From contig JAGXRV010000002.1 of NCBI GenBank assembly GCA_018335695.1, positions 1-52,019 of the forward strand: DNA of 52,019 bases. Direction: 5' to 3'. This DNA comes from Clostridium sp. (GTDB lineage Bacteria > Bacillota > Dethiobacteria > Dethiobacterales > Dethiobacteraceae). Position numbers and translations under genes: made by a program. Under the pieces are notes generated by a model. That model had not been told where the DNA came from and did not search any database. It was given only the letters and a program-made list of their open reading frames with translations. This document shows positions 1 through 52,019 of the stretch, in pieces (within the stretch, counting starts at the first letter, position 1; the number at the start of each line of letters is the position of its first letter).

Positions 1-340
1 AAAGCCGTGCCGGCGTAGTCTTCCTTCAAAATGACAGCAAGAATTGGGACATCCGTATAAATCAGGGAATAAATTTTCCCTTCCCCGTGCATGATATTCT
101 TGTACTGTTATGCGGAAGTGGTGCATCTTTACCATTTTCGGTTAGGGAAAAGAAGGCGCGGGTGCGGAAACCTTTTAGCGCCTTCTCTTCTTTTCCTCCA
201 GATAAAATATTGTGAATCCAAATCTCCACACTATTTTACCCAAAAAATAAAAAAGAAATAAAATAAAGTGACTAAAAACAGATAATTTAGGTCTATTTAA
301 TTTGCGTTATAACACTATTGATAGAAAGAATTTTATCAGT

Positions 341-542
341 GCGTTTTCTCTCAACTGACGCGTCTTGCAGGGCGGGTTTCAAACCCGCCCGAAAAGGAGT
401 CGTCCTGCGACACCCCCCCATTACGTCGGAAACAATATAACTTCCTGATAACTTCCTGCTACAAAAATTCCCCTCCCCTGGAGGGGTGCCCGCAAGGGCG
501 GGGTGGTCGCGTGGACGAGGGGGACAAATCACCTGTCCCCCT
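341..542. repeat. Dispersed repeat family 1, copy A
   Basis: About 200 bp that closely match 23029-23219, starting around the shared GACGCGTCTTGCAGGGCGGG and ending around GGGACAAATCACCTGTCCCC. The core has a GCCC-GCAA-GGGC hairpin with a GNRA-type loop, and the end forms a GGGGACA/TGTCCCC hairpin. The two copies match best at their ends and core, with a diverged middle. It is intergenic and non-coding as far as I can judge. Confidence 0.8.
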
Positions 543-595
543 AAGGGTGGTCTCAAAACACAAGCCTCTAGAAGGCAGAAACTCCATCGTAGGTA

Positions 596-637
596 ACCAC
601 CCCGGCGCTTTGCGCCACCCCTCCACAGGAGGGGAAT
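596..637. repeat. Inverted partial copy of repeat family 1 core
   Basis: This stretch is an imperfect reverse complement of 467-507 (ACCACCCCG, then CACCCCTCC, then GGAGGGGAAT). Together the two arms could form a long hairpin with about 90 bases between them. Confidence 0.65.
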
Positions 638-1309
638 AGCTTTCTTTCAGTGAATTGCAGACTTTCACAGAATGCTGAAGCGAGCGTTAAGTGAAAGCAG
701 CGATCAGCGAACCGCGATTCGCAGCGTTAAAACATCCAAAGGTTCACTTGCACTCTGCCCGAGCGAAGCAGTTGGGTGAGTATGCAATACCTAATAAAGA
801 CGCTCCGTGTTTTGATATAATTTCCCAATAAAAAAGACGCTCTCGCGGTTTCGCAGAACGGCTTTTTTTGTTTTATGTCGGTTTTGTTCTGCTATTTTTG
901 GAGGCAAAGGGATTTGAACCTATGGCCATTTGCCTGCCTGAGACCGATCAGCCGTTAGTAGATAGAAGGGGTGTGCAAAGAGGGGTGCAAAAATCCGGAT
1001 GTAATGATGGTGCCATTGTTTTAAAGCTGGCTTCGCTATGAGTACCTAAAATTTGGTAAAAGTAAACAGACATAGTCATTGGTAAAAAATGGGGGGGGTT
1101 TCATATTCGTGCCGTTGTTGATACGATCCGGAATGATGCTTTCCGGAAAGTCATGTTAGAATTATTTAGACTTGAACTAAACATGCATGATAAACTCCTA
1201 AAATGGGGGAGGCTTAAGGGCTGGGTCGTAAAGGTGCCAATCTTTTCAGTACCAACAAACTAGTCGTTCTTACGACAGAGTTAGCATGAATCATTATGTG
1301 CCACTGATG

Positions 1310-1705
1310 TCAGCCATCAATCTCCAAGAGCGTGAGCGGCAACCAGCGTATTAATTGTTCTTCAGAAATACTGCTGTCTGCAAAGCTAAGCATTAAATCA
1401 ACAACTTCAGGTTCTGTTGCCTCTATTTCATAACCATTAAGGCCCAGGAACGTATACATAGACATAAATGCGACTCTTTTATTGCCATCAATGAAACAAT
1501 GATTCTTGGCAAGTCCAAATCCATATGCAGCGGCTAGTACTACACAGTCTGACTCTTGCTCATAAGCCCAGCGATTCATTGGTCGTACAATGGCTGATTC
1601 CAAAAGATTAATATCTCTGATACCAAACTGTCCCCCATGTTCCCTAATTTGACTGATGTGAATAGCTTCAACGATTGACCTAGTCAACCAAATCGGTTCT
1701 TTCAT
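1310..1705 (-). CDS. doc: Doc/Fic-family toxin
   Basis: A 131-residue protein of the Doc (death on curing) branch of the Fic fold. The signature HCFIDGNKR lies at residues 69-77, matching the HxFxDGNKR loop in which His and the Asp/Asn/Lys residues bind and transfer phosphate. Known Doc proteins phosphorylate EF-Tu and stop translation, so a growth-arrest toxin is expected. The length is normal for Doc. The ATG at 1705 lies 8 bp after the stop of an AbrB-like gene, the usual antitoxin-toxin order. Nothing in the toxin looks damaged, while its partner has an unusual start. The family call is firm; activity is inferred. Confidence 0.9.
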   Translation of the reverse strand: MKEPIWLTRSIVEAIHISQIREHGGQFGIRDINLLESAIVRPMNRWAYEQESDCVVLAAAYGFGLAKNHCFIDGNKRVAFMSMYTFLGLNGYEIEATEPEVVDLMLSFADSSISEEQLIRWLPLTLLEIDG

Positions 1706-1713
1706 ACCGGCAC

Positions 1714-1914
1714 CTACTCAGAGAGTTCGCGGAGAGCGTTTCTGTATTTTTTGGCGCCCTTTTCATAAACAGCCATAGCTTTATCAAAGTTAGGGTTGTA
1801 AGGTGTTATCAAGATACCCTTGTCCGTTTCAGAAATAAACACTTCATCCCCCTTATTAAGGTGAAATCGTTCAGCAATCTCTTTAGGTATTGTGGCACCA
1901 ATCGAACCACCCAT
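1714..1914 (-). CDS. AbrB/SpoVT-like antitoxin, N-terminus possibly truncated
   Basis: A swapped-hairpin AbrB-type protein (GGSIGATIPKEIAERFHLNKGDEV near the N-terminus) with a toxin-binding type tail ending in KYRNALRELSE. It should bind its own promoter and neutralise the Doc protein 8 bp downstream. The only ATG in frame gives 66 residues and has no ribosome binding site. Family-like sequence (KKITLRQ) continues upstream of that ATG to about 1935 in the same frame, but no ATG, GTG or TTG occurs before an in-frame stop about 60 bp upstream of the ATG. Either translation begins at the internal ATG without the first beta strand, or the original start has mutated (a GTA codon stands at 1936-1938). 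Confidence 0.75.
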   Translation of the reverse strand: MGGSIGATIPKEIAERFHLNKGDEVFISETDKGILITPYNPNFDKAMAVYEKGAKKYRNALRELSE

Positions 1915-2069
1915 CTGTCGTAAAGTAATTTTCTTTACAAGCCATTTGCGTTGTAAGCTTTTTTTAAATGTTCACGAATACTCACGCAGTTATTGAGGTA
2001 GCACAGGCATTTTTTCAGCGAGTTTTCTACCTTTTATGATGATCGAATACAGCTACTTTGCAAAGTGAA

Positions 2070-3590
2070 CCCGTTTTTGGGCACACTTCTTCCGTGGTTG
2101 TTTTAAAGCCTGAACACTGTTTACGGTTAAGCAGATTTGACTAAACTTCGCAGTTTATCAAACTGTTTTGTTTTTGCGCGGCCAAGGGCCATTGTCAGCA
2201 TTACACATAGTGCCAAACCGCAGCGGACATTCATTTTTCTCATGCCCTTAATGAAATGGTTCTCAAAACCAAATGATACATCCAAACGACTGTTTACACG
2301 CTCTACCGCTGTACGCTTTTTGTATTCTGTTTTCCAACTGTAACTGGAACGAGCCAATGGTGTAAACACCCGGCGATCCTCAGCCAAGGGGATGCGGATA
2401 CCCTGACTACAGTTACAGAGATCCTGCCCCTTGCAGGTGATGCCATAGTGTTTAGCGGGACAACGATATTTCAAGGTTTCTCGGTTCTTTTCAAAGCCAC
2501 CATAGGCCATCTCCCTTTGTTTGCCGGATGCAGGACAATAGCAATATACAGTTCCCCGGTAATCATGAACTATGTTTGTGTGTTTACCGAGCAGGCGAGT
2601 TTTTTCGCCATCCTTCCAACGGTTACAGATATCTATAACCGGCTTGACTTTATATTCGTCCCAGAGGCGCGATACCAACTTGCCGTCATCGTAGCCCCTG
2701 TCTCCCAGAAACAGCCGGCAATCCTTAATGATTTCAGGATGTACTTTTGCGATTTTGCTCAGAAGCTGATGGGCCTGCGGGGCTTCGGCACAAGAAGCTT
2801 TTGTCAGGCTAAAAGCAACCGGCAACTCATAGGTAGCGTCAATAACCAAGTGCAACTTATAGCCAAACCAGCTTTTTGCTTTTTCCCATAGTGTCCCGTT
2901 TTCCAGCTTTCCACGATATGTTTTAACTCCGAAGTTGGCATCAGTATCGCGACGCCCGTCAGCTGGCAGTTGATCTTCTTTTTTTCTGGATTTAGCATTT
3001 GTATCGATGGCTTTGCCGTCTATAGCCAATACTTCCCCAAATCCGGGAAAAAGTTTTTTTAATTCGGAAACCAGAGTATTAAAGATGTCATTTACATATT
3101 TAGGTCTTTCCAAAAGCTTTTTTAGAAACCGACTGTAAACACAAGCAGGTGGGACATCATTGTCAAATCCGCACATAAAGCGCAGCTGGCCGTTACGGGA
3201 AAGCTCTCTACGCAAACTTTCAATGGAGTCATGCTGATAAACAATACCGGCAAGCATAGAGTTCCAGACAGCTCTAACAGGATAGTCGTTGCGACCGCGT
3301 CCACGCTCACATTCCAGCATTTTCATCATGCCTTCATCAGGCATGTGTTCTAAAACAAGCTGAAGTCGCTCCAAATCCCCTAATTTTTCAATTTCATCCC
3401 ACCCAAAAAGTCTTTGTTGTGGTATAATAGCCATAAGGGAAAACCTCCTCTGGTTTCTTTTTTGTGGTTAAAAAAGTATTCGCCAGAAACAGGGGGTTTT
3501 CCTTTTTATTTCTTGATATTACTCTGTTTTCCTTCTGTTTTCAGTCCTTGGGGTCAATTTTGCCAAAATCAGCGGTGCCTAAACTCAAAA
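2070..3590 (-). mobile_element. Insertion sequence, IS4/IS1182-like
   Basis: A single intact transposase gene fills the element. Possible terminal inverted repeats are weak: GTTTAGGCAC (reverse complement of 3575-3584) against TTTTGGGCAC around 2075-2084. The outer borders are therefore approximate and I could not identify a target duplication. The total of about 1.5 kb is normal for this group. The element lies about 150 bp upstream of the toxin-antitoxin pair. Confidence 0.7.
2127..3434 (-). CDS. IS transposase, DDE type
   Basis: A 435-residue transposase that would catalyse DNA cleavage and strand transfer for its own element. The probable acidic triad is D139 (in VLAIDGKAID), D245 (in LFLGDRGYDD) and E378 (in YKKRTAVERVNSR), with the Y-(2)-R-(3)-E spacing of IS4-superfamily enzymes. 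A cysteine group (C298, C300, C325, C334, C340, C342) between the second Asp and the Glu resembles the IS1182 group. The N-terminus has the usual helical DNA-binding region. The ORF is full length without frameshift, so the element may be active. Exact IS family needs a database comparison. Confidence 0.9.
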   Translation of the reverse strand: MAIIPQQRLFGWDEIEKLGDLERLQLVLEHMPDEGMMKMLECERGRGRNDYPVRAVWNSMLAGIVYQHDSIESLRRELSRNGQLRFMCGFDNDVPPACVYSRFLKKLLERPKYVNDIFNTLVSELKKLFPGFGEVLAIDGKAIDTNAKSRKKEDQLPADGRRDTDANFGVKTYRGKLENGTLWEKAKSWFGYKLHLVIDATYELPVAFSLTKASCAEAPQAHQLLSKIAKVHPEIIKDCRLFLGDRGYDDGKLVSRLWDEYKVKPVIDICNRWKDGEKTRLLGKHTNIVHDYRGTVYCYCPASGKQREMAYGGFEKNRETLKYRCPAKHYGITCKGQDLCNCSQGIRIPLAEDRRVFTPLARSSYSWKTEYKKRTAVERVNSRLDVSFGFENHFIKGMRKMNVRCGLALCVMLTMALGRAKTKQFDKLRSLVKSA

Positions 3591-3727
3591 CCAGCATAAA
3601 CATTGAATTGTGTTGGGGTAAAATTATTTTACTACAGTCTTAAAACAGCCTGTTTATCGTCATTTCCGGACATCGCAATTAGCTCTTTACCAAGTTAAAT
3701 CACTCCTTGGTTGAATAGTATGCCTAT

Positions 3728-3748
3728 ATTGTAGCATAATAATGCTAC
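3728..3748. repeat. Small inverted repeat TAGCAT/ATGCTA
   Basis: A short palindrome GTAGCAT-aat-AATGCTAC in the AT-rich gap between the insertion sequence and the coiled-coil gene. It could be an operator or chance; no T-tract follows on either strand. Confidence 0.35.
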
Positions 3749-3785
3749 CAATGAAAGAATTTAACAAGACCATGACAATAGCTTA

Positions 3786-3820
3786 AGGCCGCAACCATTC
3801 TTTTTGCATGGTTGCGGCCT
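3786..3820. terminator. Strong hairpin, possible terminator
   Basis: Perfect 13-bp stem AGGCCGCAACCAT/ATGGTTGCGGCCT with a 9-base loop, about 60 bp past the end of the coiled-coil gene. A short T-tract (GTTTT) follows on the plus strand. On the minus strand, where the genes lie, the hairpin is followed by TTAAGC, so it may act as a transcript end or stabiliser rather than a classic intrinsic terminator. Confidence 0.55.
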
Positions 3821-3879
3821 GTTTTCACGCTCTTTTATTGTACAAATTTAAGAATACATCCGCCAATACTTAATCCAAG

Positions 3880-4458
3880 TTAGCTGCGCAAGAGTGCCAA
3901 CAGTTCATCAACATCGGCAATCATGCTGTTTAGAATCCTCCGCCTAGCCTCCTGTACAGCAAAAATATTGTCTGAATTTCCGCGTAGCCCGGGGGCATTG
4001 TTCTTGCGCCTATTTTCTTTCAACAACTCACGCTCTTCACGGATTTCACCTAAGGTATCCGCAAATTTCGCTCTGTTTTCCCTTATCAGGCGCAATTGTT
4101 CTTTAATGGCAGCTTCTTTTCCTTCAGGGAGCAACTCAGGATTTTTACGTACTTCCTTAAGCAATTCGCGAACTTGTGCCATTTTCTCTTTTAACGTCCT
4201 GTTCAATTCTTTAATTGCCTGCCTATTTTGCTTGATTTGCGCCACTCTTGTAGCAGCGATGGCTCTTCTGCTGTACACTTGCCCAGCTACGCTTTCTTTG
4301 CCTATCCTCTGCCTATACACCTGCTCAGTCACACGCTCCCTGACCCTCTCCTGCGTCTTTCGCCCCTGACCTCTGGCCTCCGCATACTCTGCGACAGAAA
4401 TATTAGCGATAAGCAGCAGCGTGACAATTAAAACTACTTGAAACTTTTTCTTGAACAT
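3880..4458 (-). CDS. Secreted charged coiled-coil protein of unknown function
   Basis: I do not recognise a family. The 192-residue product starts with a signal peptide (MFKKKFQVVLIVTLLLIANISVA, likely cleavage near AEA) and then is almost entirely charged helix rich in Arg, Lys, Glu and Gln, with heptad-like stretches around residues 75-155. It should be exported and form a helical or coiled-coil rod. It is the last gene of a unit with a lipoprotein 17 bp upstream and a sensor kinase and response regulator before that. By position it could be an envelope protein that the two-component system controls or senses, loosely like CpxP/Spy, but no LTxxQ motifs are visible. Confidence 0.7.
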   Translation of the reverse strand: MFKKKFQVVLIVTLLLIANISVAEYAEARGQGRKTQERVRERVTEQVYRQRIGKESVAGQVYSRRAIAATRVAQIKQNRQAIKELNRTLKEKMAQVRELLKEVRKNPELLPEGKEAAIKEQLRLIRENRAKFADTLGEIREERELLKENRRKNNAPGLRGNSDNIFAVQEARRRILNSMIADVDELLALLRS

Positions 4459-4475
4459 AATATCAGCCTCCTTAG

Positions 4476-4901
4476 CTAAAAATCGAAATCTTCGTCTTGG
4501 ATGTCGTCCATATTCTCCAGCAAAACCAGCAGTGCTTCCATTTCTTTGTCCAATGCCTGCAATAACTGTCCGCGATCGGTAAGGACAATGTTATCTGAGA
4601 CAATCACCAAAGGTTTCTCCTTTTTGACCGGAGACCGTTCTGCCGATGTACTGCCAGATTGCTCCGGAATCATAGTCGACTGTTCAGATATAGCTTCCTT
4701 CTCACTTATAGCTTCCTTCTCACTTGGCTCACTTTCAGGCAGTTCCAAAGGCGCTTGCTCTGACGTAGTTTCCTCTTCAATTGATGTGTTGACCGGCGTC
4801 ACGGAGGGTGGCTGCCGCGTTTCGCAACCGACAATCAGAGCTGTAGCAAGCAATAATAGCACCAGAACCATCTTCCTAGGGCTCTTCAACAGTACCATCA
4901 C
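4476..4901 (-). CDS. Small lipoprotein
   Basis: A 141-residue protein with a lipoprotein signal: basic start, hydrophobic run and lipobox LIVGC, lipidated Cys at about residue 26. The mature part is acidic and rich in Ser, Glu and Pro, with a direct repeat SEKEAI-SEKEAI around residues 60-71, and looks disordered. The C-terminal 45 residues (VIVSDNIVLTDRGQLLQALDKEMEALLVLL...) look helical and folded. It lies between the sensor kinase (90 bp upstream) and the coiled-coil protein (17 bp downstream). No known domain was recognised; an accessory sensor or cargo of the two-component system is inferred. Confidence 0.7.
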   Translation of the reverse strand: MMVLLKSPRKMVLVLLLLATALIVGCETRQPPSVTPVNTSIEEETTSEQAPLELPESEPSEKEAISEKEAISEQSTMIPEQSGSTSAERSPVKKEKPLVIVSDNIVLTDRGQLLQALDKEMEALLVLLENMDDIQDEDFDF

Positions 4902-4991
4902 CTCACAGGTAGATTTTTCTTGCTACCCTGATTCGATTATATTAACCATATGTAACCGGGGAATAAACCAATTGTAACTATTTTGTAAACA

Positions 4992-6389
4992 TTAGGCTCC
5001 TGAGAACACAATACGAGCCACAGTGCCTTTACAGCTACTCTCTAAGGCAATTTGCCCGCCATGCAGTTCTACGATGCTTTTAACAATGGCAAGACCAAGC
5101 CCTGTGCCGCCGGTCGCCGAATCCCTAAATTTTTCTACACGATAAAACTTCTCAAAAACAAACGGAAGGTCCTGGGCGGAAATTCCCAAACCTGTGTCCC
5201 ATACTTCAATCATAACAGTATCTTGTCCTCCGGAGACGTTAATTCCCACGCTGCCGCCGGCAGGAGTAAATTCAACCGCATTGGATAACAGGTTGCCAAT
5301 AACCTGTCTGACTCTGCTGCTATCGGCAGTTAGCAACAACTCCTTATCGCAGCCGCGCAGGTTTATTTCAAGGTTTTTAGCATGTGCCTGCGCTGAGAAG
5401 AGCTCGGCTGTTTCCTTAACTACGATGCATAAATCAAATTTCTCCTTTCTTAAAACGATACCACCCGATTCAAGCCTTGCCATTTCAAGCAAGTCGTTTG
5501 TCATCGCGGTGAGACGGTTTGTTTCCTGCAGCACTAAATTCAAATACCTCGGCCGCTCTCGGGGAGGGATAACATCATCCAGCATCCCTTGAACGAAACC
5601 CCTGATCGCTGCCAGAGGTGATCTTAGCTCATGAGAAACACCTGCGATCAATTCTCTGCGCATTGTTTCCGCCTTTTTTAGTTTGTTTTTTAACTGGTTA
5701 AAGGATTCTACCAGCATCCCTAATTCATCTTTGCCGCCCTCTTCCAAATCGGGTATATCTTTCCCGCCGGCAAGAGCCTCCGCAGCTCTGCTCACTTTGA
5801 CCACAGGCCGGGTTAGGCGGTGAGAAACAAAGTAAACGACAACAAAGGCGAGCAAAAGCAGCAGAGAACCGCTTAACCAAACAACATTACGAGCCTGCGC
5901 CAAAACTCCCTCTAGTTCATTTAGCGGTGAAAACAGAATAACAGCACCCGTGACTCTCCCTCCTATACGAGAGGGCATCCCTACCGCCACAACTTCCGTA
6001 TCAAGAGCGGCAGCAAATTGACGCCTGATAATCACGGTTTCGCCTTGCCAAATCCTTGTCAGAAGATCGGCCAGCCATTCGTTGCCCATTTCACTAAGCA
6101 ATGGATGTGCCGGCAATTCCTCCACCGGCTTCTCTAACAATACAACTCTGGCGTTGGCTGTTTCCCCCGCAACATTAACCGCTAAGGCCAATTCCTTTTC
6201 AGTTAAAGTTCCCCGCTGCACTCTGCCAAGCAATGTATTCAGATAGTAACCGGTTTCAAGCAGCGAATCCTGTTTTACTAAAAACAGATGTTCTCTCAGA
6301 ACAACTGAGAGTAAACCCGAAAACAATGCAATGGCAACGGCAATAATCAGCACATAGGTGAGAAATAAACGGCTGAAAATACTCTTCAT
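4992..6389 (-). CDS. Membrane sensor histidine kinase
   Basis: A 465-residue kinase of the PhoR/ResE type. It has a first membrane helix (about 10-30), an extracytoplasmic domain (about 35-168), a second helix (169-189), a HAMP linker (190-240), a dimerisation domain with phospho-acceptor H253 in VSHELRSP, and a HATPase domain with DTGLGI and GTGLGLAI boxes. It should autophosphorylate and pass phosphate to the regulator whose gene overlaps its start by 4 bp. The input signal is unknown. Two downstream exported proteins in the same unit suggest an envelope signal. Confidence 0.93.
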   Translation of the reverse strand: MKSIFSRLFLTYVLIIAVAIALFSGLLSVVLREHLFLVKQDSLLETGYYLNTLLGRVQRGTLTEKELALAVNVAGETANARVVLLEKPVEELPAHPLLSEMGNEWLADLLTRIWQGETVIIRRQFAAALDTEVVAVGMPSRIGGRVTGAVILFSPLNELEGVLAQARNVVWLSGSLLLLLAFVVVYFVSHRLTRPVVKVSRAAEALAGGKDIPDLEEGGKDELGMLVESFNQLKNKLKKAETMRRELIAGVSHELRSPLAAIRGFVQGMLDDVIPPRERPRYLNLVLQETNRLTAMTNDLLEMARLESGGIVLRKEKFDLCIVVKETAELFSAQAHAKNLEINLRGCDKELLLTADSSRVRQVIGNLLSNAVEFTPAGGSVGINVSGGQDTVMIEVWDTGLGISAQDLPFVFEKFYRVEKFRDSATGGTGLGLAIVKSIVELHGGQIALESSCKGTVARIVFSGA

Positions 6390-7072
6390 AGACTTGCCTC
6401 AAATTTATAGCCAACGCCGCGGACAGTTTTGAATCTGTATCCGCAGCCTTCATATTCCAGTTTTTCGCGTAGTCTCTGGATATGCACATCAACCGTACGT
6501 GTTTCCCCGGCATAGTCATACCCCCAAACCTTTTCCAGTAGCTGCTCCCGATCGAAAACTTTGTTCTGGTTTCGCCAGAAAAAAAACAAAAGCTGCATCT
6601 CTCTGGGTTTCAGCTCAACCGCCTTCCCATCGAGACGCACCTCATATCTTTCCATGCAGACTTCAAGTGCCCCGGTTCTGTCAGTCGTTAATTCCTGTCC
6701 CTGTTTCTCGGCAGTTCTGCGCAGCAATGCCCTGACTCTGGCTACCACCTCCAACGGATCAAACGGCTTCACCACATAATCGTCAGCGCCAACCCTAAAA
6801 CCTGCCAGTTTGTCCTCCATAGCATCTTTAGCTGTCAGCATCAGCACCGGCACATTACTCTCCTTGCGCAGAGCTTGACAAACCTCAAGCCCGTTTTTTC
6901 CGATTAACATCAGGTCAAGAATAATTACATCGGGCTTGTCCCGGTGAAAAATTGACAACACACTGTCTCCGTCACCGGTCAAAATAACTTCAAACCCCTC
7001 AAAAGCCAGGTACAGCTTTAATACCTCGCCGATATTTGCATCATCCTCAACAATCAGAACTTTTTTCCCCAC
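6386..7072 (-). CDS. OmpR/PhoB-family response regulator
   Basis: A 228-residue regulator with an N-terminal receiver (acidic pair E9-D10-D11, phospho-acceptor D53 in VIILDLMLIG, K at the end of the receiver in VVKPFDP) and a C-terminal winged helix (ELKPREMQLL through VRGVGYKFE). It would bind DNA as a dimer when phosphorylated by the kinase translated next; the two genes overlap by 4 bp. The start is GTG at 7072 preceded by AGGGGG. It begins 52 bp after rsfS, so it may read through from there or have its own promoter; I see no clear one. Confidence 0.93.
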   Translation of the reverse strand: MGKKVLIVEDDANIGEVLKLYLAFEGFEVILTGDGDSVLSIFHRDKPDVIILDLMLIGKNGLEVCQALRKESNVPVLMLTAKDAMEDKLAGFRVGADDYVVKPFDPLEVVARVRALLRRTAEKQGQELTTDRTGALEVCMERYEVRLDGKAVELKPREMQLLFFFWRNQNKVFDREQLLEKVWGYDYAGETRTVDVHIQRLREKLEYEGCGYRFKTVRGVGYKFEASL

Positions 7073-7124
7073 TGCGCTTCCCCCTGTTTACACCGGCAGT
7101 TACCTTTACAACTTCAACCTCGCT

Positions 7125-7496
7125 TCAATTTTCTTTTCCCGGTTGAATATTTGCAATTCCAGCTCTAGGCGCATGGCTCCATAGACGCTCGAGATTATAA
7201 AAATCCCGCTCAGCAGGTTGGAAAATGTGCATGACAACCGAACCATAATCCAAGAGAACCCAAAGCGCTTCAGCGTAACCCTCACGATGCAACAACGTAT
7301 AGCCCGCTTCTTTAGCTCCAGCCATGACATGATCGGCAATCGCGTGCACCTGCGCTTTGTTTGCACCGGTGGCAATCACAAAGTAATCAGCAATAAGTGA
7401 TACTTTGCCTACTTCCAGGACAACCAAGGCGCCCGCCTTCTTATCTTGAGCAAGGCTTTCGATTAAATGTGCCAATTTCTGAGTTTCTTCCGCCAA
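7125..7496 (-). CDS. rsfS: Ribosomal silencing factor RsfS
   Basis: RsfS (YbeB/Iojap) binds ribosomal protein L14 and blocks subunit joining in starvation or during assembly. The body is typical: LAHLIESLAQDKKAGALVVLEV near the start, then DYFVIATGANKAQVHAIADHV and W-V-LLDYGSVVMHIF. I chose the TTG at 7496 because GGGGGAG lies 5 bases upstream. A longer frame from 7541 would overlap the preceding LCP-like gene and adds residues not usual for the family. It follows yqeK and an LCP gene, the standard clostridial arrangement. Confidence 0.9.
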   Translation of the reverse strand: MAEETQKLAHLIESLAQDKKAGALVVLEVGKVSLIADYFVIATGANKAQVHAIADHVMAGAKEAGYTLLHREGYAEALWVLLDYGSVVMHIFQPAERDFYNLERLWSHAPRAGIANIQPGKEN

Positions 7497-7515
7497 CAAT
7501 ACTCCCCCTTCATTA

Positions 7516-8667
7516 TCACTCGGCAAGATAGTTTTTCCCAACGATAACAGTCACATGAACACCCTTTTCCGGGTTCTCCTCTTTTAAAAGGTGGGCGCCC
7601 GGCAGCATAATGGCAACAGCCTTAGCCGCATCCATATTTTCAATTCTGCTGATTACCTGGGAAGTTTCAAAGTCAGACGTATCCGCATTTCCTACTCGCA
7701 ACACATTGAACCCCTCAGCCTTCAGCTTGTCGGCAACGGCGGTTGCAACTCCGGGCTGACCGCTGCCGTTTAGAATTTCCACAGTTATCTGCCTGTGCGG
7801 GATTGAGGCTTGCTGATCAGTCAGCCAATTTGCCAAATGCGGTACCGCTTCTGTATCAACCAACCAAAAGCTGCCGTCGGCCTGCACCTGTTCCTCGCCG
7901 GGCAACTCGGTCATACTCACAGCCTCCGCAAAGGGAGTGTCTTTATATTTGCCCATAGCTGTCAGCAATTCTCGCCAAGACATATTTGTTCGAAATAGCG
8001 GCGAGACCTCCTGTAAGTTTCTGACCCTGCCCAAAGCACCGGCATTCATTACTTCGGCAGAAATCGCTGCAAGTACATTTCGCCGCCGTTCAAGCTTTTC
8101 GGCGTCTGTTAATCCTTCAGCATGAATCACCGTAAGAATATCCCCGCCGTTAGTGATTTGCAGCTTTTCCCAAACTGAATCTGCTTGAAGCAGATCGAGC
8201 GCTTTTGGCAGAAAGGTTTCATCTATTTCAAGGTAAGTATGTATCGGCACGGCAAAAAATTCTGAAACAGAAGAGATTAACAGTTCCCTGCCGCCTAAAC
8301 CAAATATTTCCGCAACGCGCATAAAACCGTGTTCTTGTACACCAAGCAAAGTATGCGGCGGCACGACTATAGCGCGAAATTTTTCTTCGGCAGGGTGATA
8401 GGCCAACAGAACAAGCGCGGTTACAGATCCCCTGTTTATGCTGTCAGAAACGGAATAGAGCAGCAAATGCTCCGGCCCATCGGCGGGCGGTGCAGGAAGA
8501 GACTCTATCCAGGCAGACCGGTCTTGAATAGCGTTTAACGAACTTAACAATCTGACGCTAAGCAAAATGGACAAGAGCAAAGCGCAAAGCGCAAGCAAAA
8601 ACAACAAGCGTCCCGTTTTTATTTTATTTCGCTTTGTTCTCACCGTATAATAACGAGCCTTTGCCAT
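7516..8667 (-). CDS. LCP-like protein with LytR_C domain, degenerate active site
   Basis: A membrane-anchored protein (one helix at about residues 18-40 of the chosen start) with an LCP-like domain (about 65-270) and a C-terminal LytR_C domain (from about 290, ITVEILNGSGQPGVATAVADKL). LCP proteins attach wall teichoic acids or other glycopolymers to peptidoglycan. The usual Arg/Asp pattern RSDT and PRDT is not visible: the matching segments read RGSVTALVLL and VVPPHTLL. It may therefore be non-catalytic or use other residues. Start ATG at 8667 has AGAGGTG 8 bases upstream. It lies between yqeK and rsfS. Confidence 0.8.
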   Translation of the reverse strand: MAKARYYTVRTKRNKIKTGRLLFLLALCALLLSILLSVRLLSSLNAIQDRSAWIESLPAPPADGPEHLLLYSVSDSINRGSVTALVLLAYHPAEEKFRAIVVPPHTLLGVQEHGFMRVAEIFGLGGRELLISSVSEFFAVPIHTYLEIDETFLPKALDLLQADSVWEKLQITNGGDILTVIHAEGLTDAEKLERRRNVLAAISAEVMNAGALGRVRNLQEVSPLFRTNMSWRELLTAMGKYKDTPFAEAVSMTELPGEEQVQADGSFWLVDTEAVPHLANWLTDQQASIPHRQITVEILNGSGQPGVATAVADKLKAEGFNVLRVGNADTSDFETSQVISRIENMDAAKAVAIMLPGAHLLKEENPEKGVHVTVIVGKNYLAE

Positions 8668-8681
8668 GGCCTTCACCTCTC

Positions 8682-9242
8682 TTAAGGCATTTCGACCAGC
8701 CAGTTCCAAAAGCTGACTGTCAACGGGTGCAACGGCTGATTTTTATGTAAAATGTGGGCAATACTCTGTGCTGCCGCCTGCTTTAACCCCAGCTTAAAAT
8801 CTTTAGCCACCAGCTGGCGCAGCTCTTCCACTCCGGGGAATCTGCGGCCGGGCTCAATTTTGTCCGCGACATACACAATTTGTTGCAGCAAAGACATCTC
8901 AGGGCAACCCAAAGTATGGCTCCGGATAGCCGCAAGGATTTCACCGTCTCTTATCCCCCAGACACACGCCAGCGCCGCCCCTACAGGAGCGTGCAAGAGG
9001 ACAGGATAACGCAGAGCTAACATATCTGTTTCAATCCCGTTTTCCCAGGCAAAATCAAGCAGTTTGCCGTGAGGCCACTCTCGCGCGCAGTCATGCAACA
9101 AACCTGCCAGCCTTGCTTTGCTTTCACTGTATCCCAATGAAAGAGCTAGCCTGCCGGCAGTCTCCTCTACCCCTTGGCAATGGCCGAGCAATTCAGCTGA
9201 CAGGTTCTTTTGCAGTTGCTCGAAAATGCTTTTATCCGGCAT
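8682..9242 (-). CDS. yqeK: YqeK, HD-domain Ap4A hydrolase
   Basis: YqeK-family HD enzymes hydrolyse diadenosine tetraphosphate symmetrically to ADP. Seen here are the metal-binding His and HD residues (GHCQGVEETA, then LAGLLHDCAREW), a second His pair (LLHAPVGAALA), H in IRSHTLG, and D in YVADKIEP. With the ATG at 9242, which has GGTGA just upstream, the protein is 186 residues, normal for the family. A longer frame from 9353 adds Cys- and Arg-rich residues with no homology. Its neighbours are nadD (one gene upstream) and rsfS, a conserved Firmicutes grouping. Confidence 0.93.
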   Translation of the reverse strand: MPDKSIFEQLQKNLSAELLGHCQGVEETAGRLALSLGYSESKARLAGLLHDCAREWPHGKLLDFAWENGIETDMLALRYPVLLHAPVGAALACVWGIRDGEILAAIRSHTLGCPEMSLLQQIVYVADKIEPGRRFPGVEELRQLVAKDFKLGLKQAAAQSIAHILHKNQPLHPLTVSFWNWLVEMP

Positions 9243-9361
9243 GATCTTCACCAAAAGTATCCTTCGACAAAGAGGCATGATTTTCCTGCCGCAGCAACCA
9301 CAAGAATAATTGAGAGCATACCGTCTGCCTGATAAACAGCAAAGAGCAGGCAAAGAGCAAT

Positions 9362-9384
9362 AAAAAAGGCAACGTTAGTTGCCT
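9362..9384 (-). terminator. Intrinsic terminator after the RRM gene
   Basis: On the minus strand AGGCAAC-taac-GTTGCCT is followed by TTTTTATT. The stem is a perfect 7 bp. It lies 11 bp past the RRM gene stop and should end the spo0B-obg-nadD-RRM transcript before yqeK. Confidence 0.8.
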
Positions 9385-9395
9385 CGTCCGTTGCC

Positions 9396-9644
9396 TCATC
9401 CAAGCCTGGGTTTTGCTTCATTTACAACAAGCTTTCTGCCGTCCATTTCTGTTCCGTTTAAATCGATAATTTTTTCGGCAGACTCTGCCGAAACCTCAAT
9501 AAATCCATATCCTTTAGAACGGCCTGTGGCGCGTTCCGTAATGATTCTCGCGCTAAGTACTTGTCCATGTTGACTGAAATATTCTTTTAGCTGATCTTCG
9601 CTTAATGACCATGGAATATTTCCGATGTAAATAGTTTTTGACAC
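9396..9644 (-). CDS. Single-RRM RNA-binding protein
   Basis: An 82-residue RNA recognition motif protein. RNP2 is IYIGNI (5-10) and RNP1 is KGYGFIEV (44-51), with the aromatic residues needed to stack on RNA bases. The fold fills the protein, with only a short tail. Such single-RRM proteins are common in cyanobacteria and scattered in other bacteria, where they bind mRNA or sRNA; the target here is unknown. Start GTG at 9644 has GAGGTGAT upstream. It is the last gene of the spo0B-obg-nadD unit, 12 bp after nadD and just before a terminator. Confidence 0.9.
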   Translation of the reverse strand: MSKTIYIGNIPWSLSEDQLKEYFSQHGQVLSARIITERATGRSKGYGFIEVSAESAEKIIDLNGTEMDGRKLVVNEAKPRLG

Positions 9645-9656
9645 GTCCCGATCACC

Positions 9657-10361
9657 TCACTTTAAGATTCTATTTTTAGTATCCGAAGAAAGAGGTGTTT
9701 TATACTGGGGCTTTGCGTCAGAGTATAAACCGTTTTTTAAGATATACTGCGTTACCGCTTCCGGCGTCAAATATTTAATTGATTTCCCTTCGGAAACACG
9801 ATTTCGAATAAATGTAGATGAAATCGCCATGGCGGGTATTTCCACAACATAGATGTTGCACAACGCTTCAGGACAGACCTCGCCTATTGTTTCTTCGAGT
9901 TTGCTTAGACTATATCCAGGTCTGGTGGCAGCAATAAATGAACAGATGGACAACAGCTCCTGATAGTCTTTCCAGCTAAGAATTTCCAGAATGGCATCGG
10001 CCCCTGTGATAAAGAACAGATTTGCCTTGCCTTCATAATATTGGTGGAAGAAACGGATTGTCTCAATAGTGTATGTCCGTTCAGCCTGCATCCTGTCAAC
10101 TTCCACACGTGAAACATTAAAATATGGGTTTGTGATCGTGGCCAAAACAGTCATTAGGTAGCGATGCTCCGGAGCGCTTACATCCTTAGCTTCTTTATGC
10201 GGAGGATGCCCGCTTGGAACGAAAATCACTTTATCTAGACCAAACTTAATCCGCACTTCTTCTGCCGTAACCAAGTGACCTAAGTGTATTGGATCAAATG
10301 TGCCGCCCATTAGGCCAATTGACTGTTTCTCTTCGCTATTTGCATGTAGCAATTTCATCAT
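9657..10361 (-). CDS. nadD: Nicotinate-nucleotide adenylyltransferase NadD
   Basis: NadD makes deamido-NAD from nicotinate mononucleotide and ATP, a late step of NAD synthesis. The nucleotidyltransferase loop GGTFDPIHLGH lies at residues 19-29 and the C-terminal ISSTFIRNRVSEGKS motif binds ATP. The N-terminal extension of about 15 residues and the C-terminal tail are slightly longer than usual, total 234. Two adjacent ATGs (10361, 10358) follow GGGGTGG. It starts 13 bp after obg, and obg-nadD-yqeK-rsfS is a conserved block. Confidence 0.94.
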   Translation of the reverse strand: MMKLLHANSEEKQSIGLMGGTFDPIHLGHLVTAEEVRIKFGLDKVIFVPSGHPPHKEAKDVSAPEHRYLMTVLATITNPYFNVSRVEVDRMQAERTYTIETIRFFHQYYEGKANLFFITGADAILEILSWKDYQELLSICSFIAATRPGYSLSKLEETIGEVCPEALCNIYVVEIPAMAISSTFIRNRVSEGKSIKYLTPEAVTQYILKNGLYSDAKPQYKTPLSSDTKNRILK

Positions 10362-10374
10362 TCCACCCCGTTTG

Positions 10375-11667
<1,293 letters not shown>

Positions 11668-11679
11668 TTAAGGTCAGTC

Positions 11680-12216
11680 TTATTGTTCGCCCAAGGCAAA
11701 GCTGTTATCCAAATTAAACAAGAGATCTACGCCATTGCGGACAGACGCAATCATCCCATTTTCTGAGGAAGCAGCAATTACAACCCCCCAAAATAAATCT
11801 TGTTCCTTTTCTAAAGAAACACTAATAGTTAACTTTGGGTAATCCTTGCCGTCAATGCTCACAGCAACCTGCCCTTGATCAGTCTCTTGCAACTGCCGGC
11901 GAAGAGTTAAGAGCGTTTTTTCAAGACCTTCCAGTGTTTCAACAGGCAGAAGCGGCATAGTTTCTTTAACATCCAAAAGGTAGTTTCCGCCCAAAAACTG
12001 CAGCAACTCTTTATAGATCAGCAAGGCCAGTCTTGGATCACCGCAGTTGATTAACTTGCCAAACTGCTGAACTTCCTCGCTCACACTGCGAATATATGCC
12101 ATCAACTTATCTGTTCTGTTGAGCTGAGCCAAACCACTTATCACTTGCAAGGTATTCAGAAAATCATGGCGATATATATCTACCAATTCAGCCATGGCGT
12201 TTTTAAGATCATACAT
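11680..12216 (-). CDS. spo0B: Sporulation phosphotransferase Spo0B-like
   Basis: Spo0B relays phosphate from Spo0F to Spo0A in the Bacillus phosphorelay. The 178-residue product has the Spo0B alpha-helical start with phospho-acceptor H17 in RHDFLNTLQVISGLAQL, followed by a degenerate ATPase-like domain that lacks the kinase nucleotide boxes. Position just upstream of obg supports the call. Many clostridia lack a full phosphorelay, so the protein may act with orphan kinases in a different way here. Upstream lies an rpmA terminator and a plausible promoter, so spo0B probably heads its own operon. Confidence 0.88.
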   Translation of the reverse strand: MYDLKNAMAELVDIYRHDFLNTLQVISGLAQLNRTDKLMAYIRSVSEEVQQFGKLINCGDPRLALLIYKELLQFLGGNYLLDVKETMPLLPVETLEGLEKTLLTLRRQLQETDQGQVAVSIDGKDYPKLTISVSLEKEQDLFWGVVIAASSENGMIASVRNGVDLLFNLDNSFALGEQ

Positions 12217-12239
12217 TTACCCAATTCTCCCCGCCTAAA

Positions 12240-12268
12240 AATATATGGACATTTATTCGCTGCGGCAA
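12240..12268 (-). promoter_or_regulatory. Candidate promoter for spo0B-obg operon
   Basis: On the minus strand TTGCCG, a 17-base spacer and TATATT lie 24 bases upstream of the spo0B start and just beyond the rpmA terminator. I see no Spo0A box next to it. Confidence 0.5.
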
Positions 12269-12292
12269 TCGCAAACCCTTTTCATTTCAAGT

Positions 12293-12323
12293 CAAAAAAA
12301 CAAACCGGAGGTTGCTCCGGTTT
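12293..12323 (-). terminator. Intrinsic terminator after rpmA
   Basis: Minus strand AAACCGGAG-caac-CTCCGGTTT, a perfect 9-bp stem, followed by GTTTTTTT. It lies 24 bp past the rpmA stop and separates rplU-prp-rpmA from spo0B. Confidence 0.9.
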
Positions 12324-12346
12324 ATCTCAATAATTAGGTCGTCACT

Positions 12347-12637
12347 CTAAACGGCTTCGGTAGTCAGATAAACACTAACCTGCTTCTTATCGCGCCCTTT
12401 GCGCTCAAAAGATACTACGCCGTCAACCAAAGCAAAGAGGGTATCATCTTTGCCGCGGCCGACATTATTGCCGGGGTGAATTTTTGTGCCCCGCTGACGC
12501 ACAAGAATACTGCCTGCGGAGACATTTTGCCCGTCAGCTCTTTTCACACCCAAATATTGAGGGTTGCTGTCACGACCATTGCGGGAGCTTCCCACACCTT
12601 TTTTGTGAGCAAACAACTGAAGATTCATCAGCATCAT
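12347..12637 (-). CDS. rpmA: Ribosomal protein L27
   Basis: L27 of the 50S subunit, whose N-terminus reaches the peptidyl-transferase centre. The sequence [24 protein letters not shown] is diagnostic. The protein carries the Firmicutes-type N-terminal extension MMLMNLQLF, which the Prp protease is known to remove so that Ala becomes the first residue. The prp gene lies directly upstream, which fits. It is the last gene of rplU-prp-rpmA. Length of 96 is normal. Confidence 0.97.
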
Positions 12638-12650
12638 GAGAGTTCACCTC

Positions 12651-12977
12651 CTATTCTTCCTCTGTCACTTTCAGAAAACCGGGGTACCCCCGGTTAATTT
12701 CATCCAGACCCACCAACATGCTCTCGGCAAGCAATGCCGCCTTCTCATGCAACTCTGGCTGAAGTCCGGCAGGAACACGCAGGAAAAAATAACCGTCACG
12801 CATTTCTGCCGCTACATTTAATTGCAACAGGCGCCGCAAACTGAAAAAGTATGTCTGCACCAGCACCGAAACGGCCGAACAGATCAGGTCTTCTCCCTTA
12901 GGCGCGCTGCCGGCATGGCCGCTGACAGTAATTTCTGAGACGCAGCCCGCCTCGCGTATAACGCGGACGCGAATCAC
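12651..12977 (-). CDS. prp: Ribosomal-processing cysteine protease Prp
   Basis: Prp (YsxB) is the cysteine protease that cuts the N-terminal extension of L27 after the LQLF-type motif. The probable catalytic pair is H21 in SGHAGSAPKGEDL and C33 in LICSAVSVL. The length of 108 is normal. The gene sits between rplU (5 bp gap) and rpmA (13 bp gap), the conserved order, with its substrate encoded next. Confidence 0.95.
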   Translation of the reverse strand: MIRVRVIREAGCVSEITVSGHAGSAPKGEDLICSAVSVLVQTYFFSLRRLLQLNVAAEMRDGYFFLRVPAGLQPELHEKAALLAESMLVGLDEINRGYPGFLKVTEEE

Positions 12978-12982
12978 TTGAG

Positions 12983-13294
12983 TTACACCTCAATCTTTTC
13001 AATCAGAACACGGGTAAAAGGCTGGCGGTGACCCTGCTTGCGGCGATAATTCTTCTTTGCCTTATACTTAAAAACAATAATTTTCTTTGCTTTGCCGTGG
13101 TCTAAGACCTTCCCCCGAACGAGAACACCGTTTAAATAAGGTTGCCCCACTTCGAGGCGGCTTTCTTTTTTGACAGCCAAAACACGATCAAACCCGACTT
13201 CCGCGCCAACCTCGGCAGCCAACATCTCAACATCGAGGACAGAACCCTCCTCGACGCGGTATTGCTTACCGCCGGTTTCAATAATTGCGTACAT
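12983..13294 (-). CDS. rplU: Ribosomal protein L21
   Basis: L21 of the 50S subunit, 103 residues, starting [17 protein letters not shown] and containing the conserved [16 protein letters not shown] near the end. First gene of rplU-prp-rpmA. A promoter and a conserved-looking leader lie immediately upstream. Confidence 0.97.
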
Positions 13295-13385
13295 GAAAAC
13301 TTTTCACCTTCCTGTCAAGACTCGCCGGCAAGAGGTACCTTATGGTTTAAAACCTGCTGCCGAGCGGTTACAATCAGTCACTACA
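13295..13385 (-). ncRNA. L21 leader RNA (probable)
   Basis: The 5' untranslated region of rplU on the minus strand contains paired segments (GCTCGGCAGCAGGTTTTAAACC, then AAGGTACCTC and TTGCCGGCGAG) that resemble the Firmicutes L21 leader, which is thought to bind L21 for autoregulation. I identify it by position and general look only; a covariance search with the Rfam L21_leader model would decide. Confidence 0.55.
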
Positions 13386-13387
13386 GT

Positions 13388-13417
13388 ATTCTAGCACAAC
13401 GATAAAAGCTTTGTCAA
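13388..13417 (-). promoter_or_regulatory. Sigma-A type promoter for rplU-prp-rpmA
   Basis: TTGACA, an 18-base spacer and TAGAAT on the minus strand. The -35 box abuts the end of the RNase G gene. Transcription would begin near 13381 and include the L21 leader. Confidence 0.75.
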
Positions 13418-15124
13418 TCAAACAATCTTTTGGCCTGTGAACGGACTGTGAACAATCTTTGCCTTGGCAAAGGTGCGAGCCACTTGCGTAATTTGCACCG
13501 TAACCTTTTCCCCCACATAAGCTCCTCCGGCTTGCACATCAATCACAAAACCGCTAATGCGACCAATGCCGTCATAAGGGTTATTAAGATGGGGCTCTTC
13601 CACTTTTAATTCATAGTGCTCCCCCACTTCCACAGGTGATACCACCGACTCGACATCAGCCAGCTTGCCTGTGGCAAGGATGCGGTATTTTTCCACATGG
13701 ATGGTTTCACTGCCGCGGATGAAAATGTTTTTGCCCGTCTCTTCTTCCAATTTGCGCAAATAAGACCCACCGGGCCCAATCAACAGTCCTGCCACGCTAT
13801 GATGAGCCTCCAGCAAGACAGCTTCAGCGTCAAGCCCCGCTAAAAAATCTTTTAGCTGCCGTTCCGTCCGAGCGCTAACCACATCAGCCGTCAGGACTTT
13901 CCCGCGTCCTCCGCAATAGCAACACGTCTGTTGCAGCACCGCATCAAGGCCTTGCCTTGCTTTCTTACGAGTTATTTCTACCAACCCCAGGGCTGTTAAC
14001 CCCAAAATATGCGATTTCGTTCTGTCGTCCTTTGCTTTTTCCGTCAACACTTCCAACACCTGTTTGCGGTGTTCCTCGCTTTCCATATCGATAAAATCTA
14101 TTATAATAATGCCCCCGATATCGCGAAGTCTCACCTGACGAATAATTTCTGCTGCCGCTTCCTTGTTAGTTTTCAAGACTGTATCAGCCAAGTTGGTCTT
14201 ACCAATATATTTTCCGGTATTCACATCAATTACTGTCAGCGCTTCTGTATAATCAAATACCAAATAGCCGCCGCAATTAAGCCAGACAATGCGGGAAAGA
14301 GCCTTCTCAATTTCTGTCTCTACCCCAAAAGCGTCAAAAATAGGCAGTTCTTCGTTATAATGCTTGACCCGTCCTTTAAGTGCAGGCCCCAATATCTCCA
14401 GAGCTTCTAAGATTTTATCGTATTCGTAGCGTTTGTCGACTAGCAGCTCATTAATCTGCTCCGTAAATAAATCCCTGATGATCCGATAAACCAAATCCAA
14501 ATCCTGATAAACCAGACTAGGAGCAGATTGTTTATCATAGCGAGCCTGAATTCGCTCCCAAAGCGAAAGCAAAAAACTAAGATCCTGCCGGAATGCATCT
14601 TGGTCCTGTTTTTCCGCCACCGTACGGACTATTAGCCCCATTCCGTCAGGACGCAATTCAGAAGCAATCTGACGCAAACGCTCCCGCTCTTCCGGCTCTT
14701 CTATGCGCCTTGAAACGCCGGCATATTCAGCGGTAGGCATTAGCACTAAATGCCTTCCCGGAAAGGTGATTTGCCTGGTGAGGCGGGCTCCCTTACTGCC
14801 AAACGGTTCCTTAATAACCTGAACCATCAGTATATCGCCGGGGCGCAGCAACTGTTCAATCTTCTTTTTGAACTGATGCTTGCCATTGCATTCATCCGGC
14901 AGCAAAGCATCGTCCACATACAAAAATGCGTTTCTCTCCAGACCAATATCAACAAAAGCCGCCTGCATGCCCGGCAGCACATTGGAAACCACACCTTTAT
15001 ATATATTGCCAACCACCCGCTGATGTATAGGCCGCTCAAGATAAATCTCAACCGGTTTGCCATCTTCCAGCAATGCCACGCGGGTTTGCCTGTTATCACA
15101 GTTGATAACAATTTTCTTCTGCAT
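13418..15124 (-). CDS. rng: Ribonuclease E/G family
   Basis: A 568-residue single-strand endoribonuclease of the RNase G type that matures rRNA and degrades mRNA. It has an S1 domain (about 35-125), the catalytic magnesium Asps D300 (TVIDVNTGK) and D343 (IIIDFIDM), and the Zn-link CCYCGGRGK at 401-409. The C-terminal part continues with a TRAM-like segment. There is no long degradosome scaffold, so it is RNase G-like rather than full RNase E. It follows the TIGR03936 gene by 17 bp, a frequent clostridial arrangement. Confidence 0.95.
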   Translation of the reverse strand: MQKKIVINCDNRQTRVALLEDGKPVEIYLERPIHQRVVGNIYKGVVSNVLPGMQAAFVDIGLERNAFLYVDDALLPDECNGKHQFKKKIEQLLRPGDILMVQVIKEPFGSKGARLTRQITFPGRHLVLMPTAEYAGVSRRIEEPEERERLRQIASELRPDGMGLIVRTVAEKQDQDAFRQDLSFLLSLWERIQARYDKQSAPSLVYQDLDLVYRIIRDLFTEQINELLVDKRYEYDKILEALEILGPALKGRVKHYNEELPIFDAFGVETEIEKALSRIVWLNCGGYLVFDYTEALTVIDVNTGKYIGKTNLADTVLKTNKEAAAEIIRQVRLRDIGGIIIIDFIDMESEEHRKQVLEVLTEKAKDDRTKSHILGLTALGLVEITRKKARQGLDAVLQQTCCYCGGRGKVLTADVVSARTERQLKDFLAGLDAEAVLLEAHHSVAGLLIGPGGSYLRKLEEETGKNIFIRGSETIHVEKYRILATGKLADVESVVSPVEVGEHYELKVEEPHLNNPYDGIGRISGFVIDVQAGGAYVGEKVTVQITQVARTFAKAKIVHSPFTGQKIV

Positions 15125-15141
15125 TTTCGGACACCTCTTTA

Positions 15142-15807
15142 TTAATTGAGAAGAACTGCCATCGGCTCCCGAAAGCTACCTCCCGAGGCAAGATACAACT
15201 CTATCCTGTGCAACCTGCCCAGAACGGACGGCAAACACAAAAGCTTCAGAACTTCCCCGGGCCTGACGACACTTTCCCCGCCGGAGGCCAGCAACATGCT
15301 CAGGCACGATGCTTTTTCATCCACTGCCAAGCTATAAATCAATGGCCGTATATCCACTGTTTTTCTCCCTTTTTTGCTTTCCCGCTCCACAGTAAGGGAT
15401 GATGCTGCCAATAACTTTTGCACCGCTTCCTGCACACACCTGCTTTCATCGACTTGAAGCGGCAGCTCCCACTGCGCCGCACAGACCAGCGACATTAATG
15501 CGGGGGTAGACTCCGGAACTTGCCGCCAAGCAAGCATCTTCAGTCCATGGGGCAAAGTTTCGTCCAACCGCTCAAAGGCAGCTCCGTCCAGACGTTCGGT
15601 AAACTGAATATCCAAATATTCGCCTTCACTCGTAACGCCTACTGCCAGTGCAGAAGCAAATGAAATTTTAGGGTGACGATTAAACCCGGCAGTATATGCA
15701 ACAGGCAGACAAGCGCGGCGAATAGCACGCTGCCAAACACGCATCAGATCCAAATGGGAAAGGAAACGCATTGGACTTTCTTTGGCAAATTTAATCCAGA
15801 CGCGCAT
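15142..15807 (-). CDS. TIGR03936 / DUF2344 radical-SAM-linked protein
   Basis: A 221-residue protein of the DUF2344 family, seen next to or fused to TIGR03960 radical SAM proteins. Typical text includes RFLSHLDLMRVWQRAIRRA, VAYTAGFNRHPKISFASALAVGVTSEGEYLDIQF. The biochemical role is unknown; its co-occurrence with RNase G and ribosomal genes suggests tRNA or rRNA work. Start ATG at 15807 follows AAAGGAG by 9 bases. It overlaps the end of the radical SAM gene by 17 bp. Confidence 0.92.
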   Translation of the reverse strand: MRVWIKFAKESPMRFLSHLDLMRVWQRAIRRACLPVAYTAGFNRHPKISFASALAVGVTSEGEYLDIQFTERLDGAAFERLDETLPHGLKMLAWRQVPESTPALMSLVCAAQWELPLQVDESRCVQEAVQKLLAASSLTVERESKKGRKTVDIRPLIYSLAVDEKASCLSMLLASGGESVVRPGEVLKLLCLPSVLGRLHRIELYLASGGSFREPMAVLLN

Positions 15808-17662
15808 TTTGGCAAGCTCCTTTACCATCTTTACCATTTTTGCCTTCCAGCAGCAGGCTCATACCACAGCCGAGGCAGTTTTCCCTGCAGTCCTCTGAAA
15901 CTTTGGCAGCCAAAGCCAATTTGTACTCTTTTTTAAGAAATGTTTTCGTTACCCCGGAATCCAAGTGGTCCCAAGGCAATGGGTCGTCCAAGTCATATTG
16001 TCTGGTTGCCATTTCCGCCATCTCCAGACCATTCTCCCTAAAAGCTTGCTGCCAATTTTCAAAAGAAAAATGTTCATCCCAGCCATCCAGTTTGCAACCT
16101 AATTCAGCGGCACGCGCAATTACAGCGTTTAACTCTCGCCCGCCGCGCGCCAGAGCTGCCTCCAGCAAACTAGGTTCTACTCCGTGCCATTTAAATTGTG
16201 CTCCTGCAGCACGTAAGCTCTGGCGCAAAATATTTTGCCTGCGCAAAATTTCATCCCGCCGAATTAACCCTGCCCATTGAAAGGGCGTATGCGCTTTCGG
16301 AATAAAGACTGACACGGAAACAGTTACCCGCGGCTTCCCCCGGCAGCCTGCCTGTCTATAAGCAGCCATTACCTTGCGAACTAAATCAACAATGCCTTCC
16401 AAATCTTCATCTGTCTCCGTCGGCAAGCCAATCATAAAATAAAGCTTTATTCCGGTCCAGCCGGCGGCAAACGCGTCTGTTACCGCACTAATCAGGTCGG
16501 CTTCCGAAATATTTTTATTAATTACATCGCGCAAGCGCTGGGTACCAGCCTCGGGAGCAAATGTAAGTCCGCTCTTACGCACCTGCTTAACTTGCTCTGC
16601 CAGTTCACCGGAAAAAGAATCAAGACGCAGCGAGGGCAAGGAGAGAGCGACTCCTTCCTTAGCAAGTTCCAAACCTAACTCCGTCACAAGTTGCCCAATA
16701 GCGCTGTAATCCCCACTGCTAAGTGAACTGAGCGCCAATTCATCATAACCGCTTGTCCTAACCAATTCTTTAGCCAATGCTTTTAGCTTAACCGGTGTCC
16801 GCTCCCGCAGCGGACGATAAATGATACCTGCCTGGCAGAAACGACATCCTCTCGTACAACCACGAAACAACTCCAGCACTAAGCGGTCATGAACAATACT
16901 TCCATAAGGAACCACAAATTTCACGGGATAGGCTGCCGCATCCAAATCTGCGACTACCGCCCGTTTAACCTGCCTGGGAAGGTTGGCGTCAAGCGGCCTT
17001 ATGCCAAGAAGATTACCATGCTGATCAAAATCCGGCATGTAGAGCGACGGCACGTAAACTCCGGCTATCCGAGACAAAGAGAATAACTTATCCGCACGCG
17101 ATAAATGCTTGTTTTGCTCTAAGAAAGATAAAACTTGCGGCAAAGTTTCTTCCGCATCCCCAAGCATAAAAAAATCAAAGAAATGCGCCAAAGGCTCCGG
17201 GTTAAACGCTCCGGGGCCTCCGCCGACTACCAAAGGTTCCTCCTCGCCTCGTGAGAGAGCCAAGAGAGTTATTCCGCCAAGCCGCAGCATCTGCAAAATA
17301 GTGGCGTAAGAAAGCTCATACTGAAGGGTAAAACCCAAAAGATCAAAAGCGGCTAAAGGTGTTACCGTTTCAAGCGAACAAAGCGGAAAAGCTTCATTCT
17401 GCAGAATTGCCTCTAGGTCGGTATCAGGCATAAACACCCGCTCAGCCGCCCACTGCTCATGGTCATTAATTAGCGAATAGAGGATTTTCAAGCCCAAGTG
17501 AGACATCCCCACTTCATACAGATCCGGAAAAGCAAGCACCGCTTTGAGCGAACAGCGAGAGAGGTCTTTAGCCACCGCATTCACTTCATTGCCTAGATAA
17601 CGCGTCGGTTTTTGCACCCGAGGCAAAATCTCATCCCAAAATTTCACTTTATAGTCGAGCAT
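15791..17662 (-). CDS. B12-binding-type radical SAM protein (TIGR03960)
   Basis: A 623-residue protein with an N-terminal B12-binding-like domain (about 30-200) and a radical SAM core whose [4Fe-4S] ligands are C269, C273 and C276 in CTRGCRFC. The C-terminal portion carries further Cys near the end (EDCRENCLGCGM). Function is not established; it is nearly always followed by the DUF2344 gene, as here. I chose ATG 17662 because GGAGG precedes it closely; the ATG at 17680 has no such site. The genes spoIVFB and rodA lie upstream. Confidence 0.93.
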   Translation of the reverse strand: MLDYKVKFWDEILPRVQKPTRYLGNEVNAVAKDLSRCSLKAVLAFPDLYEVGMSHLGLKILYSLINDHEQWAAERVFMPDTDLEAILQNEAFPLCSLETVTPLAAFDLLGFTLQYELSYATILQMLRLGGITLLALSRGEEEPLVVGGGPGAFNPEPLAHFFDFFMLGDAEETLPQVLSFLEQNKHLSRADKLFSLSRIAGVYVPSLYMPDFDQHGNLLGIRPLDANLPRQVKRAVVADLDAAAYPVKFVVPYGSIVHDRLVLELFRGCTRGCRFCQAGIIYRPLRERTPVKLKALAKELVRTSGYDELALSSLSSGDYSAIGQLVTELGLELAKEGVALSLPSLRLDSFSGELAEQVKQVRKSGLTFAPEAGTQRLRDVINKNISEADLISAVTDAFAAGWTGIKLYFMIGLPTETDEDLEGIVDLVRKVMAAYRQAGCRGKPRVTVSVSVFIPKAHTPFQWAGLIRRDEILRRQNILRQSLRAAGAQFKWHGVEPSLLEAALARGGRELNAVIARAAELGCKLDGWDEHFSFENWQQAFRENGLEMAEMATRQYDLDDPLPWDHLDSGVTKTFLKKEYKLALAAKVSEDCRENCLGCGMSLLLEGKNGKDGKGACQNARLD

Positions 17663-17782
17663 GAAGCCTCCATACGTCAAGGTTTTCTGCTAGTTTGCCA
17701 CAATGACCCAGCTAACATTACTTCGCTTTCTACTTGATAAATCCTCCACGGCTAAAATGTATTTAAACGCAAACAATTGATG

Positions 17783-18664
17783 CTAGCGCGGCAGGACACT
17801 TTTCACAGCCGCCCCGATCCCTTTTTGCATAATTGTGTCAAGCACATCACTCTCCATAGCCTCGCCTAAGACTCTGCCTTCACGGCTGACTACCACCACC
17901 CGGTGATATTTTTTCATGGCAAACTGCCGCAACAAATCTTTGATCAGAGCATCCTCAAGCGCCATCAGTGTAGTTAACGGCATGACACCTTGTTCGTAAA
18001 AGACTTTTTTCTTGCGAGAGAGTCCGCGAATAAATGCGTACAGCGCCACAGTCCGTTCTTTTTCTGCACCATAATAAAGAAAAAAGGCGGCGGCAAAAAG
18101 AGTGATATGGAAATGTCCCAAATAAAACAGATAGAATCCCAAAGCAAACAGCAACAAAGAAATGAGCTGACTGACACGGACAGCCAGCTCAGTAGCCTGT
18201 TGAAAACCTAATGTGCCCGCAAGACGTGCGCGCAATATTCTGCCGCCATCCAGGGGCAGAGCCGGCAAAAGATTAAAAAAGCCTAGCACCAGATTACAGC
18301 GGATAAAAAAGAGAAACGTCTCGTTTTGCTGCCACGCAGGCAAATTGGCATAAATCACAATTGAGACCGCCACTAAAAAGAAATTAAAAAGCGGCCCAGC
18401 CAATGACACATTGCTTTCCACCTGTGGATCGAGTTCAAGCGCATCCTCTATCCGGGCTACGCCGCCAAAGGGGAAAACTTCCACATCGCCAACGGCTAAA
18501 CCGCTTGCCCTGGCAACAAACATATGGACTAATTCATGAAGAATAACCAGTCCAAATAGAATCAGGGCTTCATCCAAATAACCATAGAATGCCAGAAAAA
18601 ACAGGAGCAGCACAAACGTCCAATGAAACCGGAAAGCTATCCCGCCCGCCCTGAATAGTTTCAA
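17783..18664 (-). CDS. spoIVFB: SpoIVFB-like M50 membrane metalloprotease
   Basis: Intramembrane zinc protease that in Bacillus cleaves pro-sigma-K in the mother cell. H43-E44-x-x-H47 (ILHELVHMF) lies in an early helix, and the Asp of LPALPLDGGR completes the zinc site. Several hydrophobic segments match the family, with a C-terminal soluble tail (from about 205) that may be a CBS-like domain. TTG at 18664 is chosen because AAGGAGG lies 6 bases upstream; a longer frame would overlap the gene for its regulator. It follows spoIVFA by 13 bp. Confidence 0.92.
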   Translation of the reverse strand: MKLFRAGGIAFRFHWTFVLLLFFLAFYGYLDEALILFGLVILHELVHMFVARASGLAVGDVEVFPFGGVARIEDALELDPQVESNVSLAGPLFNFFLVAVSIVIYANLPAWQQNETFLFFIRCNLVLGFFNLLPALPLDGGRILRARLAGTLGFQQATELAVRVSQLISLLLFALGFYLFYLGHFHITLFAAAFFLYYGAEKERTVALYAFIRGLSRKKKVFYEQGVMPLTTLMALEDALIKDLLRQFAMKKYHRVVVVSREGRVLGEAMESDVLDTIMQKGIGAAVKSVLPR

Positions 18665-18677
18665 CTGCTGCCTCCTT

Positions 18678-19481
18678 TTACTCTTTATCCACCAAGTATT
18701 TCTGAGGATCAACCGGCTGTTTATTTTCCCATAATTCAAAATGGAGGTGGCTTTCGCCTGCCCCGGTCGGTGCCACTTTGGCAATTATCTGCCCGCGAAC
18801 CACACTCTCACCTGCTGCCACTGCAATATCAGTAACTCGCCCATAGATGGTTACTTTATTGCCTGGATGCTCGAGATAAACGGTTAAACCATGATCGGGA
18901 TGCCCCTTAATCAGCGAAACTGTACCTGAAAAAGCAGCAAAAACAGAAGAGCCGGCCGCGGCGGCAACATCAATCCCATAGTGCATTTCCATCTGTCCTG
19001 ACTCAAGACTTAAGCTAGGCCCATACGCTCTTTTTACCACACCGTTTACCGGCGCCGCCATAGTCTCATCCAGAGGTTGCCCGTCAGCAGGGTCAGGCAC
19101 AAGAGGAGCCTCTGCTGTCCGACGCCAGTTGAAGTCCCGCACCGACTGGATTACCGGCTTGGCCGTCTGAAACAATTCTGCCGGGTTTGCTTGGTATACT
19201 GTCAGGTGGTGGATAGTCGCGGTAATACGATTTGTCAGAGGCAAATTCAATAAACTAAATAAACCTAAACAGATTACCGTCAAAATTGCTGCCACAGTTT
19301 TTTGAAATAAGTGCTCCTGCAATGGTTTAAGCATTTTAATGGGAAGATCTTCCCAAACGATTTGCTTGCATTCCGAATCCGTTTCGGCGAAAAGCTGACC
19401 GTACCGCCGCCTCTCCTCCCGGCTCTCTACCCGCTCTCTTAGAGAAGGCCTCGCACTCTGCCACTTTCTTTTTTTTCTCAT
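18678..19481 (-). CDS. spoIVFA: SpoIVFA-like, M23-domain regulator of SpoIVFB
   Basis: SpoIVFA anchors and inhibits SpoIVFB in the engulfed forespore and is cut to release it. The 267-residue product has a charged cytoplasmic start, one membrane helix (about 65-87), a linker and a C-terminal M23/LytM fold with HYGIDV and HLHFELW, the metal-site residues of this fold. Start ATG 19481 has GGGGGTG upstream. It overlaps nothing and precedes spoIVFB by 13 bp. A repeat-rich gap of over 400 bp separates it from rodA. Confidence 0.9.
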   Translation of the reverse strand: MRKKRKWQSARPSLRERVESREERRRYGQLFAETDSECKQIVWEDLPIKMLKPLQEHLFQKTVAAILTVICLGLFSLLNLPLTNRITATIHHLTVYQANPAELFQTAKPVIQSVRDFNWRRTAEAPLVPDPADGQPLDETMAAPVNGVVKRAYGPSLSLESGQMEMHYGIDVAAAAGSSVFAAFSGTVSLIKGHPDHGLTVYLEHPGNKVTIYGRVTDIAVAAGESVVRGQIIAKVAPTGAGESHLHFELWENKQPVDPQKYLVDKE

Positions 19482-19646
19482 TAGTTTCACCCCCGGCAGG
19501 TTTGTCCTTACCCCATTTATATTTACAGTCGGCAAAGGATATGCCAATTAGAACCTAAAAAAGGAACCAACCAAGGGGACGGTTCTTCTGGTATGCTTTG
19601 CCAGCCTTTCCTTTAAAAAAGGCCTCATTTAGTCCCTTACCCTGCC

Positions 19647-19680
19647 CTCACCCTAACCCTCTCCCAGAGGGAGAGGGGAT
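19647..19680. repeat. Dispersed repeat family 2, copy 1
   Basis: CCCTCACCCTAACCCTCT followed by a palindromic CCCAGAGGGAGAGGGG. Related copies occur at 30481, 44377 and 44514. Its palindromic half is the seed of the adjacent tandem array. Confidence 0.75.
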
Positions 19681-19774
19681 ATTTGTTTGCTAACCCAGAG
19701 GGAGAGGGGATATTTGTTTGCTAACCCAGAGGGAGAGGGGATATTTGTTTGCTAACCCAGAGGGAGAGGGGATT
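19663..19774. repeat. 31-bp tandem repeat, 3.6 copies
   Basis: The 31-bp unit (start 19663, 19694, 19725, 19756) begins CCCAGAGGGAGAGGGG and ends with GTTTGCTAA; the fourth copy is partial. The copies are identical as far as I can see, so the expansion is recent. Confidence 0.9.
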
Positions 19775-19776
19775 GG

Positions 19777-19812
19777 TTTATGGGAATCGGCTACCTCGCC
19801 GATCCCCATAAA
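19777..19812. repeat. Long inverted repeat
   Basis: TTTATGGG-A-ATCGGC and GCCGAT-C-CCCATAAA around a 6-base loop, 14 paired positions with one mismatch. Downstream of rodA in transcription; it may be part of the repeat cluster or stabilise the transcript. Confidence 0.65.
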
Positions 19813-19820
19813 TCCAACTG

Positions 19821-19847
19821 CAAAAAGCCGGAAATCATTTTCCGGCT
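19821..19847 (-). terminator. Intrinsic terminator after rodA
   Basis: Minus strand AGCCGGAAA-atga-TTTCCGGCT followed by TTTTGCAG, 62 bp past the rodA stop. Confidence 0.8.
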
Positions 19848-19908
19848 GCAGAACGTCTGAGCGACTTTTGTTATATATCAGCGCATGTTGCTGCGCCTGT
19901 GTCCCAAC

Positions 19909-21015
19909 TTAAAACATCAGGCGGTGACGGCGCATACCAATATTTAACACCAGCCCTATTGACAGCATATTCTTTAAAAGCGAGCTGCCGCCATATGACA
20001 TAAACGGCAAGGGCAAACCGGTCACAGGCATCACGCCAATGGTCATACCGATATTAATCATAATCTGAAAGAGTAACATAGAGGCTACTCCAATGCAAAT
20101 CAACATCCCAAATGTATCTTTTGCTACAGAAGCAATCCGGATTATGCGAAAAATTAGGAAAACATACAAGAGAATCAAAACAAAGCCGCCGGCAAAACCT
20201 ATTTGCTCTGCAAGCACAGAAAAAATAAAATCAGTATGAGGTTCGGGGGTAAAGCTAAGACTGCTTTGCGTTCCATCAGCAAACAATCCCTTCCCCCACA
20301 CACCGCCGGAGCCCACGGCAATAACACTCTGAATCTGCTGGAAAGCGCCGCTGAGCGCGTCACGCTCCGGATTAATAAAACTAAGCAAACGCATTCTCTG
20401 ATAATCCTTTAATACTTGCCACAGCAACGGAAGACCCACTACTAAACTGCCAACCACATAAAGCAGCAGATGCCTTGCTTTAGCGCCGGCCATAAAAAGC
20501 ATGCCAAACATAATGGCAATAAACACCAGAGCTGTTCCTAAATCAGGCTGAAGAAAAATCATCCCCATCGGTAAGCTGACATGGATAAATGTGGGTATGA
20601 CGCTGAAAATACTGGCAAAGTTTCCCTCCCGCGCCGCAAGATGCCTAGCCAGCGAAATAATGATAAAAAGCTTGGCAAACTCTGACGGTTGGAGATTGAA
20701 AAAACCTAAATCAATCCAGCGTTGTGCGCCTCCACCTTCCCTTCCCAGAAAAAAAACGGCAAGCAAAAGCAGCAGGTTCAATCCATACAAATAGTGTGTC
20801 ACCCGATAAAACTGTGTATAATCAATATTAATAACGACCAGAAGCGCGATAAAACTGACAAGAAACCAAATCGCCTGACGCTTGACAAAAAAGGGATCGC
20901 CGGACAGGCTGTCCATCGTGGCACTGCTGATAATCAGCAAACTTAGCAAAACAATCGCAAACACAGCGAGTAGCAGCAGGAAATCAAAGCTCCGCACAAG
21001 GCGACGGTCAAACAA
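19909..21015 (-). CDS. rodA: RodA, SEDS peptidoglycan glycosyltransferase
   Basis: RodA polymerises lipid II in the elongasome together with a class B PBP. The 368-residue protein has ten hydrophobic segments and the SEDS landmarks NLQPSEFAKL, QPDLGTAL, GSGGVWGKG, PEPHTDFIFSVLAEQIG and MSYGGSSLLKNM. It sits in the same neighbourhood as its partner pbp2 and mreBCD, with minCDE between. Start is TTG at 21015 with GGGGAAGGC upstream. Two hairpins with T-tracts lie just before it, so it probably depends on read-through or a promoter I cannot see. Confidence 0.93.
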   Translation of the reverse strand: MFDRRLVRSFDFLLLLAVFAIVLLSLLIISSATMDSLSGDPFFVKRQAIWFLVSFIALLVVINIDYTQFYRVTHYLYGLNLLLLLAVFFLGREGGGAQRWIDLGFFNLQPSEFAKLFIIISLARHLAAREGNFASIFSVIPTFIHVSLPMGMIFLQPDLGTALVFIAIMFGMLFMAGAKARHLLLYVVGSLVVGLPLLWQVLKDYQRMRLLSFINPERDALSGAFQQIQSVIAVGSGGVWGKGLFADGTQSSLSFTPEPHTDFIFSVLAEQIGFAGGFVLILLYVFLIFRIIRIASVAKDTFGMLICIGVASMLLFQIMINIGMTIGVMPVTGLPLPFMSYGGSSLLKNMLSIGLVLNIGMRRHRLMF

Positions 21016-21029
21016 GCCTTCCCCTCCCC

Positions 21030-21084
21030 AAAAAACTAAAACGCATAGGATCGTAGCTTCCCTGAACGATCTAATTTCCTATGC
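21030..21084 (-). terminator. Second terminator-like hairpin just upstream of rodA
   Basis: On the minus strand GCATAGG pairs with CCTATGC and GATCGT with ACGATC, with a bulge of six bases (aaatta), and the hairpin is followed by GTTTTAGTTTTTT. It ends only 15 bases before the rodA start and after another terminator, so it may be a conditional attenuator. Confidence 0.5.
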
Positions 21085-21087
21085 TTT

Positions 21088-21123
21088 AAAAAAGAATAAG
21101 TGCGGGCAAAACCCAGCACTTAT
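21088..21123 (-). terminator. Intrinsic terminator after minE
   Basis: Minus strand ATAAGTGC-T-GGG-tttt-G-CCC-GCACTTAT followed by TCTTTTTT. It lies 46 bp past the minE stop. Confidence 0.8.
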
Positions 21124-21168
21124 ATTATAAGCGAAACCGGCAAAGCCGTAAAGCGCTCAGATAAATCC

Positions 21169-21435
21169 TCAACCAGGCCTGCGAATAGCTTTAATCGCCA
21201 AATTCGCCTCCAAGACAGCCGTGCCGTCGGTTTTATGTAAATTTATCACTGTATTTGACGTATCTATTTCCATATATTTCGAGATAACCTTAATTATCTC
21301 TTCCTTGATTTGTTCCATAAACTCCGGCGAAACACTGGCTCGATCATGGACAAGCACCAGGCGCAGACGCTCTTTGGCAATATCTTTACTGTCCTGTTTC
21401 CCCGCCAGGGCATTTAGCAATGCTCTCAGGTTCAT
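21169..21435 (-). CDS. minE: Cell division topological specificity factor MinE
   Basis: MinE drives MinCD off the membrane so that division is allowed at midcell. The 88-residue protein has the family text AKERLRLVLVHDRASVSPEFMEQIKEEIIKVISKYMEID and a C-terminal dimerisation domain. It follows minD by 14 bp. Presence of MinE rather than only DivIVA is usual in clostridia. Confidence 0.96.
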   Translation of the reverse strand: MNLRALLNALAGKQDSKDIAKERLRLVLVHDRASVSPEFMEQIKEEIIKVISKYMEIDTSNTVINLHKTDGTAVLEANLAIKAIRRPG

Positions 21436-21449
21436 CTTTCACACCTCTC

Positions 21450-22250
21450 CTAGCCGCTAAGGCCCATAATTTTTTTCAGCCTGCTGAAGATAGAGCTATT
21501 CTTATATAACTGCAAGAACGGCACACTTTCTCCCCTTACCCTGCGCACAATATTCCGGTAGGCTTGTCCCGATAAAGAGCCGTTATCATTGGCTACAACC
21601 GGTTCGCCTCGATTCGTGGAGACAATAATTTTTTCATCGTCAGGAATAACGCCGATTAAATCAATTGCCAGGATTTCCAAAATGTCTTCTATATCCATCA
21701 TATCGCCGCGTTTCACCATATCAGGCCGCAGGCGATTGATAATCAGTTTAGGGTCACCCAATTCTGCCGCCTCCAACAAGCCGATAATCCGGTCGGCATC
21801 ACGTACGGCAGACACTTCCGGCGTAGTTACAATCAACGCCCTATCAGCACCTGCTATGGCGTTGCGGAAGCCCTGTTCAATGCCGGCCGGGCAATCCACC
21901 AAAATGTAATCATATTCATCTTTTAATTCCGCACAAAGCTTTTTCATCTGTTCGGGTGTTACCGCGTTTTTATCCCGAGTCTGTGCCGCTGGCAAGAGAA
22001 AAAGCGTGTCATAACGCTTATCCCGGATTAAAGCCTGCTTTGGGCGGCAATTCCCCTCAACCACATCCACCAAATCATAAACAATCCTATTCTCCAATCC
22101 CATGACTACATCCAAATTGCGCAGCCCAATATCGGCATCAATCAGCACAACCTTTTCGCCCAACATAGCAAGACCTACCCCAAGATTAGCAGTGGTTGTT
22201 GTTTTTCCCACACCGCCCTTGCCGGAGGTAATGACAATCACTGTCCCCAT
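21450..22250 (-). CDS. minD: Septum site-determining ATPase MinD
   Basis: MinD binds the membrane with ATP and recruits MinC and MinE. The deviant Walker A GKGGVGKTT is at 10-18 of the 266-residue protein, DADIGLRNLD is switch-like, and the C-terminus FSRLKKIMGL is an amphipathic membrane anchor. I chose ATG 22250 because the family starts MGxVIVITSGKGG; a longer frame from 22286 would overlap minC. The minC stop lies 25 bp upstream. Confidence 0.96.
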   Translation of the reverse strand: MGTVIVITSGKGGVGKTTTTANLGVGLAMLGEKVVLIDADIGLRNLDVVMGLENRIVYDLVDVVEGNCRPKQALIRDKRYDTLFLLPAAQTRDKNAVTPEQMKKLCAELKDEYDYILVDCPAGIEQGFRNAIAGADRALIVTTPEVSAVRDADRIIGLLEAAELGDPKLIINRLRPDMVKRGDMMDIEDILEILAIDLIGVIPDDEKIIVSTNRGEPVVANDNGSLSGQAYRNIVRRVRGESVPFLQLYKNSSIFSRLKKIMGLSG

Positions 22251-22275
22251 AAACCTCAGCCCCTTTACTAACTTT

Positions 22276-22941
22276 CTATAAGCCAAACTTTGTGCTAACT
22301 GCGGCGATCATAATCCGGTCATCGCTAATATAGGCATATTCAGGATGATTCGGCAAAGCCGATTCATCCGGTGCTCTTGAAATCACACTGGCGATTCTAA
22401 GCTGAGTGGGAGCAAGACGCAGGGCAACTACCGAAGCATTTCGGTCACCGCCCCTCCCGGCATGGGCAATCCCCCGAAGCGTCCCGTAAACAAAAATATC
22501 GCCCTCAGCAACAATTTCCGCGCCTGGATTCACGTCCCCCAGCACAATTACATTGCCTGGATAGTGAATACTTTGTCCGGAACGCAGTGTCCGCTTAATA
22601 ACTATGGAGCGGCCTTCTTTACAGTTTTCCAGCTTTAGCTCATCTGTCTCTCCCCCCCGTCTGGCAGGTGACACTTCCGATGGCCGTTCAGCACTGGTTT
22701 GCACTCCTGCAAGTACCAGCTTGCTGTTTTTTGCAAGAACATCTGCAAGCCTTTCCTTTTCAGCTTCTGTTAACTGTCTGCTGCCTACATCAATACGCAC
22801 CTTTGACTGCCCAAAAAATACGGCCCTCTGTTTAAGGCGCTCTGCCAAGTCAAGCAAAACATCATCAAACGCGGCACTTTCCCGGCAGTAAATAGTAACC
22901 CCCTCTTTTGTCCCCTTAAACTCAACCGAATATTTACTCAT
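22276..22941 (-). CDS. minC: Septum site-determining protein MinC
   Basis: Division inhibitor acting on FtsZ polymers. The N-terminal domain (about 1-100, KYSVEFKGTKEGVTIYC) and the C-terminal beta-helix domain (from about 115, TLRSGQSIHYPGNVIVLGDVNPGAEIVAEGDIFVYGTLRGIAHAG) are both present; 221 residues. Start ATG 22941 has GGAGGAAAG right upstream. A repeat-filled gap of 264 bp separates it from pbp2, so it may have lost a tight link to mreBCD expression. Confidence 0.95.
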   Translation of the reverse strand: MSKYSVEFKGTKEGVTIYCRESAAFDDVLLDLAERLKQRAVFFGQSKVRIDVGSRQLTEAEKERLADVLAKNSKLVLAGVQTSAERPSEVSPARRGGETDELKLENCKEGRSIVIKRTLRSGQSIHYPGNVIVLGDVNPGAEIVAEGDIFVYGTLRGIAHAGRGGDRNASVVALRLAPTQLRIASVISRAPDESALPNHPEYAYISDDRIMIAAVSTKFGL

Positions 22942-23028
22942 ACTTTCCTCCAAACATGACACTAACTCTAAGGTATTTTCGTCAAATACCAGCAAATTCC
23001 TGCCTAAGCAATAAAAAAGACGCTTTAT

Positions 23029-23219
23029 GTTTTCTATCAACCGACGCGTCTTGCAGGGCGGGTTTGAAACCCGCCCCTACGGGCTGCCGTCCCTGCGACA
23101 CTTCCCATTGCGGTGGAAACCGTATAATTTCCCTGGTACAAAAATTCCCCTCCCCTGGAGGGGTGCCCGCAAGGGCGGGGTGGTCGCGTGGAAGAGTGGG
23201 ACAAATCACCTGTCCCCCT
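23029..23219. repeat. Dispersed repeat family 1, copy B
   Basis: About 190 bp matching 341-542 with a diverged middle. It fills the pbp2-minC gap, and its left edge in transcription (23206-23219) supplies the last codons and stop of pbp2. It contains the GCCC-GCAA-GGGC hairpin core. Confidence 0.8.
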
Positions 23220-24990
23220 GTCCCCCCTGTATTGGGGAATAATATTCCCCGATAATCTGGCTGATTACAGGAACGGCAGAGCTGCCGGGACGATGCAATG
23301 AGTTTTCCACTATAACGTAAAATGCCAGCTCCGGCGCTTCCGCAGGAGCATAGCCCACAAATGTGCTGTGGGAATAACGCAGCGAAGATACTTCCACTGT
23401 GCCGGTTTTACCAGCAACTTTCACCGGCAGCCGACGCATGCTGGGAGCCGTACCGCCAAAATCAGTAACGTTTTTCATCCCCTGACGGATAATCTCCCAG
23501 TTTTTCTCGCTAAATTCCAGTTGCTGAATTATTTTCGGTTCCGCATTAAAAATTACTTCGCCAAGGTGATCCTTCGCTTTTTGCACTAAATAAGGACGAT
23601 AGTGTATCCCGCCATTTGCAAGCATGGCCGCAAAGTTAGCCATCTGCAAAGCGGTAATTTCATGACCCTGTCCGATCGATGCGCCCATCAGGTTGCCGGG
23701 CATAAAATCCAGGCGCCCTCTATTATTAAGCGATCCGGCGGCTTCACCCCTCAAATCGTTAAGACCGGTCGGACTGCCGAAGCCGAAACTTTCCGCATAA
23801 CTGCTAAGTCGATCTATCCCGAGACGATAACCCATTTCATAGAAAAAAACGTTACAAGACTGTGCGATAGCCGGAATAATACTAAGCGCACCATGTACCT
23901 TTAGGCACCGCGACGTCTGCCGGCCGTTAAAAAAAGTGGCTACCCCCCGGCAGGTTACACGACTTTGCTCGTTGATCAAACCTTCTTCCAAAGCCGCAAT
24001 CCCCGGCAACATCTTAAAAGTTGAACCTACCGGGTGAAAATCCTGAATCGCTTTATTTCTTAGAGGTTGGTTCCTCCTGTCGGCCGCCAACTGTTTAAAA
24101 TTCTGCGCTAATGTATTTGGGTCATATGCGGGGTAACTTACCATAGCACGGATAGCGCCGCTATTTGGGTCAATTATTACAACAGAGCCTCTGCCCGCCT
24201 GGGTGTTACCACTCTCTACCAGGTTTTTAATTACCTGACGTAACGCCCTCTCCGCGATTTCCTGCAATCTCGCATCAAGCGTCAGATAAATGTTGTTTCC
24301 CGGAACCGGGTCTTCTCTGGCTAATATTCGCGTGCGGCGCCCGAAGCGGTTCTTCTCAACAAGCAAATTGCCTTCCCTGCCTCGCAGCGTCTGTTCCCAG
24401 ACATGCTCCACGCCTGCCTGACCGATTGCATCTGTTCCGCGATAGATAATTCCCTGTGCTTGCATTTCTTCAATTTGCTGCCTTGAAATAGGGCCTACAT
24501 AACCCAATACATGAGACGCCAGGCTACCATGGACATACTCCCGCACTAGTTGGGTTTCAATAATGACGCCCGGCAAATCCATGCGCCTCTCTTCCAACTT
24601 AGCCACTACTTCCGCTGAAACGTTTCCGGCAATCTGAATGGGGGCAAAGCTGCGAAAGCGCTCTCCCCGCACTCTCTCACGAATATATTCTTCATCAATT
24701 TCCAAAAGCTCCGCCAAATAACGAATAGTCTCCACATCCCGCAAGTCAAAGTCAAGCAGAGACACGGCAAAGCCCGGTCGGTTGGCAGCCAATAATTCCC
24801 CGTTTAACGCAAAGATTTCGCCGCGAGGCGCCGCGATCGGCAACTGACGTTGTCTGTTGTTTTCGGCACTGGCACGGTAATATTCAAAATTATGAATTTG
24901 CAGCCAAGCCAAGCGGGCCGTTAATAGTACCGCCAGCAAAACGACAAGTCCGCTAAACACACGCAGCCTTCTTTGCAAAGATTTATTCAT
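23206..24990 (-). CDS. mrdA: Penicillin-binding protein 2 (class B, elongation)
   Basis: The transpeptidase of the elongasome, partner of RodA. It has a short cytoplasmic start and one membrane helix (about 11-30), a dimerisation/pedestal region (50-220) and the transpeptidase with S323-T-F-K326, S378-C-N380 and K528-T-G530. The 594 residues are a normal length. It follows mreD by 10 bp. The last residues (GGQGDR and stop) fall in a dispersed repeat, so the native C-terminus may have been altered. Confidence 0.95.
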   Translation of the reverse strand: MNKSLQRRLRVFSGLVVLLAVLLTARLAWLQIHNFEYYRASAENNRQRQLPIAAPRGEIFALNGELLAANRPGFAVSLLDFDLRDVETIRYLAELLEIDEEYIRERVRGERFRSFAPIQIAGNVSAEVVAKLEERRMDLPGVIIETQLVREYVHGSLASHVLGYVGPISRQQIEEMQAQGIIYRGTDAIGQAGVEHVWEQTLRGREGNLLVEKNRFGRRTRILAREDPVPGNNIYLTLDARLQEIAERALRQVIKNLVESGNTQAGRGSVVIIDPNSGAIRAMVSYPAYDPNTLAQNFKQLAADRRNQPLRNKAIQDFHPVGSTFKMLPGIAALEEGLINEQSRVTCRGVATFFNGRQTSRCLKVHGALSIIPAIAQSCNVFFYEMGYRLGIDRLSSYAESFGFGSPTGLNDLRGEAAGSLNNRGRLDFMPGNLMGASIGQGHEITALQMANFAAMLANGGIHYRPYLVQKAKDHLGEVIFNAEPKIIQQLEFSEKNWEIIRQGMKNVTDFGGTAPSMRRLPVKVAGKTGTVEVSSLRYSHSTFVGYAPAEAPELAFYVIVENSLHRPGSSAVPVISQIIGEYYSPIQGGQGDR

Positions 24991-25000
24991 TTAAGCCTCC

Positions 25001-25519
25001 TTATTTGCCTGAGCTTTCTGCTTGGGAAAACAGCAGCCGGCGCTTCTGGGCCAGGCAAAGATAGGGATAAATCAGACCCATGATAAAAAAGTGCATTAGC
25101 ATTCTACCGGTTGAAAACTGCTGCAGATACTGGAAAAAGGGGAAAGGTTGGGATATATCGGCAACTCCTTTTAAAATGAACGGCATTATGTCGTTAAACA
25201 GAGAAAAAAATATGACAAGCAGCATGGGTGCCAAGACAAAGTCTCTATTGATTTCCTCTGCCAGATAACCGGCCATTGCTCCGACAAGCATTTTAATCAC
25301 AGCAAAAAAGCCAAGCGGCGCACCAAAGGCAATGTCTTGCATCAGCCCAGCCGCCAAACCGACTAAGGCGCCGCGCTTGCTGTCGGAAAGCAAAGCCAGC
25401 GCCACCACTACTATCAATAGTAAGTCAGGGTGGACACCGTTTGGGCTGATTAAAGCGAGAAAAGAACCTTGCAGCGCCAAACTTACTGTAAGCAGCAAAA
25501 AAATAATAAGCGGACCCAT
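25001..25519 (-). CDS. mreD: Rod shape-determining protein MreD
   Basis: Small integral membrane protein of the elongasome, 172 residues, with about five hydrophobic helices (PLIIFLLLTVSLALQGSF at the start, LLLIVVVALALLSDSKRGALVGLAAGLMQDIAFG in the middle). Start ATG 25519 has AAGGAG 9 bases upstream; a longer frame from 25636 would overlap mreC by over 100 bp. It sits directly after mreC and before pbp2. Confidence 0.93.
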   Translation of the reverse strand: MGPLIIFLLLTVSLALQGSFLALISPNGVHPDLLLIVVVALALLSDSKRGALVGLAAGLMQDIAFGAPLGFFAVIKMLVGAMAGYLAEEINRDFVLAPMLLVIFFSLFNDIMPFILKGVADISQPFPFFQYLQQFSTGRMLMHFFIMGLIYPYLCLAQKRRLLFSQAESSGK

Positions 25520-25520
25520 T

Positions 25521-26381
25521 TTAATCTGCTCCTTCGTTTCCTTGCGCAGACGCTGCGCTTGGCAGGACCACAAACACTTCTTCGAGCCTATTAAAGTTGG
25601 CTGCCGGACGCAGCAAGGCAAAACGCGATAGCCCAAGCTCCTCCTCTACCATCTCCAAGACATAACCAAGCACCAGGCCTTGCGGGTATATTCCGCCTAA
25701 ACCGGAAGAAATTATAGTGTCTCCCGGCTGAATATTAGCGTCCCGCGGCAGATTAATCATGCGCAGATAACCTGGCATATCGGCGTCCGCCTCCACAACA
25801 CCTACCGTCCCAGGTTCACGCGAGCGCTGCACCATAGCGCTCACCGCCCGCCGACTATCAGTCAGCAAGAGGACTTGCGATGAAACCGGAGAAACGCCTA
25901 AAATGCTGCCAACTAACCCTTCACTAGTTACCACCGCCAAGTTCTGTTGCACGCCATGCAACGAGCCTTTATTAATGCTGATGGTCTGAAACCAACTGCT
26001 GGCATCCCGGGCAATTACTTCGGCGGCAATAAGCTCATGTTCACTATGGGCTTCAAAATTTAGCATTTGCCGGAGACGATGATTTTCAAGACGAAGCTCC
26101 GTCAAGCGTGCTTCCAATAATAAGGTAGCAGCCAACTCATCTTGGAGTCGCCGATTCTCTGCGGCTAAGAGCTGGTAACCTCTGATTGAAGTCAGCAACC
26201 CTTCAGCAGAACGGGTGAAACGCTGAAAGACCCCTTGAACAGGGGCCGCCACAGTCAGCAACACTTCCTCCGCCGCAGTTATTCCTTGGCGGGTAACAGT
26301 TCTCTGCGTTAAAACTAGGAGAAAAATTAACACTAAAAAAAGCGTTATCATTCTCTGCCGTTTTTTTAAGAAAGCAAGCAT
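25521..26381 (-). CDS. mreC: Rod shape-determining protein MreC
   Basis: MreC links MreB to the PBP2/RodA synthase. The 286-residue protein has one membrane helix (about 10-28), a coiled coil (about 65-105) and a beta-rich domain (SWFQTISINKGSLHGVQQNLAVVTSEGLVG, then ISSGLGGIYPQGLVLGYV). Start ATG 26381 has AAGGGTG upstream. It lies 36 bp after mreB. Confidence 0.95.
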   Translation of the reverse strand: MLAFLKKRQRMITLFLVLIFLLVLTQRTVTRQGITAAEEVLLTVAAPVQGVFQRFTRSAEGLLTSIRGYQLLAAENRRLQDELAATLLLEARLTELRLENHRLRQMLNFEAHSEHELIAAEVIARDASSWFQTISINKGSLHGVQQNLAVVTSEGLVGSILGVSPVSSQVLLLTDSRRAVSAMVQRSREPGTVGVVEADADMPGYLRMINLPRDANIQPGDTIISSGLGGIYPQGLVLGYVLEMVEEELGLSRFALLRPAANFNRLEEVFVVLPSAASAQGNEGAD

Positions 26382-26417
26382 GGTTTTTCACCCTTGTCTG
26401 CTGACTTTTTGCATCTC

Positions 26418-27452
26418 TTACATTAACCTGCGCGGTGAAAGCGTAACTCTGCGCAACAGCTCAATCTCTGTCAGCGCTTTTCCCGCGCCTAAGGCAACAC
26501 AATCCAACGGATTTTCCGCAAGATAGACCGGCATACTTGTTTCTCTGGCAACCAACTTGTCAAGTCCATGCAAAAGCGCGCCCCCGCCGGTCATAACAAT
26601 GCCTTTATCCATAATATCGGCCGCCAGCTCAGGCGGAGATTTTTCCAGTGTGATTTTTATCGCATCCAAAATACTCGCCACAGGGTCGGCTAAGGCTTGT
26701 TCGATTTCCCTATCGGTTATCTCTTGAGTTTTAGGCAAACCACTAATCAGATCCCGCCCGCGGATTTCCATAGTACGCGCTTGCTCACCCCTACAAGCCG
26801 TCCCAATCGCAATCTTAATTTCTTCAGCCGTCCGCTCGCCAATCATCAGACTATAGTTCTTCTTTATATATTGAGTGATCGCTTCATCCATTTCATCGCC
26901 ACCCACCCGAATAGAACGGCTAGTCACAATGCCGCCCAGGGAAATAATTGCCACTTCTGTTGTGCCGCCGCCGATATCCACAATCATGCTGCCGGTGGGT
27001 TCTTCCACGGGCAGACCGGCTCCGATAGCTGCCGCCATCGGCTCCTCAATTAAAAAAGCTTCTTTTGCGCCGGCTTGTTTAGTAGCGTCAATCACCGCCC
27101 GTTTTTCCACCTCCGTCACGCCGGAAGGAACACAAACAACCACATGCGCCTTAAAAATGGCTCTTCTTTTATATGCTTTGCCGATAAAATGGCGAAGCAT
27201 CGTCTGTGTTATGTCAAAATCGGCGATTACGCCGTCCTTCATCGGACGAATGGCTACAATATTGCCGGGTGTACGCCCAATCATTCTTTTTGCTTCTTCG
27301 CCTACAGCAAGCACAGTACCTGAATCTCTGCGGATAGCTACCACAGAAGGTTCTCTTAGCACAATTCCTTTTCCTTTTACAAAAACGAGAGTATTGGCAG
27401 TTCCCAGGTCAATCCCAATATCCCTGGAAAAAAAATTCGTCAAAAACCGCAT
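26418..27452 (-). CDS. mreB: Rod shape-determining actin homolog MreB
   Basis: MreB filaments organise sidewall synthesis. The 344-residue protein begins [23 protein letters not shown] and carries the actin-fold nucleotide motifs [23 protein letters not shown] and VMTGGGALL. The chosen ATG at 27452 has AAAGGAG 8 bases upstream. It is the first gene of mreBCD-pbp2, with a palindromic promoter region just upstream. Confidence 0.96.
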
Positions 27453-27474
27453 AGATGCGTCTCCTTTCGTCATC

Positions 27475-27518
27475 AAACCTGCTATAGTCCATTATAGCAG
27501 GTTTGTTCACAACCTCAA
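27475..27518 (-). promoter_or_regulatory. Candidate mreB promoter with palindromic operator
   Basis: Minus strand TTGAGG, a 16-base spacer and TATAAT. The TATAAT lies inside a perfect 12-bp inverted repeat AAACCTGCTATA/TATAGCAGGTTT (27475-27504, 6-base loop). No T-tract follows, so a protein binding site or a transcript hairpin is more likely than a terminator. Confidence 0.55.
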
Positions 27519-27542
27519 GATGTAAGTTCTTATTAGCAGGAA

Positions 27543-28241
27543 TTAACTATTGCCGAGCAATCCCTTTTCCCGAAAACTGACAAAATTCCCATCGCCAATA
27601 ATTATATGATCCAAAATTTCAATGCCAATAAGCCTTCCCGCCTCCGAAAGCCGCCTAGTCACATCTAAATCCTCCCGGCTAGGCGTAGGATCTCCGCTTG
27701 GATGGTTATGAAGCAAGATTATACTGGCGCAAGATTTACGAATAGCAGGTCGAAAAACTTCACGCGGATGCACCAATGAAGTATTTAGGCTGCCGATAGA
27801 AATCTCTTCAATCCCAAGTACTTTATGCTTGCTGTCCAACAGCACCACGCGAAAATGTTCGCGTAAGTTGTGCCGCATTTCCTCCATAACAAGTCCTGCG
27901 GCATCACCGGGGGATGAAACGATAGGCAATTCTGTTCTGAGTCGTGAAGCAAGCCGTGTAGACAACTCAAGCGCCGCCAAAATCGTCACCGCTTTGGCTG
28001 CACCTAAACCTTTAATCTGCAAAAGCTCATCCAAGCAGCAACGCGGCAGCTGCTGCAGCCCCCCTGCTTCAAACAAAATTCTTTCCGCCAACTGGACAGC
28101 CGTCTCCTGAGATGTACCGCTGCGAATTAAAATCGCAAGAAGTTCCGCGTCGGATAATTTGCCGGCTCCTCCGGCCAGTAATCTTTCCCTGGGCCTTTCA
28201 CTTGGTGGCAAATCCTTGATGGTCAGGCGCCGTGTTGTCAT
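27543..28241 (-). CDS. radC: RadC/JAB-domain protein
   Basis: A 232-residue protein with an N-terminal UPF0758 region, a helix-hairpin-helix (about 70-90, LLQIKGLGAAKAVTI) and a JAMM/MPN metal-site domain with H178-x-H180 in LLHNHPSGDPTPS and D191. The biological role is unsettled; the old DNA repair link was withdrawn. It overlaps the end of maf by 44 bp and precedes mreB, the standard order maf-radC-mreB. Confidence 0.94.
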   Translation of the reverse strand: MTTRRLTIKDLPPSERPRERLLAGGAGKLSDAELLAILIRSGTSQETAVQLAERILFEAGGLQQLPRCCLDELLQIKGLGAAKAVTILAALELSTRLASRLRTELPIVSSPGDAAGLVMEEMRHNLREHFRVVLLDSKHKVLGIEEISIGSLNTSLVHPREVFRPAIRKSCASIILLHNHPSGDPTPSREDLDVTRRLSEAGRLIGIEILDHIIIGDGNFVSFREKGLLGNS

Positions 28242-28827
28242 TACTCTCAGCTCCTTCCCAGATTCTAACCCCCACTAGCGTAAGTAACTTAGAAAGCGCA
28301 GACAACGGCAGTCCCACTACGTTAAAGTAGCATCCTTCCAGTTTTTCCACAAACATTGCAGCTCTTCCCTGAATTCCGTATCCACCCGCTTTATCGTAAG
28401 ACTCTCCGCTAGCCAAATACCATGCAATTTCGGCCTGACTGATTTCTCGCATAGTCACTGCTGTTTTTTCCACGTGGCAACAGAGCAAACCGTCAGGTTG
28501 GCGAAGAACTGCTATGCCTGTTAAAACTTCGTGTCGCCTACCGGAAAGACTCGTAAGCATTCTGCCTGCATCAGCAGCATCTCGCGGCTTGCCAAGCAGC
28601 GTCCCATTCAGACAGACAACAGTATCAGCCGCAATAATCACGCAGTCGGCAAAATTTTTGGCGACCGCCTTTGCTTTAGAGATAGCCAAAAGCTTAACAA
28701 GTATCGCCGGATCAGATTCTTCATTTTCTTCAGCTATCCCGCTTGCCGACACAAGAAAACTCAATCCCAATTGTCTTAACAATTCGGCGCGGCGCGGTGA
28801 TGCCGAAGCCAATACTAATTTCCGCAT
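28198..28827 (-). CDS. maf: Maf nucleotide pyrophosphatase
   Basis: Maf hydrolyses dTTP, UTP or modified nucleotides and is linked to septum control. The family start LVLASASPRRAELLRQLGL is present, along with IIAADTVVCLNGTLLGKP and SYDKAGGYGIQGRAAMFVEKLEGCYFNVVGLP. Start ATG 28827 follows GGGGGAA. It is the gene before radC. Confidence 0.95.
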   Translation of the reverse strand: MRKLVLASASPRRAELLRQLGLSFLVSASGIAEENEESDPAILVKLLAISKAKAVAKNFADCVIIAADTVVCLNGTLLGKPRDAADAGRMLTSLSGRRHEVLTGIAVLRQPDGLLCCHVEKTAVTMREISQAEIAWYLASGESYDKAGGYGIQGRAAMFVEKLEGCYFNVVGLPLSALSKLLTLVGVRIWEGAESNDNTAPDHQGFATK

Positions 28828-28847
28828 AGCTTCCCCCAATGCTAAGA

Positions 28848-29369
28848 CTAAATGTCAGTTAACACTTTGCGAAGCGCTTTTTGAGTATATACTACTACCA
28901 GGCCGGTGAAAAAGCCGGTAGGAATAGCCAAAAGCAATAATAAGGGCAAATAAATTTTGAGCAAATTAAAATTGCCAATAACGAGACTGGCCACCGTAAC
29001 CTGTGCCGTATTGTGCGCTACAGCTCCCATAATGCTTACTGCGACAAGTGATATCTTCCCTCGCTTCCAAAGCGCTATCCCCAGCGCCATCACCAAGGTG
29101 GAAATAACGGCACCGCTAAAACTTAGATAAAAGCCAAAGCCGGGAAAATTTCCCAAAAATATGCCGCCAAGCAGTGAGCGAATCACAGCGATATACATTG
29201 CCGCCGCAAACCCGAAAATCACAAAAGCTAATAAAGTTATCACGTTTGCCAAGCCGAGCTTTGCCCCCGGGACAAGCATGGGAACCGGCAGTAAGGCTTC
29301 CACAGTATGCATAACCAAAGCGAAAGCGACCAATATAGCCAACTGGGTCATTTTTTTTGTACGCAGCAT
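28848..29369 (-). CDS. Gx transporter family membrane protein
   Basis: A 173-residue, about five-helix protein (MTQLAILVAFALVMHTVEALLPVPM..PGAKLGLANVITLLAF, then LGNFPGFGFYLSFSGAVISTLVM). This family (also named heptaprenyl diphosphate synthase component I) resembles ECF substrate-binding subunits and often sits by apbE or rnf genes, so a role in flavin or isoprenoid supply is possible but unproven. It starts directly after apbE. Confidence 0.85.
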   Translation of the reverse strand: MLRTKKMTQLAILVAFALVMHTVEALLPVPMLVPGAKLGLANVITLLAFVIFGFAAAMYIAVIRSLLGGIFLGNFPGFGFYLSFSGAVISTLVMALGIALWKRGKISLVAVSIMGAVAHNTAQVTVASLVIGNFNLLKIYLPLLLLLAIPTGFFTGLVVVYTQKALRKVLTDI

Positions 29370-30473
29370 TTAGAGAATTTCAACCTGCCCTTCCAGTCCG
29401 GAAGAAAGATGTACTTGAGCATCTTCTGTAATAATAATCGCTTCCACCCCTGGTAATGATTCTACCAAAGCCATTCCCCGCTCCAGTCCCATGACAAAGA
29501 CGGCGGTTGAATACGCATCTGCCGTGAAAGCGTCAGGAGCCATAATTGTCACACTGGTCACCCCGCGGGCAGGCATCCCTGTCTGCGGGTCGAGGAGATG
29601 ATGATAACGTTGCCCCTCTGCAGTAAAAAAGCGCTCATAATCACCGGAAGTTACAATAGCCTGATTCCTAATGTCCACTATAGCCACCAGTTCCCGCCGC
29701 TCCCGTGGATGGCGGATACCAATTCGCCAAGGCGAACCGTCAGGCTTTGAGCCAATGGCGCGGATATCGCCACCGGCGTCTACAGTCCCCGAGCTGACAC
29801 CGGCTGCCTGCAACACTTCCACTGCCCTATCCACGATAAAGCCTTTAGCTATACCGCCTAGGTCCAACTTCATCCCTTCATTTTCCAAAAACACTTGCAT
29901 GCCATCCTCAGCTAAGCGCACCCTCCTGTAATCCACAAGCGGCAACACTTTTGCCAAGTCCTGCTCCGAAGGTACGACTGTATTTCCGGTACCAAACCCC
30001 CATAGCTCGAGCAGAGGCGCCACAGTTAAATCGAAAGCGCCGCTTGAAAGCAGACTCACTTCCAGTGCCAAACTAATATTTTTGAATGTGTCGGCAGAAA
30101 CGCTAACCGGCTCTTTGCCGGCCAGATTGTTAATCGCAGTTATCTCAGAATCTGCACGGTGCCTGTCAAGGATGGCCTCCAAACTGACCGCCGCAAAGGA
30201 GGCGTCAGTCAGAGCCTGTTCTCCTGCTTTAACATTTGTAGTATAGATAATCGTTTCCACCACAGTACTCATGAGAAACTCTGTCCGTGCCAGTCTTTTA
30301 GGACCGCCTGGCAGCCCGCCGGATCTGACCATATGAATAATAAAGAGAACAAGCAGAATCTGCGCCACGATAATCGCAATAATCAATCGGCGAGGCCAGC
30401 GTGGAAGTCTCACTCTACATCGCTCCAATATAGTTGTCTGCTTCAGTTTATCACGGAAAAAGTCGGTGCGCAA
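29370..30473 (-). CDS. apbE: ApbE, FAD:protein FMN transferase
   Basis: ApbE moves FMN from FAD onto a Thr of flavoproteins such as RnfG, RnfD and NqrBC. The 367-residue protein has one N-terminal membrane helix (about 29-48) where most have a lipoprotein signal, then the ApbE domain with GKEPVSVSADTFKNI, DLGGIAKGFIVDRAVEVL, AGGDIRAIG and DAFTADAYSTAVFVMG. Start is TTG at 30473, with GAGAGGGG five bases upstream. That ribosome binding site lies inside a dispersed repeat. The likely clients are the Rnf subunits encoded 9-12 kb away. Confidence 0.92.
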   Translation of the reverse strand: MRTDFFRDKLKQTTILERCRVRLPRWPRRLIIAIIVAQILLVLFIIHMVRSGGLPGGPKRLARTEFLMSTVVETIIYTTNVKAGEQALTDASFAAVSLEAILDRHRADSEITAINNLAGKEPVSVSADTFKNISLALEVSLLSSGAFDLTVAPLLELWGFGTGNTVVPSEQDLAKVLPLVDYRRVRLAEDGMQVFLENEGMKLDLGGIAKGFIVDRAVEVLQAAGVSSGTVDAGGDIRAIGSKPDGSPWRIGIRHPRERRELVAIVDIRNQAIVTSGDYERFFTAEGQRYHHLLDPQTGMPARGVTSVTIMAPDAFTADAYSTAVFVMGLERGMALVESLPGVEAIIITEDAQVHLSSGLEGQVEIL

Positions 30474-30480
30474 TAATTCC

Positions 30481-30517
30481 CCTCTCCCACTGGGAGAGGG
30501 TTAGGGTGAGGGCAAGG
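30481..30517. repeat. Dispersed repeat family 2, copy 2
   Basis: CCTCTCCCACTGGGAGAGGGTT with the tail AGGGTGAGGG. Reverse orientation relative to copies at 19647 and 44377. It lies between the apbE start and the antiporter operon and provides the purine-rich ribosome binding site of apbE. Confidence 0.75.
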
Positions 30518-30561
30518 AATATTCTCATCTTTCCGCTGATGCCGTAGGGATGATGGGTCTA

Positions 30562-32871
30562 CTAGTTAAAGCGGGTGTAATAAAGCAAAATAATGAGGAA
30601 GAGCCCCAGTGTCAAAGCTATCAGGAGTGAATCGAAGTTAAGGTTTTTAATATTCCAGTCAGATTGACTGCCTCGCATCCGCTCCCACAGGCTGCGGGAA
30701 TGCTCGCCGGATTGCTCATACGCCTCGCCCAGTGAACTATCAAACTCCGCCGTCTTATCAACAAACTGCCGCGCCATCTGCCCTGATTTTTCATAGGTGT
30801 CGTTTATTGCGCCATCTAATTGTTCTGCTCCGTCCACGATCTTGCGCGCTACGCCGCCAGATTTTTCATAGGCGTCATTTATCACACCGTCAAACTGCTC
30901 TGCTCCATCGGCAATCATGCGCGCCACGCCGCCTGACTTTTCATAGGCATCATTTATCACACCGTCAAATCTTTCTGCCTGTTCCGCTAAATGGCGCGCA
31001 GCCACTCCGCTGCTTTCATAAACTTTATTGACAGAAGAATCAAAAACAGTGATATATTTGCACATCTCCGAAGCAATTTTTCCGGACTTCAAATATGTCC
31101 TATTGATCGCGGAATCAAAGGCTGTGCCAAAATTACAGCAGGTTTTAAAGAAAAAACGAGCCGCCGGCAGATAAAAGCTATACTCCACGCTAAGCCACTC
31201 CGGAGCCTTCCAGTCAAAAATCCGCTTATGGTCTAAAATCAGATACATTACAGCAGCCAAAGCAAAAACCAAAAGCGGCTCCTGCAAGTCATACCACAGG
31301 AAGAAGTTGATTTCCTTTAAAGCTTTGAAACCATAAGCATCAAAAGAGAAGCCGGCTCCAGCCGGAATAACAATGCGGTTGAGGACAAAGTTGGGAAAAA
31401 AGCCGACGGCTAGAATTGCCGCCGAATAGAAGAACAAAATAACCTTGATCAGCGGCGATACCTTAAAATCTAAATTGGAGTGTTCCCTTCGCATATTCCC
31501 CAAAAACAGTCCGGCGAAAAGCTTGGCAAAATAGACCACAGTCATCGCGCTGGCTAAGACATAAAACTTCTCAGCCACAAATAAACTGGTAAACTCCCCG
31601 CCATATTTATAGGCGTAAACAATGGCTCGGTGCATAATTGCCTTAGAGGCATAGCCGCTCCCGCCGGGTACGCCGGCAATGGCAACATAGGAAATCAGAA
31701 AAATAACCGCCAGGAAAGGAAGTTTTTTCATCATTCCCCGGACGCGACTAATATCCACATCCAAAGTGATCAGATAAACTGCTCCCACGACCATAAAGAG
31801 CGACGCCTTAAAGACTGAGTGATTAATTATATGATACATCGCTCCGGAAAAGCCTATCGCCCCTTTTTCAAAGCCGAGAAAAGCGGCCACGCCGATGCAC
31901 ATCAGTATATAGCCCATCTGACTGACACTACTATAGGCCAAGATTCGCTTGGCATTATGCTGCAGGATTGCCAAGGCAGCCCCCATTACCATCGTGAGAA
32001 TCCCCAGCCAAATGATAGCTAGTCCAATATATTTTATTACTTCCGCGCCAGCCGGCACAACCGCCGGATTTGCCGGAGTAAAAATCATGCCCACAATCCG
32101 GATCATCCCATAGGCACCGGCCTTCAACATAGCTGCTGATGAAACAGCGTTTATCGGGGAGGGGCCTACTTCATAGGCTCTCGGCATCCAAATATGCAGC
32201 GGCGCCATCCCCATCTTGATACCAAAGCCCACCATAAACAACGGAATGACAAGCAGTGGGTTAATGCCGGCCGCCAGAATTCTCTCCAGCATGGGTACTA
32301 AATCAAGTGTACCTACGCCTGCAAAGAGGATGAAAATGCCCATCAGGAGCGCCAGTCCTCCAGCCACACCCATATAAATTGTGATGCTACCAGCCCGAAT
32401 AGCTTCCGGTGTTTGACGATGAATAACGAGAACATAGGAAGAGAATGTCATCAGCTCGAAAAAAAGGAAAAGACTAAACAAATCTCCAGCCAAAACTACG
32501 CCCAGACAATGAGCAAGAGTTAAAAGCAGAAACAGATAAAATCTATTCTGGGCATGCTCCTTCCTCATGTAGACGGTGGCATAGATTGTAGCAAAAAGCC
32601 AGCTCAGCGAAAACAGCGCAGCAAAGACGAAGCCGAGAAAGTCCACACGGAAATAAAGTCCGTAGCTCATTAAGTCCGCAAAACGATAGACGACTGTGCC
32701 GGTCTGGACATAAGGATAAAGCGAGAGGACAATGCCGCATGTAGCCAAAGCTACCAGCACCGCCAACAAATTACGCAGTTTCTCCGAGAGATATCCTGCC
32801 AGAAAGACAGGCAACGCACCCAGCCAAGGGACTAAGATGGCCGCCACCGGCAAAAAGGATGTGAAGGTCAT
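30562..32871 (-). CDS. NuoL/MrpA-like antiporter subunit with repetitive C-terminus
   Basis: A 769-residue membrane protein. Residues 1 to about 550 are the proton-conducting antiporter fold of NuoL/MrpA/MbhH (SEKLRNLLAVLVA, YSSVSQMGYILMCIGVAAFLG, KASLFMVVGAVYLITL). The C-terminus is unusual: six repeats of 25 residues (579-728) with the pattern FDxxINxxYEKSGxxAR, then a final hydrophobic helix (about 744-766). NuoL also has a long amphipathic helix followed by a last membrane helix, so the repeats may be an analogous lateral arm. It is the last gene of the operon, starting 5 bp after the second MrpD-like gene. Confidence 0.9.
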   Translation of the reverse strand: MTFTSFLPVAAILVPWLGALPVFLAGYLSEKLRNLLAVLVALATCGIVLSLYPYVQTGTVVYRFADLMSYGLYFRVDFLGFVFAALFSLSWLFATIYATVYMRKEHAQNRFYLFLLLTLAHCLGVVLAGDLFSLFLFFELMTFSSYVLVIHRQTPEAIRAGSITIYMGVAGGLALLMGIFILFAGVGTLDLVPMLERILAAGINPLLVIPLFMVGFGIKMGMAPLHIWMPRAYEVGPSPINAVSSAAMLKAGAYGMIRIVGMIFTPANPAVVPAGAEVIKYIGLAIIWLGILTMVMGAALAILQHNAKRILAYSSVSQMGYILMCIGVAAFLGFEKGAIGFSGAMYHIINHSVFKASLFMVVGAVYLITLDVDISRVRGMMKKLPFLAVIFLISYVAIAGVPGGSGYASKAIMHRAIVYAYKYGGEFTSLFVAEKFYVLASAMTVVYFAKLFAGLFLGNMRREHSNLDFKVSPLIKVILFFYSAAILAVGFFPNFVLNRIVIPAGAGFSFDAYGFKALKEINFFLWYDLQEPLLVFALAAVMYLILDHKRIFDWKAPEWLSVEYSFYLPAARFFFKTCCNFGTAFDSAINRTYLKSGKIASEMCKYITVFDSSVNKVYESSGVAARHLAEQAERFDGVINDAYEKSGGVARMIADGAEQFDGVINDAYEKSGGVARKIVDGAEQLDGAINDTYEKSGQMARQFVDKTAEFDSSLGEAYEQSGEHSRSLWERMRGSQSDWNIKNLNFDSLLIALTLGLFLIILLYYTRFN
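30688..31137 (-). repeat. Six in-frame 75-bp repeats in the antiporter subunit
   Basis: Six consecutive 25-codon units. The third to fifth (AEQFDGVINDAYEKSGG type) are nearly identical, the outer ones are more diverged. Conserved positions are F/L-D, N/L-x-x-x-Y, S-G and A/S-R. Confidence 0.93.
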
Positions 32872-32876
32872 GTTGA

Positions 32877-34370
32877 CTAGAATCCTCCCCTAAGCAAATA
32901 TTCTGCGGCCACCCGGGACAGGTCAAAAGGCAAGTTGGAGGGGAGAAGCCCAAACAGCAGGCAACTAACCGCCAAGATAGCGATCGGTATCAACATTTTA
33001 TAGGGAGCCTCATTAATTTTAATCAATTCATGCTTGTGACCTTCTCCTTGCTCTTCACCAAAAAAAGCAGCGATAATAATAGGCAAGTAATAAAGTCCGT
33101 TTAACAAGCTGCTAATCAAGAGAATCAGCACGTAGAAAGGAACGCCGGCATCCATCGCCCCAAGCGATAGTGTCCACTTACTTAAAAAACCGTTAAATGG
33201 CGGAATACCAATCATCGACAAGGCTGCCAATGTAAAAGCAAACATTGTAAACGGCATCTGGCGGCCAATACCGCCCAAGTCCCTAATGTTCTTCTTGCCT
33301 GTTTTTAAGATAATTGCTCCGGCAGCCAAAAAGAGGGTACTCTTCATAAAAGCGTGGCTGAAAATATGGAAAATGTTCCCCATCAGTGCGCGCTCGTTCA
33401 GGATAGAAATGCCAAGCAAAATGTAGCCCATTTGACCAACACTGGAGTATGCGAGTCGACGCTTCAGGTTTTCCTGAGTGATGGCAACGGCGGAGCCTAA
33501 CAGAATGGTAATGACGGCAACCACGGCAATAATTATCGTCCAACCGGTTGCCTGCATAAATTCTATACCGTAAACATGGAAGATAACCCGCAGCAAACCG
33601 TACGCGCCTGTTTTCAACATGATTCCGGAAAGCAACGCACTGGCAGGAGACGGTGCCACAGGATGGGCGTCCGGCAGCCAGACGTGCAACGGAAACATCC
33701 CGGCTTTCATGCCAAAACCAATCAGGAAAGAGATAAAGGCAAAAAATGCCAAGTTTGACGGTTCACTGATCAGAGGCACAGGATTACTCAACGAGACTGA
33801 ACCGCCTAATTCAAATGTGATGATTATTCCGAAGAAAAGAGCCAATCCGCCGATAATCGTCATAATCAGATATTTGTAGCCGGCACGGAGCGCTTCAATC
33901 GTTTCCTCATGAACGACCAGTACATAGGAAATCAGTGACATCAATTCAAAGAAAACAAAAAGCGTGAAAAGGTCTCCCGCCATAAAAATACCCATACAAC
34001 TGGCCAGAGTAATAATTAATACCGGATAATAACGGTTGCAGCCATGCTCCTTGCACATATAATCAATAGAGTAAATCGCTACAAGCATCCAAATAAACGA
34101 TGAAAGTAAAGCTAAAGAAAAGCTCAGGATATCAACTCTAAAAGAAACAGCCAAATTGGGCAGAATCTGAAACAACTCGAACTCAATAATATTACCGGCC
34201 ATGACTCCGGGATACAGCGCCAGCACGGAAAGAAACGTTACTACAGAGGTGGCTACGGCCAATGCATTACGCATCTTCTCGGATCGCTGCTCCACATAAT
34301 AAATCACTACAGTCATTACCATCGGGAACATCACAATCCAAACAGGTAGAAATGAACCTAAAAGCTGCAT
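32877..34370 (-). CDS. MrpD-like antiporter subunit 2
   Basis: A 497-residue, about 14-helix protein of the NuoM/N-MrpD group. Typical text includes LFELMSLISYVLVVHEETIEALRAGYKYL, MKAGMFPLHVWLPDAHPVAPSPASALLSG and SSVGQMGYILLGISI, which carry the conserved Glu, Lys and His of the proton path. It would form one of three antiporter-type subunits of the complex. It lies 65 bp downstream of the first MrpD-like gene, with a hairpin in the gap. Confidence 0.92.
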   Translation of the reverse strand: MQLLGSFLPVWIVMFPMVMTVVIYYVEQRSEKMRNALAVATSVVTFLSVLALYPGVMAGNIIEFELFQILPNLAVSFRVDILSFSLALLSSFIWMLVAIYSIDYMCKEHGCNRYYPVLIITLASCMGIFMAGDLFTLFVFFELMSLISYVLVVHEETIEALRAGYKYLIMTIIGGLALFFGIIITFELGGSVSLSNPVPLISEPSNLAFFAFISFLIGFGMKAGMFPLHVWLPDAHPVAPSPASALLSGIMLKTGAYGLLRVIFHVYGIEFMQATGWTIIIAVVAVITILLGSAVAITQENLKRRLAYSSVGQMGYILLGISILNERALMGNIFHIFSHAFMKSTLFLAAGAIILKTGKKNIRDLGGIGRQMPFTMFAFTLAALSMIGIPPFNGFLSKWTLSLGAMDAGVPFYVLILLISSLLNGLYYLPIIIAAFFGEEQGEGHKHELIKINEAPYKMLIPIAILAVSCLLFGLLPSNLPFDLSRVAAEYLLRGGF

Positions 34371-34392
34371 TTCCTCATCTCCCCTTCTTTAA

Positions 34393-34436
34393 ATAAAGCT
34401 CTCCCCAAAATGTTCATCGCAACATTAAAGCTTTAT
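34393..34436 (-). other. Hairpin between the two MrpD-like genes
   Basis: ATAAAGCT/AGCTTTAT (8 bp) with an inner AATGTT/AACATT stem. No T-tract follows on the minus strand, so it may stabilise or process the operon mRNA rather than end it. Confidence 0.5.
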
Positions 34437-35923
34437 CATAATCCCAGCAGTAGCTGAGCTGCTCTGTAAACAATCCCCAGAATCAGGGACGGGTAAACAC
34501 CAAATAAAATTACGCCAAAACTTAAAAGCGCGAGCGGCACCAGCATCTGCTTGGGTAGTTTTTCCGGCTCCGGCACAACTTCTTCCGTTTTGGAGAAAAA
34601 AGCATTGACCACGATCGGTAAATAGTAAATCCCATTTAATAAACTGCTGATTAGAATCACTGCCGTAAAAAACGGCCGTCCCACATCAAGAGCGCCTAAA
34701 GCTAAATACCACTTAGAAATAAAACCACTGGTAATCGGAATTCCCACCATGGCAAACGCGCCGATACAGAAAGCAATCGTCGGAATCGGCATAGTGTGTC
34801 CGACTCCTTTCAACTCACTAAGCTTCCGCGCTCCCGTACCGTAGATAAAAGCACCCGCTGCAAGGAAGAGCATCGATTTCATCATGGCATGATTAAAAAT
34901 ATGCAGGATTCCGCCCACCAGCGCTGATTCACTCATCAGCCCCACACCTAAAAAGACGTAACCGATTTGTGCGATGCTCGAGTAAGCAAGCATTTTTTTA
35001 ATGTCGTCCTGCACAATAGCAAACATTGAACCGATAATAATCGCCAAAGTCGACATCCCGAGAATCATGTCCATTACGGGAGCCAACCCGAGCAGCTCTC
35101 GCGGGAAAACAAGATAAAGCAACCTGATCATCGCCACGGCATAAACTTTGATCACTAGGCCGGAAAGCACAGCGGAAGAAGGAGAAGGCGCTGAGGAGTG
35201 GGCATCGGGCAGCCAAACGTGCAACGGAAACAGCGCCGCCTTCACGCCGAGTCCGACAATCAAGAGCCCAAGTGCTACCAGCAGGTTGTTGGGATAAAGA
35301 GCCATAGCTTCCGGCAGAGCCTCTGCCATAAAAGTAAAGTTTAAGTGTCCTGTCACCATATAAAGCATGGCTGCTGCCAACAGAAACGCGCCTGAGCCCA
35401 GTACAGACAGCACTAAATATTTAAACGCCGCTTCGATACAGTCCCTGCTTTCTTTAATTGATATTATCCCGCAGGAAGCTATAGCACAGATTTCGAGAAA
35501 CACAAACATGTTAAAAATATCATTTGTAATCACAATTCCTACCATTGAGGCGATCAAAAGCAGGTAGAGCGTGTAATACCAGCCTATTACTTCAGATTTC
35601 AGCTCATGCAGCAAGTCTTTGCTGCCGTACCAAATTATCAACAGGCCTACGCCTGTAACCGTAAGAGCGGCAAACACTGCTAAATAATCTATACTAAGCT
35701 CAATGCCCCAAGGCGGCGGCCAGTCTCCCATATAATAAGAAAAAGGGCCGGTGCTCATTACCTGGAACACCATTTTCAAAGCGGCCAAAAAAGAAAATAT
35801 AATTGCACCCAAGGTGACCGGCACGCACCACTGTTTGCGCCAGCGAGCAAGCAATGGCATGAGAAAAGCGAAAAAGAGCGGCACTACCACAATTAGCGCA
35901 GGTAAATGTTGACTAAAATTCAC
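34436..35923 (-). CDS. mrpD: MrpD-like antiporter subunit 1
   Basis: A 495-residue NuoN/MrpD-type subunit with about 14 helices. Seen are FLEICAIASCGIISIKESRDCIEAAFKYLVLSVLGSGAFLL, KAALFPLHVWLPDAHSSAPSPSSAVLSGLV and SSIAQIGYVFLGVGL. It overlaps the end of mrpC by 4 bp, the usual mrpC-mrpD order. With the next gene it gives two MrpD-like paralogs side by side, a duplication that has diverged strongly. Confidence 0.93.
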   Translation of the reverse strand: MNFSQHLPALIVVVPLFFAFLMPLLARWRKQWCVPVTLGAIIFSFLAALKMVFQVMSTGPFSYYMGDWPPPWGIELSIDYLAVFAALTVTGVGLLIIWYGSKDLLHELKSEVIGWYYTLYLLLIASMVGIVITNDIFNMFVFLEICAIASCGIISIKESRDCIEAAFKYLVLSVLGSGAFLLAAAMLYMVTGHLNFTFMAEALPEAMALYPNNLLVALGLLIVGLGVKAALFPLHVWLPDAHSSAPSPSSAVLSGLVIKVYAVAMIRLLYLVFPRELLGLAPVMDMILGMSTLAIIIGSMFAIVQDDIKKMLAYSSIAQIGYVFLGVGLMSESALVGGILHIFNHAMMKSMLFLAAGAFIYGTGARKLSELKGVGHTMPIPTIAFCIGAFAMVGIPITSGFISKWYLALGALDVGRPFFTAVILISSLLNGIYYLPIVVNAFFSKTEEVVPEPEKLPKQMLVPLALLSFGVILFGVYPSLILGIVYRAAQLLLGL

Positions 35924-36303
35924 AGGGAGCCGCCTCCCCGTATGCGCATAATTTCTTCCGCGTCAATCGTACCATAATGCTTATATAGTTTTACAATCAG
36001 GCTCAGAGCGTAGGCCGTTACACTGACGGCTACCACGATTCCGGTGAGAATCAGGGCGGAAGGCAGCGGATTGATAAAGGTGTGGTTAACACCAGGCTCA
36101 AGAATCGGCGAGCGGCCGCCGCGAACATAGCCGATAGCCACAAAAAAGAGAAAAATTGCCATATCCATAATGTTCATGCCGATCACCTTTTTTATTAAGT
36201 TGTTGTGCGTCAACATAGTATGGAAGCCAATAATGAAGAGGATAATAGCAAAAAAATAATAGCTGTTGGCATGCAGGCGCAGCACAATTTCAGTGATGGT
36301 CAT
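35920..36303 (-). CDS. mrpC: MrpC, NuoK-like antiporter subunit
   Basis: A 127-residue, three-helix protein related to NuoK (IILFIIGFHTMLTHNNLIKKVIGMNIMDMAIFLFFVAIGYVRGGRSPI). The NHTFINPLPSALILTGIVV segment is typical of MrpC. Start ATG 36303 has GGAGGAGG upstream, and overlaps the end of mrpB by 14 bp. Confidence 0.92.
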   Translation of the reverse strand: MTITEIVLRLHANSYYFFAIILFIIGFHTMLTHNNLIKKVIGMNIMDMAIFLFFVAIGYVRGGRSPILEPGVNHTFINPLPSALILTGIVVAVSVTAYALSLIVKLYKHYGTIDAEEIMRIRGGGSL

Positions 36304-36742
36304 GACTATGGTCCTCCTCCTCAATCAGGCTGTAAAACAGTGTAATCATGGTGCTGGCTACCTTTATTCCCACGCCGAAAGTGATGATGGCAATAGATCC
36401 GCTGCTGAAAAGATTTCCCGGCGTGCCTAAAGGAAAGCCGGCGGCTCTGTTAGCCAGAAAGTTTGCGCCAAGTAAGATAGAGATTAGACCCATCCCGGCA
36501 AAAATCAACGCACCGCTACTTTCCAGTATGGAGGAAACATCGTGGGATAATTTCTTTGACCCTGCCGCCAGATTAAAGGATAAGGCATAAAGAATCATGC
36601 TCGCACCGATAACCGCCCCGCCGGAAAATCCGCCTCCGGGGGAAAGATGCCCGTGTAACACTACATACAGCCCGTAAAGCTGAACAAAGGGCAAAATAAA
36701 GCGGCTCACATAACGGACAATAACATCTTCCAAGTCGTTCAC
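36290..36742 (-). CDS. mrpB: MrpB-like antiporter subunit
   Basis: A 150-residue MnhB-domain protein with four helices (VSRFILPFVQLYGLYVVLHGHLSPGGGFSGGAVIGASMILYAL). The GHxSPGGGFxGG signature is intact. The extreme C-terminus is acidic and His-rich (EEEDHSHDHH), which could bind metal or be a chance tail. It follows the MbhE-like gene by 13 bp. Confidence 0.92.
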   Translation of the reverse strand: MNDLEDVIVRYVSRFILPFVQLYGLYVVLHGHLSPGGGFSGGAVIGASMILYALSFNLAAGSKKLSHDVSSILESSGALIFAGMGLISILLGANFLANRAAGFPLGTPGNLFSSGSIAIITFGVGIKVASTMITLFYSLIEEEDHSHDHH

Positions 36743-36755
36743 CTCGCTTGCAGCT

Positions 36756-37025
36756 TCAATGTGCTTTTAAGTTGGACAATGCTGCGGCAATCGCCACAAA
36801 CAGGACGGTGGCTTCACCTAGTGTGTCAAATGCACGATAGTCTGTAATAATGCTGGCGATAACGTTTAGCGCTCCCGTTTCCTTAAGGCTTTCCTCCACA
36901 TAGCGGCGGGGAACTTCGTTATTTGTCACATTGGCGGGATCGCCGATTGTGGGCATTTCAACCACAGTTGCCACCATCACCACCATAATCACCGCAAGGA
37001 AAAAGAGTATCAGCAATTTTCTCAT
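36756..37025 (-). CDS. MbhE-like subunit
   Basis: An 89-residue protein with an N-terminal helix, a short extracytoplasmic loop (EMPTIGDPANVTNNEVPRRYVEESLKETGALNVIASIITDYRAFDTLGE) and a C-terminal helix. The ITDYRAFDTLGE text is diagnostic for the MbhE domain, which in classical MrpA is fused behind the NuoL part. Start ATG abuts the preceding stop. Confidence 0.9.
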   Translation of the reverse strand: MRKLLILFFLAVIMVVMVATVVEMPTIGDPANVTNNEVPRRYVEESLKETGALNVIASIITDYRAFDTLGEATVLFVAIAAALSNLKAH

Positions 37026-37265
37026 CTATTCTTCCCTCCTTGTCTTGCTGATTGCTGCCACCAGCAGCAGGGTTGTCACACCGGCGCCGATGGCCGCTTC
37101 CGTAATAGCAATATCCGGGGCTGCAAGCAACAACCAAAGAATGGCCATCATCAGACTGTAGGCAGCAAAAATAATAACTGCCGAGAGCATATCCTTTGTT
37201 CTGGCCACAAAAATAGCGCAGAAGACCAAAAAAAATAAAATAAAATATTTCAAAACATCAATCAT
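37026..37265 (-). CDS. MbhD-like (DUF4040) subunit
   Basis: A 79-residue NuoJ-like protein (DMLSAVIIFAAYSLMMAILWLLLAAPDIAITEAAIGAGVTTLLLVAA). APDIAITEAAIGAG is the signature of the MbhD/MrpA C-terminal domain. Start ATG 37265 has GGAGG upstream and overlaps the end of mrpG. Its presence as a separate gene shows a split MrpA, as in Mbh/Mbs systems. Confidence 0.9.
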   Translation of the reverse strand: MIDVLKYFILFFLVFCAIFVARTKDMLSAVIIFAAYSLMMAILWLLLAAPDIAITEAAIGAGVTTLLLVAAISKTRREE

Positions 37266-37602
37266 TGCATTGCACCTCCCCGGTTCTATCCAATTCGTAG
37301 GTGCCTTCACAGACACGTACCTTATTTCGGTAGGAAGCACGTGCAATCACGTGAGCTGCGGTAGGGTTAGTAATCCAGAGAAAGAGTATCATAAAAAAAA
37401 GCTTTACACTGGCATTGGAAAAACCGGCGTACAAAATAAGAGCAAAAAGAATCAAACCCGCTCCCAGCGTATCGCACTTTGTTGTGGCATGCATGCGGGA
37501 ATAAACATCAGGCAGTCTCAAGAGACCTACCACCCCAACAAGAAAGAAAAATAAGCCGGCGGCGAGAAAACTCACAATAAGCACATTAGTTACTACGGTC
37601 AT
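37258..37602 (-). CDS. mrpG: MrpG-like antiporter subunit
   Basis: A 114-residue protein of the PhaG/MnhG family: three helices, LLRLPDVYSRMHATTKCDTLGAGLILFALILY and FLWITNPTAAHVIARAS. Start ATG 37602 follows GGGAGGATT. It lies 11 bp after mrpF. Confidence 0.93.
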   Translation of the reverse strand: MTVVTNVLIVSFLAAGLFFFLVGVVGLLRLPDVYSRMHATTKCDTLGAGLILFALILYAGFSNASVKLFFMILFLWITNPTAAHVIARASYRNKVRVCEGTYELDRTGEVQCND

Positions 37603-37613
37603 GGTAATCCTCC

Positions 37614-37898
37614 CTACTCCAAGGCACCTTTTTCCATATATTTTGCAATCCCAATGGTAGCCACAAAACTAATTAGAGCATAAACCAAGGCCACATCCAA
37701 GAAAAATTCCTGTTTTAACACAAACGCTATCAACGAAATAACTACTACCGTCTTAGTGCCGATAATATTAATAGCCACCACCCGGTCAGCCTCGCTTGGC
37801 CCCACCACGGCGCGGTAAAGACAAAAAAAAGTGGCAATGACCAGAATCACGCTAACACCGATAAAAATATTCTCAAGAAAGGTAAACTCAAAGCCCAT
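37614..37898 (-). CDS. mrpF: MrpF-like antiporter subunit
   Basis: A 94-residue, three-helix protein (YRAVVGPSEADRVVAINIIGTKTVVVISLIAFVLKQEFFLDVALVYALISFVATIGIAKY). The GPSxADRVVAIN pattern is diagnostic. Start ATG 37898 has GGAGG upstream and overlaps the end of mrpE by 11 bp. Confidence 0.93.
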   Translation of the reverse strand: MGFEFTFLENIFIGVSVILVIATFFCLYRAVVGPSEADRVVAINIIGTKTVVVISLIAFVLKQEFFLDVALVYALISFVATIGIAKYMEKGALE

Positions 37899-38400
37899 TT
37901 TGTTCGGCCTCCTCGATTTCAAGCAACCTGTCAATCATATCCCACTCAGCCACGTCCTCCGCATTGCCCCTGGTTATCGCATGGACCACATAGATATCGC
38001 CTTCCATTTCCACCGTTAAGGTTCCCGGAGTCAATGTGATAGAATTCGCTAAAATTACCCTGTTGAGCGGTTTTTTCAGCCTTGCCCTATATTTGATAAA
38101 TCCCGGAGAGATATCCATTTTTGGCTTTAAAACAATTTTAGCCACATCCCAGTTCGACTTAAAAATGGCTACCACCAGCACATATAAATAGACGACCCAT
38201 TTCCAGAGCGTTTTTTTATGGTACAGCGGCCGCTCAGCCGGTTTCAACAATAAATCATGATTAAAAGCGGCGATACCGTACGAGCAGATGGCGCCTACCA
38301 GTAAATGCTGCCAATGCAACCGTCCGGTAATTAAAATCCAAAAAAGAAACAAGACGCCTGCCGTCACCCAGAAGGTGGCACCTTTTGCTATTTTTTTCAT
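37888..38400 (-). CDS. mrpE: MrpE-like antiporter subunit
   Basis: A 170-residue membrane protein of the MnhE family: hydrophobic N-terminal half, then a cytoplasmic domain with PKMDISPGFIKYRARLKKPLNRVILANSITLTPGTLTVEMEGD, the family text, and VHAITRGNAEDV. First of the ten antiporter genes. The ATG at 38400 has GGGAGGAGGGG upstream and starts 3 bp after the moaC stop. Confidence 0.93.
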   Translation of the reverse strand: MKKIAKGATFWVTAGVLFLFWILITGRLHWQHLLVGAICSYGIAAFNHDLLLKPAERPLYHKKTLWKWVVYLYVLVVAIFKSNWDVAKIVLKPKMDISPGFIKYRARLKKPLNRVILANSITLTPGTLTVEMEGDIYVVHAITRGNAEDVAEWDMIDRLLEIEEAEQNGL

Positions 38401-38403
38401 TGC

Positions 38404-38898
38404 CTACCCCTCCTCCCTGCCCTCAGTTCGACGGTAATGACCAGATTTGCCTCCTTGCTTTTCCATCAAGCAGACGTGAGTAATTTCCATCTCCTTGTCA
38501 ACGGCTTTGCACATATCATAGATTGTCAGCGCAGCCACAGTAACGGCTGTAAGCGCCTCCATTTCCACGCCCGTTTTGCCGGTGGTTCCAACCGAAGCCC
38601 TTATTTTCACAAGCTGCTTGACAGTGTCCAGCGTAAAGGAGATATCGACCGCCGTGATGAAAAGCGGGTGACACATTGGTATCAAGCGGGATGTCTCTTT
38701 TGCTGCCAACACTCCGGCTACCTGCGCCACGGCGAGCACGTCGCCCTTGGCAATGCCACCGGAAGCAATTAACTCCAGCGTTTCCGGTTTCATGCGCACA
38801 AAGCCTTGCGCCACAGCCAGCCTGCGCGTGTCATCCTTTGCAGAGACATCGACCATCTTGGCCCGTCCCTGCTCGTTAATGTGTGTCAGTCTATTCAT
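38404..38898 (-). CDS. moaC: MoaC, cyclic pyranopterin monophosphate synthase
   Basis: MoaC, with MoaA, makes the first stable pterin of the molybdenum cofactor. Seen are [15 protein letters not shown] and [28 protein letters not shown], which hold the active-site His, Lys and Asp. Length of 164 is normal with ATG 38898 (GGGGGC upstream). No other moa gene is nearby; it heads the antiporter operon with 3 bp spacing, so it is probably cotranscribed. A functional link is not obvious. Confidence 0.95.
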
Positions 38899-38959
38899 TT
38901 GCGCCCCCAGCAAGGAATCTCTCGACAAGTCAACCTGAAAGTCAATTTACAACAAGCTA

Positions 38960-38988
38960 AGTTTACTCCTGTCTCCCGGGAATGTCAA
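38960..38988 (-). promoter_or_regulatory. Promoter for moaC-mrp operon
   Basis: Minus strand TTGACA, a 17-base spacer and TAAACT, directly after the rnfB terminator and about 55 bases before the moaC start. Close to the sigma-A consensus. Confidence 0.75.
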
Positions 38989-38990
38989 CG

Positions 38991-39025
38991 AAAAAAGCTG
39001 GCGCAGAAGGTAAATCTTCCGCGCC
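38991..39025 (-). terminator. Intrinsic terminator after rnfB
   Basis: Minus strand GGCGCGGAAG-atttac-CTTCTGCGCC (10 bp with one G-T pair) followed by AGCTTTTTT. It separates the rnf operon from moaC-mrp. Confidence 0.9.
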
Positions 39026-39030
39026 GCAGT

Positions 39031-39819
39031 TTAAACAATAGTAGTACGCGGACAAGCCTCGACACATTCACCGCAGTTAGTGCAAATAAAACTGTCAATG
39101 ATGGCTAAGTTGTTTTCCATACGAATAGCCTCCACTGGACATGCTTTCACACACAGGTTGCAGGCGATACAACCGCGCTCGCATACTGTCCGCACATGTT
39201 TGCCTTTGTCACGTGACTTGCAGCGCACATGATGCAGCCCGTTGGCATTCACCATTTCAATTACCTGCCGCGGGCAGATGTTCTTGCATTTACCGCAACT
39301 GATACAAGCAGTCGCATCAATAACAGGCAGGCCGTTGCTCCCCATGGCAATTGCTTGCACAGGGCAGGCACGGACACAATTGCCAAGACCCACACACCCA
39401 AAGCCGCAAGCCAGCGGCCCGCCGCCAAACATCAGAGCCGCTTTACAGTCAGGCGCGCCGTCATAAATATGCTTAATTTTAGCGGTTGTCCCGTCGCCCA
39501 GGCAAACAAGTTGCGCCACAAGACGCGCTTCCGCCGACGGCGCTTCTGCTCCAAGAATTTCGGCGATTTTACTCGCCGTCTTAGCGCCCCCGGGGGTACA
39601 GCCGCTAACCGGCGCTTTTCCCGCCACCACTTCTTCCGCAAACTGAGCACAGCCGGCATAGCCGCAGGCGCCGCAATTGGCACCTAAAAGTGCTTCCTGA
39701 ACCATTTCCACCTTAGGATCGACTTCAACGGCAAACTTTTGCGCGGCAAACGCCAGCGCACTGCCAAACAATAATCCCAGCCCTCCCAGGCTAAGAATTG
39801 CCGGTACAATTAAATTCAT
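39031..39819 (-). CDS. rnfB: RnfB, iron-sulfur subunit of Rnf complex
   Basis: RnfB takes electrons from reduced ferredoxin. The 262-residue product has an N-terminal membrane helix, a Fe-S domain with C49, C52, C57 and C74, then several [4Fe-4S] ferredoxin motifs (CGFGCVGLGNCVRACP, CISCGKCKNICP, CIACNLCVKACP, CTNCGECVEACP). The start at 39819 is preferred because AGGGGG lies 8 bases upstream; ATG 39825 is too close to it. Last gene of rnfCDGEAB, followed by a terminator. Confidence 0.95.
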   Translation of the reverse strand: MNLIVPAILSLGGLGLLFGSALAFAAQKFAVEVDPKVEMVQEALLGANCGACGYAGCAQFAEEVVAGKAPVSGCTPGGAKTASKIAEILGAEAPSAEARLVAQLVCLGDGTTAKIKHIYDGAPDCKAALMFGGGPLACGFGCVGLGNCVRACPVQAIAMGSNGLPVIDATACISCGKCKNICPRQVIEMVNANGLHHVRCKSRDKGKHVRTVCERGCIACNLCVKACPVEAIRMENNLAIIDSFICTNCGECVEACPRTTIV

Positions 39820-39831
39820 CGTCATTTCCCC

Positions 39832-40407
39832 CTACATCATGCCTTTGAATCCCCCGAAAGCCAAGGACAGGATTCCGGCAATAATCATGGCGATAGATAC
39901 TCCTTGAAAGTGTTTCGGCACAAACACAAATTCCAAGCGCTCACGAATTCCGGCCATAATTACCAAGGCCAAGGTGAAACCTACGGCTGCAGCCGTGCCG
40001 AAGACGACCGCTTCAAACAAATTATAGCCTAACTGGATATTCAAAATCGCTACGCCGAGCACAGCACAATTTGTGGTAATCAACGGCAAAAAAATACCGA
40101 GTGACTGATAAAGAGTGGGACTCGCTTTGCGGATCACAAGCTCCACAAACTGAACCAGGGAGGCGATAACTAAGATAAACACGATGGTGCGCAGGTACTC
40201 CAGTTGATTTGGCACCAAAACATAATACTCAAGCAGCCAAGTCACAAACGAAGCCAAACCCATAACGAAAGTAACAGCCATGCCCATCCCTAAAGAAGTT
40301 TCCACTTTTTTGGAAACACCCATAAACGGACAGATACCTAAGAAGCGGGACAACACAAAATTATTAATAAAAATGGCCCCGAAGATAATCGCAAAAATCT
40401 CGCCCAC
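39832..40407 (-). CDS. rnfA: RnfA, membrane subunit of Rnf complex
   Basis: A 191-residue, six-helix protein of the RnfA/NqrE group ([53 protein letters not shown]). RnfA and RnfE pair in the membrane and hold a [2Fe-2S] cluster with conserved Cys such as those in LGICPF and TTNCAV. It lies 13 bp after rnfE. Confidence 0.95.
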
Positions 40408-40420
40408 AATCTAGCCTCCT

Positions 40421-41020
40421 TTACTCCAGTTTGTATTTCTTGGAGAGCATATTCACCAGCGCCATCAATAGCCCAAGCGCAAGGAAAGCACCCGGCGGAG
40501 AAGCAAAGACTTTGAAAGGCTCATAGGCGGCTCCCAAAAGATTGACGTTAAAAATGGTACCTGCACCCAGCAATTCACGCACAGCACCAAGCAACGTCAG
40601 GGAAAGGGCAAATCCCAAACCGATGCCCAAGCCATCGGCAAGAGAGTGAACCACGGGAGATTTAGAAGCAAAAGCTTCCGCACGCCCCAGAATAACGCAG
40701 TTTACCACAATCAGCGGCACAAAAATTCCCAGTTGGGCATGAAGCGCAGGCATATAGGCATTTAGAAGCATATCGACCATGGTGACAAACGTGGCAATGA
40801 TAATGATAAAACTGGGAATGCGGATTTTTGCCGGGATAAAATTGCGCATCAGAGAAATTGCCAAATTGGAGCAAACGAGTACCGCCGAGGTGGCAACACC
40901 CATCCCAAGGCCAAACTCAGCTTTGGTTGTAACTGCCAAAGTGGGACACAAGCCGAGTACCAGCCGGAAGACGGCATTTTCTTTAATAATACCTTTCGAG
41001 AACTCACTTATCACACTCAT
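40421..41020 (-). CDS. rnfE: RnfE, membrane subunit of Rnf complex
   Basis: A 199-residue, six-helix protein (FSKGIIKENAVFRLVLGLCPTLAVTTKAEFGLGMGVAT, PLIVVNCVILGRAEAFASK). The LGLCP and VVNC cysteines mirror those of RnfA and should share the intramembrane Fe-S cluster. It follows rnfG by 17 bp. Confidence 0.95.
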   Translation of the reverse strand: MSVISEFSKGIIKENAVFRLVLGLCPTLAVTTKAEFGLGMGVATSAVLVCSNLAISLMRNFIPAKIRIPSFIIIIATFVTMVDMLLNAYMPALHAQLGIFVPLIVVNCVILGRAEAFASKSPVVHSLADGLGIGLGFALSLTLLGAVRELLGAGTIFNVNLLGAAYEPFKVFASPPGAFLALGLLMALVNMLSKKYKLE

Positions 41021-41037
41021 TTTCTCACACCTCCCAC

Positions 41038-41859
41038 CTATTGCTCCAGTGCGTTCTGCACGGCCTTGATAATAGCGTCGCTGGATATTGTCGCTCCTGA
41101 AACCGCATCAACTTGTATTGTCTGTTTAGCGATTATTTCCTCAATCACCTTTTCTGCGTTTGCCCAGCGGTCAGCCGTTTCCTGCTGCGCGGTTACATTA
41201 ATTGCCGTGATTTTCCCACCGGCCACAGTCACTTCCAGAGTGATATCTCCTTTAAAACCTTTAGCCGTACCTGTATAAGTGCCATCAGCCACTCCTTCCA
41301 GGCTAAACGCCGGAGCCGTGTTGCCCTCGGCGCCGGCTACTCCTCCGTCGCTGAAGCGCTGCCAGATCTCGTTATACTCTCTTTCCACCCCGGTCTCCAT
41401 AGCTCTGACGGAGACCGTGGCGCCGGAAATCGCGTCCACAGTAAAGGTGTCGCCGGCTTTTTTGCCAAGAAACTGTTCAGTAAACCAAGGCTCTTTAATT
41501 TTATCGCCCAAACCAGGTGTTTCCGTCTGAGCAAACACCGTCAGACCTACAATTTCTCCTGCAGCGTTAATCCCCAGGTTAAATCTAATCGGACCGCCGT
41601 AACCCTCTGTCTGCCCTTCTGCCAGCACGCCGACAAATTTATTTTCAGCGTCAAAGGCGACTGTAGCAGTGCGGCCATCGACCGTTCTCTCCTCAAAATT
41701 TGTCAGCGTTGGGAATAATTCCGCAAGTTGCGCCACCTTTTCTTGATGAAGACGTTCCGCAATAACGACAGACGTCACCTGGTTGGTGAAAGCCAAAGCG
41801 ACGGCTGCCACTACGCAGAAAATCATCAGAATAACTCCCATACGGATCATTTCTTTCAT
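41038..41859 (-). CDS. rnfG: RnfG with two FMN-binding domains
   Basis: RnfG carries covalent FMN on the outer face of the membrane. The 273-residue protein has an N-terminal helix (about 7-25), a normal RnfG FMN domain with DAISGATVS (S145-T148 in SGAT) and, after a linker, a second FMN-binding-like domain (about 190-272, GTYTGTAKGFKGDITLEVTVAGGKI) with DAVSGATIS (SGAT 254-257). Typical RnfG proteins are about 200 residues and have only one. Either Thr could be flavinylated by ApbE. It overlaps rnfD by one base. Confidence 0.92.
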   Translation of the reverse strand: MKEMIRMGVILMIFCVVAAVALAFTNQVTSVVIAERLHQEKVAQLAELFPTLTNFEERTVDGRTATVAFDAENKFVGVLAEGQTEGYGGPIRFNLGINAAGEIVGLTVFAQTETPGLGDKIKEPWFTEQFLGKKAGDTFTVDAISGATVSVRAMETGVEREYNEIWQRFSDGGVAGAEGNTAPAFSLEGVADGTYTGTAKGFKGDITLEVTVAGGKITAINVTAQQETADRWANAEKVIEEIIAKQTIQVDAVSGATISSDAIIKAVQNALEQ

Positions 41860-42785
41860 TACTTCGCCACCTCCCCGTATTTCCTCGGCAAGGTCTTATT
41901 GTCAATTAAAGGTGTCAGCGCGTTCATCATCAGAATGGCAAACATAACCCCTTCAGGAAACGCGCCAAAGATGCGAATCAGCATCGTCAACAGACCGCAG
42001 CCAATCCCGAAAATCAACTGACCTTTGGCAGTGACCGGCGAAGTCACCATATCGGTAGCCATAAAAAGCGCGCCAAGCATTACGCCCCCGGCCAATACAT
42101 GGAAAAGGCCGGCTGAAAACATCGCCATAGCACCGCCGTAACCACCAAAAAAGAACCCCATCACAAAAACAGTACCGATAAAGCCGCCGGGAATACGCCA
42201 GGTAATATGACCTTTGTAGAATAGCCAGCCGGCTCCAAGAATCAAAGCAAAGGCGCTGGTTTCACCTATACAGCCGGGAACGGCACCCACAAATAAATTG
42301 ATAAAACTAAAAGCCCTCTGATCTAATGCGAGCGGTGTGGCGGCGGTTGCCAAGTCTACAGGGCGAACCCAAGTAGTCATGTGAGTCGCCCAAGATGCCA
42401 TCAAAATGGCTCGAGCCACGAGCGCGGGGTTAAAAATGTTGTTGCCGATCCCGCCAAAAACCTGCTTGCCAATAACTATGGCGGTAATACCGCCGATAAC
42501 CGCAAGCCACCACGGCACGGTGGGAGGCAGAACCATGGCCAAAAGCAGCCCCGCCACTGCCGCACTGCCGTCACCAAAAATGTTTTTCTGACGCAAAATT
42601 ATAGCTTCAGTTACCATGGCGGAAACAGTAGTTAGCAGCATTGTTATAAGCGCTGGCGCGCCAAAGAAAATTACGCCGGCCAAAGCGGCTGGAAATAAGG
42701 CCACAAGCACGTCAATCATCACACTTTGAACCGATTCTGTCGTCTTTAAATGCGGCGATGAAGAAACGACTAATTTTCTATCCAT
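41859..42785 (-). CDS. rnfD: RnfD, flavin membrane subunit of Rnf complex
   Basis: A 308-residue, multi-helix protein of the RnfD/NqrB family (SPHLKTTESVQSVMIDVLVALFPA, FGGIGNNIFNPALVARAILMASW). The GETSAFALILGAGWLFYKG stretch should hold the Thr that carries covalent FMN. It follows rnfC by 27 bp. Confidence 0.95.
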   Translation of the reverse strand: MDRKLVVSSSPHLKTTESVQSVMIDVLVALFPAALAGVIFFGAPALITMLLTTVSAMVTEAIILRQKNIFGDGSAAVAGLLLAMVLPPTVPWWLAVIGGITAIVIGKQVFGGIGNNIFNPALVARAILMASWATHMTTWVRPVDLATAATPLALDQRAFSFINLFVGAVPGCIGETSAFALILGAGWLFYKGHITWRIPGGFIGTVFVMGFFFGGYGGAMAMFSAGLFHVLAGGVMLGALFMATDMVTSPVTAKGQLIFGIGCGLLTMLIRIFGAFPEGVMFAILMMNALTPLIDNKTLPRKYGEVAK

Positions 42786-42812
42786 CTAGCTATCCCTCCT
42801 TTACCTTTGCGC

Positions 42813-44156
42813 TTACTTTTTCGCTGCGGCGGCAGCACGCCTAGCCGCAATATCCCCCTTGGACATCCGAATCCACTGCACCAGCGGACGTTTGGAAGGG
42901 CAGATATATGTGCAGCAGCCACATTCAATGCAATCCATGGCGTTATATGCTTCCGCTTTATCATACATGCCTTGCTCGACAGAAGAGCCGATAAACAGGG
43001 GCATAATGCTGACAGGGCAGACATCTACACATTTTGCGCACTTAATACACTGGCGAATGTCATAAATCTGTACTTCCTGTTCGGTTAAGCAAAGAATACC
43101 GGACGTTCCTTTGGTGACAGGCTGGTTCTCCGGTCCCGGCTGCGAAAAGCCCATCATTGGGCCGCCAAGAACCATTTTGCGGATATTAGACTTAAACCCG
43201 CCGCATTGCTCAATCACTTCCTCTAAAGGCGTACCTACCCGCACCAGCATGTTTTTTGGCTCCATAATGCCTGAACCGGTAATTGTCACGTTGCGTTCAA
43301 TCAAGGGCTTGCCGAAACGCACCATGTCTGCAATGGCAATACATGTGCCGGGGTTTTGCACCACACAGCCAACCATGGAAGGCAACCCTCCGGAGGGCAC
43401 TTCGCGATTGGTAAACACTTTAATCAACTGTTTTTCCGCGCCCTGCGGGTACTTCGTATGAAGCGCATGAACTTCGATATCAGGGAAATTGGCTGCAGCT
43501 TTTTTAAGCGCTTCCACCGCATCCGGCTTATTATCCTCAATACCAATCATCCCTTTGGGCGCATTGACAACTTTCATAACTATCTGCAGACCGACGATAA
43601 TATCATCAGGACGCTCGAGCATAGCACGATGATCAGCGGTAAGATAAGGTTCGCACTCGGCTGCGTTAACCAGCACATAATCGATGGCTTGACCCGGTGG
43701 CGGAGAGACTTTTACATGGGTAGGAAATGTGGCTCCTCCCATACCGACAATACCGCCTTCTCGAATCAATTTTTTCAGCTCGTCTACCCCCAACTGCTGC
43801 CAGTTGGGATTTGGCGACACGTCTTCATGCCAAGTATCCTGAAAGTCATTCTCAATGTAAATTGCTTGCACCGGCCTGCCCAACGCCGAATTGCACATTT
43901 CGATCTTTATCACTTTCCCGGAAACACTGGAATGAACCGGGGCTGAAACAAAACCTTTGCTGTCACCAACCTTTTGCCCCATCTTTACCTCATCCCCCAC
44001 AGCCACAAGCGGCTCACAAGGTGCTCCGATATGCTGTGACAGTGGAATAATAGCCACCGCAGGGGGCTTGGCGGGAACGACAGGCTTCTTCTCGGTCGCA
44101 CTTTTAAAGTCGCCGGGATGAACGCCTCCCTTAAACGTCTTAAAGCTCATCTGCAC
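42813..44156 (-). CDS. rnfC: RnfC, NADH-interacting subunit of Rnf complex
   Basis: RnfC binds NAD+/NADH and FMN and carries two [4Fe-4S] clusters. Seen in 447 residues are FKGGVHPGDFK at the start, GMGGATFPTHVKVSPP and YVLVNAAECEPYLTADHRAML (flavin/NAD part), and CIKCAKCVDVCPVSIMP plus CIECGCCTYICPSKRPLV near 370-425. First gene of the operon. Start may be GTG 44156 (GGGGTG upstream) or ATG 44150; the two differ by two residues. Confidence 0.95.
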   Translation of the reverse strand: MQMSFKTFKGGVHPGDFKSATEKKPVVPAKPPAVAIIPLSQHIGAPCEPLVAVGDEVKMGQKVGDSKGFVSAPVHSSVSGKVIKIEMCNSALGRPVQAIYIENDFQDTWHEDVSPNPNWQQLGVDELKKLIREGGIVGMGGATFPTHVKVSPPPGQAIDYVLVNAAECEPYLTADHRAMLERPDDIIVGLQIVMKVVNAPKGMIGIEDNKPDAVEALKKAAANFPDIEVHALHTKYPQGAEKQLIKVFTNREVPSGGLPSMVGCVVQNPGTCIAIADMVRFGKPLIERNVTITGSGIMEPKNMLVRVGTPLEEVIEQCGGFKSNIRKMVLGGPMMGFSQPGPENQPVTKGTSGILCLTEQEVQIYDIRQCIKCAKCVDVCPVSIMPLFIGSSVEQGMYDKAEAYNAMDCIECGCCTYICPSKRPLVQWIRMSKGDIAARRAAAAAKK

Positions 44157-44376
44157 AATTCACCCCTTAAAATAAAAATATTATGACAACTTTTGCTCAA
44201 CACGGGAAAATTCTAGGAAGTTACGAAAATTCCTGCACTGCATCGATTTTTTTCGCCACACTCCGCCACCTATCTTCGCAAGCTAAAATCTTTCACAAAC
44301 ATAAAACTTATTCCACGTGACAGAGAAAATCCCTTCCCCACCCGTAAAAATATATTTTAGCCTGAAAATCATCAAT

Positions 44377-44411
44377 GCCCCTCACCCTACCCTCTCCCAG
44401 AGGGAGAGGGT
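44377..44411. repeat. Dispersed repeat family 2, copy 3
   Basis: CCCTCACCCTACCCTCT plus the palindromic CCCAGAGGGAGAGGGT. Same orientation as the copy at 19647. Two nearby fragments (CCTCACCCTAGCCCTCTTCC at 44420 and 44485) look like degenerate halves. Confidence 0.75.
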
Positions 44412-44513
44412 TTCTCCGTCCTCACCCTAGCCCTCTTCCATTAGCAGAGGTCGGAGGTCGGAGGTCAGAAGCCGGATTCTTTGTCCTCACCCTAGCCCTC
44501 TTCCCAAACCTTT

Positions 44514-44556
44514 CCCTCTCCCTCTGGGAGAGGGTGGAGCGCAGCGAGGGTGAGGG
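44514..44556. repeat. Dispersed repeat family 2, copy 4
   Basis: CCCTCTCCCTCTGGGAGAGGGT followed by a GGAGCGCAGCGAGGGTGAGGG tail; opposite orientation to copy 3, about 100 bp away, so the two could pair. Confidence 0.7.
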
Positions 44557-44597
44557 AAAGTGGGCGTCTGTTCTTAGAGCAAGAGTATCTGCCGCAA

Positions 44598-44626
44598 TAA
44601 AATAGCGCCCCACTCAAAAGGGCGCC
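44598..44626 (-). terminator. Intrinsic terminator after folC
   Basis: Minus strand GCGCCC-ttttgagtg-GGGCGC followed by TATTTTATT, 12 bp past the folC stop. Confidence 0.75.
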
Positions 44627-44637
44627 GAAAATGCTGC

Positions 44638-45942
44638 TTAGCAGGGAAAATATGCTTTTAAAGTTTCTCTTGCTTCACTGATAGTATAGAGGGATCCGGC
44701 GACGCAGAGAGCCTCGTCTGCTTTCAGGTTGGTTAGACCTTTGCCGACTGCGGCAGTGACCGTCTCCGCTACGGACACACTCACCCCCGGCAGAGCGAAA
44801 CGCCTGGCAAACTCTGCCACCAAAATTGGATCGGCGGCTCTGGGATTATCCGGCTTAGTCACAATCAAGCCGGCGGAGGCCAAAGGAACTATCTCCGCCA
44901 AAATCTCCCCAACCGCCTTATCACCCAAGATACCCACCACTAACCGCAACTTTTTCCCGCCCAAAATGCCTGGGAGCGCCCGGCAGAGAGCACGAATCCC
45001 ATCCGGATTATGAGCGCCGTCCACCAGCACCAGCGGATTACGTGAAAAAACTTCCAACCGTCCGGGCCAACAGGTAGCTGCTAACCCTCGCCGCACAGCA
45101 GCTTCAACAAAAGGCTCAGGCAGCAGCTCGCGGACAGCCAGAGCAAGCGCTGCATTGCGCACCTGATGTTGTCCAAGCATAGCAATCCGCAGACCTTTTA
45201 ACTCACGCCATGGGCTCTGATAATCAAAAATCTGCCCGTCTAAAGTTGCGCCGACAGGTTTACAGCGTAATTCCCCGTCCATTTCATACAATCTCGCACC
45301 GCGTTCCCGGGCAATCCGCCGAAAGACGCTTAACGCCTGCACGTTTTCCGCTGCAGTGACTATAGCGGTAGCGGGCTTAATGATTCCGGCTTTCTCATAA
45401 GCAATCTCTTCGATAGTTTCGCCTAATATCTGGGTATGCTCCAGCGCGATATTAGTAATAGCACAAACGACCGGCTCTATTACATTAGTAGCATCAAGAC
45501 GACCGCCCAGACCAACTTCCACCACTACCCAGTCCGGCTGCTCCTCAGCAAAATACTTAAAGGCAAGCGCAGTGACGACTTCAAACTCTGTAGGCTGCCC
45601 CAAATCCGTGCCGGCTACAGCCTCAACCTGCAGCCTTACTTCCGTAGTCAGCGCCGCCAGACGCTCCCGGCTGATATCGGCACCGTTAATCGCCATACGG
45701 TTAGTAAATGCTTCCAGGTAAGGCGAAGTGTAAAGCGCCACTCTCTTTCCCTCGTTCTCCAGCATAGAGGCAAGAAATGCGGCAGTAGACCCTTTGCCGT
45801 TCGTGCCGGCAATATGAACACAGCGCAATCTCTTCTGGGGATCGCCAAGCCTCTCTAACAGCGCCTTAATTCGCTCCAAACCCGGGTTAATGCCGAAACG
45901 GTAAAGGCTGTGAATCCAAGCCAGTGCTTCCGCGTAGTTCAT
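44638..45942 (-). CDS. folC: Folylpolyglutamate / dihydrofolate synthase FolC
   Basis: FolC adds glutamates to folates and, in the bifunctional form, makes dihydrofolate from dihydropteroate. The Mur-ligase-like P-loop HIAGTNGKGSTAAFL is near residue 45, followed by SPYLEAFTNRMAIN, TEFEVVTALAF, GLGGRLDATNVI and the C-terminal VDGAHNPDGIRAL. I use the ATG at 45942, the usual family start; GTG 45954 is an alternative. It follows valS by 26 bp, as in Bacillus. Confidence 0.94.
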   Translation of the reverse strand: MNYAEALAWIHSLYRFGINPGLERIKALLERLGDPQKRLRCVHIAGTNGKGSTAAFLASMLENEGKRVALYTSPYLEAFTNRMAINGADISRERLAALTTEVRLQVEAVAGTDLGQPTEFEVVTALAFKYFAEEQPDWVVVEVGLGGRLDATNVIEPVVCAITNIALEHTQILGETIEEIAYEKAGIIKPATAIVTAAENVQALSVFRRIARERGARLYEMDGELRCKPVGATLDGQIFDYQSPWRELKGLRIAMLGQHQVRNAALALAVRELLPEPFVEAAVRRGLAATCWPGRLEVFSRNPLVLVDGAHNPDGIRALCRALPGILGGKKLRLVVGILGDKAVGEILAEIVPLASAGLIVTKPDNPRAADPILVAEFARRFALPGVSVSVAETVTAAVGKGLTNLKADEALCVAGSLYTISEARETLKAYFPC

Positions 45943-45968
45943 AACGCCAATCACGCCCCTGTTCCCGC

Positions 45969-48614
45969 TTACCGTAAACTTTCCAGGCGGGTATTAACCT
46001 TCTCCCATTTCAACCGATAGCCCTCGGCCTTAATACGTTCCTCCGCCACCACATCTTGCGGTGCTTTTGCCAGAAAACCAGGATTATTTAGCTTCCCTTC
46101 CAGGCGATTCAGTTCACCGGCCAATCTCTGCAGTTCTTTTTCCAACCGCCCAATTTCCTGCGCTAAATCAATCAAACCGCTTAGCGGCAGGTAAATATCT
46201 ATATCTCCCACTACTGCGGTCACCGCTTGCCTGGGTTTTTCAGGCAAGGCAAGCGTAACCACCGCCTCTTCAAGTCCCGCCAGTCTTTGCAGCATAGCAA
46301 TCCCTTCAGTCAGCGCAGCGGCAGAACTTTGGCTTCCGGCATGCAGAACTACCCGCACCTTCTTGCCCGGCGGGAGTTGCACCTCACTGCGCAGATAACG
46401 GATGGCACGCGTCACTGCCATGAGAATATTCATGCGGTTGTGAGCTTCCGGAAATACCAGCAAATCATCGTATTCCGGCCAGGCAGCAAGCACAATACTG
46501 CCGCCGCCATGGGGAAGTTTCCGACGTATTTCTTCCGTAATAAAAGGCATAAAAGGATGCAGCAGCCTTAGCGTCCTCTCCAGCACATAGCTTAAAACAG
46601 ACCGAGCTGTCTGTTTTTGCTCAGCCCCTTCCGCCCCATAGAGCGGAATTTTAGCCATTTCGATATACCAGTCGCAGTAATCGCTCCACAAAAATTCATA
46701 AATGGTCTTGGCTGCTTCCCCCAGCTCATAGCGCTCCATCAGCCGGTTAACCTGTTCTACCGTCTCGTTGTAACGGTGCAAAATCCAGCGATCGGCATCG
46801 GTGAGGTTGCCGGCAAGCATCACTTGCTCCGCCGACAGATTATCAAGATTCATCAGCACAAAACGGGAAGCATTCCAGATTTTGTTGGCAAAATTACGGC
46901 TGTTCTCCACATTTTCCAGTCGAAAACGCTGGTCGTTGCCAGGTGCCTGTCCGGTAATTAAAGTGAAACGCAAAGTATCGGCTCCGTATTGCTCAATAAT
47001 TTCCAAAGGGTCGACGCCGTTGCCGAGGGACTTGCTCATTTTCCTTCCCTGCTCGTCCCGCACCAAGCCATGGATATAAACAGTCTGAAAAGGGATTTCC
47101 TTCATAAACTGCAGCCCCATAAAAATCATGCGCGCCACCCAAAAATAGATAATATCATAGCCGGTGACAAGCACATTTGTAGGGTAAAAATGAGCCAAAT
47201 CATCAGTTCTATCCGGCCAGCCCAAAGTTGAAAAGGGCCAGAGCGCAGAAGAAAACCAAGTGTCCAGCACATCCTCATCCTGGAACAACTCATTGCTTTG
47301 ACAATGCGGGCAGGAGATGACCTCTGCTCTTGAAACAATCGTCTCGCCGCAAGCGCAATACCATGCGGGAATACGGTGTCCCCACCAAATTTGACGGGAA
47401 ATGCACCAATCGCGGATATTCTCCACCCAGTTAAGATAAGTTCTGGTAAAGCGCTCCGGCACAAAGCGGATTTCACCGCTTTTCACCTTAGCAATAGCCG
47501 GCTCGGCAAGCGGCTTCATTCGTACAAACCACTGCTTTGACAAAAGCGGCTCAATTACAGTCTGACAACGCTGACAATGACCCAGCGTGTGGGCATGTCC
47601 CACCGACTCCAGCAGCAAACCTGCCTTTTCCAGGTCAGCCACCACTTGCTCCCTTGCCGCAAAGCGGTCAAGCCCGGCGTATACTCCAGCTTCTTTCGTC
47701 ATCGTACCGTCAGCAGCAATCACTACCACCGTCGGCAAATTGTGGCGGGCAGCCAAAGCAAAATCATTGGCGTCATGAGCAGGCGTAATTTTTACTGCCC
47801 CGCTGCCAAACTCAGGGTCAACATACTCATCGGCCACTACAGGGATTAGCCGCCCAAGCAGCGGCAGCATCACCTGCTTGCCGATAAAGCGGGTATAGCG
47901 TGAATCTTCCGGATGGACAGCAACAGCCGTATCACCAAGCATAGTTTCCGGGCGGGTGGTAGCCACAACAATATAGCCTTCACCGTCCGCCAACGGATAA
48001 CGAATAAAAGTCAACTTTCCTTCTTTATCCTCGTGCTCCACTTCAATATCAGAAAGAGCGGTATGACAGCGGGGACACCAATTGATGATATAGTCTCCCC
48101 GATAAATCAGCCCCTGCTCATAGAGAGAAACAAATACTTCCCGCACTGCCCGGGAGCAGCCCTCATCCATAGTAAAGCGCTCTCTTGACCAGTCACAGGA
48201 AACACCCAGCTTTTGCAACTGCTTAGTGATCCGCCGGTGATATTCTTCCTTCCAGCCCCAGACCCGTTCTATGAATTTCTCCCGCCCCAACTCATAACGA
48301 GAGATTCCTTCTTCAGCCAAATGTTCTTCCACTTTAATCTGTGTCGCGATTCCGGCATGGTCGGAACCGGGCAGCCAAAGTGTGTCAAAACCCTGCATGC
48401 GTTTGCGGCGGATCAAAATATCCTGGATGGTATTGTCAAGCGCATGGCCCATATGTAAAGAGCCTGTCACATTAGGAGGAGGAATGACAATAGTAAATGT
48501 CGCTTTTCCCGGATCCCCCGGGGCGCGAAAATAATTGTGAGCCAGCCACTCCTGATAAAGCCTGTCTTCCACCTCTGCGGGAGCATAGACCGGCGCCATC
48601 TCTTTCTCTTTCAT
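45969..48614 (-). CDS. valS: Valyl-tRNA synthetase
   Basis: Charges tRNA-Val. The 881-residue class I synthetase has HIGH-type HMGH at 54-57 (GSLHMGHALDN), KMSKS in GRKMSKSLGNGVDP, a large editing domain between, a zinc-like CxxC region (CACGETIVSRAEVISCPHC), the anticodon-binding domain and a C-terminal coiled coil (about 815-878). The start ATG has AAGGAGG upstream. No T-box leader was seen, which is notable because many Firmicutes valS genes have one. Confidence 0.96.
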   Translation of the reverse strand: MKEKEMAPVYAPAEVEDRLYQEWLAHNYFRAPGDPGKATFTIVIPPPNVTGSLHMGHALDNTIQDILIRRKRMQGFDTLWLPGSDHAGIATQIKVEEHLAEEGISRYELGREKFIERVWGWKEEYHRRITKQLQKLGVSCDWSRERFTMDEGCSRAVREVFVSLYEQGLIYRGDYIINWCPRCHTALSDIEVEHEDKEGKLTFIRYPLADGEGYIVVATTRPETMLGDTAVAVHPEDSRYTRFIGKQVMLPLLGRLIPVVADEYVDPEFGSGAVKITPAHDANDFALAARHNLPTVVVIAADGTMTKEAGVYAGLDRFAAREQVVADLEKAGLLLESVGHAHTLGHCQRCQTVIEPLLSKQWFVRMKPLAEPAIAKVKSGEIRFVPERFTRTYLNWVENIRDWCISRQIWWGHRIPAWYCACGETIVSRAEVISCPHCQSNELFQDEDVLDTWFSSALWPFSTLGWPDRTDDLAHFYPTNVLVTGYDIIYFWVARMIFMGLQFMKEIPFQTVYIHGLVRDEQGRKMSKSLGNGVDPLEIIEQYGADTLRFTLITGQAPGNDQRFRLENVENSRNFANKIWNASRFVLMNLDNLSAEQVMLAGNLTDADRWILHRYNETVEQVNRLMERYELGEAAKTIYEFLWSDYCDWYIEMAKIPLYGAEGAEQKQTARSVLSYVLERTLRLLHPFMPFITEEIRRKLPHGGGSIVLAAWPEYDDLLVFPEAHNRMNILMAVTRAIRYLRSEVQLPPGKKVRVVLHAGSQSSAAALTEGIAMLQRLAGLEEAVVTLALPEKPRQAVTAVVGDIDIYLPLSGLIDLAQEIGRLEKELQRLAGELNRLEGKLNNPGFLAKAPQDVVAEERIKAEGYRLKWEKVNTRLESLR

Positions 48615-48650
48615 TTAAAAGCCTCCTTACAGGGTCACATTTCTTTCATA

Positions 48651-48680
48651 AATATATCTGACTGTCCCTGCCCATGTCAA
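48651..48680 (-). promoter_or_regulatory. Candidate promoter for valS-folC
   Basis: Minus strand TTGACA, an 18-base spacer and TATATT, about 36 bases before the valS start. Confidence 0.65.
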
Positions 48681-48710
48681 GAATCCAGCCCGCATCTTCA
48701 TACTGGAAGT

Positions 48711-48738
48711 CGGGGGTGCCCGTTAGGGCGGGGTGGTC
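48711..48738. repeat. Fragment of dispersed repeat family 1
   Basis: GGGGGTGCCCGTTAGGGCGGGGTGGTC matches the core of copies A and B with GTTA in place of GCAA in the loop. It lies between engB and valS. Confidence 0.7.
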
Positions 48739-48740
48739 AC

Positions 48741-48776
48741 AACAACAAAACCGCCCCCGCCTAACCAGGAGCGGTT
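48741..48776 (-). terminator. Intrinsic terminator after engB
   Basis: Minus strand AACCGC-t-CC...GG-GGGCGGTT hairpin followed by TTGTTGTTGT, 20 bp past the engB stop. Confidence 0.7.
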
Positions 48777-48796
48777 CTGCCTAAATGTTACGCCGC

Positions 48797-49381
48797 TTAA
48801 GAAATATACTGCGCAATCATTTTCCAAAGGGCTTCTTTGCCCTCACCGGTCTTAGCTGAGTAGGGAATTACAGGACCATCAGCGCCAAGACCCAAGCCGG
48901 TCCGAATCTGGTTAATATGCTTAGCCCTGTTGCCCCGGGAAATCTTATCTGCTTTGGTAGCGACAATCACTGTCGGTCGGTTATAATGAATCAGCCACTT
49001 ATACAACGCCAAATCATCAGCAGTAGGCAGATGACGCAAATCCACGAGCTGCACCACCAGCCGCAATTCTTGACGCTGCGCCAAATACGCTTCAATCAAC
49101 TGTCCCCATTGTTCCTTCATCTGTTTGGAAACGCGGGCAAAGCCGTAGCCAGGCAAATCTACAAAATGAAAAGCTTCGTTGACTAAAAAGAAATTAATCA
49201 GACGAGTCTTGCCCGGGGTTGCGCTCGTCATCGCTAACTGCTTACGATTTAGCAGCGAATTAAGCAAGGAGGACTTCCCCACGTTAGAACGGCCGGCAAA
49301 AGCAATCTCCGCCAGGCCGCCGGGGACAAACTGATCCGTTTTTGCCGCACTAAGCACAAAAGACGCGGTTTTAACTTTCAT
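48797..49381 (-). CDS. engB: Ribosome biogenesis GTPase EngB (YihA/YsxC)
   Basis: EngB takes part in 50S assembly. The 194-residue protein has Walker [15 protein letters not shown]2 TPGKTR, G3 [11 protein letters not shown]4 ATKADK and G5 SAKTGEGK. Start ATG 49381 is chosen because the protein then begins [14 protein letters not shown] as is typical; a longer frame from 49438 would extend into lon. It overlaps the end of lon by 11 bp, the usual lon-engB arrangement. Confidence 0.95.
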
Positions 49382-51698
49382 CTTCTTTTTCCGCCAGCGC
49401 ATATGCCAGCACTTGATCCATATGCTCCACAAAGACAAACTCCAATTTGCGACTGACGTTTTCCGGAATTTCGCTGAGATCTTTCTTGTTTTCGGCAGGA
49501 AGAATTACTTTTTTGATTCCGGCTCGGTGAGCAGCCAGCACCTTTTCTTTTACCCCGCCGATGGGAAGAACTCGGCCGCGCAGCGTAATTTCTCCCGTCA
49601 TCGCAACGGTACGTCTGGAGGGTCGTTGCGTCAGCGCAGAGACAAGCGCCGCAGCCATCGTAATTCCGGCAGAGGGGCCGTCTTTTGGAATGGCACCCTC
49701 GGGAATGTGGATATGAATATCATAAGTTTCGTAAAAATCCTCATTGATTCCTAATTGGCCGGTTCTGGTGCGAATATAAGAGAGCGCTGCCTGAGCAGAT
49801 TCACGCATTACATCACCCAGCTTACCGGTCAGCAGCAGTTTACCTTTCCCTTTCATCAGCGTTACTTCAATCACCAAGGTATCGCCGCCTGCCTCCGTCC
49901 AAGCCAAGCCGGTAGCTACCCCTGTCTCATCTTCCTTTTCCGCAAGACCAAAGCGATAGCGAGGAATACCCAAATATTTATGGAGATTTTGCACCGTGAT
50001 GGCCGACCGTTCCTTTTTATCGCGCACAACTTCCTTAGCCGTTTTGCGGCAGAAGGAAGCAATCTGCCGTTCCAGGCTGCGCACACCGGCTTCACGCGTA
50101 TACTGGCGAATAATTTTACGCAATGTTTTTTCAGAAACAGTAAGATTCTCTTTACTTAAACCATGCTCTTTCAACTGCTTTGGCAGCAAAAACCGTTCGG
50201 CAATATTCACTTTTTCTTCCTCAGTATACCCGGGAATATAAATGGTTTCCATCCTGTCCAATAGCGGCTGAGGAATATTGTAAAGCGTGTTGGCAGTAGT
50301 AATAAACATTACATTGGAAAGATTAAAGGGAATCTCAATGTAATGGTCGGAGAAAGTATTATTCTGTTCGGGGTCCAAAACTTCAAGGAGAGCTGCGGAG
50401 GGATCCCCACGAAAATCAGTCGACATCTTATCAATTTCATCAAGCAGAAACACAGGGTTCTGCGACTTAGCCTGACGCATTCCTTGGATAATCCGGCCCG
50501 GCATTGCTCCCACATAAGTGCGTCGATGTCCGCGGATTTCCGCTTCATCCCGCACTCCGCCAAGTGAGATGCGTACAAAGTTGCGCTCCAGCGAGCGGGC
50601 AATAGAACGCGCAAGCGATGTTTTTCCCACACCCGGAGGGCCGACCAGGCAAATAATCGGACCTTTTAGTTTTTGCGCCAGTTGCCTCACAGCCAAATAC
50701 TCGATGATGCGCTCTTTTACTTTCGTTAAACCGTAATGGTCCTCATCTAAAATTTGCTCTGCCATATTCAAATCCAGTCTGTCCTCAGTCTGCAGTGACC
50801 AAGGCAACGCCAAAATCCAATCTAAATAATTGCGGATAACTACCGCTTCCGCCGCCGCCTGCGGCATTTTCTCCAGGCGCTCTACTTCTTTTAACGCCTT
50901 TTCCGACACTTCCTCCGGCAAATTAGCTTCGGTAATTTTTTCCCTGTACTCGTCTGCCTCAGCCATGCGCTCATCTTTTTCACCCAGCTCTTTCTGGATG
51001 GCCTTCATCTGCTCACGCAGATAATATTCTTTCTGCGTGCGCTCCATCTGCTTGCGCACACGCAAATTGATTTTACGTTCAATTTCCAAAACTTCCATCT
51101 CATGACCCAAAATCTCAAGAAGCTTGCTCAGACGGTCTTTCGGTAACGTGGCCTCTAAAATTTGCTGCTTCTGCTCTACTTTCAAGGTGAGATGGGAACT
51201 GATGATATCAGCCATTCTGCCCGGCTCTTCAATACCGGCTACCATTACCAAAGTCTCGGGTGGAATTTTTTTGCTCAGCTTAATATATTGCTCAAATTGA
51301 TAAGTCACACTGCGCATTAAAGCTTCCACTTCAATGCTCTTTGAAATATCCTCCGGAACTTCTTCCGCATGCACCTTAAAAAAGGGGTCGGCATCCACAA
51401 AATCGCGCACATAAGCGCGAGACAGCCCTTCCACCAAAACCCGGATGGTGCCGCCAGGCAGTTTAAGCATCTGCTTAATTTGCGCGATGGTACCCATGGA
51501 ATAAATATCCTCCGGAGTCGGGTCATCGACTCTGGCTTCTTTCTGAGTGACAAGCAGAACTTTATTATCATCCACCATAGCCTGCTCCAATGCGCTAACC
51601 GAGCGTTCCCGGCCAACATCTAAGTGCAGAACCATATTGGGAAAAACCAGTATACCTCGTAGTGGCAGTAGCGGTAGAATTTTTGTTTTTTCAGCCAC
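49371..51698 (-). CDS. lon: ATP-dependent protease Lon
   Basis: Lon degrades misfolded and regulatory proteins. The 775-residue product has an N-terminal substrate domain (to about 205), a coiled coil (about 210-275), the AAA+ module with Walker [10 protein letters not shown] and Walker [11 protein letters not shown], and the protease domain with catalytic Ser in [12 protein letters not shown] and Lys in [14 protein letters not shown]. The start is taken as GTG 51698, since GGAGGGGA lies upstream; ATG 51713 would have its site too close. Upstream lies a 23-bp tandem array and no clear CIRCE or CtsR box. Confidence 0.96.
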
Positions 51699-51825
51699 AC
51701 GTCTCCCCTCCATTCCTCAATTCACCAACCTAGATATTTATTCGCCCACCGTCAAGAATTTTCCTTTTTCTGCTCAAAATCTTTAACTTCCCTGAAAATC
51801 AGACAAAAATCTCAGTCTTCCCATA

Positions 51826-52019
51826 AATTCCCTCTCACTTGCTCCACTAATTCCCTCTCCCTTGCTCCACCAATTCCCTCTCACTTGCTCCACCAATTCC
51901 CTCTCACTTGCTCCACCAATTCCCTCTCCCTCGCTCCACTAATTCCCTCTCACTTGCTCCACTAATTCCCTCTCACTTGCTCCACTAATTCCCTCTCACT
52001 TGCTCCACTAATTCCCTCT
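51826..52019. repeat. 23-bp tandem array upstream of lon, cut by the window edge
   Basis: Units start at 51826, 51849, 51872 and continue every 23 bp, at least 8.4 copies. Each is AATTCCCTCTCACTTGCTCC plus ACT or ACC, with a few C/T and A/C changes between copies. 23 is not a multiple of three, so it is not a coding repeat; the strands are strongly purine/pyrimidine biased. It has no unique spacers, so it is not CRISPR. Confidence 0.95.

Follow-up and report, generated by a model that had tools for sequence, protein, structure and literature searches.

The locus presented here raises the question of what role six tandem repeats play in an antiporter-like subunit, in which they are located between the antiporter fold and the last membrane helix. 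The gene in question, which we refer to as D3, is encoded on the minus strand of a 52,019-nucleotide stretch of Clostridium sp. DNA (contig JAGXRV010000002.1, hereafter "the window"); the contig is from a Dethiobacteria genome, whose closest named relatives carry the label CROMO and are Dethiobacter MAGs, sediment MAGs making up many of the others. The coordinates of D3, of its parts and of the genes that surround it are listed in Table 1.

Table 1. Window coordinates of D3, of its structural parts and repeat units, and of the genes of the Rnf-Mrp locus.
Feature	Position	Strand	Match or evidence
Rnf complex genes, order C-D-G-E-A-B (44156 down to 39031)	39031..44156	-	PF13375, PF03116, PF04205, PF02508 twice, PF04060 with Fer4
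MrpE	37888..38400	-	PF01899
MrpF	37614..37934	-	PF04066
MrpG	37258..37602	-	PF03334
MbhD-like subunit	37026..37346	-	PF13244
MbhE-like subunit	36756..37025	-	PF20501
MrpB (MnhB domain)	36290..36742	-	PF04039
MrpC (NuoK-like)	35920..36324	-	PF00420
D1, MrpD-like antiporter subunit, 495 aa, without array	34436..35923	-	
D2, MrpD-like antiporter subunit, 497 aa, without array	32877..34370	-	
D3, antiporter-like subunit (NuoL/MrpA/MbsH' type), 769 aa, with array and terminal helix	30562..32871	-	PF00361, E 6e-50
D3 antiporter core, residues 1-511 (TM1-14)	31339..32871	-	
D3 TM15, residues 526-548	31228..31296	-	hydrophobic helix, AlphaFold pLDDT about 75-91; aligned with MrpA
Array unit 1 FDSAINRTYLKSGKIASEMCKYITV, residues 585-609	31045..31119	-	structural alignment: on the start of the MrpA lateral helix
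Array unit 2 FDSSVNKVYESSGVAARHLAEQAER	30970..31044	-	
Array unit 3 FDGVINDAYEKSGGVARMIADGAEQ	30895..30969	-	
Array unit 4 FDGVINDAYEKSGGVARKIVDGAEQ	30820..30894	-	
Array unit 5 LDGAINDTYEKSGQMARQFVDKTAE	30745..30819	-	
Array unit 6 FDSSLGEAYEQSGEHSRSLWERMRG	30670..30744	-	
D3 WNIKNLNFD motif and terminal membrane helix TM16, residues 739-768	30568..30657	-	kept through relatives
ApbE family protein (flavin transferase), directly 3' of D3	29370..30473	-	PF02424

That D3 is an antiporter subunit of the NuoL/MrpA/MbsH' type, as the sequence-only reading had proposed, is supported by sequence matches and by structural modelling. D3 has the Proton_antipo_M core fold (PF00361), its top match in a sequence search of the PDB is MbhH (6cfw_H, E 6e-53), followed by MrpA, MrpD and MbsH', and its AlphaFold model, with a core pLDDT mostly of 80-95, matches MrpA/NuoL-type entries over residues 5-609 with Z of 40-43; residues 5-609 superpose on residues 1-613 of MrpA from B. 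pseudofirmus (7qru_A, Z 43.4). The ion-path residues E139, K219, K250, H351, K355 and K410 are present, and the glutamate of TM5 (E139) and the lysines of TM7, TM8 and TM12 (K219, K250 and K410) are found in nearly all relatives, the exceptions being L029 (E139V) and L039/L086 (K250N); their retention rules out a degenerate, dead core. The core is followed by a C-terminal extension composed of TM15, the lateral helix (HL) and TM16, with model helices at residues 526-548 and 745-768, the latter being of low confidence and not aligned to MrpA; since the model aligns with MrpA over residues 5-609, residues 562-609, which include the first repeat unit, are placed on the MrpA HL. The array is located, as had also been proposed, between the antiporter fold and the last membrane helix, i.e. 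in the lateral helix region before TM16. The VIA-align rows span only the core of D3 and the start of the HL, and other folds missing from them carry no information on the array.

The locus reads RnfC-D-G-E-A-B, MoaC, MrpE, MrpF, MrpG, MbhD, MbhE, MrpB, MrpC, D1, D2, D3 and ApbE; 3' of ApbE there is a transporter of the Hpre_diP_synt_I/ECF-like type (Pfam), followed by four genes that we take, from their translations, to be Maf, RadC, MreB and MreC, and whose order is conserved in relatives. Along several Bacillota classes, the order Rnf-(MoaC)-Mrp-(ApbE)-transporter-Maf-RadC-MreB is conserved (window 28848-44156; L072-L086 and L105-L119). There is no MrpA gene in the window locus, and MbhD and MbhE stand for the C-terminal part of MrpA. 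Group 3 Mrp antiporters are defined by the absence of mrpA, one or more mrpD genes, separate MbhD and MbhE, and the presence of B, C, E, F and G (PMC8415708); because MrpA is missing and MbhD and MbhE are separate genes, the module of the window is, judged by its Pfam matches, a group 3 Mrp antiporter, with several MrpD-like subunits and all the other genes of the definition. It differs from the published group in having three antiporter subunits, Rnf directly upstream and an array on the last subunit.

Apart from the genes, the window has four copies of the palindrome CTCTCCCNNTGGGAGAGGG (19657-19677, 30480-30500, 44390-44410 and 44514-44534; chance expectation 0), one of them between D3 and ApbE; the palindrome looks like a dispersed repeat element. 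Two non-coding tandem repeats are also present, one of 23 bp in 8.4 copies at the contig end (51826-52019) and one of 31 bp in 3.6 copies that are 100% identical (19663-19773).

The array of D3 is made up of six adjoining units, each exactly 25 residues long, at residues 585-734 (window 31119..30670, minus strand). The self-identity of the protein at a lag of 25 is 0.48, against a maximum of 0.18 in 10,000 residue shuffles over lags 5-59, and Tandem Repeats Finder reports the same array with a period of 75 bp. The number and the length of the units had been read correctly from the letters, with the array placed six residues too early (579-728). Three near-identical middle units had also been described, of which only units 3 and 4 are so alike (23/25 amino acids and 64/75 nucleotides identical), unit 5 matching them at 13-14 of 25 residues. 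A chance or low-complexity origin is ruled out by the shuffles together with the selection described below.

The repeat is confined to D3, none having been found elsewhere in the genome of the window. A Pfam search of the C-terminal 188 residues, with E up to 5, has returned no match above the cut-off, which rules out a known repeat family, and the PDB sequence matches of the array come from designed helical repeats and from the coiled coils of chemoreceptors, a weak profile similarity that we read as general similarity between helices. The PARCEL/DUF285 repeats (PMC2996958) are amphipathic 25-residue tandem repeats of bacteria, as the units of D3 are predicted to be, but they are a different family by profile, as there is no DUF285 match in the same search.

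The comparison of 125 units from relatives has revealed a consensus with Asp at position 2 (98%), Tyr at position 9 (97%) and Gly at position 13 (86%), percentages that are upper bounds, since several of these positions are fixed in the motif pattern used to collect the units; positions 1, 5 and 19 are occupied by large hydrophobic residues. Among whole numbers of turns, the hydrophobic moment and the conservation moment of these units are both highest at seven turns per 25 residues (p = 0.00045 for the hydrophobic moment, against the shuffled hydrophobic profile), and proline accounts for 2 of their 3,125 residues. The pattern fits one continuous amphipathic helix that would present the same face in each unit; of the two shapes that had been suggested from the letters, a long surface helix or a series of hairpins with about seven turns per unit, the former agrees with the periodicity, while hairpins appear less likely, given where the moments peak and how rare proline is. 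Structure prediction covers monomers, i.e. AlphaFold models of D3 and of a five-unit relative, L018 (equal-length relatives), in which the array is drawn as long helices with pLDDT <50 and is not placed by the models. The linkers of D3 in the family of the window measure mostly 132, 157, 182 or 207 residues (one has 206).

The array is under purifying selection: its synonymous divergence (about 0.6-0.8) is far above its amino-acid divergence, and between the window and the sister species G003 it has a dS of 0.77, a dN of 0.061 and a dN/dS of 0.08, with 0.05 for the core of D3. The sequence-only reading had taken the likeness of the middle units as a sign of recent expansion; for the gene of the window this does not hold, because units 3 and 4 (dS 0.94, dN 0.035) are at least as diverged as D3 orthologues between sister species (dS 0.65-0.85), and are thus old DNA. 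By these rates, it is selection on the protein that has kept the two units nearly identical, rather than a duplication of recent date. A recent duplication is found in the relative G001, which has seven units, units 3 and 4 being identical at 72 of 75 nucleotides.

The module was found in 32 of 398 genomes sampled over the phylum. Throughout Dethiobacteria the array has 3-7 recognised units (6, 6 and 7 in close relatives), with a spacing of almost always exactly 25 residues, and in other Bacillota it is shorter and more degenerate, mostly at the same Rnf-Mrp-ApbE locus. Exactly one array is present in 60 of the 75 tabulated loci (55 distinct gene places, five being counted twice in the table), and two arrays in none; in every array-bearing locus, the array is carried by the last antiporter gene, and where D3 lies beside D3', a second antiporter lineage, only the last gene has the array and D3 is without one. 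Rnf is directly upstream of the array-bearing Mrp genes in the window and in most loci with upstream sequence, across Bacillota classes. A strict tie to Rnf does not quite hold: full Rnf is missing from the fetched region of L079, of the f24 loci (which have an RnfG-like gene only) and of the orphan genes L076 and L077. The last two (L076 7227-9608 in G012, L077 3-2159 in G005) are stand-alone, array-bearing D3 paralogues that are sisters and have neither Mrp nor Rnf neighbours.

Some of the same genomes have a second Mrp-type operon (L087-L094, order B-C-D1-E-F-G-MbhD-MbhE), with up to seven antiporter-like genes in L088 and L089. The D3-type subunits of these second operons have no array, and Rnf genes were not recognised in the fetched stretch; since these subunits lack it, the array does not appear to be needed for every Mrp complex.

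The relation between the array and the partner subunits is seen where the locus has been reduced. In the family of the window the locus has shrunk to Rnf-D2-D3 independently at least twice, and G068 (L119) has another such reduction. Full Mrp loci retain the array, and so do the loci of G010, G011, G017 and G009, which have shrunk to Rnf, D2 and D3 and retain 6-7 units. In G008 and G013, where Rnf and D3 stand alone, D3 is without the array and without TM16, and neither MrpE nor a further antiporter match was found in the two genomes. Both genes form one clade of the core tree, nested within array-bearing genes, and the loss is therefore a single event. The lone antiporter gene of these loci (L082 in G008, L083 in G013) lies directly 3' of RnfB, all other Mrp genes being gone, and in L083 the glutamate of TM5 is changed to valine.

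The array is also found on a different core. D3' forms a separate clade (support 100/100) and bears the array as well; the core of the D3' gene L038 is 55-57% identical to the D3' of other families and 31-34% to the D3 of its own family, whereas over the last 60 residues L038 shares 71-90% identity with the D3 of its own family and 40-42% with other D3'. From these pairwise identities, which are the main basis of the claim, the C-terminal module goes with the operon lineage, not with the core, and has been shuffled onto the D3' core; the tree of the anchor region (84 columns) gives moderate support (86/88) for joining D3 and D3' of family f1. The length of the array does not follow the number of antiporters, as two-antiporter loci in the family of the window have 6-7 units and three-antiporter loci have 3-7; hence, the extra units do not act as a simple ruler, and a model in which HL length is proportional to antiporter number is unsupported by the unit counts.

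Similar extensions are known from related subunits. The N-terminal part of MrpA (7qru_A, 6z16_A, 7d3u_A) and NuoL share with D3 the fold, the ion-path residues and an HL followed by TM16, but MrpA continues with TM17-21, which in the window locus correspond to the separate MbhD and MbhE genes; we know of no repeat array in MrpA or NuoL. MbhH, the best PDB sequence match, has 510 residues and is without the long C-terminal extension. MbsH' of the Pyrococcus furiosus MBS (6u8y_X) is like D3 an antiporter core with TM15, a long HL and TM16, and like D3 the last antiporter of a split-MrpA (group 3) module; its HL is a single, non-repeated helix, whereas the HL region of D3 is expanded by 25-residue repeats, and the locus of D3, unlike MBS, is joined to Rnf and has no hydrogenase-like arm. 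In MBS, the HL and TM16 of MbsH' "holds MbsH and MbsH' together", and MBH, with a single antiporter, has a shorter HL, complex I, with three, a longer one (PMC7684303).

On this analogy, and on the sequence and model data above, we consider it reasonably probable that the array of D3 is a repeat-expanded HL/TM16 brace by which D3 is held to its neighbours. D3 would be the end subunit of a group 3 Mrp antiporter module that is encoded directly behind the Rnf genes, with its HL lengthened between TM15 and TM16 through in-frame duplications of a 75-bp stretch encoding a seven-turn amphipathic unit. By analogy with the HL of Mrp, MBS and complex I, the array would run on the cytoplasmic side: TM15 and the first part of the HL would start on D3, and TM16, with the WNIKNLNFD motif, would re-enter the membrane at a neighbour, most likely D2, so that D3 would be held in place within the complex by the HL/TM16 module. 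The repeats would lengthen this brace, its length being free to vary in whole units. We favour this reading because the position of the array, its predicted helicity, its loss together with the partners, its portability and its single occurrence per locus fit together. The position, the register, the periodicity, the selection, the loss with the partners and the shuffling between cores are observed; that the module touches the neighbours, and what its added length does, we infer. The suggestion from the letters that the repeats clamp the other antiporter subunits gains a comparative fit in the loss from D3-only loci, the module shuffling and the one array per locus. Against a brace stand the low pLDDT of the unplaced array in both monomer models, the failure of its length to track antiporter number, the single evolutionary event behind the loss, and the D3-type subunits of second operons that do without it; moreover, as a straight helix (1.5 Å per residue), six units would measure about 225 Å, which probably exceeds what a three-antiporter module needs. 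The extra length may be taken up by folding back or by covering the cytoplasmic side, or it may bring the helix to Rnf or to a second protomer.

The last of these options leads to an over-long HL by which the Mrp module would be tethered to Rnf or to another Mrp protomer. The gene order in the window and in most array loci with an upstream region, across Bacillota classes, the retention of Rnf, D2 and the array in reduced loci, the excess length, and the contacts of the MbsH' HL across the MBS dimer (PMC7684303) all agree with such a tether; we hold it to be rather unlikely, as L079, the f24 loci and the two orphans have the array without full Rnf in the fetched region, and the D3-only loci have retained Rnf and are without the array. 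That an HL extending past its own antiporters also couples the Mrp module to Rnf or to a second protomer, with an Rnf-Mrp supercomplex joining ferredoxin oxidation and Na+/H+ exchange, seems unlikely. A cytoplasmic helical bundle or coiled coil, acting as a docking or regulatory surface with no role in bracing the antiporters, would have to account for the location of the array exactly in the HL between TM15 and TM16 and for its loss with TM16 in the lineage without partner antiporters; we judge it improbable, even with a 25/7 periodicity that is compatible with a coiled coil, the weak profile similarity to such helices noted above, and the freely varying length. A spacer arising from replication slippage, neutral or disordered, would suit the low pLDDT, the differing copy numbers of close relatives (6, 6, 7) and the 72/75 identity in G001, but is very improbable: a dN/dS of 0.08 at a dS of about 0.8, the conservation of positions D2, Y9 and G13 in 86-98% of the pattern-gathered units (upper bounds), the nearly strict register, the near absence of proline, and the array staying with its operon lineage through the exchange of the core all speak against it.

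The fold and the topology of D3 are already known from MrpA, NuoL and MbsH'; of a repeat-expanded HL in antiporters we have found no description in the open-licence literature. For complex I and its relatives, it has been debated if the lateral helix serves as a coupling element or as a static brace. The HL described here is modular, i.e. it is built in 25-residue steps, is transferable between antiporter cores and is lost in one lineage that has no partner antiporters left, and therefore the idea of a brace can be tested directly with length variants in one gene. The conserved Rnf-Mrp locus across Bacillota is, in addition, a candidate for joint action of the two complexes.
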